Origin: Desulfotignum sp.
GTDB lineage: Bacteria; Desulfobacterota; Desulfobacteria; Desulfobacterales; Desulfobacteraceae
NCBI GenBank assembly: GCA_011389575.1
Contig: JAABUB010000012.1
Location: forward strand, 1 to 55,877
Direction: 5' to 3'
Length of the DNA stretch: 55,877 nt
The position numbers and the translations under genes were made by a program. The stretch's first letter is position 1. Each line of letters begins with the position of its first letter. Under the pieces are notes generated by a model. The model had not been told where the DNA came from, ran no database searches, and saw only the letters and a list, made by a program, of their open reading frames with translations. Of the stretch, positions 1 through 55,877 are shown one piece after another.

Positions 1-1
1 T

Positions 2-697
2 TCCATTGCCTTCAAGTTTATCCCCAACCGCTTGTATGCAGACATTTTATCCACCCTTAACTTTTTTTGCGGTGTTTCCAGCCTGTTTTTGACATATCAG
101 GGATTTTTTGCCAGGGCCATCATTATTATTATTGCAGGGCAGCTGTTTGATCTGTTTGATGGCAGGATGGCGGAAAAACACGGGGGCACCCGATATGGGC
201 CTTATATGGATGATATTGCCGATTTTGTCAGTTTCGGCGTAGCACCTGCCTATGTAATGCTTAAAATCGGGGGCGCCTATGCCTGGGTGTTTGCCGCCAT
301 TTATTTGGCCGGGGTTGCATTCCGGCTGATCCGTTTTCTGGCTGTTGATAAAAAGCGCTCGGATCTGCCGCCCGGCGTATTTAACGGCCTGCCCTGTCCG
401 GCAGGTGCGCTGTTTGTTCTTGGCGCCGCCCTGATCATGCCCCCTCTGTTCTTGTGGGGGGTGGTGGCCATTGCCACAGCCCTGATGGTGAGCACCATCC
501 GCTTTGCCCATCTGGGTCGGATTATATTAAAGCAGGTTCCCAAGCCATTGTTTTTTACTTTGAGTGCAGGCACAATTATGGTAATCGCCTTTGTTCTGAA
601 AACCAGAAATGTGGAATTGTTCGGCACCATTATCCTGTGTTGTGTGCTTGCCTATATTTTTATCGGCAGAAAATTTCTTGTGAGCCGTTCTTCCTGA
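2..697 (+). CDS. pssA: CDP-diacylglycerol--serine O-phosphatidyltransferase, 5'-truncated by window edge
   Basis: Integral membrane enzyme of the CDP-alcohol phosphatidyltransferase family, which makes phosphatidylserine, the precursor of phosphatidylethanolamine. The reading frame is already open at base 2 (SIAFKFIPNRLYADIL...), so the start lies left of the window; the TTG at 32 is not the true start. The family signature is present as DLFDGRMAEKHGG followed by GPYMDDIAD, with the metal-binding aspartates in place. The usual Ala-Arg of the DGxxAR part reads Ala-Glu here. About six hydrophobic segments follow. The pssA assignment over other CDP-alcohol transferases rests on the 'NFFCG' N-terminal region and the 'DFVSFGVAPA' region after the motif. 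It converges on the EamA gene with a gap of only 15 bases and I see no terminator hairpin. Confidence 0.85.
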   Translation, partial: SIAFKFIPNRLYADILSTLNFFCGVSSLFLTYQGFFARAIIIIIAGQLFDLFDGRMAEKHGGTRYGPYMDDIADFVSFGVAPAYVMLKIGGAYAWVFAAIYLAGVAFRLIRFLAVDKKRSDLPPGVFNGLPCPAGALFVLGAALIMPPLFLWGVVAIATALMVSTIRFAHLGRIILKQVPKPLFFTLSAGTIMVIAFVLKTRNVELFGTIILCCVLAYIFIGRKFLVSRSS

Positions 698-712
698 TCA
701 TCGGCTGCACAA

Positions 713-1636
713 TTATTTAATCGGATTGACCTTAGGGGATCTGTTCACCAGGTAGATTCCGATGCACACAAGGGCCAGGCCGAACCAGACCATCATGCTC
801 ACCGGTTCGTTTAAAATCACGGCACCGAACAGAACCCCGAACAGCGGCGCCAGAAAAGTGAATGCTGTAAGTCCGCTGACAGCAAAATTATGAATCATCC
901 AGAACCAGAGGGTATAGCTGAGAAAAGCAACGACCACGATCTGATATGCCATTGCCCACAAAACAACACCAGTCAACTGGATGGTGTAATCATGTTCAAA
1001 CAAAAGTGACCCCAAAAGAAGAACCGGCACGGCAAATATTAGTTGCGAAAAAAGGGTCTGGTAATGATTCAGTGTCACAGACTGGCTGATGCGTTTGATG
1101 TACAATGTTGTCGCTGCCCAGAAAACCGCTGCAACCAGTGCCATGGTGTCGCCGATCCAGCTGTTATCCGGCAGCATGGGCGAATGCAGGCGGAAAACAA
1201 TCCATAACCCGGCAAAAGCCAGTATCAATCCTGATACTTTGCCGGGGCGCAACCGGTCCTGGTTTACAGCAAAATGTGCCCCAAGGGCCACCCAGAACGG
1301 ATGGGAATACAAAAAAATGGTGGCCCTGGAAGCGGTTGTAAAAGAAACGCTCCAGTATAAAAAAAGAAAATCAAGGCCGAACAAAGCCCCGATCATCAGG
1401 GCGTGAAACCTGCTTCCTTTGGGAAAAAGTACGGCTTGGCCCCTGGCTTTTGCCAGAAGCAGCACAAGAAAACCGGCAGCAAGGGATCGGATGGTTGCCG
1501 CCAGCAGAGGCGGTATGCCCTGGTTGCTGAATTTGATGCTGACCGCGTTACCGCCCCAGATGGCACAGACCAGCACCAGCAGAAGCCCTGCAGACAAAGA
1601 CAGTTTTCCATTATCAGATGTATTTTGAACAGCCAT
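713..1636 (-). CDS. EamA/DMT-superfamily transporter
   Basis: 307-residue inner-membrane protein with about ten hydrophobic segments in two repeated EamA halves (roughly residues 14-145 and 158-295), the layout of drug/metabolite exporters such as RhaT/YdcZ-type permeases. The N-terminal half has the typical 'CAIWGGNAVSIKFS' segment, and the second half ends with 'AVILNEPVSMMVWFGLALV', both recurrent in the family. The substrate cannot be read from sequence. The start at 1636 is supported by a GGAGG about nine bases upstream. It is a single-gene unit, separated from thiE upstream by about 90 bases. Confidence 0.85.
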   Translation of the reverse strand: MAVQNTSDNGKLSLSAGLLLVLVCAIWGGNAVSIKFSNQGIPPLLAATIRSLAAGFLVLLLAKARGQAVLFPKGSRFHALMIGALFGLDFLFLYWSVSFTTASRATIFLYSHPFWVALGAHFAVNQDRLRPGKVSGLILAFAGLWIVFRLHSPMLPDNSWIGDTMALVAAVFWAATTLYIKRISQSVTLNHYQTLFSQLIFAVPVLLLGSLLFEHDYTIQLTGVVLWAMAYQIVVVAFLSYTLWFWMIHNFAVSGLTAFTFLAPLFGVLFGAVILNEPVSMMVWFGLALVCIGIYLVNRSPKVNPIK

Positions 1637-1729
1637 GCCATGTCACCTCCGAGACTATGCAGGAGTAAACCATAACAGCCGTGTGTGTCAAACAAAATTC
1701 CAGAAACTTCTGTTACATTGGCCACGGTT

Positions 1730-2440
1730 TTATTGTGATGAGACAGAAACAGAAGCCATGATTTTTCTGATTTCCTTGATTCTGTCTGCGATGTTCCGGG
1801 CGCTTATGATTTCCGTGACCAGACAGACGGTTCCGGCTCCTTTTGCAATCACCTCCCCTAAATTGTGCCGTTTGATACCGCCGATTGCCACAAAAGGAAT
1901 ATCATGGGTTTTTGCCACATATTCAAGGTATTCCAAGCCTACTGCATCACAGACATCCTGTTTGGTTCTGGTGGTAAAAACAGGACCCACCCCGATATAA
2001 TCTGCACCGTCTGCGAGGGCCTTTTTGGCCTGATCAGGACTGTGGGTGGAACATCCGATCATCATGCGGGGAACAATTTTTCTTATCTTTTTTACGGGCA
2101 GATCATCCTGGCCCTGGTGGATGCCGTCTGCTCCCACCATCATGGCAATACCAAGATGATCATTTACAATAAAAGGAACCCGGGCATCTGCGGTTATTTT
2201 CCGGATCTGCTCACATTCTGCAAGCATTTGCCTGCAGGATTTGTCCTGGACCTTTTCCCGGTACTGCAGAACATCGATACCGGCATCCACCATCATTGCA
2301 GCCACTTCAACATTAGAACGGCCAAGTGAAAATTTTTCACCGAGAATACCATAGATTCCCTTTGGCAATTGCTTTTTGCACAGACAGCGGTCTGCTGCGG
2401 CTGAAGTGACCCCGGCATGAGGGGTTGGAAAATCTTTCAT
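1730..2440 (-). CDS. thiE: thiamine-phosphate synthase ThiE
   Basis: Couples the pyrimidine (HMP-PP) and thiazole (THZ-P) moieties to give thiamine monophosphate in the cytosol. The 236-residue TIM-barrel protein shows QYREK, VNDH, the HQGQDDLP metal/diphosphate motif, STHS, GVGPVFTT and IGGI in the expected order. The frame stays open upstream to 2569 inside thiF, but the start at 2440 is preferred because it lies four bases after the thiF stop with a GGAG about ten bases upstream. Last gene of the riboswitch-led thiSGHFE operon. The ~30 residues ahead of the barrel are an extension relative to short ThiE proteins. Confidence 0.93.
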   Translation of the reverse strand: MKDFPTPHAGVTSAAADRCLCKKQLPKGIYGILGEKFSLGRSNVEVAAMMVDAGIDVLQYREKVQDKSCRQMLAECEQIRKITADARVPFIVNDHLGIAMMVGADGIHQGQDDLPVKKIRKIVPRMMIGCSTHSPDQAKKALADGADYIGVGPVFTTRTKQDVCDAVGLEYLEYVAKTHDIPFVAIGGIKRHNLGEVIAKGAGTVCLVTEIISARNIADRIKEIRKIMASVSVSSQ

Positions 2441-2444
2441 TTTT

Positions 2445-2975
2445 TCATTTCTCCATCTGATGTAAAACGATACCGGCCATAACAGCCGCAACCAGAGCAA
2501 CTTTGGGCGGAAAAAGTGCATGTTTATCCTGATCCGATGAAAAATCCCCCACAATATGGCAATTCGCAAGTTTTTTTATTTTGACTGTATCAAGATCCCT
2601 GCCTGCAATGCCCGAGGCTGACACGATTTTTTTATCTGTACCGGCCAGCTTTTCCATGAGCATTTTTTTTAAGTGGGGGTGATCAAACCCTTCCACAACC
2701 ATGGAACAGTCCTGAAAAATCGAAACAACATTTTCCGGTGTGATTTTTTTGTCTTTCATCTCAATGACCATCTTTGGATATATGGCATGGAGGTTGGTTT
2801 CCAGACTGATGGTTTTTTTACAACCCACCTGATCCGTCCGGTAAAACTGCCGGTTCAGGTTTGCTGTTTCCACACAGTCAAAATCCACAATTTTGACCAA
2901 AGAAACTTTTGCCTGGGCCAGATGCCTTGCCACATTGGACCCGATCCCGCCGATTCCGGCTATCCCGATTTTCAT
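2445..2975 (-). CDS. thiF: ThiF-family sulfur-carrier adenylyltransferase (short form)
   Basis: E1-like enzyme expected to adenylate the C-terminal Gly-Gly of ThiS so that it can take up sulfur. The Rossmann motif GIGGIGS is at residues 7-13, and DFDCVETANLNRQFY carries the conserved Asp and Arg of the ATP site. At 176 residues it is shorter than E. coli ThiF (about 250) and lacks the zinc CxxC pairs and the catalytic-loop cysteine region seen there, matching the short 'ThiF family 2' form found in anaerobes that use ThiH. Its ATG overlaps the thiH stop (ATGA), indicating translational coupling. Confidence 0.88.
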   Translation of the reverse strand: MKIGIAGIGGIGSNVARHLAQAKVSLVKIVDFDCVETANLNRQFYRTDQVGCKKTISLETNLHAIYPKMVIEMKDKKITPENVVSIFQDCSMVVEGFDHPHLKKMLMEKLAGTDKKIVSASGIAGRDLDTVKIKKLANCHIVGDFSSDQDKHALFPPKVALVAAVMAGIVLHQMEK

Positions 2976-4081
2976 ATCACAGATTCCCAGTCTTTGAATA
3001 CCGGCTGAAAACCGCTTTTCCGGATCATCCGGGTGATCTGATCCACACTTCTTGCATCAGTCACTGCAAACTGGACTGTGCTGTCTTCCAGGTTCCGGGC
3101 ATAGCCGCCCACATCGGTTCTAGAGCCGGCAGAATACCGTGTGGCGCCCAGATGGACCAACCGGTCCCTGAATGCAGCTGATTCCCGTGTGGATATGGTA
3201 ATTCCCAGGCGGGGCATGAACAACCGCCAGGCCAGCATACACTGGACAAATGATATGTCCGGAAAACTGTGGCAGAACGCTGTTGCCCCTTCAGCTTTGG
3301 TCATCCTGGGCAAAGACAGGGACACTTCCACATCAGGATAGGTCTGCTCCAGATATCTGGCATGCAGCCCGGCCATAAACGCTTCAGCCATTGGATTTCC
3401 AAGGCCGAACAGGGCACCGATATTAACGGCGCGAAAGCCTGCTTGCGCACCCCTTTCCGGTGTCAGCAGCCGGTAGGCATAATCAGCTTTTTTCCCGCCG
3501 GGATGCACCTGTTTATAGATTTTGCGATCATAGACCTCCTGGTAAACCGTAAGGGAATCTGCACCTGCGGCAACCAGGATGCGGTAATCCGCCTCATCCA
3601 TGGGAAATATCTCAAGGCCGATGGAAGAAAAATATTTTTTCAGGATCCTGACCGCGTCTGTGAGGTAGGACATGGGTGTCCGGGCCGGGGCCTCCCCTGT
3701 TAACACCAGAATATGACGGATACCGGTCTTTGCAATTGCTTCGGCTTCCTGATCAATCTGATCCAGTGTCAGCTTTGTGCGGGCAAACCGGGTATGGGCA
3801 TTGAACCCGCAATAGGTGCACTGGTTGACACAATAATCCGATATGTACAATGGTGCATACAGGCCGATAGTCCGGCCAAAATACTGCCGGGTCAGGAGCC
3901 TTGCCTTTTGGGCCATTGGTTCCAGAAAATCTTGTGCACAGGGGGACAAAAGATGCAAAAGATCACGGAAGGCCAGGATATCGCGGTGCAAAGATCTCTG
4001 GACATCCCGGGTGGTGACCTTTTCAAAAAAGTCTTTAAAATCAAATTCTTCCCAGGCTATTACCTGGTCCATAAAAGACAT
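2972..4081 (-). CDS. thiH: 2-iminoacetate synthase ThiH (radical SAM)
   Basis: Oxygen-sensitive radical-SAM tyrosine lyase that produces dehydroglycine for thiazole formation, the anaerobic alternative to ThiO. 369 residues. The [4Fe-4S] motif CVNQCTYC provides Cys84, Cys88 and Cys91, within the family signature YISDYCVNQCTYCGFN. The C-terminal region (GGYARNLEDSTVQF) matches the biotin/thiamine-associated domain. Choice of ThiH rather than ThiO fits an anaerobe. It starts four bases after thiG and overlaps thiF by four bases. Confidence 0.95.
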   Translation of the reverse strand: MSFMDQVIAWEEFDFKDFFEKVTTRDVQRSLHRDILAFRDLLHLLSPCAQDFLEPMAQKARLLTRQYFGRTIGLYAPLYISDYCVNQCTYCGFNAHTRFARTKLTLDQIDQEAEAIAKTGIRHILVLTGEAPARTPMSYLTDAVRILKKYFSSIGLEIFPMDEADYRILVAAGADSLTVYQEVYDRKIYKQVHPGGKKADYAYRLLTPERGAQAGFRAVNIGALFGLGNPMAEAFMAGLHARYLEQTYPDVEVSLSLPRMTKAEGATAFCHSFPDISFVQCMLAWRLFMPRLGITISTRESAAFRDRLVHLGATRYSAGSRTDVGGYARNLEDSTVQFAVTDARSVDQITRMIRKSGFQPVFKDWESVI

Positions 4082-4085
4082 GGTG

Positions 4086-4868
4086 TCAACTCCTCAAAAA
4101 TCCGGTCAACGGTGAAGAGGCCTCGGCAAAATCCTGTTCATCCGCCATATCGGCAAGATATGCCATCCGTCCGGCAGCAACCGCCATGCCAAATGCCTTT
4201 CCCGCTCTGACCGGGTCTGCGCTGGTGGCAATGGCTGTATTCACCAGCACGGCATCAGCACCCATTTCCATGGCTTGTGCCGCCTGGGAAGGCCTGCCGA
4301 TCCCGGCATCCACCACCACAGGCAGGCTGCTGATTTCAATAATTCTTTTGATCATGGATTTCATCTCAAGGCCCAGGTTTGTGCCGATGGGAGATCCCAG
4401 AGGCATGACAGCAGCAGCCCCTGCATCGTGCAGCTGCCGGGCAAAGGTTATATCCGGCATCATATAGGGAAGAACGACAAATCCTTCTTTGGCCAATACT
4501 TCTGTGGCTTTCAGGGTTTCCTGGTTATCGGGCAGCAGATACTGCATATCTGTAATCACCTCGATTTTAATAAAATTGCCGCAACCGGATTCCCTGGCAA
4601 TCCTTGCAATCCGGATCGCTTCTTTGGCTGTCCTGGCACCGGATGTATTGGGCAGCAAGGTAACGGTATCAGGTATAAATGTGAGAATGTTTTCATCTTT
4701 TGATCCCATATCCACCCTGCGCAGGGCCACGGTAATCATTTGGGAACCGCTTGCTTCCAGCATGGGGGATATCAGTGACCGGGATGAAAATTTTCCTGTT
4801 CCTGTCAACAACCGGTTTGTAAATGATTTTCCGCCCAGCACCAGTACATCATTATCATTTTTTGCCAT
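4086..4868 (-). CDS. thiG: thiazole synthase ThiG
   Basis: Condenses 1-deoxy-xylulose-5-phosphate, dehydroglycine and thiocarboxylated ThiS into the thiazole phosphate. 260-residue TIM-barrel protein; the Schiff-base lysine is Lys101 in FIKIEVI. Other family blocks are TGTGKFSS near the N terminus, [11 protein letters not shown] and [21 protein letters not shown]. The start codon directly abuts the thiS stop codon with no spacer, and thiH follows after four bases. Confidence 0.96.
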
Positions 4869-5066
4869 CTACCCTCCTCCCACGAAACTGAGCAGTTCGA
4901 TTTCATCGCCGTCTTTGATCCAGGTGGATTCCCATTTTTCCTGGGTGACAACTTCCAGGTTGACTTCGGCAACAACAGAGGACGGTGCAAGTCCCATTTC
5001 ACGGACAAGTCCCGTAAGCCTGGAACTGCGGCATTCAATTGTCCTGCCGTTAAGTCTGATTTTCAT
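4869..5066 (-). CDS. thiS: sulfur carrier protein ThiS
   Basis: 65-residue ubiquitin-fold sulfur carrier ending in Val-Gly-Gly-Gly, the C-terminal Gly-Gly being adenylated by ThiF and converted to a thiocarboxylate. The start at 5066 (MKIRLNGRTIE) is chosen because a GGAGAAG lies 4-10 bases upstream. An ATG at 5078 in the same frame would place this ribosome-binding site inside the gene. First gene of the thi operon, about 100 bases downstream of the TPP riboswitch. Confidence 0.93.
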   Translation of the reverse strand: MKIRLNGRTIECRSSRLTGLVREMGLAPSSVVAEVNLEVVTQEKWESTWIKDGDEIELLSFVGGG

Positions 5067-5167
5067 AGTCTTCTCCATAGTATGGTATATTTTTACAAAT
5101 TGATCTGGTTTGCACCGAAAGGAGGAAAAAGACAGGAAACTGCTAAGAAAGGCTTTTTTTTTACCCA

Positions 5168-5260
5168 CCCACTTTCCCTACGCCGGTACTAACCGCATCA
5201 GGTTCCAAGGGTTGAAGTGTACAACTTCTCTCAGCTTTTTTTGAAAAGCACCCCCAGTGA
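5168..5260 (-). promoter_or_regulatory. TPP riboswitch (THI element)
   Basis: Read on the minus strand this has the conserved THI-box blocks: GGGGGUGC at the 5' end, GCUGAGA, ACCCUUGGAACCUGAU, GGUUAGUACCGGCGUAGGGA and a closing GUGG. It lies directly upstream of thiSGHFE. No hairpin with a U-run follows the aptamer; instead the downstream leader (5118-5132) holds UCUUUUUCCUCC, which could pair with the thiS ribosome-binding site GGAGAAGA at 5069-5076. Translational control is therefore more likely than termination (inference). Confidence 0.95.
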
Positions 5261-5298
5261 ACAAATTTATCATTACCTATATTAATTTGTGCAAAATG

Positions 5299-5715
5299 TC
5301 AACTGATATAGAATACAGCAACATACCGCAGTCCTTTGCCGATGGCCACAAGGGGAAGAAATACAGCCAGACGGACCTTCATTATCCCGGCCACCAGGGT
5401 GAGAGGATCTCCGCCAATGGGCAGCCAGGCCAGCAAAAGGGTCCAGTATCCATAGTGCTGAAACCAGTACTGGGCCCGGGCAATCTGGGCCGGACTGAAA
5501 TAAAACCAGCGCCGGTTCTGGAACCGCAGCAAAGACAGCCCCAGCCACCAGTTGACCACAGATCCCAGGGTATTGCCAATGGTGGCGACAACCAGCAGCA
5601 AAACAGGATCTCCCCCCTGCCGCAACAGGGCAAAAAGCACAACTTCAGAATAAAAAGGCAGAATCGTGGCGGCAAAAAAAGCGGAACCGAATAAAAATAA
5701 AGTGGAAGTCACCAT
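5299..5715 (-). CDS. YqaA/DedA-type small membrane protein
   Basis: 138-residue protein with three to four hydrophobic segments and the VTT/SNARE-associated-domain pattern (early 'PFYSEVVLFALL', mid 'GNTLGSVVNWWLG', late 'WLPIGGDPLTLVAGIMKV'). This matches the YqaA branch of the DedA family. DedA relatives are linked to undecaprenyl-phosphate or phospholipid flipping; the function of YqaA itself is not established. It begins six bases after the glutamine amidotransferase stop and is the last gene of the amidoligase operon. There is no strong Shine-Dalgarno, so it probably depends on coupled translation. Confidence 0.8.
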   Translation of the reverse strand: MVTSTLFLFGSAFFAATILPFYSEVVLFALLRQGGDPVLLLVVATIGNTLGSVVNWWLGLSLLRFQNRRWFYFSPAQIARAQYWFQHYGYWTLLLAWLPIGGDPLTLVAGIMKVRLAVFLPLVAIGKGLRYVAVFYIS

Positions 5716-5721
5716 AAAAAA

Positions 5722-6378
5722 TTATGCCAGCAGCCATCTGAACAGGGCAAACTGCGACGGCAGGTAAAAAAGGTATTCCGGGTGCCACTGGACCCCGATG
5801 ATCTTCTGGCCGTTGGCTGCTTCCACAGCCTGGATAATGCCGTCAAGGTCCCGGCCCACCACCTGCAGTGTTTTGCCTGGTTCCCGGACAGCCTGGTGGT
5901 GCAGGCTGTTTACCCGAAGCGTCTTTCTGCCGCAGACCCTGAAAACCAGTGAGTTTTCCTCCAGAAACACATGTTTGGTGGGCAAAAGCCCCGGCCGGTT
6001 GTGGGTCAGGCGCCGCAGGGACCGGATATCCTGAAAAAGGTTGCCGCCCAGAACCACATTAATGAGCTGGGCACCCCGGCAGATTCCCAGCAGGGGAATT
6101 TTATGTTCCAGGGCATATTTAATCCATTTTATTTCCAGCAGATCCCGTTGTGGATCAAACTTCACCGGTGCGTTCAGATCCCCTTTGTAATGTTCGGGTG
6201 CGATATCATTTCCGCCGCCGATAATCAGTGCATCCAGAGACATATCCCCGATATCATGGTTCACACTGATCCTCCGGGCAGATCCACCGGCCAGCTGCAA
6301 AGCTGTCCTGGAACACCACCAGGCAGGTGCCCAGCGCCGGGAAGACCCGGTTACGCCAATGCGTGGTCTTGCAGCCAT
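5722..6378 (-). CDS. class I glutamine amidotransferase / gamma-glutamyl hydrolase-like protein
   Basis: 218-residue flavodoxin-like protein of the PuuD (peptidase C26) group. The nucleophile elbow GICRGAQ places Cys100, and WHPE supplies His199 and Glu201, so the triad is intact. Family members hydrolyse gamma-glutamyl amide bonds or supply ammonia. Its start lies inside the end of the amidoligase gene (28-base overlap), which binds the two functionally: a ligase that makes an amide bond and a hydrolase/amidotransferase that may trim or feed it. The N-terminal ~45 residues are Arg/Trp-rich and less typical of PuuD, so the start could be slightly different. Confidence 0.85.
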   Translation of the reverse strand: MAARPRIGVTGSSRRWAPAWWCSRTALQLAGGSARRISVNHDIGDMSLDALIIGGGNDIAPEHYKGDLNAPVKFDPQRDLLEIKWIKYALEHKIPLLGICRGAQLINVVLGGNLFQDIRSLRRLTHNRPGLLPTKHVFLEENSLVFRVCGRKTLRVNSLHHQAVREPGKTLQVVGRDLDGIIQAVEAANGQKIIGVQWHPEYLFYLPSQFALFRWLLA

Positions 6379-7334
6379 CTGCTCATCAATGCGGTCCAGT
6401 CGTTGCGGGAAACTCCCAGAAGAGGCCGGTGCATGGCCAGAAACTGCTGCCCGAGATCCTCCAGATCATCAGGCCGCTGTGCCAGTTCTTCCACCACCCA
6501 CCAGGTATTCCAGGGAAGGGCCAGGGACCAGTCTGGTTTGTCGATCTGGCAATTGGGCAACCGGTAATGAAAGGCCGGACGGGCCTTTATTTTTGTATCG
6601 GAAACCACCCTGCTGACCTGAGCGGCATTCATATGTGCAAAAAGGGGCAAAAGGTCAAGTGCCCGGTTGCGGCTGGCATTGTGCTGGAAGTAATCATCAG
6701 TGATCTGATTCCGGTCCGGTGCTGTCCGGGAAAACAATTGTTTAAGATATGCCTCCGGATACAGGTCAACAAAGGGGCTTATGCGGCGGGAAAAATCCAC
6801 CTGATGGGCATCCACCAGCCACCATTGCAGCAGGGAAAATGCCCGCAGGTAACCAAACAGACAAGAAGCATCCAGGTGCGGGACCTCTGTATTGATATGG
6901 ACACCGTAGGCGGCGATCATGGAGTCTTCAGTGCCCCTGGCTCCTGCCCGGCGCAGTTCTCCGACCAGAGGATCAAGCCGGTCCAGATCGGACACGGCAA
7001 TAGGCGGACAGACCACCTCCATGGGTACCAGCAGGGCAGCTGCCTGGCTGAGCAGGTCAAGCCAGTCCTTTGACTTGACCCGGTTCTGCTGGACTGCTAT
7101 TTTTTTAAGAAAATACCAGTCCAGTTCAATGGTAAAATCTCCCAGTCCCTGAACCGAAACCGCGCATGCAGCAGGAGACGTACTGGTGCGTTTTGCGGAA
7201 AATACCTGTTCAACCACAGCGGTTGTCCGGTTAAGATCAAGGCCGGTAAATTCAAGCTCAAAGCCCACTTTGCGAATTTTTTTATTCCGGGTATGGGTAA
7301 CTGACGGCAATTTGTAGTGTGTGCTCTGTGCCAT
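6351..7334 (-). CDS. amidoligase-family protein (COOH-NH2 ligase, Amidoligase_2 type)
   Basis: 327 residues. The N-terminal beta-hairpin 'KVGFELEFTGL', the 'FTIELDWYFLKK' segment, a central 'PMEVVCPP' and 'YGVHINTEVP' correspond to the glutamine-synthetase-fold Amidoligase_2 family, in which such acidic residues and His bind ATP and metal. These enzymes are predicted to form amide or peptide bonds on unknown small molecules or proteins and typically sit beside a class I glutamine amidotransferase, as here. Start at 7334 is preferred by length of the N terminus, with an AGGA close upstream (spacing short). An in-frame ATG at 7388 is the alternative and would add 18 residues. Substrate unknown. 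Confidence 0.82.
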   Translation of the reverse strand: MAQSTHYKLPSVTHTRNKKIRKVGFELEFTGLDLNRTTAVVEQVFSAKRTSTSPAACAVSVQGLGDFTIELDWYFLKKIAVQQNRVKSKDWLDLLSQAAALLVPMEVVCPPIAVSDLDRLDPLVGELRRAGARGTEDSMIAAYGVHINTEVPHLDASCLFGYLRAFSLLQWWLVDAHQVDFSRRISPFVDLYPEAYLKQLFSRTAPDRNQITDDYFQHNASRNRALDLLPLFAHMNAAQVSRVVSDTKIKARPAFHYRLPNCQIDKPDWSLALPWNTWWVVEELAQRPDDLEDLGQQFLAMHRPLLGVSRNDWTALMSRWLQDHALA

Positions 7335-7550
7335 ATATCCTTTTTTTTCACGCCACCATGAAAACAGAACCTTGTTAATAAAACCCATCCCCTGCCGGGC
7401 ACAACAGATGATGAAACTATAAGCAGTCAGGTATTTGCTTAAAACTTAAAACATTCATATAAATATCTGTTTCCCACAGCCCATTGTCAAGGAATTAATC
7501 TTCTGGCAGGTATGTCCTCCAGGGGAAAATCCCCGTTTTTGACCTGCAAA

Positions 7551-7584
7551 TTGACATATTGCCGGTCTGAATATTTGCTATAGT
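7551..7584 (+). promoter_or_regulatory. probable promoter of the 6S-like RNA
   Basis: An extended -10 box, TGC-TATAGT (TATAGT at 7579-7584), stands 6-8 bases before the start of the predicted structured RNA. A perfect TTGACA is at 7551-7556, but the spacer is 22 bases, so the extended -10 probably carries recognition. No protein gene with a good start follows for 400 bases, which favours a promoter for a stable RNA. Confidence 0.55.
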
Positions 7585-7590
7585 AGCGTG

Positions 7591-7785
7591 CGCTTCTCTG
7601 GGGAGCCCCTGGTGGTGTCCTGTGAACGGACCGTCAGAATCGGAGGGGGCCTGGCAAAATATGCCGGGATGGTTTTCAATCAGAGGGCGGGTTGCCGCGC
7701 TTCATTGTTCTTATACAAACAGGCCCCCGCAGATCTCGGGCCGGGCACAGGACACCACCAGGGGCGGGGCTTGGGAGAGAGTGCT
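7591..7785 (+). ncRNA. ssrS: candidate 6S RNA
   Basis: About 190 bases that fold into one long rod: a perfect 19-bp stem (7606-7624 with the stretch around 7747-7765, CCCCTGG...TGTG against CACAGG...AGGGG), an outer CUUCUC/GAGAGAG closure, a large asymmetric central bubble, and an inner GGGGGCCUG/CAGGCCCCC stem. Size, rod-bubble-rod shape and the 3'-side bubble sequence CUCGGGCC resemble 6S RNA, which mimics open promoter DNA and binds sigma-70 RNA polymerase. It lacks the signature sequences of SRP RNA, RNase P RNA and tmRNA. Ends are approximate. Confidence 0.6.
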
Positions 7786-7804
7786 GCACAGAGCAATCGA
7801 AAAT

Positions 7805-7845
7805 CCGGCATGCTTATGGCAAATATCCACTTGCCGGTATTTTTC
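7805..7845 (+). terminator. probable intrinsic terminator after the 6S-like RNA
   Basis: CCGGCA (7805-7810) can pair with TGCCGG (7832-7837), or alternatively GGCAA (7818-7822) with TTGCC (7831-7835). Either stem is followed by GGTATTTTT. It lies 20 bases beyond the predicted RNA end and 160 bases before the next gene. The rest of the stretch up to the transglycosylase start shows nothing further that I can identify. Confidence 0.45.
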
Positions 7846-8004
7846 CTGTTCAGGCAGTCCTTCAGGTGGTAATATATGTCACAGTCGTACCGGACAAACT
7901 GATCAACCGGGAATTCGCCCTGCAGAATACCCAGAATGCCGGACTGTAACAGACACAAACAAACAGGGGGGTTACCCATAGGTAAAACTTTGCTTAAAGG
8001 CCGG

Positions 8005-9423
8005 ATGAAAAAATTATATTGCTGCTGTTTTTTGGTATCCCTGCTTGTATTATGCCTGATTTTTCCAGGCACGGCCATGTGTGCAGAAGACAACAGCCTG
8101 CCTTTGAATGTGCATATATCAGAAACCTATGATGATGACCTGCCCGGGTTGCTCGAAAAAAAATATATCCGGGTTCTCACAACCCTTAACAGGACCAATT
8201 TTTATATTTCCGACGGGCATCTGGTGGGATATGAATATGCATTGATCAAAGGGTATGAAGCGTTTCTCAACAGCCGGATTGATCAGAACAGATTAAACGT
8301 CGTGCTGGAGTTTATTACGGTCTCCAGGGACCAGCTGATCCCCAAACTGGTCTCCGGGCATGGTGACATAGCGGCTGCAGGACTGACCATCACACCCGAA
8401 AGAAAAGCCAGGGTGCATTTTACAAAGCCTTATTTAACCGGGATAGATGAAGTGGTGATAACCCGGAAAGGAAAATTCCAGCCAGAAAATGTTTTTGATT
8501 TACGTGCAAAAAAAATCCATGTCCGCAAAAGCAGCAGCTACTATGACAGCCTGCGCAGACTGAATGAAAAATTGCGCAAAAACAACAAAAAACCGGTAAA
8601 GATAATTTTTCTCAATGAAGAACTGGAAACAGAAACCGCCCTGGAAATGGTTGACAGCGGCGCCATTGCCATCACTGTCGCAGACAGCCATATTGCCCGG
8701 GCATGGTCAGAAGTGCTTGAAAACATCGTGATTAATGAAAATGTGGTGCTGCGCAGAAATTCCAAAATTGCTTGGATGGTGCGAAAAAACAACCCGCTGT
8801 TGCTGTCCAGTCTTAATACATTTTTAGACACCCATAAAAAAGGGACCTTGCTGGGCAATATATATTTTAACCGGTATTATAATGATACCAGTGGCCTGAA
8901 AAATCCTCTGAACCCTGAAGAATGGGAAAAACTCAAACAATACAAAGGGATCATAAAAAAATATGCCAAAAAATATGATTTTGACTGGCTGCTCATTCTG
9001 GCAATGGCATTTCAGGAATCAGAGCTGGACCATAACCAAAAAAGCAGTGCCGGTGCAGTAGGCCTTATGCAGGTGTTGCCTGCAACAGCCATGGACAAAA
9101 ATATCGGCATCCCGCATGTGAACAGACTGGACAGCAATGTCCATGCCGGGGTCAAATATCTGGCCTTTCTCAGGGACCGCTACTTCAGTTCTGACAACAT
9201 ACCCCACAGGGACCAGATCCGGCTTTCACTGGCAGCCTACAATGCCGGTCCGGCCAATATCAGCAAAGCAAGAAAAATGGCAGAAAAAATGGGCCTGGAC
9301 AAAAACAAATGGTTCAGAAATGTTGAACTGGCAGCCCTTCGCACCATCGGTCGGGAAACAGTCCAGTATGTCAGTAACATCAACAAATATTATGTCCTCT
9401 ACCAGTCCATCCTGGCCGATTAA
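8005..9423 (+). CDS. MltF-like membrane-bound lytic murein transglycosylase
   Basis: 472 residues. A hydrophobic signal segment follows two lysines (MKKLYCCCFLVSLLVLC), so the protein is exported. Residues about 45-270 form a periplasmic solute-binding (SBP_bac_3) module (IRVLTTLNRTNFYI, DIAAAGLTITPERK), and residues about 315-470 form a transglycosylase SLT domain with catalytic Glu338 in FQESELDH, GAVGLMQVLP and LAAYNAGPANI. This order is that of MltF, which cleaves peptidoglycan to 1,6-anhydromuropeptides. The start at 8005 is chosen for AAAGG five bases upstream and for the signal peptide; the frame is open further upstream to 7936. Confidence 0.9.
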   Translation: MKKLYCCCFLVSLLVLCLIFPGTAMCAEDNSLPLNVHISETYDDDLPGLLEKKYIRVLTTLNRTNFYISDGHLVGYEYALIKGYEAFLNSRIDQNRLNVVLEFITVSRDQLIPKLVSGHGDIAAAGLTITPERKARVHFTKPYLTGIDEVVITRKGKFQPENVFDLRAKKIHVRKSSSYYDSLRRLNEKLRKNNKKPVKIIFLNEELETETALEMVDSGAIAITVADSHIARAWSEVLENIVINENVVLRRNSKIAWMVRKNNPLLLSSLNTFLDTHKKGTLLGNIYFNRYYNDTSGLKNPLNPEEWEKLKQYKGIIKKYAKKYDFDWLLILAMAFQESELDHNQKSSAGAVGLMQVLPATAMDKNIGIPHVNRLDSNVHAGVKYLAFLRDRYFSSDNIPHRDQIRLSLAAYNAGPANISKARKMAEKMGLDKNKWFRNVELAALRTIGRETVQYVSNINKYYVLYQSILAD

Positions 9424-9439
9424 CCGGCTGGCAGAACAA

Positions 9440-9622
9440 TTTTTTAGAATTGAAGGCAATACCCTTGTGGTTCAGGATATTGACATTCTGGACGGCACAC
9501 CATTGCTGGACATCAAACCCTATATACAAAAATTTGATGCGGTGGCAGACAGCTGTTCCGGATGGCTTTCGGCCAGCGAAGAGGATATCAGAAATAAACG
9601 CTCAGACGACAGGTTCAAATAA
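9440..9622 (+). pseudogene. C-terminal fragment of a TrmO/TsaA (tRNA-adenine N6-methyltransferase) gene
   Basis: Immediately after the transglycosylase stop, in another frame, an open stretch encodes FFRIEGNTLVVQDIDILDG then TPLLDIKPYI, ending in SGWLSASEEDI. This is the C-terminal signature of TrmO/YaeB proteins (a 'DxLDGTPxLDIKPY' block near the end of a ~130-230 residue protein). No start codon, no ribosome-binding site and none of the N-terminal TrmO motifs precede it; the DNA before it is transglycosylase coding sequence. It is best read as a remnant left by a deletion or rearrangement. Confidence 0.7.
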
Positions 9623-9708
9623 AGAACAGATATAGACAAAGGATGCAAGGGCAGCCACAGTGCATGAAAGCAAATATCTGCTGCATTGATAGATATGATC
9701 ATGCATAT

Positions 9709-12700
9709 TTACCTGTCATGATTCATCATTTTTTGTATCAATGCTTGTGGCGGCCGGTCAAAAAATACGCCTGATCCGGGAAGATCCGGGTGCATCCCCC
9801 GGATGAACAGATACAGTACACCGCCGAAATCACGGTCATGGTCATAATCTTTGCACCGCAGCGTCAGATACCGGTACAGGGCCATCACATACAAATGATA
9901 CTGCAGAATATAATGGTGTTCTTCCATGGCTGCAGTCATGGCGGCCAGACTGTAGTCAGCGTAGGTATCCCCCAGGAAATTGGATTTATAGTCAATGATA
10001 TAATACCGGCCCCGGACCCGGACCACAAGGTCAATGAATCCTTTGACAAATCCTGTGACACTGCCCTGGTCCAGGCCCCGCAGTCTGGCGGCATAGGCTT
10101 TCCGGTTCTTTTGGATGGAAAGCAGATCTGCCAGTCCTGGCAGATGCAGGGTATGTGCATCACATAAAAATTCAGCTTCTGTCAGCCGGTCGGTTCTGGC
10201 AACATTCCTGAGGCTGAATCCCTCGGGACCGGTCACAAGCTGTGTGGATACAATATCTGTTACTGCGGCCGTTGCCGGTGCCAAAAGCGCCGGATCCCCA
10301 AGCCCGAACCGGGGCAGATAGCGGGCGACACAAGCTGCCACATGTGCTGCATCCCCCTGAAAATCCATGTGCTCCAGGACAGCATGGAAAAAATCTCCGG
10401 ATCCGGCCCCCTTGGGAAATATCTGCAGACAAATGGCTGTATCTGCCACAGGAATACGGGTTGCAATATGTTCCCCCGGTGCTGCAATGTCTGTTTTTGG
10501 GGCCGGGGTGCCTCCCCTCGGGTTCGGTGTGTCTGTGCCCTCATCCGGGGTGACGATTGTCAGGTTCGGTGTATCTGTCCGCGGGTCCGGGGTGACCGCT
10601 GTCAGGTCTGATAGGTCTATCCCCGGGTCAGGAATGACGGATGCCCGGTTCGGATCAGGGACAGCCGTGCCACCCGGCTGTGCGGCAGCGCCTCGGGCCA
10701 GGGCACTGAAACTGGTGATGCCGTAAAAGGGCCTGATCTGCCGGGTCAGCTGTCTGGCATGCAGTTCAGGCAGCTGCTTTTTCTCATCCCATAAGGGCGT
10801 ATCCGGCCCGGGTGACGTCAGAAACTGTACACATATATTTTTTTGATCAGCAACCAGTGCCTGGAGATCTGCTGCCATGTCTGTATCATCTGCACATCCT
10901 TTGGGATGGACCATGCTGCCCAGGGCGGAATCTGCAATGCCTGAAATGCCGCACCAGAAAATGCGGCACATGGCCGAAGCCCGGGTCAAAGCCACATACA
11001 GCAGCCGCCGCTGTTCCGCTTTTTCCTCCAGGGTGTGCAGGGCCCGGGATTTTTCCATCCCGGCTGTATCAGGTCCATGATAATCTGTACTGCGCAGGTC
11101 CATGCACAGCTGCAGACCAGCATCCGGATCATGAAACAGCACAGGCCGGCTGGATACGGGCCTGGTGCCGGACCACAAATACGGAAGATAGACAATGGGG
11201 TATTCCAGGCCCTTGCTTTTGTGGATGGTGACAATGGTCACAGCCTGGCGGTCACTTTCCAGCCTGAGTTCATCTGTTGCTTCATCCCTGGTGTCGGCAA
11301 ACAACTGGCCCTGGTACCATCTCATGAGATAAAACATGGACAGATGCCGGTGCAGTTCCGCCTGGGCAGTCAGTTCCACCAGGTGATACAGATTGGTAAC
11401 CTCCCGTTCACTTATGCCGGCATCCGCCCGGAGCAGCCCGCCCGGAGAATGCAGCAGCGCCATGATCATGGCGATAAAGCCTTTTTTTTCCCAGATTTGT
11501 TTGTATTCCTGGAACCGTTCCTGCCACTGTTCAAGCACTTCTGGGGAAAGGGTCCAGAGCTGTGCCATGGAAAAACCGAACACAGATGTGGCCAGGGCCG
11601 CCTTCATGAAACTGATGCGGTCCGGTCGGAACACCGCCCATAAGATATCATTGAGTGCGACTGCCTGAGGAGAATCAAATACCGATCCTGTTTTGGAGAT
11701 AAAAGCGGCAATATTCTTCTGTGCCAGGGCTGTGTGTACATCTTCGGCCTCCTGGTTGGTGCGCACCAGAACAGCCATATCTCCGGGGGTGACAGGAACA
11801 GGCACGCCTGATTTGTTCAAAAGCGTGTATCCGGCAGTCAAGTCCCGAAGTATTTCTCCGGCCACAATTTTCGGGATCAGGAATTTCGCATTCTGTTTTG
11901 TCACATATCCCTGCCGGTCCACATCCAGATCATCTCTGGGTACAAACGAAAACTGCAAAGGCACAGCCACGTTGTTTTCATTGTCTTGCAGGCGGTTTTC
12001 AGCCGTATCCGGGGTCCCCACCCGGGTAAAACCGATGTCGTCAAACAAAAACGGACAGGATGCCGCACAGAACAGGTCATTGACCGCCTGTACCAGCAGC
12101 GGAGAAGACCGGAAGTTCTTTTCCAGGGTGAACATCTGGTCACTGTCCCTGCAGGCGGCAAGATAGGCAAAAATATCCCCGCCCCTGAAAGCATAAATAG
12201 CCTGCTTGGGATCTCCGATCATGAAAAACGGCCGGGTGCCACCGAACCTGGATGGGGCCTTTGCAAACAGGGTGGAAAAAATCCGGTACTGGGCCGGGTC
12301 TGTGTCCTGGAACTCATCGATCAGGCATGCCTCATATTTTTTCTGCACCGCCGAGATGAGCTGTTTTTTCCCGAAAGTGTTCAGGGCACAGGCCAGGTCA
12401 TTGACCAGGTCATCAAAAAAGCATTGCCCCTGGTGCTGTTTCATCCGGGCAAGTTCCTGTTCATAAAACTGTGGAAAATCACATTTCAGGCTGATTACAT
12501 TGGTTTCCATTATCTGATAGAGATCAGACAACTCTTTGCACAGATCAAAAAACAGATGTTCCGGCGGATCTGCACCGGCCTTTGTCTTTTCCTTCATGCG
12601 GGCAGGGGTGAATTTATACAGGCTGTCGCCTTTTTCCGTCATGACAAACAGGGCATCTTCCCCCTGGGTCCCACATTTTTCCAATGCTGCCCCCAGCCAG

Positions 12701-13446
12701 ACCGGCACGTTTTTTTTGGAATAACTGCGCTTGTCCAGCCCGGTATGGGCCTGGATCAGGTCAGCCACCCCCCGGGCATCCTCTGCCAGGCAGGCATGTA
12801 TCCGGACCACAATCTGCCGGTACCGGTCACAGACCCGGGTAAACGCGGATGGCGCAGGAATGATGCACAGGCCCGGCCGGACAACCGCCGGCTGCATGTC
12901 CCGGGCCAGGGTTTCGGGAGTGATGCCTTTGTGGGCCAGAAGCCTGAGCATCAGGGGATCCAGGTCATTGATCCTGGCCATGAAAAAATCCATGCTCACC
13001 TGGCGCAGAAAACCTGTCTGGTCTGCCAGAAGCGCCATGTCAAAGGCACTGCCTGTTTCAAAGGCATGCTCCTTGAGGGTCTGCAGGCAAAAGGAATGGA
13101 TGGTCATGATGGCGGCCTGGTCAAAACAGGTGAGTGCCAGGCTGATGCGCCGGCATACCAGGCCGGGGTCGGCCATGCCTGCCAGAAACTGCACCAGGTC
13201 ATCATTTTCTTTACCTGCCGCACGCAGCCCTGCCAGGGCCCGGGAAAGGCGCATGCGGATGCGCAGCTTGAGTTCCGCTGCCGCAGCTTCGGTAAAGGTC
13301 ACCACCAGAATGGATTCAACAGGATACCCGGCTGCAATGAGGCGCACCACCAGGGTGGTGATGGTGTAGGTCTTGCCCGTGCCTGCACTGGCTTCAATCA
13401 GGGTGGTTTTCTGAAGGTCCAGTGTAAAGGGATCCAGGGGTATCAT
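9709..13446 (-). CDS. recB: exodeoxyribonuclease V subunit RecB (helicase-nuclease)
   Basis: 1245-residue SF1A helicase fused to a nuclease, the catalytic subunit of RecBCD for double-strand break repair. Walker A EASAGTGKT is at residues about 18-26, Walker B is ACLIDEFQDTDPAQ, motif III is MIGDPKQAIYAFRGGDI, and VTIHKSKGLEYPIVYLPYLW and RRLLYVALTRA are motifs V-VI. The C-terminal nuclease shows GFIDLVV and YIIDYKSNF, with active-site Asp and Lys. Length fits E. coli RecB (1180) plus an unusual proline/threonine/aspartate-rich linker with four 14-residue repeats between helicase and nuclease. It overlaps recC by four bases; no recD follows. Confidence 0.95.
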   Translation of the reverse strand: MIPLDPFTLDLQKTTLIEASAGTGKTYTITTLVVRLIAAGYPVESILVVTFTEAAAAELKLRIRMRLSRALAGLRAAGKENDDLVQFLAGMADPGLVCRRISLALTCFDQAAIMTIHSFCLQTLKEHAFETGSAFDMALLADQTGFLRQVSMDFFMARINDLDPLMLRLLAHKGITPETLARDMQPAVVRPGLCIIPAPSAFTRVCDRYRQIVVRIHACLAEDARGVADLIQAHTGLDKRSYSKKNVPVWLGAALEKCGTQGEDALFVMTEKGDSLYKFTPARMKEKTKAGADPPEHLFFDLCKELSDLYQIMETNVISLKCDFPQFYEQELARMKQHQGQCFFDDLVNDLACALNTFGKKQLISAVQKKYEACLIDEFQDTDPAQYRIFSTLFAKAPSRFGGTRPFFMIGDPKQAIYAFRGGDIFAYLAACRDSDQMFTLEKNFRSSPLLVQAVNDLFCAASCPFLFDDIGFTRVGTPDTAENRLQDNENNVAVPLQFSFVPRDDLDVDRQGYVTKQNAKFLIPKIVAGEILRDLTAGYTLLNKSGVPVPVTPGDMAVLVRTNQEAEDVHTALAQKNIAAFISKTGSVFDSPQAVALNDILWAVFRPDRISFMKAALATSVFGFSMAQLWTLSPEVLEQWQERFQEYKQIWEKKGFIAMIMALLHSPGGLLRADAGISEREVTNLYHLVELTAQAELHRHLSMFYLMRWYQGQLFADTRDEATDELRLESDRQAVTIVTIHKSKGLEYPIVYLPYLWSGTRPVSSRPVLFHDPDAGLQLCMDLRSTDYHGPDTAGMEKSRALHTLEEKAEQRRLLYVALTRASAMCRIFWCGISGIADSALGSMVHPKGCADDTDMAADLQALVADQKNICVQFLTSPGPDTPLWDEKKQLPELHARQLTRQIRPFYGITSFSALARGAAAQPGGTAVPDPNRASVIPDPGIDLSDLTAVTPDPRTDTPNLTIVTPDEGTDTPNPRGGTPAPKTDIAAPGEHIATRIPVADTAICLQIFPKGAGSGDFFHAVLEHMDFQGDAAHVAACVARYLPRFGLGDPALLAPATAAVTDIVSTQLVTGPEGFSLRNVARTDRLTEAEFLCDAHTLHLPGLADLLSIQKNRKAYAARLRGLDQGSVTGFVKGFIDLVVRVRGRYYIIDYKSNFLGDTYADYSLAAMTAAMEEHHYILQYHLYVMALYRYLTLRCKDYDHDRDFGGVLYLFIRGMHPDLPGSGVFFDRPPQALIQKMMNHDR
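10495..10680 (-). repeat. 42-bp imperfect tandem repeats inside recB
   Basis: Four consecutive 42-base units encode 14-residue repeats of the form (T/I)P-D-P-x-x-D-x-x-x-L-T-x-V: IPDPGIDLSDLTAV, TPDPRTDTPNLTIV, TPDEGTDTPNPRGG and TPAPKTDIAAPGEH. They lie in the linker between helicase and nuclease domains. The period is a multiple of three, so copy number can change without breaking the frame. Confidence 0.8.
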
Positions 13447-16400
13447 GGGTCGGGCTCCATATGTTCCAGCAGGGACCGGTATACCAAAAGCCCATTGTCC
13501 ACAAGCCCGGATGCCAGAAGCTGGTCCGGAGACTCAAAGGGATCGGACCGGCTGGCAAGCCAGGCAGCTGCATACCGGTCTGTTTTTTCTCCGGTTTTGT
13601 TGTAGGCGCTGAACCAGGCAGGCCCGGCCGCCTTCAGGGCCGGACCAAGGGTATCTTTTGTTACTTCATAGTTGTTTTTCGCCAGGATTTTTGCCAGAAC
13701 AAAACAGGTCTCCGGAAAAAATGCCCAGGCCTGGCGCAGCCCTTTTTCATATATGGACACCAGATCAGATAAAATGGTTTTGGCCCGGCCCCCTGTCGAC
13801 AAAAATTTCTGGACAACCGCGGGCTGCCTGGCTTTGGGATCCCGACCAATGATCCTGGTTTCCACAGGGGTCTCCGGCACTGCCAGGGTAAGGGCCAGAT
13901 GGATGATCCAGTTCTTGAGCAGGCGGCGGGCATTGATGCGTCCAACCCCTGCAACACACCGAATAATACCGCCATCATTGGCAAACAGGTCTGAAACAGG
14001 GCCAAAAATCCGTGTGTTTTTCAGGACAAAATCAATGTTTATCGGATCCAGCCGGGTTTCAGGCATATGCTGTTGCGCCAGAACTTTTACGGGAAGGGTT
14101 GTTTCCACAACCGACTGCCACTGCAGCCTGCCCTGATTGCCTAAAGGCAGGTGCCCCCCTGCCCGCACCAGAGGGTACCATGCCTGTGCGGCATTCATGG
14201 CAGCATCCGTTTTTTTTTCCAGGATCCAGGTTCCCAGATGGTACCGAACCAGTCCGGACACCTGGAACGGTTCTCTGTCAGGCAGCGGTTCTTCCACCAG
14301 GGGAAATTCCATGGCCAGAGATGTTGTGCAGAACAGTTCCAGGGGATTTCGGAAAAACCGGTTCAGAGCTGCAAGGGTCACGGGTGCTGCCGCATCCTGG
14401 GGAAACCGGTTCTTCAGGGTTTGATCCTGGAAGCGCTGATCTTCTTGTGTCCGGCTGTCTTTTCCTGCCGGGCCACACATGGAACAGGCAATGGCACACT
14501 GGTGTTGGGAATAGGAAAAAAAATCCAGGTTCCGGTCAAAATAGGCCTGGCTGAAGCCGTGCAAAGGATGGGTAAACCACCACATGTATCCGGGCGCAAA
14601 CACAAAGCTGTTTTCCATGACATCAGCCAGTTCACTGACCATCCCGGAACAGGGAATGGGGGCATTGTCTTTGATGCTCATGCCGGTATAGGTTATGATC
14701 AGCCGTTGCCGGGCGGACAGCAGGGTTTCCAGAAACAGGTACCGGTCTTCATCCCTGATATTTTTGTCCCCTGCCCCGGGAAAGGCCGATATGAGATCAA
14801 ATCCCGGGGCAAACACTTTTCTGGGAAAAGATGCCTCATCCATGCCCATGAGAGCCACCACCTTGAAGGGGATGCTGCGCATGGGCATCAGATTGCAGAA
14901 CGTGATGCCCCCGGCCAGAAAACTGCCCCGGGCTATGGACTGGTCCAGCCGGGTAATCAGCATATCCTGGATAGCTTCAAAGGACAGTTCACCAGTATAT
15001 CCGCCCTGATCCGCACCATAAGACAGGTGTTCACATGTCTGGACAATATACCTGATATCTGCCTGACTGGATTCATCTGATGCCATCATGCCGAAAACCA
15101 GACCGGTGAACACAGCCTCCCATCGGGAAGGGGATTTTTTGCCCTCCAGTTCGGCCAGATGATGAAACAGGGTATGGCAAAAATGCGCAAACCGTCCCAG
15201 AATATCTGCGTCCAGGCCTTCGAAATAGGGACAGGGCAGCACACTGCCCACCAGCTCCTCGCAGGTTCGGGGCATGGCATACCCCATAAACAGGCGCTGA
15301 AAACCGAACTGCCAGGTGTTTTCCAAAAATCCTTTGCCCGCAACCGCCTGGCGGTGGTCCATATCTTTTCCCCAGAGGATGCCGGCCTGGCTCACCATCT
15401 GTTCAAGGTTCTGGATCTCGGTGTGGGATATACCGAATTTTTCAGCTATGACAGGGCACAAAAGCAGATCCAGAACCCGGGACTGCTCCAGGCGTGATCC
15501 TTTCATGTCCAGAATCTTTAAAAAAGCCCCGATGGTGGAAGATTCGGTTGCCTGCCGCCGGTCGGAAATGCTGTAAGGCAACGGATGCTCCAGGGAAAAT
15601 ACCGCTTCTATATACGGGGCATAGGCCTCGATATCAGGCATCATCACCACCACCTCATGGGGGGCGAGATCGGGATTGCGGACAAATTCATCCAGAAGCA
15701 GATCCTTTAACACCTGGGCCTCCCGCATGGGGGAATGGCAGGCATGAACACAGATGGAGCCATCATTTTCCGCCACAGACACAGGGTCGTGTTCACCGCC
15801 TCGGCCCCGGTCCACCAGGTGCAGAATATCTGACTGCATCTGGTGCAGCATGCAGGCAGGGGCTTTATCCAGGACCGGGTCCATGAACAGGTCCCCGAAT
15901 GGTTCCAGGTAGGGAAATGCTTCCAGACCGGCATGAAACTGTCTGCCGGACCGGCCCAGAGATGCCAGCAGGGGATTGGTGCTCTCGTAATGGCTGTCTG
16001 CCGGATCTGTTTTTTTTTCTGCATGGGTTTCCAGGGCAAGCCGTTCCATGTGTCTGGGAGAAGCAATATCAAAAAAGAACTGGTTGGACGGGGTCAGCAA
16101 AAACAAAAACACATCTGTGTCCAAAGCTGAGAGCAATTCTGTAAATGAAGGCGGCACCATGGACAAGCCGAACAGGCAGATGCGGTCCGGCAGGCCGGAC
16201 AGCTTTTTGTTAGCAGCCGCATCCAGCAGGGCATCCATCTGCGTTGGCAGAGAGGGGGTTTCTCTTTTTTCCACAATGCTGCGCCACAGCACCGCCTGCC
16301 ATTTTTCCGCTGAATTTCCCGGATATTGCGGCCCGGCATGCTGTTCCCAGGCCATGAGCATTTTTGGGCGGTAGACCTGGTAGTCATCCATAACAGAGGC

Positions 16401-16787
16401 AATCCTGGAGGCCAGCTGCACCTGTTTTTTCCCTGTGGCATCATCTGAAAAATAGGTGGTCAGGTCATTGAAAACAGGGGTTTCAACAGCATTGTCAAGC
16501 TGGGCCATCACCGACCAGATCAGGGTATCTTCATCCACAGCCGGTATTTTCTGAAGATCCTGGTTTTGGTCTAAAAAATGCTGGATGATTTCCCTGGGAA
16601 ACAAAAATTTCATATTGGCACTGATACCCAGAATATCAGCCAGACGCAGGGAGATCCACTGCTTCATTCCCCGGGACTGAATCCCGATCCATTCAGGGGT
16701 GAACGGATCATCCGGTCCCCGGGCAACAAGTGCTGCCAGTGCCTCCATGAGCACTTCCATGCGGTTGCTTTTGACCAGATTGAGCAA
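13443..16787 (-). CDS. recC: exodeoxyribonuclease V subunit RecC
   Basis: 1114-residue RecC, the inactivated helicase-like subunit that recognises Chi and splits the duplex. The N-terminal block IGIQSRGMKQWISLRLAD and the FLFPREIIQHFLD segment match RecC N termini. Later 'FCNLMPMRSIPFKVVALMGMD', 'DEDRYLFLETLLSARQRLIITYTG' and 'PVTLAALNRFFRNP' are RecC-typical. Its stop overlaps the recB start (ATGA). Start at 16787 gives the canonical N terminus; the upstream 150 bases to the divergent DUF4139 gene are AT-rich and presumably hold promoters in both directions. Confidence 0.94.
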   Translation of the reverse strand: MLNLVKSNRMEVLMEALAALVARGPDDPFTPEWIGIQSRGMKQWISLRLADILGISANMKFLFPREIIQHFLDQNQDLQKIPAVDEDTLIWSVMAQLDNAVETPVFNDLTTYFSDDATGKKQVQLASRIASVMDDYQVYRPKMLMAWEQHAGPQYPGNSAEKWQAVLWRSIVEKRETPSLPTQMDALLDAAANKKLSGLPDRICLFGLSMVPPSFTELLSALDTDVFLFLLTPSNQFFFDIASPRHMERLALETHAEKKTDPADSHYESTNPLLASLGRSGRQFHAGLEAFPYLEPFGDLFMDPVLDKAPACMLHQMQSDILHLVDRGRGGEHDPVSVAENDGSICVHACHSPMREAQVLKDLLLDEFVRNPDLAPHEVVVMMPDIEAYAPYIEAVFSLEHPLPYSISDRRQATESSTIGAFLKILDMKGSRLEQSRVLDLLLCPVIAEKFGISHTEIQNLEQMVSQAGILWGKDMDHRQAVAGKGFLENTWQFGFQRLFMGYAMPRTCEELVGSVLPCPYFEGLDADILGRFAHFCHTLFHHLAELEGKKSPSRWEAVFTGLVFGMMASDESSQADIRYIVQTCEHLSYGADQGGYTGELSFEAIQDMLITRLDQSIARGSFLAGGITFCNLMPMRSIPFKVVALMGMDEASFPRKVFAPGFDLISAFPGAGDKNIRDEDRYLFLETLLSARQRLIITYTGMSIKDNAPIPCSGMVSELADVMENSFVFAPGYMWWFTHPLHGFSQAYFDRNLDFFSYSQHQCAIACSMCGPAGKDSRTQEDQRFQDQTLKNRFPQDAAAPVTLAALNRFFRNPLELFCTTSLAMEFPLVEEPLPDREPFQVSGLVRYHLGTWILEKKTDAAMNAAQAWYPLVRAGGHLPLGNQGRLQWQSVVETTLPVKVLAQQHMPETRLDPINIDFVLKNTRIFGPVSDLFANDGGIIRCVAGVGRINARRLLKNWIIHLALTLAVPETPVETRIIGRDPKARQPAVVQKFLSTGGRAKTILSDLVSIYEKGLRQAWAFFPETCFVLAKILAKNNYEVTKDTLGPALKAAGPAWFSAYNKTGEKTDRYAAAWLASRSDPFESPDQLLASGLVDNGLLVYRSLLEHMEPDP

Positions 16788-16937
16788 AAAAATTCCTTGA
16801 AAAAAAAATGATTTTTACAGCTGCAGGCACCATACCAGACCCGGCCTGGGCAATCAAACCAAAATCATTTGTTCTATGGTTTTTTTTGCGGGTATGGTAT
16901 TTTAAAAAAATAATTTTTCATTGGAGATTTCTTTGCC

Positions 16938-18317
16938 ATGCAACATGCAATAAGATGCAATACATACCTGATCCTGCTGGTGTGCATTCTGACATATGCT
17001 GTGCCGGCCCGGGCCGGGATCGATCTTACAGCGGTCTCCCAAAGCCGGAAAATCCAGGTCACCATTTACAATCCCGCAGACCTGACCATGGTCACAGACA
17101 GCCGAACCCTTCATCTTGCCGGCGGCATGAACCAGATCCGGTTTTCATGGACCGGCACCCGCATCGATCCCACCTCCCTGGCCCTTGCCATCACAGATCC
17201 ATCTTCAGATGTCACCATTGAACAGATGCGGTTTCCGCCTGACACAAAAGACCTTGCCATCTGGCATGTCCATGCTGAAAAACCCTGCCAGGCTGAAATC
17301 GATATCACCTATTTCACCTCTGGTCTCTTTTGGGAACCCCGTTATATGGCGTTTTTGTCTCCGGACAGATCTCAAATCCGGCTCACAGGATATGTCCGGG
17401 TGCAAAACCGGTCAGGAGAAGATTATGACAATGCCCGGATTCGTCTTGTGGTGGGAAAAATCCATCTTCTGGACCGGATCTCAGACCTGGCTGACCGTCC
17501 CTATCCCTATGGCCGGCCAAAAACACAGTTTCCTGACAATCGGCAGCAGGATGCATATGCACAGGGAAAAGCCCTGCTGGAATCCGCACCGAAAATGGCA
17601 GTGCAAAAATCCATGGCAGCACCTGCCCCGAAAAAAATTGAAAAAACCGGGCTGTCGGAATATTTTTTATATACCATTGCAGGTACCCAGACCATTGCCC
17701 GGAACTGGTCCAGCCAGCTTGTTTCCTTTGATGTGCCGGAAGTTTCAGCAAACACCCTTTACGTGTATGATGAGCAGCGATTTGGCGCCCGAGCGGTGCA
17801 GATGCTGACTTTTAAAAACAATACTGCATCAGGTCTGGGAAAGTTTCCCCTTCCCGGGGGCGGGTTCCGGGTATTTCATAAAATCGACCAGAAAGGGGGG
17901 ATGACTTTTGCCGGTATTGCTGAAACAGACTACATTCCTGCGGGAAAAAAAGTGGAACTCCTTCTTGGGACAGCCCGCCGGATGAAGGTTACACCAAAGG
18001 TTACAAAATTTGCCAAAACCAACCTGGCCTTTGATGACCTGGGCAACCTGTCCGGGTTTGATGATGTCCGGACCATTGCGTTGGATATCACCAATTTTTC
18101 AGACCAGGCCGCAGCATTTGAAATCACCCGCCATCAGCCTGATCCGGATTTCACCATTACAGACATCAGCGGCCAGGACCGGTTTGAAAAAATTGATCAG
18201 AACCGGTTCAGATTTTTTGTCACTCTGGAACCGGGCACTGAAAAGACCATCTGCTACACCATCACCACATATAAAGGAGACAGAAAATGGCAGCAGATAC
18301 CTGTCCCATCTTCATGA
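16938..18317 (+). CDS. secreted DUF4139-domain protein (first of tandem pair)
   Basis: 459 residues with a signal peptide (residues about 1-27, hydrophobic core YLILLVCILTYAV, cleavage near ARA-G). The rest is beta-rich. 'LFWEPRYMAFLSPDRSQ' and 'GYVRVQNRSGEDYDNARIRLVVG' match the DUF4139 core, where the mature protein aligns like a mucoidy-inhibitor/MuiA-type beta-sandwich. Biochemical function of the family is unknown. The next gene begins inside its 3' end. I see no lipobox or membrane anchor, so it should be free in the periplasm. Confidence 0.8.
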   Translation: MQHAIRCNTYLILLVCILTYAVPARAGIDLTAVSQSRKIQVTIYNPADLTMVTDSRTLHLAGGMNQIRFSWTGTRIDPTSLALAITDPSSDVTIEQMRFPPDTKDLAIWHVHAEKPCQAEIDITYFTSGLFWEPRYMAFLSPDRSQIRLTGYVRVQNRSGEDYDNARIRLVVGKIHLLDRISDLADRPYPYGRPKTQFPDNRQQDAYAQGKALLESAPKMAVQKSMAAPAPKKIEKTGLSEYFLYTIAGTQTIARNWSSQLVSFDVPEVSANTLYVYDEQRFGARAVQMLTFKNNTASGLGKFPLPGGGFRVFHKIDQKGGMTFAGIAETDYIPAGKKVELLLGTARRMKVTPKVTKFAKTNLAFDDLGNLSGFDDVRTIALDITNFSDQAAAFEITRHQPDPDFTITDISGQDRFEKIDQNRFRFFVTLEPGTEKTICYTITTYKGDRKWQQIPVPSS

Positions 18318-19525
18318 GACTGCCCGGGCATACAAAGGTGAACCTGAAAGCGCTTATGGCTGCATGGTTTATCCTGCTCATGGGCCTGGGCTGCATCCTT
18401 GCTGTGCCTGGTGCCTCTTTTGCCGGAACCCGGCTGGCAACCCTGCCTTTGCAGGAACAGGTTTTCATCCGCCTGGCCGGCCGGAACACGGCCCTGGTGC
18501 AGGAAAAACGGGTTCTCACCCTGGTTGCGGGTATCAACCAAATCGATTTTTCCTGGCAGAATGTTCACATCGATCCGGATTCCGTTTATCTGGACACACT
18601 GGCAGATCCTGATGATATCAGCCTTTTGTCCATGGCCCGTGCTTCAGATGCATCTGCCCTTACGTGGGAATTATACAGCAGCAGGGACACGGACCACACG
18701 GTTGTGATCTCCTATCTGCTGGCCGGACTGGACAACCTGGTCACCTACACCGCCCTGGCAGATGACCAGGAAAAAACCCTGGACCTGGATGCCCGCGTCA
18801 TCCTGCGCAATTTTTCAGGACAAGATTTTGATAATGCCGTATTCTGGCTCACCCCGGACACCGTTTTCAACACCCGGCTGCAGCACCTTGAAACCCGGCA
18901 GGTTCTGTTTTTTGAACAAAAGGACCTGTCTGTGACCAAACACTACAAGTGGGATGATAAAACCATGCCCCATGACCCTGAAAACACCCCACATGCCCCG
19001 GGCATTCCCACGGGATACACGATAAAAAACACCAGTGATGCAGGCCTGGGCACCTTTGATCTGGTTTCAGGAAAAACCAGAATATTTCAGGAAGACGGCC
19101 AAAACGGCACCATATTTTCAGGAGAAGATGTGATGCCGTTTGTGCCCGAAGGCGGCGCCGCCTTTGTGAAAATCGGCAACAGCCGGGATATCCTGGTGTT
19201 CAAGCGCAGAATACACACGGAACAGACCCGGATGCGGCGCAATAAAAAAGGGGATGTCCAGGTATATGACGAGCTGATCACCGACCGGTTCATCCTGGAG
19301 AACACCAAAAATGTTCCGGTGATGCTGACCCTCACGGACACGATTTCGGGCCAGTGGGAGCCTGTGGACATGGGCCATGCCTATACCCTCACAGACCACC
19401 AGACCCTGGAATTTGATATCCATCTTGATGCAGAAGAAAAAAAGACCATTGATCTGACTTATAAGATTGTAAACAAATTTACCGGCAATTTTGCCCGGTA
19501 TAACAAGATTGCACCCGGCAACTGA
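18287..19525 (+). CDS. secreted DUF4139-like protein (second of tandem pair)
   Basis: 412-residue divergent paralogue of the preceding gene: both share a signal peptide, the '(L/A)GG-NQI-FSW' motif early (here LVAGINQIDFSW) and the later 'RNFSGQDFDNAVFWLTPD' block, corresponding to the 'RSGEDYDNA' block of the first. The start at 18287 has AAGGAG seven bases upstream and overlaps the first gene by 31 bases; the alternative ATG at 18314 would overlap by four bases but lacks a ribosome-binding site. The signal peptide core is AAWFILLMGLGCILAV. The two proteins probably work together. Confidence 0.75.
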   Translation: MAADTCPIFMRLPGHTKVNLKALMAAWFILLMGLGCILAVPGASFAGTRLATLPLQEQVFIRLAGRNTALVQEKRVLTLVAGINQIDFSWQNVHIDPDSVYLDTLADPDDISLLSMARASDASALTWELYSSRDTDHTVVISYLLAGLDNLVTYTALADDQEKTLDLDARVILRNFSGQDFDNAVFWLTPDTVFNTRLQHLETRQVLFFEQKDLSVTKHYKWDDKTMPHDPENTPHAPGIPTGYTIKNTSDAGLGTFDLVSGKTRIFQEDGQNGTIFSGEDVMPFVPEGGAAFVKIGNSRDILVFKRRIHTEQTRMRRNKKGDVQVYDELITDRFILENTKNVPVMLTLTDTISGQWEPVDMGHAYTLTDHQTLEFDIHLDAEEKKTIDLTYKIVNKFTGNFARYNKIAPGN

Positions 19526-19543
19526 AATATGAAAGAGGAAATC

Positions 19544-20560
19544 ATGATTGTTCTTAAAGCACTGACTGTTGGCAGTTTTCTATCATCGGGCCGCATGCTG
19601 CGGTTTCTGCCTGTTTTTATATTAGTGTATCTGACCTGTGTTCTGTTTATTACAGCAATTTTCCCCTGCCCGGGGCAGGCAGATTCTCCGGCACAATCTG
19701 TGGAGCAGACCAGCCATCAAAATACAGGTTCAGCCCCGGAACTTGATGGTGCAGCCCTCAAGGCCAGTATTGCCCAAAGGATCCGGATGACCCGGCGGGC
19801 CAAAGATGACCGGTACAAACTGTTCAGCCCGGATCTGGTGAAGATCGATGAAAAAATTGTTGTCCATATCCGGGGAATGGATTTTTTCGCAGTCAAAATA
19901 AAACTGCACACCCCGGATACAAAAGCGGTGGAAGAGGTCCTTTCCCTGATTGTGGATGAAACCGGCACCCTGCAGATCAGTGGGGTGCATGATCTGGCAT
20001 CGGGCGCCAATCTGATGCAAAATGCAGTAAGCCAGCTGCAGCATGTGGATGTACAGGACCTGCCGCCGGATTTTGGCAAAGAAATTTTCACAGGGGACGG
20101 TGCCCACACCATTACAGCTGTCTCTGATCCTTTCTGCCCCCACTGCCGAAAAGGATGGGAATATATCAAGCTGCACCAGGAAAAAATTAAGACCTTCAGA
20201 TTGGCCCATTTTCCCCTGAACCCGGCTTCAGCAGCCGCCTGCATGGTTATTGCCGATGCCCATCACCGGCAGTTCAAGGTGTTTGATATTGTTGATTTTG
20301 CCTATAGCCAGCTGCATTCCGCACCTGAACCGCAAAAGATTGTGGTGCAGTACATGGAGGCGTTTCCGGAACTTGCAGAAAAATGGGGCCATGACCCGGT
20401 ATCTGCCCTGTCATATCTGACAAAAACATTCGGCTCTGTTGTCCAGAAAGAACGCAAAGCCGCCCAGACACTGGGAATCAACTCAACCCCTGTCTTTTTT
20501 GTGAATGACACCTATATCAGAGGATTTCATGCCCGGAAACTGGACAATGCCATGCAGTAA
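19544..20560 (+). CDS. DsbC/DsbG-like periplasmic thiol-disulfide protein
   Basis: 338 residues with an N-terminal membrane/signal segment (FLPVFILVYLTCVLFITAI), a ~100-residue N-terminal region reminiscent of the DsbC dimerisation part, then a thioredoxin fold with CPHC (Cys198, Cys201) in SDPFCPHCRKGWEYI and the cis-proline loop INSTPVFFVN. This points to disulfide reduction or isomerisation in the periplasm. The start at 19544 is preferred because GAGGA sits five bases upstream; the ATG at 19529 just after the previous stop would place that site within the gene. It follows the DUF4139 pair in the same operon, suggesting it services their folding. Confidence 0.8.
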   Translation: MIVLKALTVGSFLSSGRMLRFLPVFILVYLTCVLFITAIFPCPGQADSPAQSVEQTSHQNTGSAPELDGAALKASIAQRIRMTRRAKDDRYKLFSPDLVKIDEKIVVHIRGMDFFAVKIKLHTPDTKAVEEVLSLIVDETGTLQISGVHDLASGANLMQNAVSQLQHVDVQDLPPDFGKEIFTGDGAHTITAVSDPFCPHCRKGWEYIKLHQEKIKTFRLAHFPLNPASAAACMVIADAHHRQFKVFDIVDFAYSQLHSAPEPQKIVVQYMEAFPELAEKWGHDPVSALSYLTKTFGSVVQKERKAAQTLGINSTPVFFVNDTYIRGFHARKLDNAMQ

Positions 20561-20593
20561 AAGCAGATACCAGAAGCTGTGCCCGGCAAAAAT

Positions 20594-21130
20594 CTAGTGT
20601 GTTGACCCGCCCCGGTCATCTTCATTGGGATCATAGGGATTAAATATTTCCACCGTCCCGGCTTCAGGATTGATCCGCACCGGCGTATAATAATAGTAGG
20701 AAAACCATACACCAATTTTGTTTCCTTTGTGATCCAGGATGTCTGCGGTCCGCATCCTACTGGCATCAGGGTGAAGATTACTCAGGTCACCGATTTTTTG
20801 ATATACCTGGTCCATGGTGTCGATTTTAAACCAGAACCGGGAGTTGAACCGGTATTTTTTGTTTATGCCCACCACTGCATAGGGCAGACCCGACCTGCCG
20901 CTGTAATAATACTGGTAGGTATCAGGCAGGGAGGTGGTGTGATATTGTTCCTGGGCTGCAGGACTTGAAACAAGGTCTCCATAAGGTCCCATACAGCCGG
21001 CAACCATGGCAAAAGCCGCCAGCAGTGCCATACAGATTCCTGTGGACAGCCATCTGGCATGATGAATGTTTTTATTCTGAATTATTTTTCCGGTAAGATG
21101 TCTGTAATGCTTATAATAAAAATATGTCAT
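20594..21130 (-). CDS. uncharacterised lipoprotein
   Basis: 178 residues. After a basic N terminus of about 30 residues comes a hydrophobic stretch ending in the lipobox MVAGC (Cys46), so it should be lipid-anchored. The mature part is rich in Tyr and charged residues (TYQYYYSGRSGLPYAVVG, GVWFSYYYYTPV) with a C-terminal acidic tail. I recognise no family. A GGAGGGG about 3-10 bases upstream supports the start. It begins 29 bases after apt and is probably co-transcribed with it. Confidence 0.6.
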   Translation of the reverse strand: MTYFYYKHYRHLTGKIIQNKNIHHARWLSTGICMALLAAFAMVAGCMGPYGDLVSSPAAQEQYHTTSLPDTYQYYYSGRSGLPYAVVGINKKYRFNSRFWFKIDTMDQVYQKIGDLSNLHPDASRMRTADILDHKGNKIGVWFSYYYYTPVRINPEAGTVEIFNPYDPNEDDRGGSTH

Positions 21131-21159
21131 TTATCCCCTCCTGCAATAGTAATTCACGG

Positions 21160-21681
21160 TTATTCGCCTTCAAATTCAACCATGGAAAAGACCGGACAGC
21201 CTGTTATCTTTTCCCTGCCTTTCAGGTCGGGCAGCTCAACAATAAAGGCACATTCCACAATATCCCCCCCCAGTTTTCTGACCAGTTTCACTGTGGCGCC
21301 AACTGTGCCCCCTGTGGCAATCAAATCATCCACAATAACCACTTTTTCTCCGGGTATGATGCCGTCCTGATGCATTTCAAGGATGTCTGTACCATACTCC
21401 AGATCATAATTCTCCTGGATGACTCTAAAAGGCAGTTTTCCGATTTTTCTTACCGGTACAAATCCGATGCCCAGTTTATAGGCCAGCACACCGCCGAAAA
21501 CAAATCCCCTGGCATCAATGCCAACGATTTTATCAATATCTTTGTCACAGTATCTTTGGAAAAGAAGGTCACACGAATGTTTAAACGCCTCAGGATCCTG
21601 CATCAAGGTGGTCAGGTCCCTGAAAACAACACCCGGTATGGGCCAGTCCGGAATACTTCTGATGGTTTCTTTGAGATTCAT
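21160..21681 (-). CDS. apt: adenine phosphoribosyltransferase
   Basis: 173-residue purine-salvage enzyme converting adenine plus PRPP to AMP in the cytosol. The PRPP-binding motif is EKVVIVDDLIATGGTV. GIDARGFVFGGVLAYKLG, PVRKIGKLP and EYGTDILEMH are apt signatures. Length equals that of E. coli Apt (183) within a few residues. AGGAGG lies about 14 bases upstream of the ATG, a long spacing, so initiation may be moderate. Confidence 0.95.
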   Translation of the reverse strand: MNLKETIRSIPDWPIPGVVFRDLTTLMQDPEAFKHSCDLLFQRYCDKDIDKIVGIDARGFVFGGVLAYKLGIGFVPVRKIGKLPFRVIQENYDLEYGTDILEMHQDGIIPGEKVVIVDDLIATGGTVGATVKLVRKLGGDIVECAFIVELPDLKGREKITGCPVFSMVEFEGE

Positions 21682-21810
21682 TTGCGCTGTTGTGCCTCCT
21701 GAGCAATTATGTAAGATGTCAATCTGCCGATAGCAGTTTTCAACAGGATGTTCGTTGTTCTAAATTAGGCCATGTTATCATTATATAGCATTTTTCCTTG
21801 CCCGGCACAA

Positions 21811-22632
21811 TTACATATCATTGGATGCGGTATCGCCTTTTTCCATCAATAATATTTTGTCCTGCCTGGAAACAGTGAGCATTTTGGCAGCATGCCCGTT
21901 TTTTACGGCAATTTCCATATATCCTGTGGATGCGGTGAGGACAAAAGGCTGGTTATCCGGGGCCGATGCATAGGTCCGGTAATATCGGGTAATGGCTGTA
22001 TCGTTTATTTGCAGACAAAACCCCTTGTCAACAAAAGGTGTAAAATTTTCCCGGGTCAGATTCAAACCGATATTGCCAAAGATATCAATGTGGCGCACGG
22101 TCAACAGCAGCCCCTTGTCAACAGGTTCAGGTGCATCCGGAACAAAGCGGGTGAGCTCTTTTGCAGGCTCTCCAAAGGCAGCCGGCAGTATACCTGTGGA
22201 AAGATGGGCTGCAACCGGAGCAAATATGTCCCGGCCGTGGAACGTGGGACTTACACAGGAAAGAAAATACCGGGTCCGGGTCAGGTGCACCACGTTTTTG
22301 ATGGTATTTCTCCGGGCTGCCTGCCACAAAAGACCATTGTCCGGCCCTACCATGAAATAATCACGGGTTTCCACCAGCACAGGCCTGCGCGATGATCCCA
22401 CTCCTGGATCCACCACTGCACAGAAAATCGTACCCCCGGGAAAATAATTTATGGCAGTATCGAGCATATCAGCCCCGTACCCGATGTCCCGGGGCGGGAC
22501 TTTGTGGCACAGATCCACGATCACTGCTCCGGGATTGATGGAGAGAATAACACCTTTGAGAATGCCTGCAAAAGGATCAATATCGCCAAAATCCGTAAGC
22601 AGTGTGATGGGACCGGGTGTGGACGTGTGCAT
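21811..22632 (-). CDS. SAM hydrolase (SAM hydroxide adenosyltransferase, DUF62 / chlorinase-fluorinase family)
   Basis: 273 residues. The N-terminal TLLTDFGDIDPFAGILKG, VVDPGVGSSRRPVLVE (Asp and Arg of the water-activating triad), VGPDNGLL and FHGRDIFAPVAAHLS (the His) match the family that splits S-adenosylmethionine to adenosine and methionine with hydroxide. It lacks the features of true halogenases as far as can be judged by eye. Physiological role is unclear. It is divergent from the response-regulator gene. Confidence 0.85.
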   Translation of the reverse strand: MHTSTPGPITLLTDFGDIDPFAGILKGVILSINPGAVIVDLCHKVPPRDIGYGADMLDTAINYFPGGTIFCAVVDPGVGSSRRPVLVETRDYFMVGPDNGLLWQAARRNTIKNVVHLTRTRYFLSCVSPTFHGRDIFAPVAAHLSTGILPAAFGEPAKELTRFVPDAPEPVDKGLLLTVRHIDIFGNIGLNLTRENFTPFVDKGFCLQINDTAITRYYRTYASAPDNQPFVLTASTGYMEIAVKNGHAAKMLTVSRQDKILLMEKGDTASNDM

Positions 22633-22656
22633 ATCTGCCTCCTGATATTTTTTAAA

Positions 22657-22706
22657 ACAGTATACCTGGAATTTGTGTTAAAATCAGCCACAAAAAATGC
22701 TATACT
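22657..22706. promoter_or_regulatory. divergent promoter region between SAM hydrolase and response regulator genes
   Basis: On the plus strand an extended -10, TGC-TATACT (TATACT 22701-22706), lies 70 bases before the response regulator start. On the minus strand TATACT is at 22657-22662, about 25 bases before the SAM hydrolase start. Neither has a well-spaced -35 box. Assignment is tentative. Confidence 0.35.
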
Positions 22707-22776
22707 GCTGTAGATTTGATAATGACTTTTCAGGGAAAAACCATATACATGCAAAAGACAAAAGGATACCTGCCTG

Positions 22777-23169
22777 ATGAATATTCTTGTGGTGGATGAT
22801 GAGCTCGTAAGCCAAAAGAAAATGATGAAGATACTTTCCGGGTTCGGCACCTGTGACGGGGTAAAAACCGGAAAAAGTGCATTGCGGGCCGTAAAAACAG
22901 CATTGGAAAACTGGCAGCTCTATAACCTGATTACCCTGGATGTTTCCATGCCTGATATCAGCGGGGTAGATGTGCTGACCGCTGTCCGGAAAATGGAAAC
23001 AGACCGGGGCCTTACAGATGAGGAGAAAAGCAAAATTTTAATGGTAACCTCCCATTCCGACATTGAAACGGTAAAAGCATGTGCGGGAAAATGTGACGGA
23101 TACATCATCAAACCCTTTAACAAGCAAGTCATGGCCGGTAAAATAAAAAAGACCGGTCTGCTGCGCTGA
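22777..23169 (+). CDS. single-domain response regulator (CheY-like)
   Basis: 130 residues, receiver domain only. Asp7 and Asp8 form the acidic pocket, the phospho-acceptor is Asp55 in LITLDVSMPD, the conserved Thr/Ser is in MVTSHS, and the Lys is in YIIKPF. There is no output domain, so it must act through a protein partner. The cognate kinase is not in the window. The CYTH-domain gene begins 29 bases downstream and is likely in the same transcript. Confidence 0.9.
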   Translation: MNILVVDDELVSQKKMMKILSGFGTCDGVKTGKSALRAVKTALENWQLYNLITLDVSMPDISGVDVLTAVRKMETDRGLTDEEKSKILMVTSHSDIETVKACAGKCDGYIIKPFNKQVMAGKIKKTGLLR

Positions 23170-23198
23170 ATGTATAACAAAAAAAAAGCGTTGCTGCC

Positions 23199-23684
23199 AT
23201 GGGTATTGAAATTGAAAAAAAATTTCTGGTGACCGCATTACCGGCCGATCTGGGCCCCGGCATTGAAATAAGGCAGGGATATATACGCAACACGCCGGAC
23301 AAGGTGGTCAGGATCCGGGTCAAGGGGAACCAGGGGTTTTTGACTGTCAAGGGCAGGACCGTGGCATCTGTGCGGCCGGAATTTGAATATGAAATCCCTG
23401 TGTCAGATGCCCGGCAGATGCTGGATCTGTTCTGCGATTTCCCTGTGATAGAAAAATGCCGGCATACCCTTGACCACAAGGGTGTAAAATGGGTCATTGA
23501 CCGGTTTTCCGGGGCCAACCAGGGACTTGTGGTGGCCGAAGTCGAGCTGTCATCCAGGGACCAGTTCTTTGCACGTCCGCCCTGGACAGGCAAAGAGGTC
23601 ACCGAAGATACCCGGTACTACAATGCCAGTCTGGTTCACCATCCTTATTGCACCTGGGGGTCTACCTCGGAAAATCAGCTGTAA
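23199..23684 (+). CDS. CYTH-domain protein (triphosphate tunnel metalloenzyme)
   Basis: 161 residues. The family-defining ExExK motif is Glu4-x-Glu6-x-Lys8 (MGIEIEKKFLV). Following blocks 'IRQGYIRNTPDKVVRIRVKG' and 'GLVVAEVELSS' supply the basic and acidic tunnel residues. Bacterial members hydrolyse inorganic triphosphate or, more rarely, act as class IV adenylate cyclases; the size and N terminus fit the short triphosphatase/CYTH group. Lies just after the response regulator and converges on the AI-2E family permease with an eight-base gap. Confidence 0.85.
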   Translation: MGIEIEKKFLVTALPADLGPGIEIRQGYIRNTPDKVVRIRVKGNQGFLTVKGRTVASVRPEFEYEIPVSDARQMLDLFCDFPVIEKCRHTLDHKGVKWVIDRFSGANQGLVVAEVELSSRDQFFARPPWTGKEVTEDTRYYNASLVHHPYCTWGSTSENQL

Positions 23685-23691
23685 TGGGGCA

Positions 23692-24753
23692 TCACCTTGA
23701 TGGGTTCTGTATGTGACCGGGCCATGCTTTGATCACGCCCTGTAAAAGAATGGCCAGAGGGATGGCAAAGAACACCCCCCAGAAACCCCAGATACCGCCA
23801 AAAAACAGCACTGCCACGATTATGGCGATGGGGTGCAGGTTGATGACCTCGGAAAACAAAACAGGCACCAGGACATTGCCGTCAAGGATCTGGATAAAAC
23901 CATAGGCCACAATGATCCAGGCCAGATCCGCATTCCATCCGAACTGAAAATAGGCCACAAAGGCCACGGGAAATGTCATCACAGCAGCCCCGACATAGGG
24001 AACCAGAACAGACATGCCCACAAGAAAGGCAAGCAGCATGGAAAAATTAAGCCCCATGAAAACAAATGTGAGATAAGCCGCTCCCCACACCAGAAGAATT
24101 TCCCAGAACTTGCCCCGTATGAAATTGCCCAGCTGGGCATCAACACCCTGCCAGACCCGTTTGGCAAGCCCCCGTTCCCGGGGCAGATAGTACCGGGCCC
24201 AGTTCAGAATCATTTCCTTGTCCTTGAGAAAGAAAAATACCAGCAGCGGCACCAGTACAATGTATACCACCAGGGTGAGAATGCCGACCACGGAGGACAG
24301 GGTCTGGCGCAGCATTTTGTCTGCAAAACCGGCGGTTTCCCGCCTGATCTCGTTGAGCACGCTTTCAATATCCACCTCCCTGAAAATTGTGGGATACTTT
24401 TCCGGGAGAGCCAGGATCAAATCCTGCCATGCTCTGAGCATGGCAGGCACTTCCTGCAGGAGCTGTGTGGCCTGCCGCGTAAGAACCGGAAAAAGCCAGA
24501 ACAGCAATGCCAGCATTACCAGGAAAAAAAGGGAAAAAACAATGCCCAGAGCAAGCATTCGGGGAATCCCGAACCGTTGCAGGGACAGTATTATGCCGTC
24601 CAGAAGATAGGCAATGATCACACTGGCAATAACCGGCATCAGATGCTGTCCGGCAAAAAGTATCGTAACCAGGCCGGAGAGCAGAAGCAGTCCAAGTATA
24701 ACCACCTGGGGATCGGAAAATTGTCGTCTGATCCAGTCCTTGATCATATGCAT
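23692..24753 (-). CDS. AI-2E family transporter (PerM/TqsA-like permease)
   Basis: 353 residues with about eight hydrophobic segments in the family pattern: two N-terminal pairs, a large amphipathic middle region (roughly residues 95-160), then 'VLVPYVGAAVMTFPVAF' and the C-terminal 'GGIWGFWGVFFAIPLAILLQ'. Members export autoinducer-2 or couple sodium/proton exchange; the substrate cannot be set from sequence. The 170 bases upstream are AT-rich with no clear promoter. Confidence 0.88.
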   Translation of the reverse strand: MHMIKDWIRRQFSDPQVVILGLLLLSGLVTILFAGQHLMPVIASVIIAYLLDGIILSLQRFGIPRMLALGIVFSLFFLVMLALLFWLFPVLTRQATQLLQEVPAMLRAWQDLILALPEKYPTIFREVDIESVLNEIRRETAGFADKMLRQTLSSVVGILTLVVYIVLVPLLVFFFLKDKEMILNWARYYLPRERGLAKRVWQGVDAQLGNFIRGKFWEILLVWGAAYLTFVFMGLNFSMLLAFLVGMSVLVPYVGAAVMTFPVAFVAYFQFGWNADLAWIIVAYGFIQILDGNVLVPVLFSEVINLHPIAIIVAVLFFGGIWGFWGVFFAIPLAILLQGVIKAWPGHIQNPSR

Positions 24754-24923
24754 AACAGCAGTGCGCGCCTTTCAAAAAAAATTCCTGTATCTATTACCTT
24801 ATTCCGGTTTATTTTTCCATATTTTCACAACCGGTTTTTTGCAATTTTTATATTGTAACAGAAAGGGGGTATTCTTGAAAAGCGCTAAGAAAACCATTAT
24901 TCAAGGAGTAAAGGTTTTTTACC

Positions 24924-25400
24924 TCAAAAGATCCAGGATCTGCCGCGCACCCATGTATAGGCGGTTGCCCCAAGCAGCACCATGGCAAGCACCAGGTGCA
25001 GCAGATCCAGACCAATAACCACACCATGGGGAAAATAGATGCCGGACAGGTTTTTCACCACCATGAAACAGCCGGTGAGAATCAGCCCGCAAAGCGCGGC
25101 TATTTTTACCCGGGCAGATGCGGTAATCCGGGTGTCTTTGGTTATCTGAAATTTTTTTGTACCGCTGTTTCTGCGGCCAAAAAAATAATCGAATGCCACA
25201 TATGCACAAAACCCCATGAGCAGTGCAGCCACGGCATAGTGAATGACATGGGTGACATAAAACTGCGCCAGCCATCCCAGCCCGGGGATGTCTGCGATGT
25301 AATAGCGTTTGAATATGGGCATCTGCGCAAATCCGCTCAAAGCGATAAAAAACAGGGTCAGGCCGTACACCATACGGCGACTTTTAAAATGATAAACCAT
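24924..25400 (-). CDS. membrane cytochrome b-like subunit (DUF4405-type)
   Basis: 158 residues with four hydrophobic segments. Histidines that could ligate b-type heme lie in 'FYVTHVIHYAVAALLMG' and 'GLDLLHLVLAMVLLG', near the membrane faces. It is translated in TGATG coupling with the four-cluster ferredoxin, which it most likely anchors and connects to the quinone pool. Third gene of the unit driven by the sigma-54 promoter at 27070-27085. No related catalytic subunit is nearby. Confidence 0.75.
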   Translation of the reverse strand: MVYHFKSRRMVYGLTLFFIALSGFAQMPIFKRYYIADIPGLGWLAQFYVTHVIHYAVAALLMGFCAYVAFDYFFGRRNSGTKKFQITKDTRITASARVKIAALCGLILTGCFMVVKNLSGIYFPHGVVIGLDLLHLVLAMVLLGATAYTWVRGRSWIF

Positions 25401-26365
25401 CAGGCCTCCTCTTTCATCTGCCTGTAATATTTTCCAACAGCTGCTGCAGCACCGGCAATTGGTGCAATGACCATGGCAATGGCCAGGTTGGATCCGGCTG
25501 CCATGGTATCTTCCACCGGATGCATATGGGGTTTGCCTTCACCGGTGTCATAGACCAGCTGGTCAAAGGGCACCGGTGACACATAAATGGTATTGGTTCC
25601 CCCGTTTTCATCAAGGCCGTAAATATAACCGTCCATCTCTTTTGCCAGATCCTTTGCCTTTTTGATGATATCGGATCTTTTGCCTATGGTCTGGACATCT
25701 TCAGGGCAGGCTTCAATACAGGCCGGCTGCTCTCCTTTTTCAATTTTCTGGTAACACCGGTCACATTTGTACATGACCCCGTTACCGGCAAAGGCAGGCA
25801 GCAGATCCAGGTAAAGGCCCGTACCGGTCTGGCGCTGGGGGATATCCCAGGGGCAGGCCTTTTTGCACTTGGATCCGCCCAGGCAGATCTGTGAATCAAT
25901 GCGGGAAAGCCCGTTTTTTTCCTGTTTGGCAGCCCCCCATGGGCACAGCTTGACACAAGGCGGGTTCTGGCAGTGCATACACCGCCGGGGAATGGTCAGG
26001 GTGATTTTTTCCCCTTCTTTGGTGGTGGCGCTGGCATACTGGATATACAGCCAGTTATACGGGGTCAGGCGGTCTGTAACATTCCGGCGGTCTGACCAGT
26101 CTTCCACCGGAACCCGGTCCGGATACATTTTGGGAAACGGTTTTTTGGGATCGGCAAATTTATGGGCATTGGCATCCTGACAGGCATACACGCATTCTTC
26201 ACACCCGATGCACCGGCTGATATCGATCAGGGTTACCAAAGGTTCTTTATCAGCATCAAAAGTACTTGCCGCCTTTGCCGTACTTGTGCCGGCAATTGCT
26301 GTGCCGGCCGCAAAAAAAGAGGTTTTTAAAAAATGCCGTCGTGAAATTGGTGAACTCATGGCCAT
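25400..26365 (-). CDS. Tat-exported four-cluster ferredoxin (HybA/NrfC/PsrB type) with C-terminal anchor
   Basis: 321 residues. A twin-arginine signal SRRHFLKTSFF is at residues about 8-18. Four [4Fe-4S] cysteine sets follow: CIGCEECVYAC, CMHCQNPPCVKLC, CLGGSKCKKAC and the split CDRC...CIEAC. The C terminus ends in a hydrophobic helix (LAIAMVIAPIAGAAAAVG), as in HybA. It should sit on the periplasmic face and pass electrons between the cytochrome b and an unidentified partner. Either the ATG at 26365 or the one at 26359, which is better spaced from GCGAG, may be used. It follows the thioredoxin gene by 25 bases. Confidence 0.88.
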   Translation of the reverse strand: MAMSSPISRRHFLKTSFFAAGTAIAGTSTAKAASTFDADKEPLVTLIDISRCIGCEECVYACQDANAHKFADPKKPFPKMYPDRVPVEDWSDRRNVTDRLTPYNWLYIQYASATTKEGEKITLTIPRRCMHCQNPPCVKLCPWGAAKQEKNGLSRIDSQICLGGSKCKKACPWDIPQRQTGTGLYLDLLPAFAGNGVMYKCDRCYQKIEKGEQPACIEACPEDVQTIGKRSDIIKKAKDLAKEMDGYIYGLDENGGTNTIYVSPVPFDQLVYDTGEGKPHMHPVEDTMAAGSNLAIAMVIAPIAGAAAAVGKYYRQMKEEA

Positions 26366-26390
26366 CTCGCTTTTTTTAAATCATTATGGA

Positions 26391-26999
26391 TCAGCTTTTG
26401 ACAAAATCCTGAAAACTCATGGTGTCATAGCTTTTGGTATGAATATATCTGAGAATCTGCAAAAGTTGGGATCCGTCAACATAACCGGGAAGGCTGCTGA
26501 TCCTGTTACCGTCAGGGGTGAGAAACCACATGGTGGGCAGACCCTTTACCTGCCATGTCTGGGACAAACTCTGATTCTGGTCGGTATCAACGGAAATACT
26601 GACAAAATTTTTCTCCAGATATGCCAGGACTTTTTCATCCACAAACGTGGTTTTTTTCAACTTGGTGCAATAGGTGCACCACTGGGCATAAAAATACAGA
26701 AACACGTTTTTGTCCCGGGTTTTGGCCTGGGCCAGACCCGGGGTATAGTCTTTCCAGTCGATCCTGTTATTTTGCCCGGCGTTACCGTTTTTTACCTCAG
26801 CGTTACCGTTTTCAACCCCGGCGTTACCTAGCCCGGCGTTACCTGTTGCTTCCACAGCAGGTATCTGTGTTGCTGCAACCGGTTCAGTACCATTTATACC
26901 ACCGGGATTTTTCGGCCCTGTCCGGGCTGTGAAAAACCAGAACAAGCCGACCAGGGCAATGGTTACCAGTACAATGACCAGTATATTTTCTTTTTTCAT
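26391..26999 (-). CDS. membrane-anchored periplasmic thioredoxin-fold protein
   Basis: 202 residues. One N-terminal membrane helix (ILVIVLVTIALVGLFWFF) is followed by a low-complexity Gly/Asn/Ala linker (residues about 50-78) and a thioredoxin domain with the redox motif AQWCTYCTKL and cis-proline loop GLPTMWFL. The protein resembles the DsbD C-terminal domain/SoxW type of soluble reductant carriers. It heads the sigma-54-driven unit thioredoxin-ferredoxin-cytochrome b, so it probably moves reducing equivalents or protects thiols in that pathway. Confidence 0.83.
   Translation of the reverse strand: MKKENILVIVLVTIALVGLFWFFTARTGPKNPGGINGTEPVAATQIPAVEATGNAGLGNAGVENGNAEVKNGNAGQNNRIDWKDYTPGLAQAKTRDKNVFLYFYAQWCTYCTKLKKTTFVDEKVLAYLEKNFVSISVDTDQNQSLSQTWQVKGLPTMWFLTPDGNRISSLPGYVDGSQLLQILRYIHTKSYDTMSFQDFVKS
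26765..26850 (-). repeat. short degenerate tandem repeats in the thioredoxin linker
   Basis: The core AACGC/GGTAACG recurs about every 15-21 bases. It encodes Gly-Asn-Ala units (GNAGLGNAGVENGNAEV then KNGNAG). The array is in frame and gives a flexible tether between membrane helix and thioredoxin domain. Confidence 0.7.
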
Positions 27000-27069
27000 T
27001 TACACTCCTTTTTCATAATCAGGGCTTTGTCCGGCTTTTGCAGCAGGCTGCCCCTGTTCAATAAGGTTA

Positions 27070-27085
27070 AGCAAACATGGTGCCA
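27070..27085 (-). promoter_or_regulatory. sigma-54 (-24/-12) promoter of thioredoxin-ferredoxin-cytochrome b unit
   Basis: On the minus strand the sequence reads TGGCAC-CATGT-TTGCT, with GG and GC at the correct 10-base separation and an exact match to the TGGCAC-N5-TTGC(A/T) consensus. The -12 element is 71 bases upstream of the thioredoxin start. The gene for a sigma-54 activator ends 143 bases upstream. Confidence 0.85.
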
Positions 27086-27227
27086 AAAACAAATATCCAC
27101 AATATATTGTTTTACCGAGATGCAAAAAAATATTTTATTATCAAGGTCTTACCTGATATAATCCCAAGGGTTTTGCGACTGGTCACAATTTTTTGGACCG
27201 GCTATGCCTGTCCGGCAGGTGTTACCC

Positions 27228-28616
27228 TTATGCATTTTTCAGGGCAACCCCGTGTTTTTTCATGCGTTTCCATACCGTTACCCGGGAAATACCCAGCATC
27301 TGTGCCGCCTTTGTCTGGTTGCCGTCACTTTTCTGCAAAGCCTCCATCAGAGCGGCTTTTTCCGATTGTTTACACGATATTTTAGCCGGAACAACCGGAT
27401 CAGGCAGGGAATCCAGGGAAGTGGATATATCCGGATTATGCTGCAGCAGTTTTTCCGGCAGATGTTCAGTGCCGATACTTTTTCCTTTTGCCAGCACAAA
27501 GGCATATTCCACGGCATTGCGCAACTCCCTGATATTGCCGGGCCAGGGATAGGCCACCATGGTCCGCATGGCCCGGGGGGTAAACCCGAGAATGTTTTTC
27601 TTTGTTTTCTGTGCCAGAATACTGATAAAATGCTGGATGATCAAGGTGATATCATCCTTGCGATGGCGCAGGGGTGGACAGATCAAAGGAAACACATTGA
27701 TCCGGAAATACAGGTCCTGACGAAATTCCCCCTGGAGGATCATTTTTTCAAGGTCCTTGTTGGTAGCGGTGATGATGCGCACGTTAATAGGTATGGAGCG
27801 GTTATCCCCCACCCGCTGGATCATCTGTTCTTCCAGCACCCGCAGCAGTTTCACCTGGACTGACAAGGGGATATCCCCGATTTCATCCAGAAAAATTGTG
27901 CCCTGGTGGGCTGATTCAAACCGGCCGATACGGTCATTCGCAGCCCCGGTATACGCCCCTTTCACATGGCCGAACAATTCGCTTTCCAGAATGGTTTCAC
28001 TCAAAGCCGCACAATTGACCTTGACAAAGGGTTTGTCAGCCCGATTTCCTTTTTCGTGCAGGGCCTTGGCCACCATTTCCTTGCCTGTACCGCTTTCTCC
28101 GAGAATAATCACCGGTGTGTCCAGGGAGGCAACCCCCTGGATATGTTCAAAAAGATTCTGCATCACCGGGGCACGTCCGATAATCCCGTGGAACCCGTCA
28201 TCAATATGGTAAATGCGTTTTATGGTATCCAGTTCATTTTGATAGCTGATATTTTCCGAAATATCCTTGAGGGTCTCCACTGCGCCTGTGATCTGTCCGG
28301 CATCATCGTACAGCACTGTTGCGGTTTTGACTATGGGAATGGTCTGTTTGCGGCTGTCTGTTATCATGCATTTTTTGTCCCGGACCAAACCCTGGGAAAA
28401 AAGCATGCACCAGTCTTTTCCTTTTCCAATGCCCTTGATTTCACACCCGGTGCAGTTGAGGATCCGGCAGGACCGGCCTATGAGCTGGTCTTCTGTATAT
28501 CCTGTCATGAGCTGGGCCGAGTGGTTGGCAGCAATAAAATTGCCTTGTTCATCCACCAGGATAATCCCATCCTGAACCGAATCTATGATCACCCGCCAGT
28601 TTTTTCCAATATCCAT
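27228..28616 (-). CDS. sigma-54-dependent activator with cysteine-rich PAS sensor
   Basis: 462 residues from the preferred start at 28616, which has GGGAG six bases upstream (frame open to 28664). An N-terminal PAS domain (VIIDSVQDGIILVDEQG) carries five cysteines in CRILNCTGCEIKG, WCMLF and KKCMI. The AAA+ domain has Walker A GESGTGKE, a sigma-54-contact loop reading GAYTGA (Tyr for the usual Phe), FLDEIGDIP, and ATNKDL. A Fis-type helix-turn-helix is at the C terminus (NQTKAAQMLGISRVTVWKRM). There is no receiver domain, so the signal is sensed directly by the PAS, probably redox, metal or sulfur species. It lies between two sigma-54 promoters and is the obvious activator. Confidence 0.93.
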   Translation of the reverse strand: MDIGKNWRVIIDSVQDGIILVDEQGNFIAANHSAQLMTGYTEDQLIGRSCRILNCTGCEIKGIGKGKDWCMLFSQGLVRDKKCMITDSRKQTIPIVKTATVLYDDAGQITGAVETLKDISENISYQNELDTIKRIYHIDDGFHGIIGRAPVMQNLFEHIQGVASLDTPVIILGESGTGKEMVAKALHEKGNRADKPFVKVNCAALSETILESELFGHVKGAYTGAANDRIGRFESAHQGTIFLDEIGDIPLSVQVKLLRVLEEQMIQRVGDNRSIPINVRIITATNKDLEKMILQGEFRQDLYFRINVFPLICPPLRHRKDDITLIIQHFISILAQKTKKNILGFTPRAMRTMVAYPWPGNIRELRNAVEYAFVLAKGKSIGTEHLPEKLLQHNPDISTSLDSLPDPVVPAKISCKQSEKAALMEALQKSDGNQTKAAQMLGISRVTVWKRMKKHGVALKNA

Positions 28617-28631
28617 TTCTTTCTCCCGTAC

Positions 28632-28663
28632 TGTTAACCACAATGTTAAGTAACACATTAACA
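28632..28663. promoter_or_regulatory. candidate activator binding site (TGTTA palindromes)
   Basis: A perfect palindrome TGTTA-AG-TAACA (28644-28655) is flanked by another TGTTAA (28632-28637) and an inverted TTAACA (28658-28663). It lies about 120-150 bases upstream of the sigma-54 promoter at 28782, the normal distance for an enhancer, and directly in front of the activator's own ribosome-binding site, suggesting autoregulation. Which protein binds is inference. Confidence 0.5.
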
Positions 28664-28781
28664 CATGATTAGCACTTTGGCAACACCAGCGCCATTTTCT
28701 TAAAAAAAATATTTATAATTTTAATTACAAAAATCTTAAAAAAAAGATAGTTATAAAATATTTCTTCATTTTTTTCCCAGG

Positions 28782-28797
28782 TGGCACATGGGTTGCT
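28782..28797 (+). promoter_or_regulatory. sigma-54 (-24/-12) promoter of the rhodanese-octaheme unit
   Basis: TGGCAC-ATGGG-TTGCT, an exact consensus match. The -12 element is about 100 bases upstream of the rhodanese start. The DNA between the activator gene and this site is strongly AT-rich (28700-28770), as expected for a bendable enhancer-promoter spacer. Confidence 0.9.
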
Positions 28798-28896
28798 ATA
28801 TTAGAGATGCATACAAAACCATGAATGCCATGCGGAAAGATCCGCAAACAAAATAAAATCATATGTAAAATAACCATCAAACCATTAGGAGAAACC

Positions 28897-29994
28897 ATGA
28901 ACATTCATCCATTAAAACACACGTTTTTTGTCATGGCAGCCTGCCTGATTCTTTTGACCGGCGCCATGCAAGCCCTGGCTGCCGAAGACTGGATGTACCA
29001 TGACATTGTGGAGGCGGATTTTGTCATTTCCCATGTCACCGTACCCATGGCGGAAAATGTCATGATCATCGATGCACGGCCTTACAAACCCATGTATGTC
29101 AAAGGACACATACCCGGTGCCGTGAGCATTCCGTTCACTGCTTTTGACAAAAAAACCGATCTTCTACCCAAAGACAAAAACGCCCTGCTCATCTATTACT
29201 GCGGGGGTGTGGAATGTAAATTAAGCCACAAATCCGCCAAAAAAGCACAAAAGCTTGGCTATACCAATGTAAAGGTTTTTGCCAAGGGATTTCCGGAATA
29301 TATGAACCAGGCCGGGGCCTATGCCGCTGTATCAGCAGAGTATGTGGCTGCAAAAATTGCGGAAAACAAAACCCTGGTGGTGGACTCCCGTCCCCAGAAA
29401 CCCAAGTACGACAAAGGCCATATTCCCACAGCCATCAGCATTCCCTTTACCCATTTTGATGACCTGTCCGGCAAACTGCCCCGCAGCCTTGAAACCCCCG
29501 TCATTTTTTACTGCGGCGGGCTTCACTGCCGGTTGAGCCACAAAAGTGCGGCCAGAGCCCTTGTCATGGGATACAAGGATGTATCCGTGTTTGCTTTGGG
29601 ATATCCTGAATGGAAAAATCAGTTTGGCGCAGCTGCTGATACCGTGGCAGTCAAGGCGGGCGAAATCGAAGGTTCCATTGATCTGGACCGGTTTAAAACC
29701 ATTATCACCACGAATCCGGAATCCATCATGCTGATAGACACAAGGGATCCGGATGAATTTGCCAAAGGACATTTCAAGACCGCTGTCAACATCCCGGTGG
29801 CGGACCTGGAAGATAAAATTCCCGGATTTCCAGCGGACAAGCCCGTTGTGTTTGTCTGTTCCACCGGTGCCAGAAGCGGGGAGGCCTATTACATGACCAA
29901 GGATGTCAGAGAGTCTCTGACCGATGTCTACTATGTGGAAGCCCAGATCAGTTTTAAAAAAGACGGCACCTATACCATCAAGGCGCCAAAATAG
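28897..29994 (+). CDS. periplasmic triple-rhodanese protein
   Basis: 365 residues with a signal peptide (FFVMAACLILLTGAMQALA, cleavage near ALA-AE) and three rhodanese domains. Domains 1 and 2 have active-site loops CGGVEC (Cys102, Cys107) and CGGLHC (Cys206, Cys211), both followed by (K/R)LSHKSA; domain 3 has the more classical CSTGARS (Cys321). Each domain starts with a 'DxRP/DTR...KGHI' element (IDARPYKPMYVKGHI, VDSRPQKPKYDKGHI, IDTRDPDEFAKGHF). It probably binds or transfers sulfane sulfur in the periplasm. Start at 28897 has AGGAG five bases upstream. First gene behind the sigma-54 promoter. Confidence 0.88.
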   Translation: MNIHPLKHTFFVMAACLILLTGAMQALAAEDWMYHDIVEADFVISHVTVPMAENVMIIDARPYKPMYVKGHIPGAVSIPFTAFDKKTDLLPKDKNALLIYYCGGVECKLSHKSAKKAQKLGYTNVKVFAKGFPEYMNQAGAYAAVSAEYVAAKIAENKTLVVDSRPQKPKYDKGHIPTAISIPFTHFDDLSGKLPRSLETPVIFYCGGLHCRLSHKSAARALVMGYKDVSVFALGYPEWKNQFGAAADTVAVKAGEIEGSIDLDRFKTIITTNPESIMLIDTRDPDEFAKGHFKTAVNIPVADLEDKIPGFPADKPVVFVCSTGARSGEAYYMTKDVRESLTDVYYVEAQISFKKDGTYTIKAPK

Positions 29995-30121
29995 TTTCGC
30001 AAACCAAAAGTCATCCCCTGAATTCATTTTTATTTTGCGGGTGAACCAGAAAATAATGAAGAAAGACATTCGAGAAAAAAAGAGTAAGATCCAGACAATG
30101 ACAGACAAAGGAGAATTACCC

Positions 30122-30472
30122 ATGTTTAAAAAGATGCTTGTTTTTTTCACCCTGATCCTTTTCACCCTGGGATCCGTTCCGGCCGTGTTTGCCGATGACG
30201 CTCCGGACGGCAACGAACGCAAAGGCAAATACACCTACCGCAAAGTGATCAAGGCCTGCCATGAAAACGGCGGCGTGGATTCCCCCTCCCCCACGGTCAG
30301 CCCGGCTGACATGACCCGGGCCGAATGGAAACAGATTTTCGAATCCCGCAACTTTGAGGCCTTTGGCTGCCAGGCACAATGGGATGCCATATCCGACCAG
30401 GATATCAAGGATATTCATGCCTATTTCCACGCATTTGCCAAGGACTCTCCCGCACCTGCCACATGCAGCTAA
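30122..30472 (+). CDS. small periplasmic protein resembling a cytochrome c with degenerate heme motif
   Basis: 116 residues: a signal peptide (LVFFTLILFTLGSVPAVFA) then 'GKYTYRKVIKACHENGG' and 'DMTRAEWKQIF', a layout like class I cytochromes c (GKxxYxxxCxxCHxxGG). The first heme cysteine position is Ile43, leaving only Cys46-His47, so heme would be held by one thioether or not at all. Two further cysteines lie in 'EAFGCQAQWD' and at the C terminus. AAAGGAG eight bases upstream fixes the start; the frame is open further upstream through the intergenic region. Lies between rhodanese and octaheme genes in one unit. Confidence 0.65.
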   Translation: MFKKMLVFFTLILFTLGSVPAVFADDAPDGNERKGKYTYRKVIKACHENGGVDSPSPTVSPADMTRAEWKQIFESRNFEAFGCQAQWDAISDQDIKDIHAYFHAFAKDSPAPATCS

Positions 30473-30545
30473 ACCGGTTCCCGCAAGCGGGCAGATCCTT
30501 CCGGACCTGCCCGCTGCGGCAGCCTGATCTCTTTTCGGAGGCATT

Positions 30546-32273
30546 ATGGGAATACATCTGAAACAAAAATACCGGAGCGGTCCGGCAAAAACCGTCCAGG
30601 CAAAAATGGCATTCGGCCGGACAAATGATTCATACCTGCCGGCATCCCCTGCGTTCCGCTGGACGGCGGCACTGGCGGCGGTGCTGGTTTTCGGAATACT
30701 GGCCGTCACCGGTCCGGCGGCGGCATCGGTGGCCGCAGCCGCACAAGAACAAGAGGCATTGGGACCGCAACTGGCCAAACAGGCAGTCCGGGCCGACAAA
30801 CACTGGACAACTGTGGATCACGGCAAACTGACAGAGCTGGACCGGAACTTCACCTCCGGAGACCAGATCACCCAGGCCTGCCTTTCCTGTCATACCGATG
30901 CTGCCATGCAGTTTGAAGAAACCATCCACTGGACCTGGAAAGTACCTTCTGAAAAGCCCGGCATCATGAACGGCAAGGCAGGCCATGCTGTCAACAATTT
31001 CTGTATTTCCGGAAATGCCATGGAAGACAAGGGCTGTCTGAGCTGCCATGCCGGCTGGGATGGTACGGACGGGCAGGTCAACTGCCTGGCCTGTCATGGA
31101 AAAGAAAAATTTCCTTTCAAGGAAACCTTTGCAGACCTGGCTGCTTTTGCCGGAGATGATGACCCGGACCTCCAGGAAATTGTTGCAGAACTTCATGCTG
31201 ATATCAAAACAGCAGTAAAAAACATCACCCTGCCCCAGCGCAACAACTGCGGAGAATGCCATTTTAAAGGCGGCGGGGGCGATGGGGTCAAACACGGGGA
31301 TCTGGACACCTCCCTTGCCAAACCCAACCGGATGCTCGATGTGCACATGGCGGCAGACGGTGCTGATTTTTCCTGCACCAGGTGCCATACCACGGTAAAA
31401 CACCATATTGCAGGCAGGCTGTATACCCGGCCGGCCTCAGCGGAACGTAAAAGTTTGATCCAGGATGACATGGCCTCCAAAATCACCTGTGAGTCCTGTC
31501 ACAGTGCCACCCCCCACGATACCACCACAAAAATGAACGACCATACCGATAAAGTGGCCTGCCAGAGCTGCCATATCCCGGAATTTGCCCGGGTCAATCC
31601 CACAAAAATGTGGTGGGACTGGACCACAGCCGGCAAGCTGAAGGACGGTAAGCCATATGAAGAAAAAGGGGAGTTCGGCAAACCTGTCTACAAATCCATT
31701 AAAGGCAGTTTTATCTGGGCCAAAAATGTGGTACCCCAGTACTTCTGGTACAACGGCTCTTTTGACAATATCGGCATCAAAGATGAAATCGATCCCCAGC
31801 AGATTGTGGAGGTGAGCCATCCTCTGGGATCTCCCGATGACCCCAATGCGCGGATTCATCCTTTCAAGATCCACCGGGGAAAACAACCTTACGACAAAAT
31901 CAACAAACAGCTGGTGGCACCGCTGCTTTCCGGTCCCAAAGGGTTCTGGACCACCTTTGACATGGATGAGGCCATCACCATAGGCAATCAAACCCTGGAT
32001 GTGCCCTATTCAGGAGAATTTGACTATGTGGAAACCACCTATGCCTTTCCCATCACCCATATGGTGGCACCGGCAAGCAAGTCTCTGGAATGCAGTGCAT
32101 GCCATATCAGAGAGAACTCCCGGCTGGCCGGTATCACCGGGGTGTATCTGCCTGGAAAAGACAAATCCGATCTTGTGGACACCATCGGCCTGATCGCGGT
32201 ACTGGGTGCCCTGGCCGGGGTCATGCTCCATGGACTGGGCCGCTTTTTCACCCGCAACGGCAAGGAGGAGTAA
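30546..32273 (+). CDS. octaheme cytochrome c, tetrathionate-reductase (OTR) family, membrane-anchored
   Basis: 575 residues with eight CxxCH motifs in order: CLSCH, CLSCH, CLACH, CGECH, CTRCH, CESCH, CQSCH, CSACH. The 'FEETIHWTWK' segment near heme 1 and the overall spacing match the octaheme tetrathionate reductase family, whose characterised member reduces tetrathionate, nitrite and hydroxylamine in vitro. A hydrophobic export segment at residues about 39-62 and a C-terminal helix (TIGLIAVLGALAGVMLHGL) hold it on the periplasmic side of the membrane. GGAGG supports the start. The next gene, a cytochrome b, starts two bases after the stop. Confidence 0.9.
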   Translation: MGIHLKQKYRSGPAKTVQAKMAFGRTNDSYLPASPAFRWTAALAAVLVFGILAVTGPAAASVAAAAQEQEALGPQLAKQAVRADKHWTTVDHGKLTELDRNFTSGDQITQACLSCHTDAAMQFEETIHWTWKVPSEKPGIMNGKAGHAVNNFCISGNAMEDKGCLSCHAGWDGTDGQVNCLACHGKEKFPFKETFADLAAFAGDDDPDLQEIVAELHADIKTAVKNITLPQRNNCGECHFKGGGGDGVKHGDLDTSLAKPNRMLDVHMAADGADFSCTRCHTTVKHHIAGRLYTRPASAERKSLIQDDMASKITCESCHSATPHDTTTKMNDHTDKVACQSCHIPEFARVNPTKMWWDWTTAGKLKDGKPYEEKGEFGKPVYKSIKGSFIWAKNVVPQYFWYNGSFDNIGIKDEIDPQQIVEVSHPLGSPDDPNARIHPFKIHRGKQPYDKINKQLVAPLLSGPKGFWTTFDMDEAITIGNQTLDVPYSGEFDYVETTYAFPITHMVAPASKSLECSACHIRENSRLAGITGVYLPGKDKSDLVDTIGLIAVLGALAGVMLHGLGRFFTRNGKEE

Positions 32274-32274
32274 A

Positions 32275-32916
32275 ATGGCGCAAAAGCATACCAAAAAAAT
32301 ATATCTGTATACCCGGTTTGAACGGCTCTGGCACTGGTTCCAGTCTTTGATGATCATTTTGCTGATCGTTACCGGATTTGAAGTGCATGGCACCTATACC
32401 CTCATGGGATTTGAAACGGCTGTGAACATCCACAATTATATGGGCCTGTTCTGGCTGGGATCCTTTGCTTTTTTTGCCTTCTGGCTGATGATCACCGGTG
32501 AATGGAAACAGTATATTCCCACCACCCGCAAATTGTTTGACGTTATCCAGTACTATATGTGGGGGATTTTCAAAGGACAGGCCCATCCGGTGCAAAAATC
32601 GCCGGGTGCCAAGCACAACCCTTTGCAGCGACTGGCCTACCTGGGGATTTCCGCCATGCTGCTGCCCATCCAGATGGTCACAGGCCTTTTGTATTATCTG
32701 TACAACAGCTTTCCCGGCATGTCCTTGGCACCGTTGGCCGTTATCCATACCCTGGTGGCGTTTCTGCTGGTGAATTTTCTGATCATCCATGTGTACATGA
32801 CCACCACCGGACACTCTTTGTTCAGCCACATCAGCGGCATGATCACAGGATGGGAAGAAATTTACGACACCACCCGGATCGAGGAATGGGAAACCAAGGC
32901 CACCAAAAAAGCATAA
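32275..32916 (+). CDS. membrane cytochrome b (formate-dehydrogenase gamma / Ni-Fe hydrogenase b type)
   Basis: 213 residues, four main hydrophobic segments. Candidate heme-ligand histidines are in 'RLWHWFQSLMIILL', 'NIHNYMGLFWLG' and 'FLIIHVYMTTTGHSLFSH', the di-heme cytochrome b561-like pattern. Start at 32275 has AAGGAGG in the end of the octaheme gene. It is expected to link the octaheme cytochrome to menaquinone. Last gene of the rhodanese unit. Confidence 0.85.
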   Translation: MAQKHTKKIYLYTRFERLWHWFQSLMIILLIVTGFEVHGTYTLMGFETAVNIHNYMGLFWLGSFAFFAFWLMITGEWKQYIPTTRKLFDVIQYYMWGIFKGQAHPVQKSPGAKHNPLQRLAYLGISAMLLPIQMVTGLLYYLYNSFPGMSLAPLAVIHTLVAFLLVNFLIIHVYMTTTGHSLFSHISGMITGWEEIYDTTRIEEWETKATKKA

Positions 32917-32939
32917 ATTCTGTTTACTCCCTCCTGATA

Positions 32940-32977
32940 TTCAAAGCCCCGGGCATCCTCTTGTCCGGGGCTTTGAA
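32940..32977. terminator. strong hairpin after the octaheme-cytochrome b unit
   Basis: TTCAAAGCCCCGG pairs perfectly with CCGGGGCTTTGAA, a 13-bp stem with a 12-base loop. There is no U-run on either strand, so it may slow or stabilise transcript ends rather than being a classical intrinsic terminator. It lies 24 bases after the cytochrome b stop. Confidence 0.55.
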
Positions 32978-32995
32978 TGATACACATATGTATCA
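32978..32995. promoter_or_regulatory. inverted repeat TGATACA-N4-TGTATCA, candidate enhancer upstream of cydA
   Basis: Perfect seven-base arms separated by four bases, about 140 bases upstream of the cydA sigma-54 promoter, a typical enhancer distance. The sequence differs from the TGTTA palindrome near the activator gene, so a different regulator may bind (inference). Confidence 0.45.
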
Positions 32996-33104
32996 GATAT
33001 CTGTCCACCAGAGACACTCTCCCGTCCCGACCTGCATACAAAATACCCAAACCTACTTGAAAACCTGAATATAATTGGCTATAGTATATCAATTTTCAGT
33101 ATTT

Positions 33105-33118
33105 TTGATATGGATCAT
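33105..33118. promoter_or_regulatory. FNR/CRP-like box upstream of cydA
   Basis: TTGAT-ATGG-ATCAT differs by one base from the FNR consensus TTGAT-N4-ATCAA. It sits 17 bases upstream of the -24 element, which would fit repression or modulation of the sigma-54 promoter by an FNR-family protein. No such gene is in the window. Confidence 0.4.
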
Positions 33119-33135
33119 CACTTTTTTCCATATGA

Positions 33136-33151
33136 TGGCACATGAATTGCT
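33136..33151 (+). promoter_or_regulatory. sigma-54 (-24/-12) promoter of cydAB-rubredoxin
   Basis: TGGCAC-ATGAA-TTGCT, an exact consensus match and nearly the same sequence as the rhodanese promoter (TGGCAC-ATGGG-TTGCT). The -12 element lies about 48 bases before the cydA start. Confidence 0.88.
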
Positions 33152-33198
33152 CTTTCCAATCTGAGATTTGGCATTAAACACAATATCTGGAGGAATCC

Positions 33199-34509
33199 AT
33201 GGATCCGGTTTTTTTGTCCCGACTGCAGTTTGCCGCAGCCACCATGTTCCATTTTCTGTTTGTCCCTTTGACCCTGGGGCTTTCCATTCTTATTGCCTAT
33301 ATGGAAACCAAATATGCCAGGACCGGGAATGAAACCTATCTGCGCATGACCAAATTCTGGGGAAAGCTGTTTTTGATCAATTTCGCTCTGGGTGTGGTCA
33401 CGGGCATCACTCTGGAATTTCAATTCGGCACCAACTGGTCAAGATATTCCGCCTATGTGGGGGATATCTTCGGCTCACTTCTGGCCATTGAAGCCTCTGT
33501 CGCGTTTTTTCTGGAATCCACCTTTATCGGCATCTGGATTTTCGGATGGAACAAATTGTCTGCCAAGGCCCATGCCGGGGTCATGTGGCTCATTGCCCTT
33601 GCCGGGAACATGTCTGCCTGGTGGATCCTGCTTGCCAATGGGTTTATGCAGAATCCTGTGGGGTATGTGATCCGGAACGGCAGAGCCGAACTGGACAGTT
33701 TTTTTGCCCTGATCACCAACAAACACGGGATTCTGGAAATCATTCATGTGATACCCTCAGCACTGCTGCTGTCCGCTTTTTTCATCATGGGTGTCGCTGC
33801 CTGGCATCTGCTGAAAAAACAGCACCTGGATGTATTTGAGCCTTCTTTCCGCATAGGGCTTGTGGTGGGTCTTGTCAGTGCTGTCCTGGTTGCCGTCACC
33901 GGAGATATGCACGGGGTCAATGTGTCCAAGACCCAGCCGGCCAAGCTGGCTGCCATGGAATCCCACTGGGAAACCCAGACACGGGCTCCTCTGGTGCTGT
34001 TTGCCATCCCGGATGAAGAAAATGAAAGAAACAGCATTGAAATCGGTGCGATTCCCGGTATCTTGAGTTTTCTGGGGTTTCATGATTTCAATGCCGAAGT
34101 CACGGGGCTGCGGGATATCCCCAAAGATGAGCGGCCCCCGGTGCTGCCCACATTCATCGGTTTCAGAACCATGGTGGGCCTGGGCACCCTGTTTATCCTG
34201 CTGACCGTTTACGGATGGTTCAAACGCAACAAACTGCTGGAAAATCCCACTTACCTGAAAATCATGATGTTTTCCCTTCCTTTGCCCTATATTGCCATAG
34301 AGATGGGGTGGATCGTATCAGAGGTGGGCAGGCAGCCCTGGATCGTATACGGCCTGATGAAAACCGCTGAAGCTGCCTCCCCCGTATCCACCACCCAGGT
34401 GTTCACCTCCCTTATGGGATTTATTCTGGTGTACGGTCTGCTGGGAGCCGTGGGTTTTTACCTGATGGCCAAAACTGTTAAAGAAGGCCCTGAAGCCGCA
34501 ACCCGATAA
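33199..34509 (+). CDS. cydA: cytochrome bd quinol oxidase subunit I
   Basis: 436-residue membrane protein with about nine helices. His18 (FAAATMFHFLFVP) is the heme b595 ligand region, a second conserved His is in HGILEIIHVIP, and VSEVGRQPWIVYG is the signature GRQPW motif. The length of 436 implies the short Q-loop form rather than the long E. coli type (522). It reduces oxygen to water with quinol; in a sulfate reducer it mainly scavenges oxygen. GGAGG upstream supports the start; cydB follows after 17 bases. Confidence 0.96.
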   Translation: MDPVFLSRLQFAAATMFHFLFVPLTLGLSILIAYMETKYARTGNETYLRMTKFWGKLFLINFALGVVTGITLEFQFGTNWSRYSAYVGDIFGSLLAIEASVAFFLESTFIGIWIFGWNKLSAKAHAGVMWLIALAGNMSAWWILLANGFMQNPVGYVIRNGRAELDSFFALITNKHGILEIIHVIPSALLLSAFFIMGVAAWHLLKKQHLDVFEPSFRIGLVVGLVSAVLVAVTGDMHGVNVSKTQPAKLAAMESHWETQTRAPLVLFAIPDEENERNSIEIGAIPGILSFLGFHDFNAEVTGLRDIPKDERPPVLPTFIGFRTMVGLGTLFILLTVYGWFKRNKLLENPTYLKIMMFSLPLPYIAIEMGWIVSEVGRQPWIVYGLMKTAEAASPVSTTQVFTSLMGFILVYGLLGAVGFYLMAKTVKEGPEAATR

Positions 34510-34526
34510 AAAGGAGTACATAAATA

Positions 34527-35555
34527 ATGGAACTGCAAACAATCTGGTTTTTCCTGTGGGGCCTTTTATGGGCGGTATTTTTCATGACCTCCGGGTTTGA
34601 CTTCGGCATCGGCACCATCTATCCCTTTGCCGGCAAGACCGATACAGACCGGCGTACCATGCTCAATGCCATAGGTCCTTTGTGGGACGGCAATGAGGTG
34701 TGGCTCATTACGGCGGGGGGAGTGACCTTTGCCGCTTTCCCTCTGGTCTACGCCACCATGTTTTCTGCGCTTTATACCCCGCTGATGCTGATTCTCTTTG
34801 CCCTAATTTTCCGCGGGGTTGCCATCCATTTCAGAAGTAAAATCGACACCCCTGCCTGGAAAAAAGTGTGGGATTTTCTGATCTTTATCGGCAGCTTTTT
34901 CCCGGCCCTGCTGTTCGGGGTGGCTTTTGCCAATATATTCCAGGGTATTCCCTTTGATGACCAGGGGATATACCACGGCAACACCCTCAGGCTTCTCAAT
35001 CCCTACGGACTGCTGGGAGGACTTTTATTTGTCCTGCTGTTCATTGTCCACGGTGCCAACTGGATGGCAATTAGATCCACAGGCGGGCTGCAGGCACGCA
35101 TGGTGCTGATTTCTCAGAGAACCTGGCTGATACTGGTGCCGGTTGCGGTCATCTTTCTGATTGCCAGTTATTTTGCCACTGACCTGTATGCCAATTATTT
35201 TGCGTACCCGGTTTTATTTTTCGTAACCCTGGTGAATGTGGCGGCCCTGTTGAGCATCCGGTATTTTGTAAACAAAAAAACCTATTTCAAGGCCTGGTTT
35301 GCATCGGCTGTAACCATTGTACTGTGCACCTTTTTCGGTATCATCGGACTGTTCCCTGCCCTGTTTCCCTCCAGCATGAACCCGGACTGGCACCTTACCG
35401 CGTTCAACGCATCTTCCAGTCCCCTGACATTGAAGATCATGCTGGCTGTGGTCCTGGTGTTCATTCCCATTGTCATCTGTTACCAGATCTGGGCCTATCA
35501 TATGTTTAAAAATCCCGTAACCCAGGAAGACCTGGATATGGAAGAAGCCTATTGA
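34527..35555 (+). CDS. cydB: cytochrome bd quinol oxidase subunit II
   Basis: 342-residue membrane protein partner of CydA, with the N-terminal '[17 protein letters not shown]', '[17 protein letters not shown]' and '[13 protein letters not shown]' blocks typical of the family. Eight hydrophobic segments. AAAGGAG lies about ten bases upstream of the ATG. It sits between cydA and the rubredoxin gene in one transcript. No cydX-like small gene or cydCD assembly genes are visible here. Confidence 0.96.
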
Positions 35556-35611
35556 ACGGGCTATACTTCCCATTCATAACTATAAACCAACAAACAAAGG
35601 AGAAAAAAATT

Positions 35612-35770
35612 ATGGACAGATATGTATGCAACCTGTGCGGTTATGTATACGACCCGGCTGACGGAGATCCTGATAACGGTATCAAACCCGGGACCGCTTT
35701 TGAAGATCTGCCTGAGGACTGGACCTGCCCCATCTGCGGTGCAGGCAAGGAAGACTTTGATAAAGAATAA
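35612..35770 (+). CDS. rubredoxin
   Basis: 52-residue cytosolic one-iron electron carrier. The two CxxCG knuckles are CNLCG and CPICG, with the conserved [15 protein letters not shown] loop between. AAAGGAG ten bases upstream fixes the start; the frame is open further left into cydB. Rubredoxin commonly feeds electrons to rubrerythrin and other oxygen- or peroxide-reducing proteins, which fits its position behind cydAB. Confidence 0.97.
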
Positions 35771-35830
35771 CACCATGCACCACCCGGGCCGGACCTGAAA
35801 TCAGGATCTGGCCCGGGTACCCAGAACCCC

Positions 35831-35863
35831 GCCGGGCACCACCTCACAGCCCGGCTTTTCTTT
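35831..35863 (+). terminator. intrinsic terminator of cydAB-rubredoxin
   Basis: GCCGGGC (35831-35837) pairs with GCCCGGC (35849-35855), followed by TTTTCTTT. A second GC-rich hairpin, ACCCGGGCC/GGCCCGGGT at 35782-35818, precedes it without a U-run. Confidence 0.75.
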
Positions 35864-36044
35864 CCTGTAACGGCCATCCCGGAACACCACAAAACATTTT
35901 ATCCAAAAGACAGAACCCCGGTCCAGGGGGCGGTCTCCCTGTCCGCCTGTCCATTGCAAAAAGGATATTACAGATAATTACCAGGTATGAAATATAGCTG
36001 GTAAATGACCGGCCCGTACTTTGAAAAAAATACCTTTCATTCAG

Positions 36045-36099
36045 TTTGACAGCCTGTTCTTCAGGAATTTCAATTCCTGAGAAATTCTGCATTGTCAAA
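36045..36099. repeat. nested inverted repeat in a gene-free stretch
   Basis: Inner arms TCAGGAATT-TC-AATTCCTGA (36061-36080) are perfect nine-base repeats. Outer arms TTTGACA (36045-36051) and TGTCAAA (36093-36099) are perfect seven-base repeats. The region 35864-36271 otherwise holds no convincing gene; this element lies 170 bases upstream of the next start codon. It could be a double operator or a structured transcript. Confidence 0.6.
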
Positions 36100-36271
36100 C
36101 CACATTTCAAATACAGGATAAAAATGGTGTAAATGCATGCATCCATGTATTTTTCCTTTGTCTTTTTTCCATTAACATACTCCCATAATGTTGCGCTTGT
36201 GTGGCTTAATTGTTTATCAATGCGCGATATTAAAGCAATTCTTAATTTTTTATAGAGAAAGGAGATGTATC

Positions 36272-36691
36272 ATGAAAAAATCAATTCTGTTCTGGATAAC
36301 CGTAAGCCTGTTGTGGTGCACTGTTGCCGTGGCCATGGATCATGAGACCTACCTGCCCGTTCCTGAAGCCCAAACCTCCATGGAAGGGATCCAGTTTATC
36401 ACCGGCGGAATCGGTATTGAGGCCCGCCAGATGCTTGACCGGATGGCTGACGATTACACCCTCAAGGTAGTTTTGGCCACAGACACCGGCCATTACCTTT
36501 CCGGGTGTGATGTAAAAATCACCCGTGCAGAGGGCACAAAAATGCTGTCCACCACAACCGATGGCCCCTGGCTGCTGGTTGACCTTGACCCAGGAAACTA
36601 CGAGGTAAAGGCGCAATGCAAGGGTGACTGGCAGAGCAAGGATGTAACAGTTTCGCCAAACATGCTGCGGCAGCTGATTCTCAACTGGTAA
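36272..36691 (+). CDS. small secreted protein with carboxypeptidase-regulatory-like beta fold
   Basis: 139 residues with a clear signal peptide (MKKSILFWITVSLLWCTVAVA). The mature protein ends with a region 'STTTDGPWLLVDLDPGNYEVKAQCKG' resembling the carboxypeptidase regulatory-like or peptidase-associated beta-sandwich found in many secreted proteins. No enzyme motif is seen. AAAGGAG is well placed upstream. The PRC-barrel gene follows after 86 bases and may share its transcript. Confidence 0.7.
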   Translation: MKKSILFWITVSLLWCTVAVAMDHETYLPVPEAQTSMEGIQFITGGIGIEARQMLDRMADDYTLKVVLATDTGHYLSGCDVKITRAEGTKMLSTTTDGPWLLVDLDPGNYEVKAQCKGDWQSKDVTVSPNMLRQLILNW

Positions 36692-36777
36692 TCAAAAACG
36701 TACCCGCCGAGGCAATGTCCGGCACCAAACCCACAAGCAACTCAAATGAGTTACTTAAAAGGCTTTCAGGAGTAAAC

Positions 36778-37440
36778 ATGCATTTTAAAAAAAATACCAA
36801 AGTCCTTACCCATGACCAGAAGAATGTAGGGAACATTGATCGGGTGGTGATGGATCCTGCCACAGATGAAGTATCCCATCTGGTGGTTGAAAAAGGGTTT
36901 TTATTCACAGAGGATAAAGTGGTTCCGGTAACCGATGTCGAATCCACAAGTGAAAAAGCGGTCATTTTAAAAAAAGCTGCTGCGCCGGAGGATTATCCTC
37001 AATTTGATGAAACACAATATATTCCAAACGCGGGTGTGGAAGATTTTAACCGGCGCCAGGCAGATGAAGCCCGTCAACTGCTGTGGTACCACGCAGCTGT
37101 CAAAGCACCGTATTTGAAATCATCGCCTCATCCTTCCCGGTCTAAACCATTGTATCACAAAGAAAAGCACCGCAATATCCCTGAGGATGCCGTGGCACTG
37201 GAAGAAGGTGCTGATGTAACAGACAGGGAAGGCCGGCATCTGGGTAGTATCACAGATGTGTATACTGAACCTGAAACCTTTAAAATAACCCATCTTCTGG
37301 TTTCCAGCGGTATGATAAAAAAAGACAGAAAAATTGTGCCGGCAGCATGGGTCAAAGATATTGTCGAAGATTCCGTTCAGCTGCATATAAAAAAACAGGT
37401 GTTTGAAAACCTTCCGGATGCTGACAAAGATGAAGCCTGA
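36778..37440 (+). CDS. PRC-barrel domain protein (two barrels)
   Basis: 220 residues with two PRC-barrel repeats: residues about 5-75 (VLTHDQKNVGNIDRVVMD, DEVSHLVVEKG) and about 130-205 (GADVTDREGRHLGSITDVY, KITHLLVSSG). PRC barrels occur in photosynthetic reaction centre H subunit and in RimM; stand-alone forms are stress-linked but of unknown role. The start at 36778 is preferred because AGGAG lies five bases upstream; the frame is open from 36715. Confidence 0.8.
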   Translation: MHFKKNTKVLTHDQKNVGNIDRVVMDPATDEVSHLVVEKGFLFTEDKVVPVTDVESTSEKAVILKKAAAPEDYPQFDETQYIPNAGVEDFNRRQADEARQLLWYHAAVKAPYLKSSPHPSRSKPLYHKEKHRNIPEDAVALEEGADVTDREGRHLGSITDVYTEPETFKITHLLVSSGMIKKDRKIVPAAWVKDIVEDSVQLHIKKQVFENLPDADKDEA

Positions 37441-37573
37441 TTCTGCGCCCTGGAAAATCCAGATTTTGCCTGATTGAAAATATTATTCTTTGAATGACAC
37501 ATCTATTGAACAATAAAGTGGACAATAAAGTTGCGTGAACCATTAAATTTGCGATCAAGGGAGTGAACAGGAT

Positions 37574-40288
37574 ATGGGAATTTATAATCTTGACCGTGTG
37601 TTTCATCCTGAAAGTGTTGCTGTTATCGGTGCTACTGAAAAGGAGAACAGCGTTGGCAATGCCCTGATGACCAACCTGAAAAATGGGCAGTTTTCAGGCG
37701 AGATAGTACCGATAAACCCGAAACACAAAAAAGTTTCAGGGATAAAAACACTGTCATCAATAAAGCAGAGCAGTGATCCGATTGATCTGGCCATCATTGC
37801 CACGCCCATATCCACCGTCCCGGACATCATTGATGACTGCATTACCGCCGGCACAGGGGGCGCTGTCATCATATCGGCCGGGGGAAAAGAAACCGGGGAA
37901 CAAGGACGCAGCATTGAAAAGAAAATTCAAAAAAAGGCCTATGACGGGGGGTTGCGGCTTATCGGTCCCAATTGTCTGGGTATCATCAATACCAAAGAAG
38001 GGCTCAATGCCAGCTTTGCATCTGATATGCCGTCTGAAGGAAAACTGGCTTTCGTATCCCAGAGCGGCGCCATCTGCACATCGATTCTGGATCTTTCCTT
38101 TAAAGAAAAAATCGGCTTCAGCCACTTTGTGAGCATCGGTTCCATGGTGGATGTGGATTTCGGGGATATGATCGATTATCTTGGCAATGATTCTCAGACA
38201 AAAAGTATTCTGCTCTACATAGAAAACCTCACCCAGATACGCAAATTCATGAGCGCTGCACGGGCAGTGTCCAGGATCAAACCCATCGTGGTCTTGAAAG
38301 CCGGGCGGAGTGAAGCCGGTGCCCAAGCTGCATCATCCCATACCGGGGCCCTTGCCGGAGAAGATGCGGTATATGACACAGCATTCAAACGGGCCGGTAT
38401 CATCCGGGTGAATACCATAGCACAATTATTCGACTGTGCGGAACTCATGGCCAAAAAACCGCCTCCCAACGGGTCACGCCTGGCAATCATCACCAACGGC
38501 GGAGGGCCCGGCGTGATGGCCACGGATGCACTGGGTGGTCACGGCCTGAAACCAGCTGCGCTCTCTTCGGAACTTACCCGATCTTTGGATGAGGTGCTGC
38601 CCCGGTATTGGAGCCGGAATAATCCTGTTGATATTCTGGGGGATGCGACCCGGGAACGGTTCATGAAAACCTTTGACATCTGCTATGAAAGCAAATCCTT
38701 TGACGCTATCCTTGCCATTATGGTGCCCCAGGCCTTGACAGACCCGGAACCTGTGGCAAAGGCCCTGGCTGAATCAGCTCAGGACAAAAATTTTCCCGTA
38801 TTTGCCTCCTGGATCGGCGGCCAAAAGATGGAAAAAGCGGTTAACGTATTAAACCATGCAAAAATTCCCACGTATGAAACACCGGAAAGAGCAGTACAAT
38901 CCTTTGTTTTCATGGTGGAATACAACCAGAATCTGAAGATGCTGACACAGATTACCCCGAAGCTCTCCCATGGACTGCATTATGATCCAGACAAGGCCCA
39001 AAAACTGATTCACAACCATATCAAGAAACATTCCGGCCTTCTGTCGGAAACTGCATCCAAAGAGATTTTATCGGCATACGGCATACCGGTGAATACCACA
39101 AAATCGGCATCCACAGAAGAAGATGCCGTTGTTGCGGCTGAAGAAATCGGATTTCCTGTGGCTGTAAAGCTCATGTCACCGGACATTTCCCATAAAACCG
39201 ATGCCCGGGGAGTCCATCTGAATTTACATTCCAAAGATGCGGTGCGCACGGCTTTCCAGAAAATCATGGAAGGGGCCGAAGCATACAACCCGGACGCCCA
39301 TATTCAAGGAGTATCTGTTCAGCAGTATATTGACACCCCGGATCATGAACTGCTGATCGGCGCAAAAAACGATCCCTCTTTCGGACCTGTTATCGTGTTC
39401 GGTTTAGGGGGTATTTTTACTGAAATCCTGGAAGACCGGGCACTGGGACTGCCGCCGTTAAACCGCCTGCTGGCACGGCGCATGATGGAGACCACACGTG
39501 CATATAAACTTTTGCAGGGATTCCGTAACCGCCCGCGTGCAGATATGGAAGCGCTGGAAGAACTCCTCATGCGCGTTTCACAACTGGTGAGTGATTTTCC
39601 CCAGATTGTTGAACTGGACATGAATCCTGTAATCGTCAAAGACGGACGTCCCCGGGCTGTGGATGCCCGCATCCGGCTTGAAGATACATCACAGTCAGCG
39701 ACTTTGCATCTGGTTATCAGCCCGTATCCGGATGAATACGAGTTCCATGAAAAAACTGATGACGACCGCAGCATTTTTATCCGGCCTGTCAAGCCGGAAG
39801 ATGCACCACTTTTACAGAAACTTTTCCAGGAACTTTCACCTACCAGCATCTATCATCGGTTTTTCAGTGCCATGAAAGAAATTTCACCGGACATGCTGGC
39901 CAGATTCACCCAGATCGATTATGACCGGGAAATCGCTCTGACCGCCCTGAATGACGATCCGGAAAAAAGAGAAATGTTCGGCATTGCCAGGGTGATCAGC
40001 GATCCGGACGGAAAAACAGGTGAATTTTCTGTATTGATCGGAGATCCATGGCACGGCCATGGTATCGGTGCCCGGCTTCTTGGCCGGGTTTTGCAGATTG
40101 CCAAAAAACAGGGAATTGAAAAGGTCCGGGGAACCGTGTTACGGGAAAACCGCAAAATGATTGCTTTCGGCAAAAGCCTGGGTTTTCATGCCCGGCCTGA
40201 TGCAGACCTGGGAGAAATGGAACTGGAAATCAACCTTAAAGAGGCGGAGTTTTCTTTTTTAGATCAAAAACCGACCACCGCCCAATGA
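37574..40288 (+). CDS. ADP-forming acyl-CoA ligase fused to a GNAT acetyltransferase (Pat/Acs-ADP type)
   Basis: 904 residues. Order: CoA-binding Rossmann domain (about 8-105; SVAVIGATEKENSVGN), succinyl-CoA-ligase-like domains (about 150-300) with the phosphohistidine loop SSHTGALAGEDAVYD (His256), ATP-grasp domain (about 475-690; GFPVAVKLMSPDISHKTDARG, DHELLIGAKNDPSFGP), and a C-terminal GNAT domain (about 735-890; DPWHGHGIGARLLGRVL, the acetyl-CoA loop). Fusions of this type act either as protein lysine acyltransferases (Pat/YfiQ) or as acyl-CoA synthetases; because the catalytic His is retained, ligase activity is possible. The HtrA gene follows with a short gap. Confidence 0.88.
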   Translation: MGIYNLDRVFHPESVAVIGATEKENSVGNALMTNLKNGQFSGEIVPINPKHKKVSGIKTLSSIKQSSDPIDLAIIATPISTVPDIIDDCITAGTGGAVIISAGGKETGEQGRSIEKKIQKKAYDGGLRLIGPNCLGIINTKEGLNASFASDMPSEGKLAFVSQSGAICTSILDLSFKEKIGFSHFVSIGSMVDVDFGDMIDYLGNDSQTKSILLYIENLTQIRKFMSAARAVSRIKPIVVLKAGRSEAGAQAASSHTGALAGEDAVYDTAFKRAGIIRVNTIAQLFDCAELMAKKPPPNGSRLAIITNGGGPGVMATDALGGHGLKPAALSSELTRSLDEVLPRYWSRNNPVDILGDATRERFMKTFDICYESKSFDAILAIMVPQALTDPEPVAKALAESAQDKNFPVFASWIGGQKMEKAVNVLNHAKIPTYETPERAVQSFVFMVEYNQNLKMLTQITPKLSHGLHYDPDKAQKLIHNHIKKHSGLLSETASKEILSAYGIPVNTTKSASTEEDAVVAAEEIGFPVAVKLMSPDISHKTDARGVHLNLHSKDAVRTAFQKIMEGAEAYNPDAHIQGVSVQQYIDTPDHELLIGAKNDPSFGPVIVFGLGGIFTEILEDRALGLPPLNRLLARRMMETTRAYKLLQGFRNRPRADMEALEELLMRVSQLVSDFPQIVELDMNPVIVKDGRPRAVDARIRLEDTSQSATLHLVISPYPDEYEFHEKTDDDRSIFIRPVKPEDAPLLQKLFQELSPTSIYHRFFSAMKEISPDMLARFTQIDYDREIALTALNDDPEKREMFGIARVISDPDGKTGEFSVLIGDPWHGHGIGARLLGRVLQIAKKQGIEKVRGTVLRENRKMIAFGKSLGFHARPDADLGEMELEINLKEAEFSFLDQKPTTAQ

Positions 40289-40338
40289 GAAAACCTGGTG
40301 AAACCCCCATTAAACAAACAAAAAGGAGAAATTACATC

Positions 40339-41781
40339 ATGTTACAGGAAAAACTGTACAAAAACATACTGACAGGCTGTTTTGCCGCTGTCTTACTGAT
40401 CGGATTGATGGTCTTGACAGGACCTCTGGTCACCATGGCAGACAGTGCCACAAAGGATTCTTCGCAAAGGCTGGAGACATTGGGAAAAGCATTCAGGGAT
40501 GTGAGCAAAAAAATCAGCCCGGCAGTGGTATATATCAGTACCGTATATACCATGGAATCGCTTCCTCAACAATACCAGGAACTTTTCGACAATGAATTTT
40601 TCCGGCGTTTTTTCGGTATGCCGAAACAAAAAGAATACCAGCGCCGTGGACTGGGGTCGGGGTTTATTCTTAATAAGGAAGGGTATATTCTTACCAACAG
40701 CCATGTGGTGAAAAAAGCCGAAGAAATCACCGTTACCCTGCCGGACAAACGGGAATTTGACGCAACAGTCGTTGGTACGGATCCGATGTCGGATGTGGCG
40801 GTAATAAAAATTGAAGGGAAAAACCTGCCCACAGCCGAACTCGGTGATTCCGGCACAATGGAAGTCGGGGACTGGGTTATTGCCGTAGGAACGCCCTATG
40901 GCCTTTCACAAACCGTAACCGCCGGCATCATAAGCGCAGCAGGCCGGGCCAATATCGGTATTGTGGATTATGAAGATTTTTTTCAGACCGATGCAGCCAT
41001 TAATCCGGGGAACAGCGGCGGACCGCTGGTGGATATTTACGGCAGGGTTATCGGCATCAATACGGCCATTTTCAGCCAAAGCGGCGGTTACCAGGGGATC
41101 GGGTTCGCCATTCCCATTAACATGGCAAAAGGTATTATGGAAAGCCTTATCGCGCATGGTCACGTAGTCCGTGGCTGGCTGGGTGTCAGTATTCAACCGG
41201 TCACCAAAGATATTGCCGACAGTTTTGGTTTAAAAAAAGCCGAGGGGGCTCTGGTGGGTGATGTCAGCAAAGACAGCCCGGCAGATGAGGCTGGTGTGCT
41301 TCGCGGAGACATCATTGTTTCTCTGGATGGAAAATCAGTGGATACGCCCACGGCCCTGAAAAATAGTGTAGCGCAAAAAAGTGTTGGCAGCAAGGTTCCC
41401 CTGACAGTGATCCGTAACGGAAAAAAGAAAACCCTGCAGGTGAAAATCGGAGAACTGGTATCTGAAGAACAGACCCAAAAATCCAAAACCGATTCTCCCG
41501 ACACTGCGCCCTTAGGCATTCAGGTGCAGGAACTGACCCCGGAAATCGCTGCCCAGCTGGGATATGAACAGGAAAAAGGCGTTGTTGTGGCCGGTGTAAA
41601 AGCCGGAAGCCCGGCAGCTGAAGCAAATCTTCAGCGGGGTGATCTTATCCAGGAGATAAATCAAACCCCGGTTGATTCTGTAAAAGCATACAAAAATGCA
41701 GTCCGCAAAGGAGAAAAGTTTCTTCTTCTGGTCAGACGGGGGGAAAACACGTTTTTTACGGTGATAACAGCTCAAGAATAA
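40339..41781 (+). CDS. Do/HtrA-family periplasmic serine protease
   Basis: 480 residues. A signal segment (AAVLLIGLMVLTGPLVTMA) leads into a trypsin-like domain with catalytic His122 (TNSHVV), Asp152 (SDVAVIKI) and Ser226 (NPGNSGGPL). Two PDZ domains follow (about 290-375, KDSPADEAGVLRGDIIVS; and about 395-475, KAGSPAAEANLQRGDLI). This is the DegP/DegQ layout of periplasmic protein quality control. The start at 40339 has AAAGGAG ten bases upstream; the frame is open from 40285 inside the preceding gene. The rubrerythrin gene follows after 42 bases. Confidence 0.94.
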   Translation: MLQEKLYKNILTGCFAAVLLIGLMVLTGPLVTMADSATKDSSQRLETLGKAFRDVSKKISPAVVYISTVYTMESLPQQYQELFDNEFFRRFFGMPKQKEYQRRGLGSGFILNKEGYILTNSHVVKKAEEITVTLPDKREFDATVVGTDPMSDVAVIKIEGKNLPTAELGDSGTMEVGDWVIAVGTPYGLSQTVTAGIISAAGRANIGIVDYEDFFQTDAAINPGNSGGPLVDIYGRVIGINTAIFSQSGGYQGIGFAIPINMAKGIMESLIAHGHVVRGWLGVSIQPVTKDIADSFGLKKAEGALVGDVSKDSPADEAGVLRGDIIVSLDGKSVDTPTALKNSVAQKSVGSKVPLTVIRNGKKKTLQVKIGELVSEEQTQKSKTDSPDTAPLGIQVQELTPEIAAQLGYEQEKGVVVAGVKAGSPAAEANLQRGDLIQEINQTPVDSVKAYKNAVRKGEKFLLLVRRGENTFFTVITAQE

Positions 41782-41823
41782 AATGCAGATTACCAGGAAA
41801 ATTACCAGGAAAGGAAGTAAAAC

Positions 41824-42369
41824 ATGAAGCAGATGACACAGCAGAACATGATCAATGCGTTTGGCGGTGAAAGCATGGCAAACATGCGCTACCGGCATTT
41901 TGCAATCCAGGCTGAAAAAGAAAATTACCCGAATGTCGCCCGGTTGTTTGAAGCAGTTTCCCATGCAGAATTTATCCATGCAGGAGACCATTACCGGGAA
42001 TTGAAATACCTGAATGAAGGGGCTGTGGCAAACAGCATGGCCGCATTCGGTCCGGGTGATACAGCCAAAAATCTGGGCCTGGCCATTGACGGGGAAACCT
42101 TTGAAATCCAAGAGATGTATCCTGCTTATATGGAAATCGCAAAACTGCAGGAGGAAAAAAGTGCTTTTCGCAGTTTTGAATGGTCATATAAAACGGAAAA
42201 AAAGCACAAGGAGTTGTTTGAAAAAGCCAAAAAGGCCGTGGACAATGCCGCAGATGCTGAACTGGATGACATCCAGGTATGTCTGGTGTGCGGCTACACC
42301 CTGGAAGGCGAGGCCCCGGATAATTGTCCGGTGTGCAATGCAAAAAAAAGCGAATTCAAAAAATATTGA
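41824..42369 (+). CDS. rubrerythrin
   Basis: 181 residues. A ferritin-like four-helix diiron domain (ExxH type ligands in 'GESMANMRYRHFAIQAE', 'VSHAEFIHAGDHYREL', 'AKLQEEKSAFRSFEW') is followed by a C-terminal rubredoxin-like iron site (CLVCG...CPVC). It reduces hydrogen peroxide in anaerobes, using rubredoxin or a reductase as donor. AAGGAAG upstream supports the start. It is followed by a strong terminator shared with the convergent oxidoreductase genes. Confidence 0.95.
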   Translation: MKQMTQQNMINAFGGESMANMRYRHFAIQAEKENYPNVARLFEAVSHAEFIHAGDHYRELKYLNEGAVANSMAAFGPGDTAKNLGLAIDGETFEIQEMYPAYMEIAKLQEEKSAFRSFEWSYKTEKKHKELFEKAKKAVDNAADAELDDIQVCLVCGYTLEGEAPDNCPVCNAKKSEFKKY

Positions 42370-42425
42370 TTCTTCTGCCTTGCGGCCAGCCTTTTCCGGC
42401 CCATGGCATTGCCGACCGAAAAGAC

Positions 42426-42486
42426 AAAAAAAAACTGTCCGGGCAATTCTTTTGTTTAATTAAGATTGCCCGGGCAGTATGTTTTG
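42426..42486. terminator. bidirectional terminator
   Basis: ACTGTCCGGGCAAT (42434-42447) pairs with ATTGCCCGGGCAGT (42465-42478), a 14-bp stem with one G-U pair. Read on the minus strand the stem is followed by a run of nine Ts, so it ends transcription from korB; on the plus strand it is followed by ATGTTTTG and can serve rubrerythrin. Confidence 0.85.
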
Positions 42487-42503
42487 ACCAGTTTTTATGA
42501 AAG

Positions 42504-42559
42504 CCCTCAGCCCTCAGTACTCAGCTAACAGCTAAACTAAAGGCTAAAAGCTAACAGCT
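42504..42559. repeat. cluster of short direct repeats in an intergenic stretch
   Basis: CCCTCAG twice, then TACTCAG, then two copies of AGCTAACAGCT (42523-42533 and 42549-42559) separated by CTAAA/GGCTAAA variants. AGCT is itself palindromic, so the array can form several small hairpins. No gene lies here. Confidence 0.6.
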
Positions 42560-42647
42560 TTCATTCGTTGTTGTGGCCGATAGGGCATGGGTGTTATTAT
42601 CCCAAACGCGGTAAAACCCCTTGCTTCAGGAAAGAAAGCAAAGGATG

Positions 42648-43502
42648 TCAAACAGCGGAAATCACTTTTTGCACCTGTTCGGGATCATATGTCTGGCTGA
42701 ACAAAGATCCTGACTGCAACGGCGCAAGACCCTGTGTATATCCTCTGGTTTCTTTTTGATATAAAATGCCGATGGGAATTTTGTCTTCCCACTCCATGGC
42801 CCTGTCAATTGCCTGGTGCAGGTCATCAGCTTTATATGTTTCTTCCTCCAGTTTATACACCCGGTCGTTATAAAATTGGTAGGTGTTCACATTGTTAAAG
42901 GAGATACAGACCTGAAGAATATCTACCAGGCTGAATCCGGGGTAGGAAACAGCCTCTTTGATCAACCGGCTCAAATGCTGTATTTCTCCGCAATACCCCC
43001 GGGCCACAAATCCTGCTCCCTGTGACAATGCCAGTGTCAAAGGATTGCATGCATCATAGGCAACCCCCCCGGGCTGGGCTTTGGTGACAAACCCCCGGCG
43101 GGAGGTGGGCGATGCCTGCCCTTTGGTCAGACCGTACACCATATTGTTGTGCACCAGCAAAGTAAGGTTGATATTGCGCCGAAGGGCAGCCAGTAAATGG
43201 TTGCCGCCTTCTCCATAACAGTCACCGTCTCCCATATTGACCAGGATGGTAAGATCCTGATCCGCCAGTTTGGCACCCGTGGCCACCGGCAGGGCACGTC
43301 CGTGCAGCCCGTGGAAAAAATTGCATTGTAAAAAATGGGGGTTTTTTGCAGCCTGGCCGATGCCGGAAACCATCAGCACTTTTTCCGGTGGCATCTGCAT
43401 GTCGGCCAGTGATTTTTTTATGGCATTTAAAATGCCGAAATTACCGCATCCCGGACACCATTTGTTTTCATAATCATTGTCATATTGTTTTGTATCACTC
43501 AT
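42648..43502 (-). CDS. 2-oxoacid:ferredoxin oxidoreductase beta subunit (KorB type)
   Basis: 284 residues. CPGCGNFGILNAI carries cluster-ligating cysteines; the TPP/Mg motif is MGDGDCYGEGGNHLLAAL and GLTKGQASPTS follows. With KorA it oxidatively decarboxylates a 2-oxoacid to the acyl-CoA, reducing ferredoxin. Start at 43502 overlaps the alpha-subunit stop (ATGA) and has GGAGG upstream; the frame is open further to 43577. Whether the substrate is 2-oxoglutarate or another 2-oxoacid cannot be decided by eye. Confidence 0.92.
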   Translation of the reverse strand: MSDTKQYDNDYENKWCPGCGNFGILNAIKKSLADMQMPPEKVLMVSGIGQAAKNPHFLQCNFFHGLHGRALPVATGAKLADQDLTILVNMGDGDCYGEGGNHLLAALRRNINLTLLVHNNMVYGLTKGQASPTSRRGFVTKAQPGGVAYDACNPLTLALSQGAGFVARGYCGEIQHLSRLIKEAVSYPGFSLVDILQVCISFNNVNTYQFYNDRVYKLEEETYKADDLHQAIDRAMEWEDKIPIGILYQKETRGYTQGLAPLQSGSLFSQTYDPEQVQKVISAV

Positions 43503-45247
43503 GAGATTTCCTCCAGTACGGATGTGACATGTTTTGCTATCCAGTCGGGTGTAAACGGCCGGCCGTCGTATTTGCATATGGCCTTGTAAAATGAATGACC
43601 GGTCTGCTGACGGATCAGCAGTCCCAGCTGGGAAGAGGCATTATGTTCCACAGTAATAAAGTGTTTGCAGTCAGATAAGGCATCTGCTGCTTTTTTTCGG
43701 GGAAACGGCCACAAATCAGAAAAATGCAGTGCACCGATATTGACATTTTCAGAACGCAGCTGATCAACAGCCTCTCTTATGGCACCATCTGTTGAACCCC
43801 ATCCCGCAACAAGAAATTCGCTTTCACCATGATACCTGTCCGGCCCCTTCATTTCTTCGGCCATGCCCTGTATTTTGGCCAGGCGCTTTTCCACCATGTT
43901 GTTCCGGTTGGCAATTTTTTCACTCATATGGCCTGCTTCATCATGTTCGTTGGCTGTAACACCGACCAGTGCCCGGCCTTTGCAGGGCAGCGCCCTGGGT
44001 GATACCCCGGATTCTGTGACCTTGAACCGTTTATACTCTGAAGGAGAAGACATATCCGCATCAGTTGTTACAAACCGTTCAATTTCTTCGGGAACGGTCA
44101 TTTCCCGTGTTGTCATCCATAAAGAGTCATTAAAATACTGATCTGTGAGGATGATGGCCGGCACCTGGTATTTTTCACTCAGATGAAATGCCCGGATCAT
44201 GGTGTCAAATGCCTGGTTTACAGAGCGCGGGGCAAAAACAAATCTGGGAAATTCATCCTGGGAGGCATGGATCACAAAAAGCAGGTCTCCCTGACCGGTC
44301 CGGGTGGGCAGACCGGTAGCCGGTCCGGGGCGCTGGGAATTGATAATCACAACCGGTGTTTCCGTAATTCCTGCAAGGCCCAAGCCTTCGGCCATGAGGG
44401 AAAACCCCCCGCCGGATGTGGCGGTCAACGCCCGGACCCCTGCAAAAGAAGCCCCGATTATCATATTGATTGCACTGATTTCATCTTCTGCCTGCTCCAC
44501 AAGCACGGGCAGCTGATCCATGAATTCAGCCAGGTGTATCATGATACCGGTTGCCGGTGACATGGGATAAAATGCCGCCAGGCGGCAGTCTGCTGCCAGC
44601 GCACCCAAAGCAAGAACCTGGACTCCGGTAACCAGCTTGCCTTTGGAAGCACCATCAGACGGCCAGTTAAATTTTTGGGGGAACTCCGTGTTTTTAACGG
44701 CATCAAATCCGCTGCGGCCAGCGGTAATATTGTTTTCCAACACTTTTTCTTTTTCTTTAAATTTTTGGGTGAGGATTTGTTCAAACAATGAAAAAGGCGC
44801 CCCAAGAAGTGTCAGACAGGCGCCTGCCGCCACTGTATTGGTCATGATCTTTCCACCTGCATCTTTTGCCAGGTCAGAAAATCCAACCTGCACCACATTT
44901 TTTTCCTGGGCCTGTTCAGGCAATTTTTCTTTGGATTCGTCCTTTTTTTCTTTAGCCGGGGAATCCAGCAGAACAAGCCCGGTTGCAGCCATTTCATTTT
45001 TATGCAGATCCCAGGTATCCGTATTCAAGGCGATCAATAAATCAATTTTTTGGCAGGGTGCAAACACCGGCGTATCGCTGATACGGATCTGCATAAAACT
45101 GTGTCCACCCCGTATGCGCGATTCAAAATCGTTGACAGCCATAAGATACAGACCAGCGTTGTGACAGACCCGGGCGATAATATCTCCCACGGTCTGTATT
45201 CCCTGGCCGGCCTCTCCTCCGATGGTGACGGTAACATCTTTGCTCAT
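43499..45247 (-). CDS. 2-oxoacid:ferredoxin oxidoreductase alpha subunit with fused gamma domain (KorA type)
   Basis: 582 residues. An N-terminal gamma domain (about 1-190; GGEAGQGIQTVGDI, SRIRGGHSFMQIRIS) is joined to the alpha pyrimidine-binding domain (about 205-580; FYPMSPATGIMIHLAEF, TSGGGFSLMAEGLGLAG, RPGPATGLPTRTGQGDL). A charged Lys/Glu-rich stretch (around residues 100-122) interrupts the gamma domain. AGGAG five bases before the ATG at 45247 fixes the start. KorB is translationally coupled downstream. No separate ferredoxin (delta) gene is present, so a soluble ferredoxin is used. Confidence 0.92.
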   Translation of the reverse strand: MSKDVTVTIGGEAGQGIQTVGDIIARVCHNAGLYLMAVNDFESRIRGGHSFMQIRISDTPVFAPCQKIDLLIALNTDTWDLHKNEMAATGLVLLDSPAKEKKDESKEKLPEQAQEKNVVQVGFSDLAKDAGGKIMTNTVAAGACLTLLGAPFSLFEQILTQKFKEKEKVLENNITAGRSGFDAVKNTEFPQKFNWPSDGASKGKLVTGVQVLALGALAADCRLAAFYPMSPATGIMIHLAEFMDQLPVLVEQAEDEISAINMIIGASFAGVRALTATSGGGFSLMAEGLGLAGITETPVVIINSQRPGPATGLPTRTGQGDLLFVIHASQDEFPRFVFAPRSVNQAFDTMIRAFHLSEKYQVPAIILTDQYFNDSLWMTTREMTVPEEIERFVTTDADMSSPSEYKRFKVTESGVSPRALPCKGRALVGVTANEHDEAGHMSEKIANRNNMVEKRLAKIQGMAEEMKGPDRYHGESEFLVAGWGSTDGAIREAVDQLRSENVNIGALHFSDLWPFPRKKAADALSDCKHFITVEHNASSQLGLLIRQQTGHSFYKAICKYDGRPFTPDWIAKHVTSVLEEIS

Positions 45248-45314
45248 GGGGGCTCCTTTTTTATCTGAAATTATGTGGTATATAATTCTGGCACAATCAT
45301 GAAACAATTTTGCA

Positions 45315-45824
45315 TCAGGTCAGTTTTTCCAGAGAAGTCTGAATAAAGTCCGGCAGATCACCGGGATTTCTGCTGGTCACAAGATTGCCGTCCACCACAA
45401 CTGACTTATCTATAAATTTCCCACCGGCATTTTTAATGTCCTGAACAATGGAGGTCCAGCCGGTCAATGTCCTGCCCTGGATCACATCAGCTGTTATCAG
45501 CAGCTGGGGAGCATGACAGATAGAAAAAACCGGTTTGTCTTTTTCCATGAACTCCCGGGTAAAACTGACAGCGCTTTCATGGGCACGCAGCTGGTCTGGT
45601 GAATATCCTCCCGGGATGAGCAGCGCATCAAAATCAGCTGCTTTCACCTTGTTTACACTCTGATCAATCGTTACAGGCGTTTGTTGTTTTTTTCCTTTTA
45701 CCGTTGTCCCCTCCTTAAGACCCACATGGACAATTTCATGCCCTTTTTCTCTAAACGCGTTTACAGGTTCGGTGTATTCTGAATCTTCAAAATAATTGTC
45801 TATAATCACAGCTATTTTACTCAT
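45315..45824 (-). CDS. DJ-1/PfpI-family protein
   Basis: 169 residues. Nucleophile elbow FSICHAPQLL gives Cys103-His104; the acidic residue typical of the fold is Glu14/Glu17 region of FEDSEYTEP. The family includes PfpI proteases, YhbO/YajL deglycases and stress proteins (YfkM); function here is not fixed, but glycation or oxidative-stress repair is likely. It lies 68 bases upstream of korA and 36 bases downstream of the lipoprotein gene on the same strand. Confidence 0.88.
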   Translation of the reverse strand: MSKIAVIIDNYFEDSEYTEPVNAFREKGHEIVHVGLKEGTTVKGKKQQTPVTIDQSVNKVKAADFDALLIPGGYSPDQLRAHESAVSFTREFMEKDKPVFSICHAPQLLITADVIQGRTLTGWTSIVQDIKNAGGKFIDKSVVVDGNLVTSRNPGDLPDFIQTSLEKLT

Positions 45825-45860
45825 TTTCTTTTCCTTTCCGGCACTGATGTGCCTATATGT

Positions 45861-47387
45861 TTATTGTTTGGCAACCTGCCCCCTTTCTAAATTTCGCATG
45901 AGCAGGAGTGAAATCACCCGATACAAGATGAGCATCGTGAACAGCACACCCAGCAAGGCGCAGGCGCGCCAGAAAAATGCATTCATCACAACCTGGCTCT
46001 GATCGGCCACCGTCATGATCCGCCCATCAACCGAATCAATCACCTCCTGCATCCCGTGTTCCAAATCTGACAATCCTAACAGGTGTTCTGCCGTTGTGAG
46101 CAATTCGTTCATTTCCTCCACAGCGAGCTTTACATCTGTGGCCGTCTGCTTATACTCCCGGATGTCAAAGGAATGCTCCTCCTTGCCCGTCTTCGACCGG
46201 GACAAGGCCGCAAACCGGGCATACAGGGTATCCACCGTCGTGAGCATCTCGTTCATTTCCTCCACGGCGAGCGTCACGTCTTTGGCAGTCTGCTGGTACT
46301 CACGGATGTCAAAGGTGTGCCCTTCCTTGCCCGTTTTCGACGGTTTCGAGACCGCAAACCGAGCGAACAGGGTATCCGCCGTCGTGAGCATCTCATTGAA
46401 TGATTCACTCGCTGGTTTCAGCAATGCGACGAACGTGTCTGCCTCCTCGATAGCGGCCCGCAGGTTGGCGATTGTCGCATCCGCACGCTGTAAACGGTCA
46501 TCGATCCCTGTAAGGATGGCTTGCCGCTCGGCCGCGATGTTTGCGGGTAGCTGCTCGATCTGATCGGTCACCGAATGCACGTCGGCAAACGCCGTGTTGA
46601 GTTCAGGGGTGGCGACCAAATCGGCCTTCATCGCTGCCGCCTGCCACCGGAGCAGCGTAGTCTCGCGCTTGAACCGATAGAACATGCGCTCGGCAAGCAC
46701 TCGTGCCTCGTCGACGGACTGGGCCGCTTCCCCGATCTCCTCGAAGAGGCCCCCGGCTTCGAGTATTTGCTCGGCGGCCGACTTGCCCCGTCCCATGGCA
46801 AAGTTTGAAAAGCGAACAAACGAGGCGCGAACGACTTTCGGGTTCTCCTCTCGCCAGTCCTGCAGCAGAGATTCGAGAAGGACGAGTTGTTCGGTGGAGA
46901 GCACACGAGCGACGAGCAGCCGTATTTCCGCTCTGGCCTGAGACAGGGCGTCTGCCAGGGCCTGACCTCGCTTTCCGAATACCGCCAAGGCCCTGCCGTC
47001 CACGTCCCACTCCTGGCTGACCAATGTCGTGACCACTACCAGGTCGAGCACGCGGGTGAACGGGTCAGCGTTACTGGCGATGTCGTAAACGTTGGTAGCA
47101 TTGTCCACGAGAAGCATCTGTGCCGCTCTGCGCTGCTCGGGATCAGGGTTATCCTCTTTCAAAGAATCGCAGACCGAATAGAGCAGGCCGACATAGCGGT
47201 CGGCAAAGCCGCGGGTGAGTCCATCCAGCTCCTCCGAGGTAACCCGTTCGCCAGCCTCGGCACCATCAAGCCGGCGCGAAGATTCCTCTGTTGCGCTTTT
47301 CTGCAGTGTGGCGCATCCCCCCGACATGAGCACGGCAAGACACATCCCCAACAGCATGATTGTGGCAAGTGACGGTCGAATATTCAT
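45861..47387 (-). CDS. large lipoprotein with 48-residue tandem repeats and C-terminal membrane helix; probably horizontally acquired
   Basis: 508 residues. Lipobox MSGGC (Cys25) follows a hydrophobic signal. The mature protein is mostly helical. Residues 331-378 and 379-426 are two near-identical repeats (NEMLTTADTLFARFA... then NEMLTTVDTLYARFA..., each with SKTGKE and FDIREY), and a third partial copy starts at 427 (NELLTTAEHL). A transmembrane helix (about 467-495) and basic tail end the protein. I recognise no family. Codon use differs from its neighbours (many CGA, TCG and GCG codons and TCGA tetramers). Start at 47387 is chosen for the lipobox; the frame is open to 47453. The ribosome-binding site is poor. 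Confidence 0.7.
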   Translation of the reverse strand: MNIRPSLATIMLLGMCLAVLMSGGCATLQKSATEESSRRLDGAEAGERVTSEELDGLTRGFADRYVGLLYSVCDSLKEDNPDPEQRRAAQMLLVDNATNVYDIASNADPFTRVLDLVVVTTLVSQEWDVDGRALAVFGKRGQALADALSQARAEIRLLVARVLSTEQLVLLESLLQDWREENPKVVRASFVRFSNFAMGRGKSAAEQILEAGGLFEEIGEAAQSVDEARVLAERMFYRFKRETTLLRWQAAAMKADLVATPELNTAFADVHSVTDQIEQLPANIAAERQAILTGIDDRLQRADATIANLRAAIEEADTFVALLKPASESFNEMLTTADTLFARFAVSKPSKTGKEGHTFDIREYQQTAKDVTLAVEEMNEMLTTVDTLYARFAALSRSKTGKEEHSFDIREYKQTATDVKLAVEEMNELLTTAEHLLGLSDLEHGMQEVIDSVDGRIMTVADQSQVVMNAFFWRACALLGVLFTMLILYRVISLLLMRNLERGQVAKQ

Positions 47388-47495
47388 CAAAAAATAATAT
47401 TCCTTTCCCATGCCCGGCAGGATTTCTACCCCTGATTTTCGTATCTGTCGCATGGATTTGGTTTTTATGGTGCCAGTATTAAATACCCTCCTTCA

Positions 47496-47524
47496 TTGAC
47501 CTGCATTTGAAAGCGATTTATACT
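47496..47524 (+). promoter_or_regulatory. sigma-70 promoter of the ROK kinase-malQ operon
   Basis: TTGACC (47496-47501), 17-base spacer, TATACT (47519-47524). It lies 45 bases upstream of the ROK gene, which has GGAGG four bases before its ATG. One of the best vegetative promoters visible in the window. Confidence 0.75.
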
Positions 47525-47568
47525 GTGTTGCATCATATAAATGTCAATTCTATGAATTCGGAGGCAAA

Positions 47569-48771
47569 ATGCCTGATTTACTGGGGATGGATCTGGGTGG
47601 AACAAAACTTGATTTTCTGCTGGCTGCTGAAGACGGTACTTTTTTGTATGAAAAACAATATGACAGTCCGTTCCAAAAAACAGGAAAAACCCTTGGCAAA
47701 GCAAATTCAGAAGTACTGGTTGATACCATACTTACACACATCCCCGGAGAACAAAGAGTGGCTGCCTACATCAATCAGACCGAAGACCGGTTTTTAAAAG
47801 AAGCCGAAAAAAAAATCGGCAGCTTTGATATTGCAGGCAAAGGCGCAAGTCTGTGCGGCAAAACATGGGAACAGAACGGAAATATCGTGATTGCCGGCGG
47901 CAACACCCCTATGCGGTTTGCATCTGACCAAAACAAGGACAAACCCGGCATTGTGGTCATGAAAGCCCGGGCAGACTATCCGGTTAAAGCTGCAAATGAC
48001 GGCACTGCCGCAGCCACGGCCCAGAGCATTTACTATAAGGTGGCCCATGGCATCGATCCAAAAAAAACCGCATATTTTATCCTGGGTACCGGTTTTGGAT
48101 GCGGTATACCAGGCTGTGATGTTCCTGCAGAGATCGGCCATATCCCGGTTGGTTTTATGCCTGAAGCACTGTGGCAGACCTGCGGGTGTACAACAGGCCA
48201 TCCCACGGCCTGTGCGGAAAACTATGCATCAGGCAGGGGTATTGCCAATTGTGCCCGAATACTGCTTTCCCTCAAGGACAGTCCGGTTCTAAAAACCATC
48301 TCACCGTGTCTGGTCCGGCAAACCGGTTTTTCCAGCCTGTCGGATCTGGTCACTGATTCCAGAATCAGCCGCCATCCACAAATAGATGCCAAAACTGTTA
48401 TGGATTATGCAAAAAACAATGCAGATGATCTGGCTGTTTTTATTGCCGATCTTGCAGCACAGGTAACAGCAGATGCCGCCATTGCCGTTGCCCACCTGTT
48501 TGGTCTCACACGTGTCGGCATCGGAGAAAGTGTGGCCCGCTTAAACCCCTGGCATGCGGACAATATTGCAAAAAAAGTAGCGGACCGTACCAGAAACAGC
48601 AACATGCTGGTGCCGCCTCTGAAAGTGGAACTGACCCCCATAGACAATCCTGCCAAATATGGGGCACTCTCCCTGGTGGTGCCGGAATCACAATATGAAA
48701 CATGGGCAGAAAAAATGGCCCCTTCCTTACCCGGGGATTTGCCGGCCGGCTCACAAAGGGGGCAGTCATGA
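47569..48771 (+). CDS. ROK-family sugar kinase (glucokinase-like)
   Basis: 400 residues. N-terminal phosphate loop MDLGGTKLDF, the catalytic region NDGTAAATA, phosphate-2 GTGFGCG, EIGHIPVG and the zinc site CGCTTGHPTACAEN (ROK CxCGxxGCxE variant). It probably phosphorylates glucose released by glucan or maltose breakdown. It is translationally coupled to malQ (ATGA overlap), which releases glucose, so a glucokinase role is sensible; the exact sugar is inference. Confidence 0.85.
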   Translation: MPDLLGMDLGGTKLDFLLAAEDGTFLYEKQYDSPFQKTGKTLGKANSEVLVDTILTHIPGEQRVAAYINQTEDRFLKEAEKKIGSFDIAGKGASLCGKTWEQNGNIVIAGGNTPMRFASDQNKDKPGIVVMKARADYPVKAANDGTAAATAQSIYYKVAHGIDPKKTAYFILGTGFGCGIPGCDVPAEIGHIPVGFMPEALWQTCGCTTGHPTACAENYASGRGIANCARILLSLKDSPVLKTISPCLVRQTGFSSLSDLVTDSRISRHPQIDAKTVMDYAKNNADDLAVFIADLAAQVTADAAIAVAHLFGLTRVGIGESVARLNPWHADNIAKKVADRTRNSNMLVPPLKVELTPIDNPAKYGALSLVVPESQYETWAEKMAPSLPGDLPAGSQRGQS

Positions 48772-50273
48772 CCATTCGCGCAAACGGCATACTGATGCAC
48801 ATAAGCAGTCTTCCCGGCGGTTACGGCATCGGTGATCTGGGACCGGCAGCCTATGGGTTTGCCGATTTTCTGGCTGCCACAGGCCAGCAGATATGGCAGA
48901 TGCTGCCGCTCAATCCTGTTGACAACCAAAGCGGTTCTCCCTACAGCTGCCCGTCAGCCTTTGCAGGCAACCCGTTGCTGATAAGCCCGTATTTTCTTGC
49001 CCGTGCCGGACTGCTGTCTGTGGAGGAAACCATGCCGCAACAGCCATTTTCCGATAACCGCGTGGATTATCCGGCTGTTGCAGAACATAAGCACGCCCTT
49101 TTTCAACTGGCTTTTGACCGCATGGAACAACAAAGAAAAACCCTTGCCGGGTTTGATCATTTCTGCTCCCGGCAAACAGCCTGGCTGGAAGATTATGCAA
49201 CATACATGGCCCTCACAGCGCATTTTGACCAGGCCGGCTGGCAGCAATGGCCCCAACCGTTACGGGACCGGCACCCGGATGCCCTGGCCGAGATACAGAA
49301 CAGGCTGGCCAGGCAGATCAGATTTCATAAATTTGTACAGTTTTTGTTTTTCCGCCAGTGGCAGGCACTCAAAAAATACTGCAATGCCCGCAATATTCGT
49401 CTGTACGGAGATCTTCCCATCTATATGCCTTTTGAAAGTGCAGATGTCTGGAGCTGTCCGCAGCAGTACAAACTGGATGAAAACAAATTACCGACAAAAG
49501 TGTCAGGGGTTCCGCCGGATTACTTCAGTGACACCGGTCAACTCTGGGGGCATCCGGTGTATGACTGGCAATACCTGCAGAAAAACGATTATGCGTGGTG
49601 GCTCAAGCGGTTTGCACACAACTTTGACATGTTTGATGTGGTGCGCATCGATCATTTCAGGGGTCTGGTAGCATACTGGGAGGTTGCAGCCTCGGCAGAG
49701 ACCGCTGTTGACGGGCAGTGGGTGGAGGTACCGGGTGATGATTTTTTCACCAGCTTGACCATGCGGTTCGGACATCTGCCGGTTATTGCCGAAGACCTGG
49801 GCACGATCACACCTGATGTCCATGAATGCATGCGCAGATTTCAGTTGCCCGGCATGCGGGTGCTGCAGTTCGCTTTTGGCGACGATTTTCCCCACGGTTC
49901 ATTTTTGCCCCATCACCATATCCGGGACTGTATCGTTTACACCGGCACCCATGACAACAACACCATCCGGGGCTGGTTTGAACAGGAACTTACCGACCAG
50001 GCAAAGGCCCGTTTGCAGCGCTACCTGGGCAGCCATATCTCCAAAGAAAAAATACACTGGCAGATAATGCGCCTGGCCATGATGTCTGTGGCTGATACAG
50101 TGATCATCCCCCTCCAGGACATTCTCGGTCTGGGTGCTGATGCCCGCCTGAACCAGCCGGGGGGTACACAGGACAACTGGCAGTGGCGGCTGCCAAAAGA
50201 AAAATTGACAAAACAGCATGCCCGATGGCTTAAAAAGACCACGGCTGCTTACGGCCGCTGCCGGGCCTTGTGA
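48768..50273 (+). CDS. malQ: 4-alpha-glucanotransferase (amylomaltase, GH77)
   Basis: 501 residues. GH77 signatures are present: GILMHISSLPGGYGIGDLG at the N terminus, VVRIDHFRGL with the nucleophile Asp, VIAEDLGTITPDV with the acid/base Glu, and TGTHDNNT. It transfers glucan chains between maltodextrins and releases glucose. Start at 48768 overlaps the kinase stop (ATGA) with GGGGG upstream; the frame is open from 48702. It converges on the glucosyltransferase gene with an eight-base gap. Confidence 0.94.
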   Translation: MTIRANGILMHISSLPGGYGIGDLGPAAYGFADFLAATGQQIWQMLPLNPVDNQSGSPYSCPSAFAGNPLLISPYFLARAGLLSVEETMPQQPFSDNRVDYPAVAEHKHALFQLAFDRMEQQRKTLAGFDHFCSRQTAWLEDYATYMALTAHFDQAGWQQWPQPLRDRHPDALAEIQNRLARQIRFHKFVQFLFFRQWQALKKYCNARNIRLYGDLPIYMPFESADVWSCPQQYKLDENKLPTKVSGVPPDYFSDTGQLWGHPVYDWQYLQKNDYAWWLKRFAHNFDMFDVVRIDHFRGLVAYWEVAASAETAVDGQWVEVPGDDFFTSLTMRFGHLPVIAEDLGTITPDVHECMRRFQLPGMRVLQFAFGDDFPHGSFLPHHHIRDCIVYTGTHDNNTIRGWFEQELTDQAKARLQRYLGSHISKEKIHWQIMRLAMMSVADTVIIPLQDILGLGADARLNQPGGTQDNWQWRLPKEKLTKQHARWLKKTTAAYGRCRAL

Positions 50274-50281
50274 GACTGGTC

Positions 50282-51493
50282 TTAATTTTTGATCAGGTGC
50301 GCATAAAAATCCATGGTCTGGCGGGCAATACTGGCCCATGAAAATTGGTTTTCAATTCTTTTACGGGCAGCCCCGCCCATTTGCCTTCTTTTTTCCGGCG
50401 CCTGTATCAGGGTGTTGATGGCAGCAGCCAGATCTGCGGCAAAGATTTCCGGTCTTTTGGGTTCTGCATCTTCCTGTGCTTCAAAAGGAACAAGAAGCCC
50501 GGTTTCTTCATGGACCACCACTTCCGGAATACCCCCGACAGCTGCTGCCACAACCGGTGTATTGCACGCCCCGGCCTCAAGGTTGATGATACCAAAGGGT
50601 TCATACACCGAGGGGCATACAAAAACTGCAGCATGGGTGTAAAGGACAGGCAGATCCTGCAAAGGAACAGTTTCAGAAATCCAGATAATGTTTTGGCCCA
50701 TTTCCTGTTCGGCTTTTTTTACCCGGCTTTCCATTTCCCGGGCAATTTCTTGGGTATCAGGGGCGCTGGCACACAGCACTGTCTGTACGCCACTGTCAAT
50801 CAGAGAAATGGCCCGGAGCAAATGCATGATTCCTTTTTGCCGGGTAATTCTGCCCACAAACAGAATATAGGGTTTGTCCGGATCAATGCCGTAAGACTTC
50901 AGCGTTTCCGGTCGGTAGGTTTCACAAAAAAGACGGATATCCACCCCGTTATGGATAACCCGGATCTTTTCTGGATGAACAGGGTAAAGATCCATCACAT
51001 TCTGCTTCATTGTTTCAGATACCGCAATAATACCGTCTGCATTGGACATGGCTGTTTTTTCCAGCCAGCAGGTGGCATGGTAGCTGTCACCGAGCTGGTC
51101 TTTTTTCCAGGGACGGTGGGGCTCCAGAGAGTGGGTGGTGACCACCAGAGGTGCCTGGAGAATCTCCTTGAGCAGGCACCCGGCCATATAGGTATACCAG
51201 GTATGGCAGTGGATCACGTCTGCGGCATCTGCACTGCCGGTCATAAGGGCATTGCGCAGCAGGGTGTCACCGAGCCGGGGTCGCTGCAGTTCTGATGTTT
51301 GAGGATATACCCCGGGTACACCTGATACCCGCAGACGGGGATCAATTCTTTTCTGGTCCCCGAAACACAGGACATCAAAACTATGGCTACCCGAAGACAG
51401 CGCAGCCATCTCCCGCACCAGGTGTTCAACATGTACCCCTGCCCCGCCGTAGATATGGGGGGGATACTCATTGGTCAGAATCAGGGCTTTCAT
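50282..51493 (-). CDS. GT4 glycogen synthase (GlgM/GlgA-like glucosyltransferase)
   Basis: 403 residues. N-terminal LTNEYPPHIYGGAGVHVEHL (sugar-nucleotide/acceptor region), HCHTWYT, VGRITRQKG, and the C-terminal EPFGIINLEAGACNTPVVA, an EX7E motif of retaining GT-B enzymes. It resembles actinobacterial-type glycogen synthase (GlgM: ADP-glucose plus glucose-1-P to maltose-1-P) more than classical GlgA (~480 residues). It is the last gene after glgB and treS-mak, 12 bases behind glgB. Distinguishing GlgM from GlgA needs enzymology. Confidence 0.85.
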   Translation of the reverse strand: MKALILTNEYPPHIYGGAGVHVEHLVREMAALSSGSHSFDVLCFGDQKRIDPRLRVSGVPGVYPQTSELQRPRLGDTLLRNALMTGSADAADVIHCHTWYTYMAGCLLKEILQAPLVVTTHSLEPHRPWKKDQLGDSYHATCWLEKTAMSNADGIIAVSETMKQNVMDLYPVHPEKIRVIHNGVDIRLFCETYRPETLKSYGIDPDKPYILFVGRITRQKGIMHLLRAISLIDSGVQTVLCASAPDTQEIAREMESRVKKAEQEMGQNIIWISETVPLQDLPVLYTHAAVFVCPSVYEPFGIINLEAGACNTPVVAAAVGGIPEVVVHEETGLLVPFEAQEDAEPKRPEIFAADLAAAINTLIQAPEKRRQMGGAARKRIENQFSWASIARQTMDFYAHLIKN

Positions 51494-51504
51494 GGGTTAT
51501 TCCT

Positions 51505-53475
51505 TTATTTTGGGGATAAAACTTGTGCAGAGGACTCTTGTTCCGATTCTTTTTTTTTAAGGAAAACAATTCCCAGAGGCGGCAGCACCAGGTTCAGGGA
51601 AAAAGAAAACCCGTGGGCCGGTACCGGGGAGGTCTCGATTTGTCCCAGGCTGCCCTGGTTGCTGCCCCCGTATTCAGATGCATCACTGTTGAGGCATTCT
51701 TTCCAGGTCCCTTCCGCAGAAACCCCCAGCCGGTAATTGGGACGCGGTATGGGGGTAAAATTACATACAACAATAATTTCGTCCATGGCGGTCCTGCCCA
51801 ACCGTATAAGACTGAGGGTGGATTGCTGCACATCATGGCAGTCAATCCATTGAAATCCCTGAGAGGAAAAATCATGTACATGCATGGCAGTGGTGCGCCG
51901 GTAAAACTGGTTCAGATCTTCGATCCAGCGCTGAAGCCCCTTGTTGAAAGAATTTTCCAGCAGATGCCAGTCCAGGCTTTTGTCATGGTCCCATTCCCGG
52001 CTCTGGCCGATCTCTCCCCCCATGAAAATAAGTTTTTTGGCGGGCTGGGCATACATGTATCCGAACAGCAGCCGCAGATTGGCAAACCTGCGCCATTCAT
52101 CTCCGGGCATTTTACCCAGCAAAGACCCTTTGCCGTGGACCACTTCGTCATGGGACAAAGGCAGCACATAATTTTCATTAAAGGCATATATCATCCGGAA
52201 GGTGAGTCTGTCATGGTGATAGCTGCGGTGAATAGGGTCCCTGGACATATAGGCCAGGGTGTCGTGCATCCATCCCATGTCCCACTTCATGTCAAATCCC
52301 AGTCCTCCCAGGTGCACCGGTCTGGAAACCATGGGCCAGTCAGTGGATTCCTCGGCAATGGTGAGTGTACCTGGAAATTTGTCGTGAACCACCTCGTTGA
52401 ATCGCCGGAGAAAGGCAACCGCTTCCAGGTTTTCCCGGCCCCCGTATTTGTTGGGGACCCACTCGCCTGCCTTACGCGAATAATCCAGATAAAGCATCGA
52501 GGCCACCGCATCCACCCGAAAACCGTCTATGTGATATTTTTCCAGCCAGAACAGGGCGCTGCTGATGAGGTAGGACATGACCTCATTACGTCCGTAATTG
52601 AAAATCAAACTTTTCCAGTCAGGATGGAATCCTTTGCGCGGATCCTCATGTTCAAAAAGATGGGTGCCGTCAAAATACCCCAGTCCGTGCTCATCACTGG
52701 GAAAATGGGAGGGAACCCAGTCCAGGATCACACCGATACCTTTCTGGTGCAGGCAGTCCACCAGGTACATGAAATCCCGGGGCGTACCGAACCGGCTGGT
52801 AGGGGCAAAATAGCCCAGACATTGGTATCCCCAGCTGCCGTAAAAAGGATGTTCCATCACCGGCAGAAACTCCACATGGGTAAACCCCATCTGCAGCAGG
52901 TAGTCCGGCAGTTTTTCAGCCAGTTCCCGGTAGGTAGGGAAACGGTTATTTTCCTCAGGCACCCTGATCCAGGAGCCCAGGTGCATTTCATAAACAGACA
53001 TGGGCGCGGATTTCATCTCGGTATTGCTGCGGTTTTCCATCCAGGCGGCATCCTGCCAATCACGGGTCAGATCCCAGGTCACAGATGCGGTCTGGGGAGA
53101 CAATTCCGTGTAAAAGCCAAAAGGATCGGTCTTGTCCACCTCATAGCCGTTCTCTGTGGAGCGGATATGGTATTTATACAGGGTTCCAGAGGGGATGCCG
53201 GGAATAAATCCTTCCCAGATACCTGAACTTTGCCTGGGGGCCAGAGGATACTGGTGGGTGTCCCAGTTGTTGAATGATCCTGCAACAGACACTGCCCGGG
53301 CATTGGGTGCCCATACGGCAAAATAGAACCCTTTTTCTCCGTTTTTTTTCACAGGATGGCTTCCCAGTTTGTCATACAAACAAAAATGGTTCCCCTGGTT
53401 GAACAAAAACACGTCATCTTCGGTCAACAGGCTGATATCATGGCGTACCTGTGTTTTCAGGTCCGGATTGGACAT
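51505..53475 (-). CDS. glgB: 1,4-alpha-glucan branching enzyme
   Basis: 656 residues. A CBM48 N-terminal region (FYFAVWAPNARAVSVAGSFN) precedes the GH13 barrel with GFRVDAVASML (nucleophile Asp), TIAEEST (acid/base Glu), and PLSHDEVVHGKGSL. It makes alpha-1,6 branches in glycogen-like glucan. The start at 53475 has GGAGG seven bases upstream; an in-frame ATG at 53505 would overlap the treS-mak gene by 11 bases and add ten residues. Placed between treS-mak and the glucosyltransferase. Confidence 0.95.
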   Translation of the reverse strand: MSNPDLKTQVRHDISLLTEDDVFLFNQGNHFCLYDKLGSHPVKKNGEKGFYFAVWAPNARAVSVAGSFNNWDTHQYPLAPRQSSGIWEGFIPGIPSGTLYKYHIRSTENGYEVDKTDPFGFYTELSPQTASVTWDLTRDWQDAAWMENRSNTEMKSAPMSVYEMHLGSWIRVPEENNRFPTYRELAEKLPDYLLQMGFTHVEFLPVMEHPFYGSWGYQCLGYFAPTSRFGTPRDFMYLVDCLHQKGIGVILDWVPSHFPSDEHGLGYFDGTHLFEHEDPRKGFHPDWKSLIFNYGRNEVMSYLISSALFWLEKYHIDGFRVDAVASMLYLDYSRKAGEWVPNKYGGRENLEAVAFLRRFNEVVHDKFPGTLTIAEESTDWPMVSRPVHLGGLGFDMKWDMGWMHDTLAYMSRDPIHRSYHHDRLTFRMIYAFNENYVLPLSHDEVVHGKGSLLGKMPGDEWRRFANLRLLFGYMYAQPAKKLIFMGGEIGQSREWDHDKSLDWHLLENSFNKGLQRWIEDLNQFYRRTTAMHVHDFSSQGFQWIDCHDVQQSTLSLIRLGRTAMDEIIVVCNFTPIPRPNYRLGVSAEGTWKECLNSDASEYGGSNQGSLGQIETSPVPAHGFSFSLNLVLPPLGIVFLKKKESEQESSAQVLSPK

Positions 53476-53494
53476 ATGTGGTCCTCCATCAATT

Positions 53495-55877
53495 TTATGT
53501 TTCATTTAATAAATGTTCGATTCCCTTGAGGGGTATGATGATCCATTCAGGTCGGTTGTTCATTTCATATCCGAGTTCATACACGGCTTTTTCCATGAGA
53601 TAGGCCTGCAAAAGCACCCCCATCTCCTCCCGGGTGTCCGGAAGAAACCCGGCATCCGAACTTCTGGCCAGATATTCACCCAGGTATTGGGCACTCACCC
53701 ACAGCCGCCATTCTTCTGCTTTGGCTGCCATGGTTTCCCGTAAGTTTGGCGAAAACATTCCCCTGGTTTCTTCTGCCTGGAGGGCAAAATAACAGGCATA
53801 GTGAAATGAGCGCAAAAGCCCTGCCACATCCCGGAGAGGAGAGCGTTTAATGCGCCGCTCGCTTACCGGGCGCATGGGCTCCCCTTCAAAGTCGATAATC
53901 ACAAAATCTTTGCCGGTGTGAAGAATCTGGCCCAGATGGAAATCCCCGTGGCACCGCAGCCGCATGGCGCTGATTTTGCGGTTGGTCAGGGTCCGGAAAC
54001 GGTCCATGATTTCCTGTTTGCGGCTGAGTACCTTTTCAGCGAGGGCCTGTATGTTTTCAGGTAAGGGATTTTTTTGGGCTGTGATCCGTTTTTCAAGCTG
54101 TGACAGTATCCGGCCTGCCATGGAACTCATGGACTGGAAAAGCGAACGCTGGTAGAGCGTGGAAAACGGTTCCGGGGTGAAAAGAGCATTTTCCGATGCC
54201 GATGCCAGTGCCGCATGCATCTGGGCGGTCCGCCGGGCCAGCACGATTGCGGATTCCAGGTAAAATCCGATCTGCTCTTCAAGGTCAGGGGGCATGGAAA
54301 CCCGGCTTAATTCCAGCAGGCTTTTTTCAGGCACAGCTGCCCTGACCTCATCCTGGCTTTCCATAACCCTTTCAAAAAACCGGGACAGGCTGTTCACCGT
54401 ATATTCCCAGGCATCTCCCTGGTTGGGTACATATTCCTGGAGAATGCCCACAGTAGAGGGTTCTTCATCAGGCCGGGTGTATTCCAGCCAGCCGGCAAGC
54501 CCGGGCAGGCCGGAAAACCCCCTGTTGGTGAGGAAACGCGATATTTCCAGATCCGGATTGGTCCCTTCATGCAGACGGCGGAACAGCTTGAGAATAAAGC
54601 AATGCCCGTAAATGATGGATGTATTGCTCTGCTCCGCGCCTATCACCCTGGTTTCCAGAGGCAGATCCCGGGTGGTGTACATATTTTTAAATGCATTGGC
54701 AGGGGTTGCCGTAAACCGTCCCTGTTTACTCCTGATGGCCTGTCTGCGGTTGATCATTTCCAGAAGCACATTACAGAAACCCGGATGAAACAGGCCGTCC
54801 ACAAGAAAGCCTTGCTCATCTTCGGCCGCAATTTTAATCTGTGCCATGACCGCCTGGGGATGGTCCTCCATGATCGCTGTGCCCTCTGCCCCGGGTACAT
54901 AGGTGACCGGCAGGAGATAGGTCTGCGCATTTTTGTCGGCGTAAGCAAGCGTTACCATGAGAATACTGCCTGTCAGAACATGGTTGCCCACCGGTATCTG
55001 GTCACGCACAGCAAGAGATGTGATGCGGCTGCTCTTGGCACCGAACCACCGGCATTTTTTTATATACGGCCCCAGGTGTTTCTCCAGACGTTCCAGCTGA
55101 TGTCCCTGTAACACTTCCTCCCATCTGGAATGTACTTTCAATACCGGAAGATCAGCATCTGCTGTTTCTTCTTTGTTTTCCTTTTTGGGAGAAGTCAGCA
55201 TAAACCAGTAAAAGGCATGGGGCCCTAAGGTCAGAAGATAAGGGGCCTCGGTAATGCCGGGAAAAGGGGTGTTGCCGAATATTTCCACCGGAATCTTTCC
55301 TTCATGGGCCTGCATATCCAGTTCAGTAAATTGTACAAACCGCGAAAGATTGACCACCACCAGTACAGACTGGTCCTCATGCCGGCGGATAAAGGTCAGG
55401 ATTTTGGGATTTTCCGGCTCCAGGAAAATAATATCTCCTCTGCTGAAAGCTGGTATGCGGCTGTGCAGATTGAGCAGCCGCCGTATCCACCAGAAAAGAG
55501 AATGGCGGTTCTGCTCCTGGGATTCCACATTGAGCACTTCATAGTGGTATTCCGGATCAGTGATGACCGGCAGATAGAGCTGCTGGGGATTGCACCGGGA
55601 AAACCCGGCATTCCGGTCCGGGCTCCACTGCATGGGGGTGCGCACCCCGTTTCTGTCACCCAGATAAATATTGTCTCCCATACCGATCTCATCCCCGTAA
55701 TACAAAATAGGGGTGCCCGGCAGACAGATCAGCAACGCATACATAAGTTCGATCCGGCGGCGGTGGTTGCCCATGAGCGGGGCCAGGCGCCGGCGGATGC
55801 CCAGGTTCACACGCATCCGGGCATCCCGGGCATAGGCCCGGTACATATAATCGCGTTCTTCATCAGTGACCATTTCC
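53495..55877 (-). CDS. trehalose synthase fused to maltokinase (TreS-Mak), 5' end beyond window
   Basis: The open frame continues past the right edge (codon for Glu before MVTDEERDYMY), so at least 793 residues are visible. Residues about 1-230 are the end of the GH13 trehalose-maltose isomerase (LPGTPILYYGDEIGMGDN, GVRTPMQWSPDRNAGFS). From about 250 onward comes maltokinase: a cap region (KKCRWFGAKSS) and an aminoglycoside-kinase-like lobe with CHGDFHLGQ and VIIDFEGEP as catalytic motifs. It converts trehalose to maltose and then maltose-1-phosphate, the donor for GlgE. With glgB and a GlgM-like gene it suggests a GlgE-type glucan pathway; glgE itself may lie beyond the edge. Confidence 0.95.
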   Translation of the reverse strand, partial: EMVTDEERDYMYRAYARDARMRVNLGIRRRLAPLMGNHRRRIELMYALLICLPGTPILYYGDEIGMGDNIYLGDRNGVRTPMQWSPDRNAGFSRCNPQQLYLPVITDPEYHYEVLNVESQEQNRHSLFWWIRRLLNLHSRIPAFSRGDIIFLEPENPKILTFIRRHEDQSVLVVVNLSRFVQFTELDMQAHEGKIPVEIFGNTPFPGITEAPYLLTLGPHAFYWFMLTSPKKENKEETADADLPVLKVHSRWEEVLQGHQLERLEKHLGPYIKKCRWFGAKSSRITSLAVRDQIPVGNHVLTGSILMVTLAYADKNAQTYLLPVTYVPGAEGTAIMEDHPQAVMAQIKIAAEDEQGFLVDGLFHPGFCNVLLEMINRRQAIRSKQGRFTATPANAFKNMYTTRDLPLETRVIGAEQSNTSIIYGHCFILKLFRRLHEGTNPDLEISRFLTNRGFSGLPGLAGWLEYTRPDEEPSTVGILQEYVPNQGDAWEYTVNSLSRFFERVMESQDEVRAAVPEKSLLELSRVSMPPDLEEQIGFYLESAIVLARRTAQMHAALASASENALFTPEPFSTLYQRSLFQSMSSMAGRILSQLEKRITAQKNPLPENIQALAEKVLSRKQEIMDRFRTLTNRKISAMRLRCHGDFHLGQILHTGKDFVIIDFEGEPMRPVSERRIKRSPLRDVAGLLRSFHYACYFALQAEETRGMFSPNLRETMAAKAEEWRLWVSAQYLGEYLARSSDAGFLPDTREEMGVLLQAYLMEKAVYELGYEMNNRPEWIIIPLKGIEHLLNET

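Follow-up and report, generated by a model that had tools for sequence, protein, structure and literature searches.

Paired-cysteine loops, with selenocysteine in some relatives, in a probably exported triple-domain rhodanese encoded beside an octaheme cytochrome in Desulfotignum

The loci described here raise a question, what are two cysteines doing in a rhodanese loop that classically holds one? The window, the whole 55,877-nucleotide stretch of Desulfotignum sp. that was analysed (contig JAABUB010000012.1, assembly GCA_011389575.1), encodes at positions 28,897-29,994 of the forward strand a probably exported triple-domain rhodanese of 365 amino acids, P0001, identified by its complete open reading frame, by Pfam and by its orthologues. 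In a Pfam profile search three stretches of the protein match the rhodanese family PF00581 with 153.7 bits, above the curated cut-off of 22.2 bits, and P0001 is thus a rhodanese-domain protein. A probable Sec-pathway signal peptide, judged by eye, covers residues 1-28 and ends in ALA (28,897-28,980, forward strand); in the AlphaFold2 model the pLDDT of residues 1-27 lies below 50. On the strength of this signal peptide the protein is probably exported. The classical rhodanese loop has six residues, with a single cysteine and none at the sixth place. By sequence and alignment domain 3 fits this description (C321-STGA-R326, in the string CSTGARS; 29,857-29,874, forward strand), whereas domain 1 (C102-GGVE-C107; 29,200-29,217, forward strand) and domain 2 (C206-GGLH-C211; 29,512-29,529, forward strand) do not. 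By spacing, their second cysteine, encoded by TGT in loop 1 and TGC in loop 2, stands where the classical loop has its terminal arginine.

The first-pass annotation had read the three loops as CGGVEC, CGGLHC and CSTGARS and had regarded the first two domains as duplicates, and both readings hold in the complete 365-residue frame. LSHKSA directly follows loops 1 and 2, and the two domains share 50 of 96 residues, with an alignment score of 271 against a best score of 44 in 200 shuffles. Alignments of domain 3 with domain 1 (17 of 51 identical, score 71) and with domain 2 (17 of 48, score 72) also exceed their shuffles. Because domains 1 and 2 within one protein are on average less alike (mean identity 0.60) than first domains taken from different proteins (0.68; 49 proteins, alignment A2), the duplication looks older than the P0001 family. 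The closest named relatives come from Desulfotignum MAGs, with up to 92% identity. A frameshift or chimaera is ruled out by the complete reading frame and by matches at E <1e-100 in 25 other genomes, and a PHROGs search at 0.001 for a phage origin gave no match. Nor is a C-x4-C rhodanese loop unique to this protein; it occurs in BH2092 of Bacillus halodurans and a second time in the same genome, in a single-domain rhodanese with the loop YCDGEACPLSH (L003, G000:C126:3312-3596).

Is the second cysteine a chance replacement? The first-pass annotation had proposed that domains 1 and 2 may be redox-active sulfur stores, unlike ordinary sulfurtransferases, with cysteines that could form a disulfide or carry a polysulfide, and had named non-conservation of the second cysteine among homologues as a result that would overturn the idea. 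We find the reverse. C102, C107, C206 and C211 are invariant in the alignment of 18 orthologues, three of which carry TGA, counted there as cysteine, and likewise in alignment A2, whose 49 proteins were drawn from loci without TGA and are uninformative on cysteine versus selenocysteine. In 80 named loci, most of them from Desulfobacterales, the second residue is cysteine or an in-frame TGA wherever loop 1 or loop 2 is complete: 68 loci have cysteine in both loops, TGA stands in both in eight and in loop 1 but not loop 2 in three, and the last is a partial copy (L075) with cysteine in its single complete loop, so that 11 of the 80 carry TGA. This recount used a profile in which position 6 was unconstrained, and it agrees with an earlier text-pattern count that had required C or U there. 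The wider set adds distant members from the phylum, in which a search at 1e-25 gave matches in 55 of 395 genomes. Its counts include some genomes twice and cover loops matched by a profile built from the P0001 family; within these bounds a first-position cysteine is accompanied by C or U at position 6 in 314 domain instances and by another residue in six, and C6 occurs without C1 in three. Another 104 rows are gapped at position 6 and are mainly third domains of the CxTGARS type. C-x4-TGA accounts for 68 domain instances, and TGA at position 1 for none.

The TGA codons at loop position 6 are almost certainly read as selenocysteine, because they are confined to one position, are followed by a covarying SECIS-type hairpin, and require at least 19 switches between cysteine and selenocysteine on a tree. 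In the aligned proteins of the named loci all 19 TGA codons fall at position 6, any TGA beyond the aligned part being counted as a stop. The hairpin 3' of the TGA has a mean stability of -14.4 kcal/mol in 62 distinct selenocysteine loops, compared with -9.3 for the same region of 189 cysteine loops (Mann-Whitney p 7e-17, from sequences that are related to one another). For 52 of the 62 sequences its apical loop is placed at +22 or +23, and GG lies within the first three loop bases in 46 of the 62. Five consensus SECIS pairs were counted in 57 selenocysteine sequences, five CRS-type loops being excluded. Pair 20-32 forms in all 57, variously as C-G, G-C, U-A, U-G or A-U, but in 58 of the 189 cysteine sequences; pair 23-29 forms in 55 of 57 versus 70 of 189, and pair 24-28 in 44 of 57 versus 42 of 189. 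Pairs 21-31 and 22-30 are uninformative, as they form in nearly all selenocysteine sequences but also in 185 and 177 of the 189. Sequencing error or pseudogenes are ruled out as the source of the TGA, since the same codon recurs across many genomes together with the covarying hairpin.

The tree, a quick one with long branches, holds 151 proteins, eight of which come from another group of rhodaneses, namely those with CRS-type loops and the related cysteine forms, and a protein was scored as a selenoprotein when any of its loops carries selenocysteine. Of its 19 or more changes 14 are forced by starred branches, and shuffled labels average 43. A site at which cysteine and selenocysteine replace each other so often behaves as a catalytic redox residue does; selenocysteine is typically retained for redox catalysis. 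The proposal of redox-active loops is thereby carried part of the way, in that the repeated exchange is easier to reconcile with a redox role in catalysis than with a structural role; a disulfide or polysulfide, and storage in place of transfer, stay conjectural. Of 59 genomes searched for SelB, four of them with the selenocysteine form, 50 have it above the cut-off, including the genome of the window and the selenocysteine-form genomes G029, G041 and G043; in the fourth, G042, SelB is split across two neighbouring frames. The rhodanese of the window is itself a cysteine form although its genome encodes SelB, which counts against the explanation that we prefer below. In genome annotations the selenocysteine forms probably appear as truncated genes.

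Other rhodaneses carry TGA in their loops as well. In the same genome, one (L001, G000:C84:7262-7531) opens its loop with TGA (YUAVGGRS), which probably encodes selenocysteine, and is followed by a stretch that is ferritin-like by eye, and another (L008, G000:C40:406-687) has the loop YCAUPSEY and resembles, by its loop alone, the CxU form (NF041203). Five loci (L081, L106, L110, L112 and L128) have in the same stretch a separate rhodanese gene with the loop CRS(F/Y)xU and TGA at position 6; in L081 a thioredoxin-like region follows it, by eye.

Beside which genes is this rhodanese encoded? We find a conserved unit that consists of a sigma-54 type site with its activator, the rhodanese, a small exported protein, an OTR cytochrome and a cytochrome b561. 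A -24/-12 type site that matches TGGCAC-N5-TTGC exactly lies upstream of the rhodanese at 28,782-28,796 (forward strand). Of the 80 orthologous operons 76 have at least 250 upstream bases, and 48 of these carry an exact site there; among 1600 random stretches 46 do. Three such sites occur in the window, against a mean of 0.22 in shuffles, and they precede the rhodanese operon, the thioredoxin-like and Fe-S genes (27,071-27,085, reverse strand, upstream of the thioredoxin-like gene) and cydA. The last (33,136-33,150) lies just upstream of cydA and suggests that the bd oxidase belongs to the same regulon. Divergent from the rhodanese, at 27,228-28,664 on the reverse strand, Pfam identifies a PAS/sigma-54 activator, whose PAS part is rich in cysteine (NCTGCE...DWC) and is perhaps a redox or metal sensor.

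Homologues of the neighbours were counted as tblastn matches (1e-5) anywhere in the fetched stretch, and many contigs end early; on this count the activator has a homologue in 58 of the 80 named loci. Downstream of the rhodanese on the forward strand are a small, probably exported protein of 116 residues (30,122-30,472; 71 of 80 loci), the octaheme cytochrome c of the OTR family (30,546-32,273; 67 of 80) and a cytochrome b561-type membrane protein, a probable quinol dehydrogenase (PF01292; 32,275-32,916; 59 of 80). The small protein has no match in Pfam and NCBIfam searches; it looks like a former monohaem cytochrome c whose CxxCH was lost in this lineage, for among 72 sequences, a total that counts the one from the window, six keep the motif. 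On the reverse strand lie a thioredoxin-like protein with the motif CTYC (26,391-26,999; by Pfam; 27 of 80), a possible reductant that by eye has a membrane stretch at its N-terminus and that matches the C-terminal part of NF045694 (TsoB) with 65.3 bits; an HmcB-like 4Fe-4S protein (25,400-26,365; by Pfam and NCBIfam; 30 of 80, six of the matches merely 25-29% identical); and a 158-residue membrane protein, so judged by eye (24,924-25,400; 22 of 80), for which Pfam and NCBIfam searches gave no match.

The linkage to the cytochrome extends to whole genomes. A near full-length rhodanese orthologue (E <1e-100) is present in 26 of 59 genomes, that of the window included, and all 26 have an OTR match, compared with 15 of the 33 genomes without such an orthologue (Fisher p 1.8e-6, from genomes that are related). 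OTR and rhodanese are no more than about 3 kb apart in 25 of the 26; in the exception, G042, the rhodanese is on a 3.9-kb contig. The cytochrome belongs to the OTR family, with eight CxxCH motifs and a TIGR04315 score of 507.7 bits (cut-off 375), and matches the Shewanella OTR (1SP3) at E 5.7e-97. Its Cys153, in the motif NNFC (31,002-31,004, forward strand), aligns with chain position 64 of 1SP3. In Shewanella OTR, Cys64 is located by the active haem. NNFC or NNYC is found in 63 of 64 OTRs of named loci that are long enough to judge. The aligned parts of 67 OTRs from named loci hold no TGA, and selenocysteine in the OTR of this operon is accordingly rejected. Other OTRs do carry TGA at the Cys153 position (NNFU, or NDYU in L211), and therefore both gene products, rhodanese and cytochrome, carry a residue that is exchanged with selenocysteine elsewhere. 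The genome of the window encodes a second OTR-family cytochrome with an in-frame TGA at NNFU (L208, G000:C82:26000-38000, frame at about 5267-6926), apparently a selenoprotein, whose gene is followed by a cytochrome b561-like gene; L209, L210 and L211 likewise have OTRs with an in-frame TGA at that position. A selenocysteine-containing OTR is listed as annotated in GenBank in the portion of PMC13188914 available to us.

Several distant members differ in build: after an N-terminal CxxCH comes a domain with a C-x4-C/U loop, the next domain lacks cysteines in its loop, and the third is classical. In four of 18 fetched distant neighbourhoods (L190, L198, L201 and L205) profile searches recognise a PhsA-like molybdoenzyme; PhsA is the best NCBIfam match in all four, each below its cut-off, and two of the four have NrfD. 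The neighbour in L202 is PhsA-like by eye, and Fe-S and b561 genes are found there by profile, while L196 has homologues of the activator, Fe-S and 158-residue genes of the window. No PhsA-like enzyme was recognised in 13 of the 18, L196 among them, most of whose frames lay outside the profile scan, a point against the explanation preferred below; the 12 apart from L196 were judged by haem count and by comparison with the neighbours of the window. The fetched stretches of L198, L201 and L205 hold no multihaem frame, and in L190 an 11-motif frame lies nearby.

An AlphaFold2 model of P0001, built with 49 sequences, has a mean pLDDT of 86.8 and a pTM of 0.61; the individual domains are well predicted and their arrangement is uncertain. 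The fold matches are mostly rhodaneses, the multi-domain ones including EanB, 1YT8 and YnjE. Domain 2 superposes on BH2092 (3O3W) with Z 15.6 and 2.8 A over 116 residues. Domain 3 has a weak sequence match (E 0.0041) to 1QXN, a structure labelled 'sulfide dehydrogenase', which we take to be the Sud protein.

What, then, might a protein do that has three rhodanese domains, an invariant residue pair in two of them, cysteine/selenocysteine exchange with SECIS-type hairpins at the second residue of the pair, and a place in an OTR operon behind a sigma-54 type site? The explanation that we favour, and think on balance probable, is that P0001 handles sulfane sulfur in the periplasm for sulfur respiration, loops 1 and 2 acting as dithiol or thiol-selenol pairs that release sulfur reductively. 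The substrate, the persulfide and bridge chemistry, the direction of flow and the electron donor are what we infer in the following scheme. Domain 3, with its classical CxTGARS loop, would probably be the point of entry, accepting the sulfane sulfur of thiosulfate, polysulfide or a polythionate. In domains 1 and 2 the first loop cysteine (C102, C206) would carry this sulfur in persulfide form, and the second loop residue (C107, C211; selenocysteine in many relatives) would serve as the resolving thiol that attacks the persulfide. This attack by residue 6 would release sulfide or pass the sulfur to a partner enzyme and would leave a bridge between the two loop residues, for which the reductant could be the respiratory chain, through the cytochrome b561 and octaheme cytochrome, or else the thioredoxin-like protein, whose gene runs divergently. 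A bolder form of the proposal, which we regard as doubtful, is that domains 1 and 2 are themselves a dithiol or selenothiol sulfane-sulfur reductase that draws quinol-pool electrons through the octaheme cytochrome, or elsewhere through a molybdoenzyme module, with the NNFC cysteine of the cytochrome in the same relay. If true, this would make them an unrecognised class of respiratory sulfur reductase.

Could P0001 instead be an ordinary sulfane-sulfur carrier, whose loops bind persulfide or polysulfide and pass it on with no redox cycle, the second residue tuning the pocket or offering a second loading site? The rhodanese fold, the weak match of domain 3 to 1QXN and the respiratory neighbours are all consistent with this, and the Sud protein of Wolinella presumably works in this way. 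The close pairing of the two loop residues and the repeated cysteine/selenocysteine exchange at the second argue the other way, as does the redox use to which selenocysteine is generally put, and we consider a carrier without redox chemistry unlikely. The sulfur substrate is a separate matter, and it is uncertain because nitrite or hydroxylamine reduction has been reported or proposed for OTR cytochromes in the text available of PMC6896113 and PMC7887784. The operon might thus serve oxyanions or nitrogen oxides (nitrite, hydroxylamine, selenite, tellurite or arsenate), its loops working like the CX4C of arsenate reductase or low-molecular-weight tyrosine phosphatase. The extHIJKL cluster of Geobacter includes a rhodanese lipoprotein, ExtH, and reduction of selenite and tellurite fails when extI is mutated, according to the part of PMC6148476 available; ExtH is likened here by description, its kinship with the P0001 family being conjectural. 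Some members of the family adjoin PhsA-like enzymes, and the published links to a Psr operon and to thiosulfate, as given in the accessible portions of PMC12142623 and PMC10376724, point to sulfur, which leaves the oxyanion or nitrogen-oxide reading rather improbable.

A thiol-disulfide helper for assembly of the octaheme cytochrome, acting in haem attachment or repair and outside the respiratory reaction, would account for the thioredoxin-like gene nearby and would explain why the rhodanese is so tightly linked to an octaheme cytochrome with its eight CxxCH motifs. Yet L198, L201 and L205, where the rhodanese lies beside a PhsA-like enzyme, lack a multihaem frame (L190 has its 11-motif frame), and 15 of 33 genomes have an OTR without a near full-length rhodanese orthologue; we think such a helper very improbable.

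Octaheme-rhodanese clusters, a Psr-linked protein with three rhodanese domains and predicted selenocysteine rhodaneses are already in print, as seen in the parts of the sources available. In the openly accessible literature, subscription papers lying outside it, we did not find a paired-loop reading, cysteine/selenocysteine switching in three-domain exported rhodaneses or a sigma-54-controlled rhodanese-OTR unit in the text that could be seen. The available part of PMC13188914 catalogues rhodanese selenoproteins as predictions in five forms. Its table 1 credits 'form 1' (PF00581, motif UxxS, WP_010941598.1) to Zhang and Gladyshev 2005. Relatives of P0001 resemble it, in that K-L-S or V-M-S comes directly after a selenocysteine at loop position 6; P0001 differs, having cysteine there, and selenocysteine occurs in 11 of the 80 orthologous loci. 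From the motif alone we infer that form 1 and the relatives of P0001 may be one family, for which that part of the paper gives no residue pairing, operon or mechanism. The same source describes TsoB (NF045694) as a rhodanese/DsbD fusion-like selenoprotein with the motif UxxxxU and two selenocysteines. TsoB is the best NCBIfam match of P0001, at 109.9 bits, far below the cut-off of 805 bits, with the best stretch at profile positions 39-152 of 572, and P0001 lacks the DsbD part; P0001 likewise scores 61.8 bits against rhodanese_LYCAU (NF041203), whose cut-off is 115. The spacing of UxxxxU is that of the two loop residues, which suggests that it may be the rhodanese loop of TsoB, and if so it would fit a loop that needs reduction.

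Two organisms offer likenesses by description. Clusters 5-T and 4 of Dethiobacter alkaliphilus encode SirA/Otr-like octaheme cytochromes together with rhodanese-domain proteins, as the window does, and the cytochrome DealDRAFT_1917 is upregulated on thiosulfate; the organism is distant, and loops, selenocysteine and a sigma-54 site are not given in the portion available (PMC10376724). RS06465 of Desulfurivibrio dismutans shares with P0001 three PF00581 domains and a signal peptide, lies in a Psr operon next to a respiratory sulfur reductase and is strongly upregulated in sulfur disproportionation; unlike P0001 it is a predicted lipoprotein beside a molybdenum polysulfide reductase, and its loop sequences are absent from the account (available part of PMC12142623). 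Among structures, BH2092 (3NHV, 3O3W) has the loop CWGPAC, with the C-x4-C spacing of loops 1 and 2, but is a single domain with CNGATKAA where P0001 has C-LSHKSA. The multi-domain rhodaneses YnjE (3IPO, 2WLR) and EanB (6KTX) are among the top fold matches, with whole-protein rmsd of about 10-20 A. Sud of Wolinella, related to P0001 by a weak sequence match only (1QXN), presumably feeds periplasmic sulfur to a respiratory enzyme, as we propose for P0001, and differs in having one domain and a single loop cysteine. Set beside these systems, reductive release of sulfur from paired loops would be a role, open to testing, for a family of predicted selenoproteins to which the literature seen assigns no function; the same would hold for the octaheme cytochrome family, whose substrate in the cell is not settled, and the natural cysteine/selenocysteine pairs at one position are ready material for testing what selenium contributes to sulfur chemistry.
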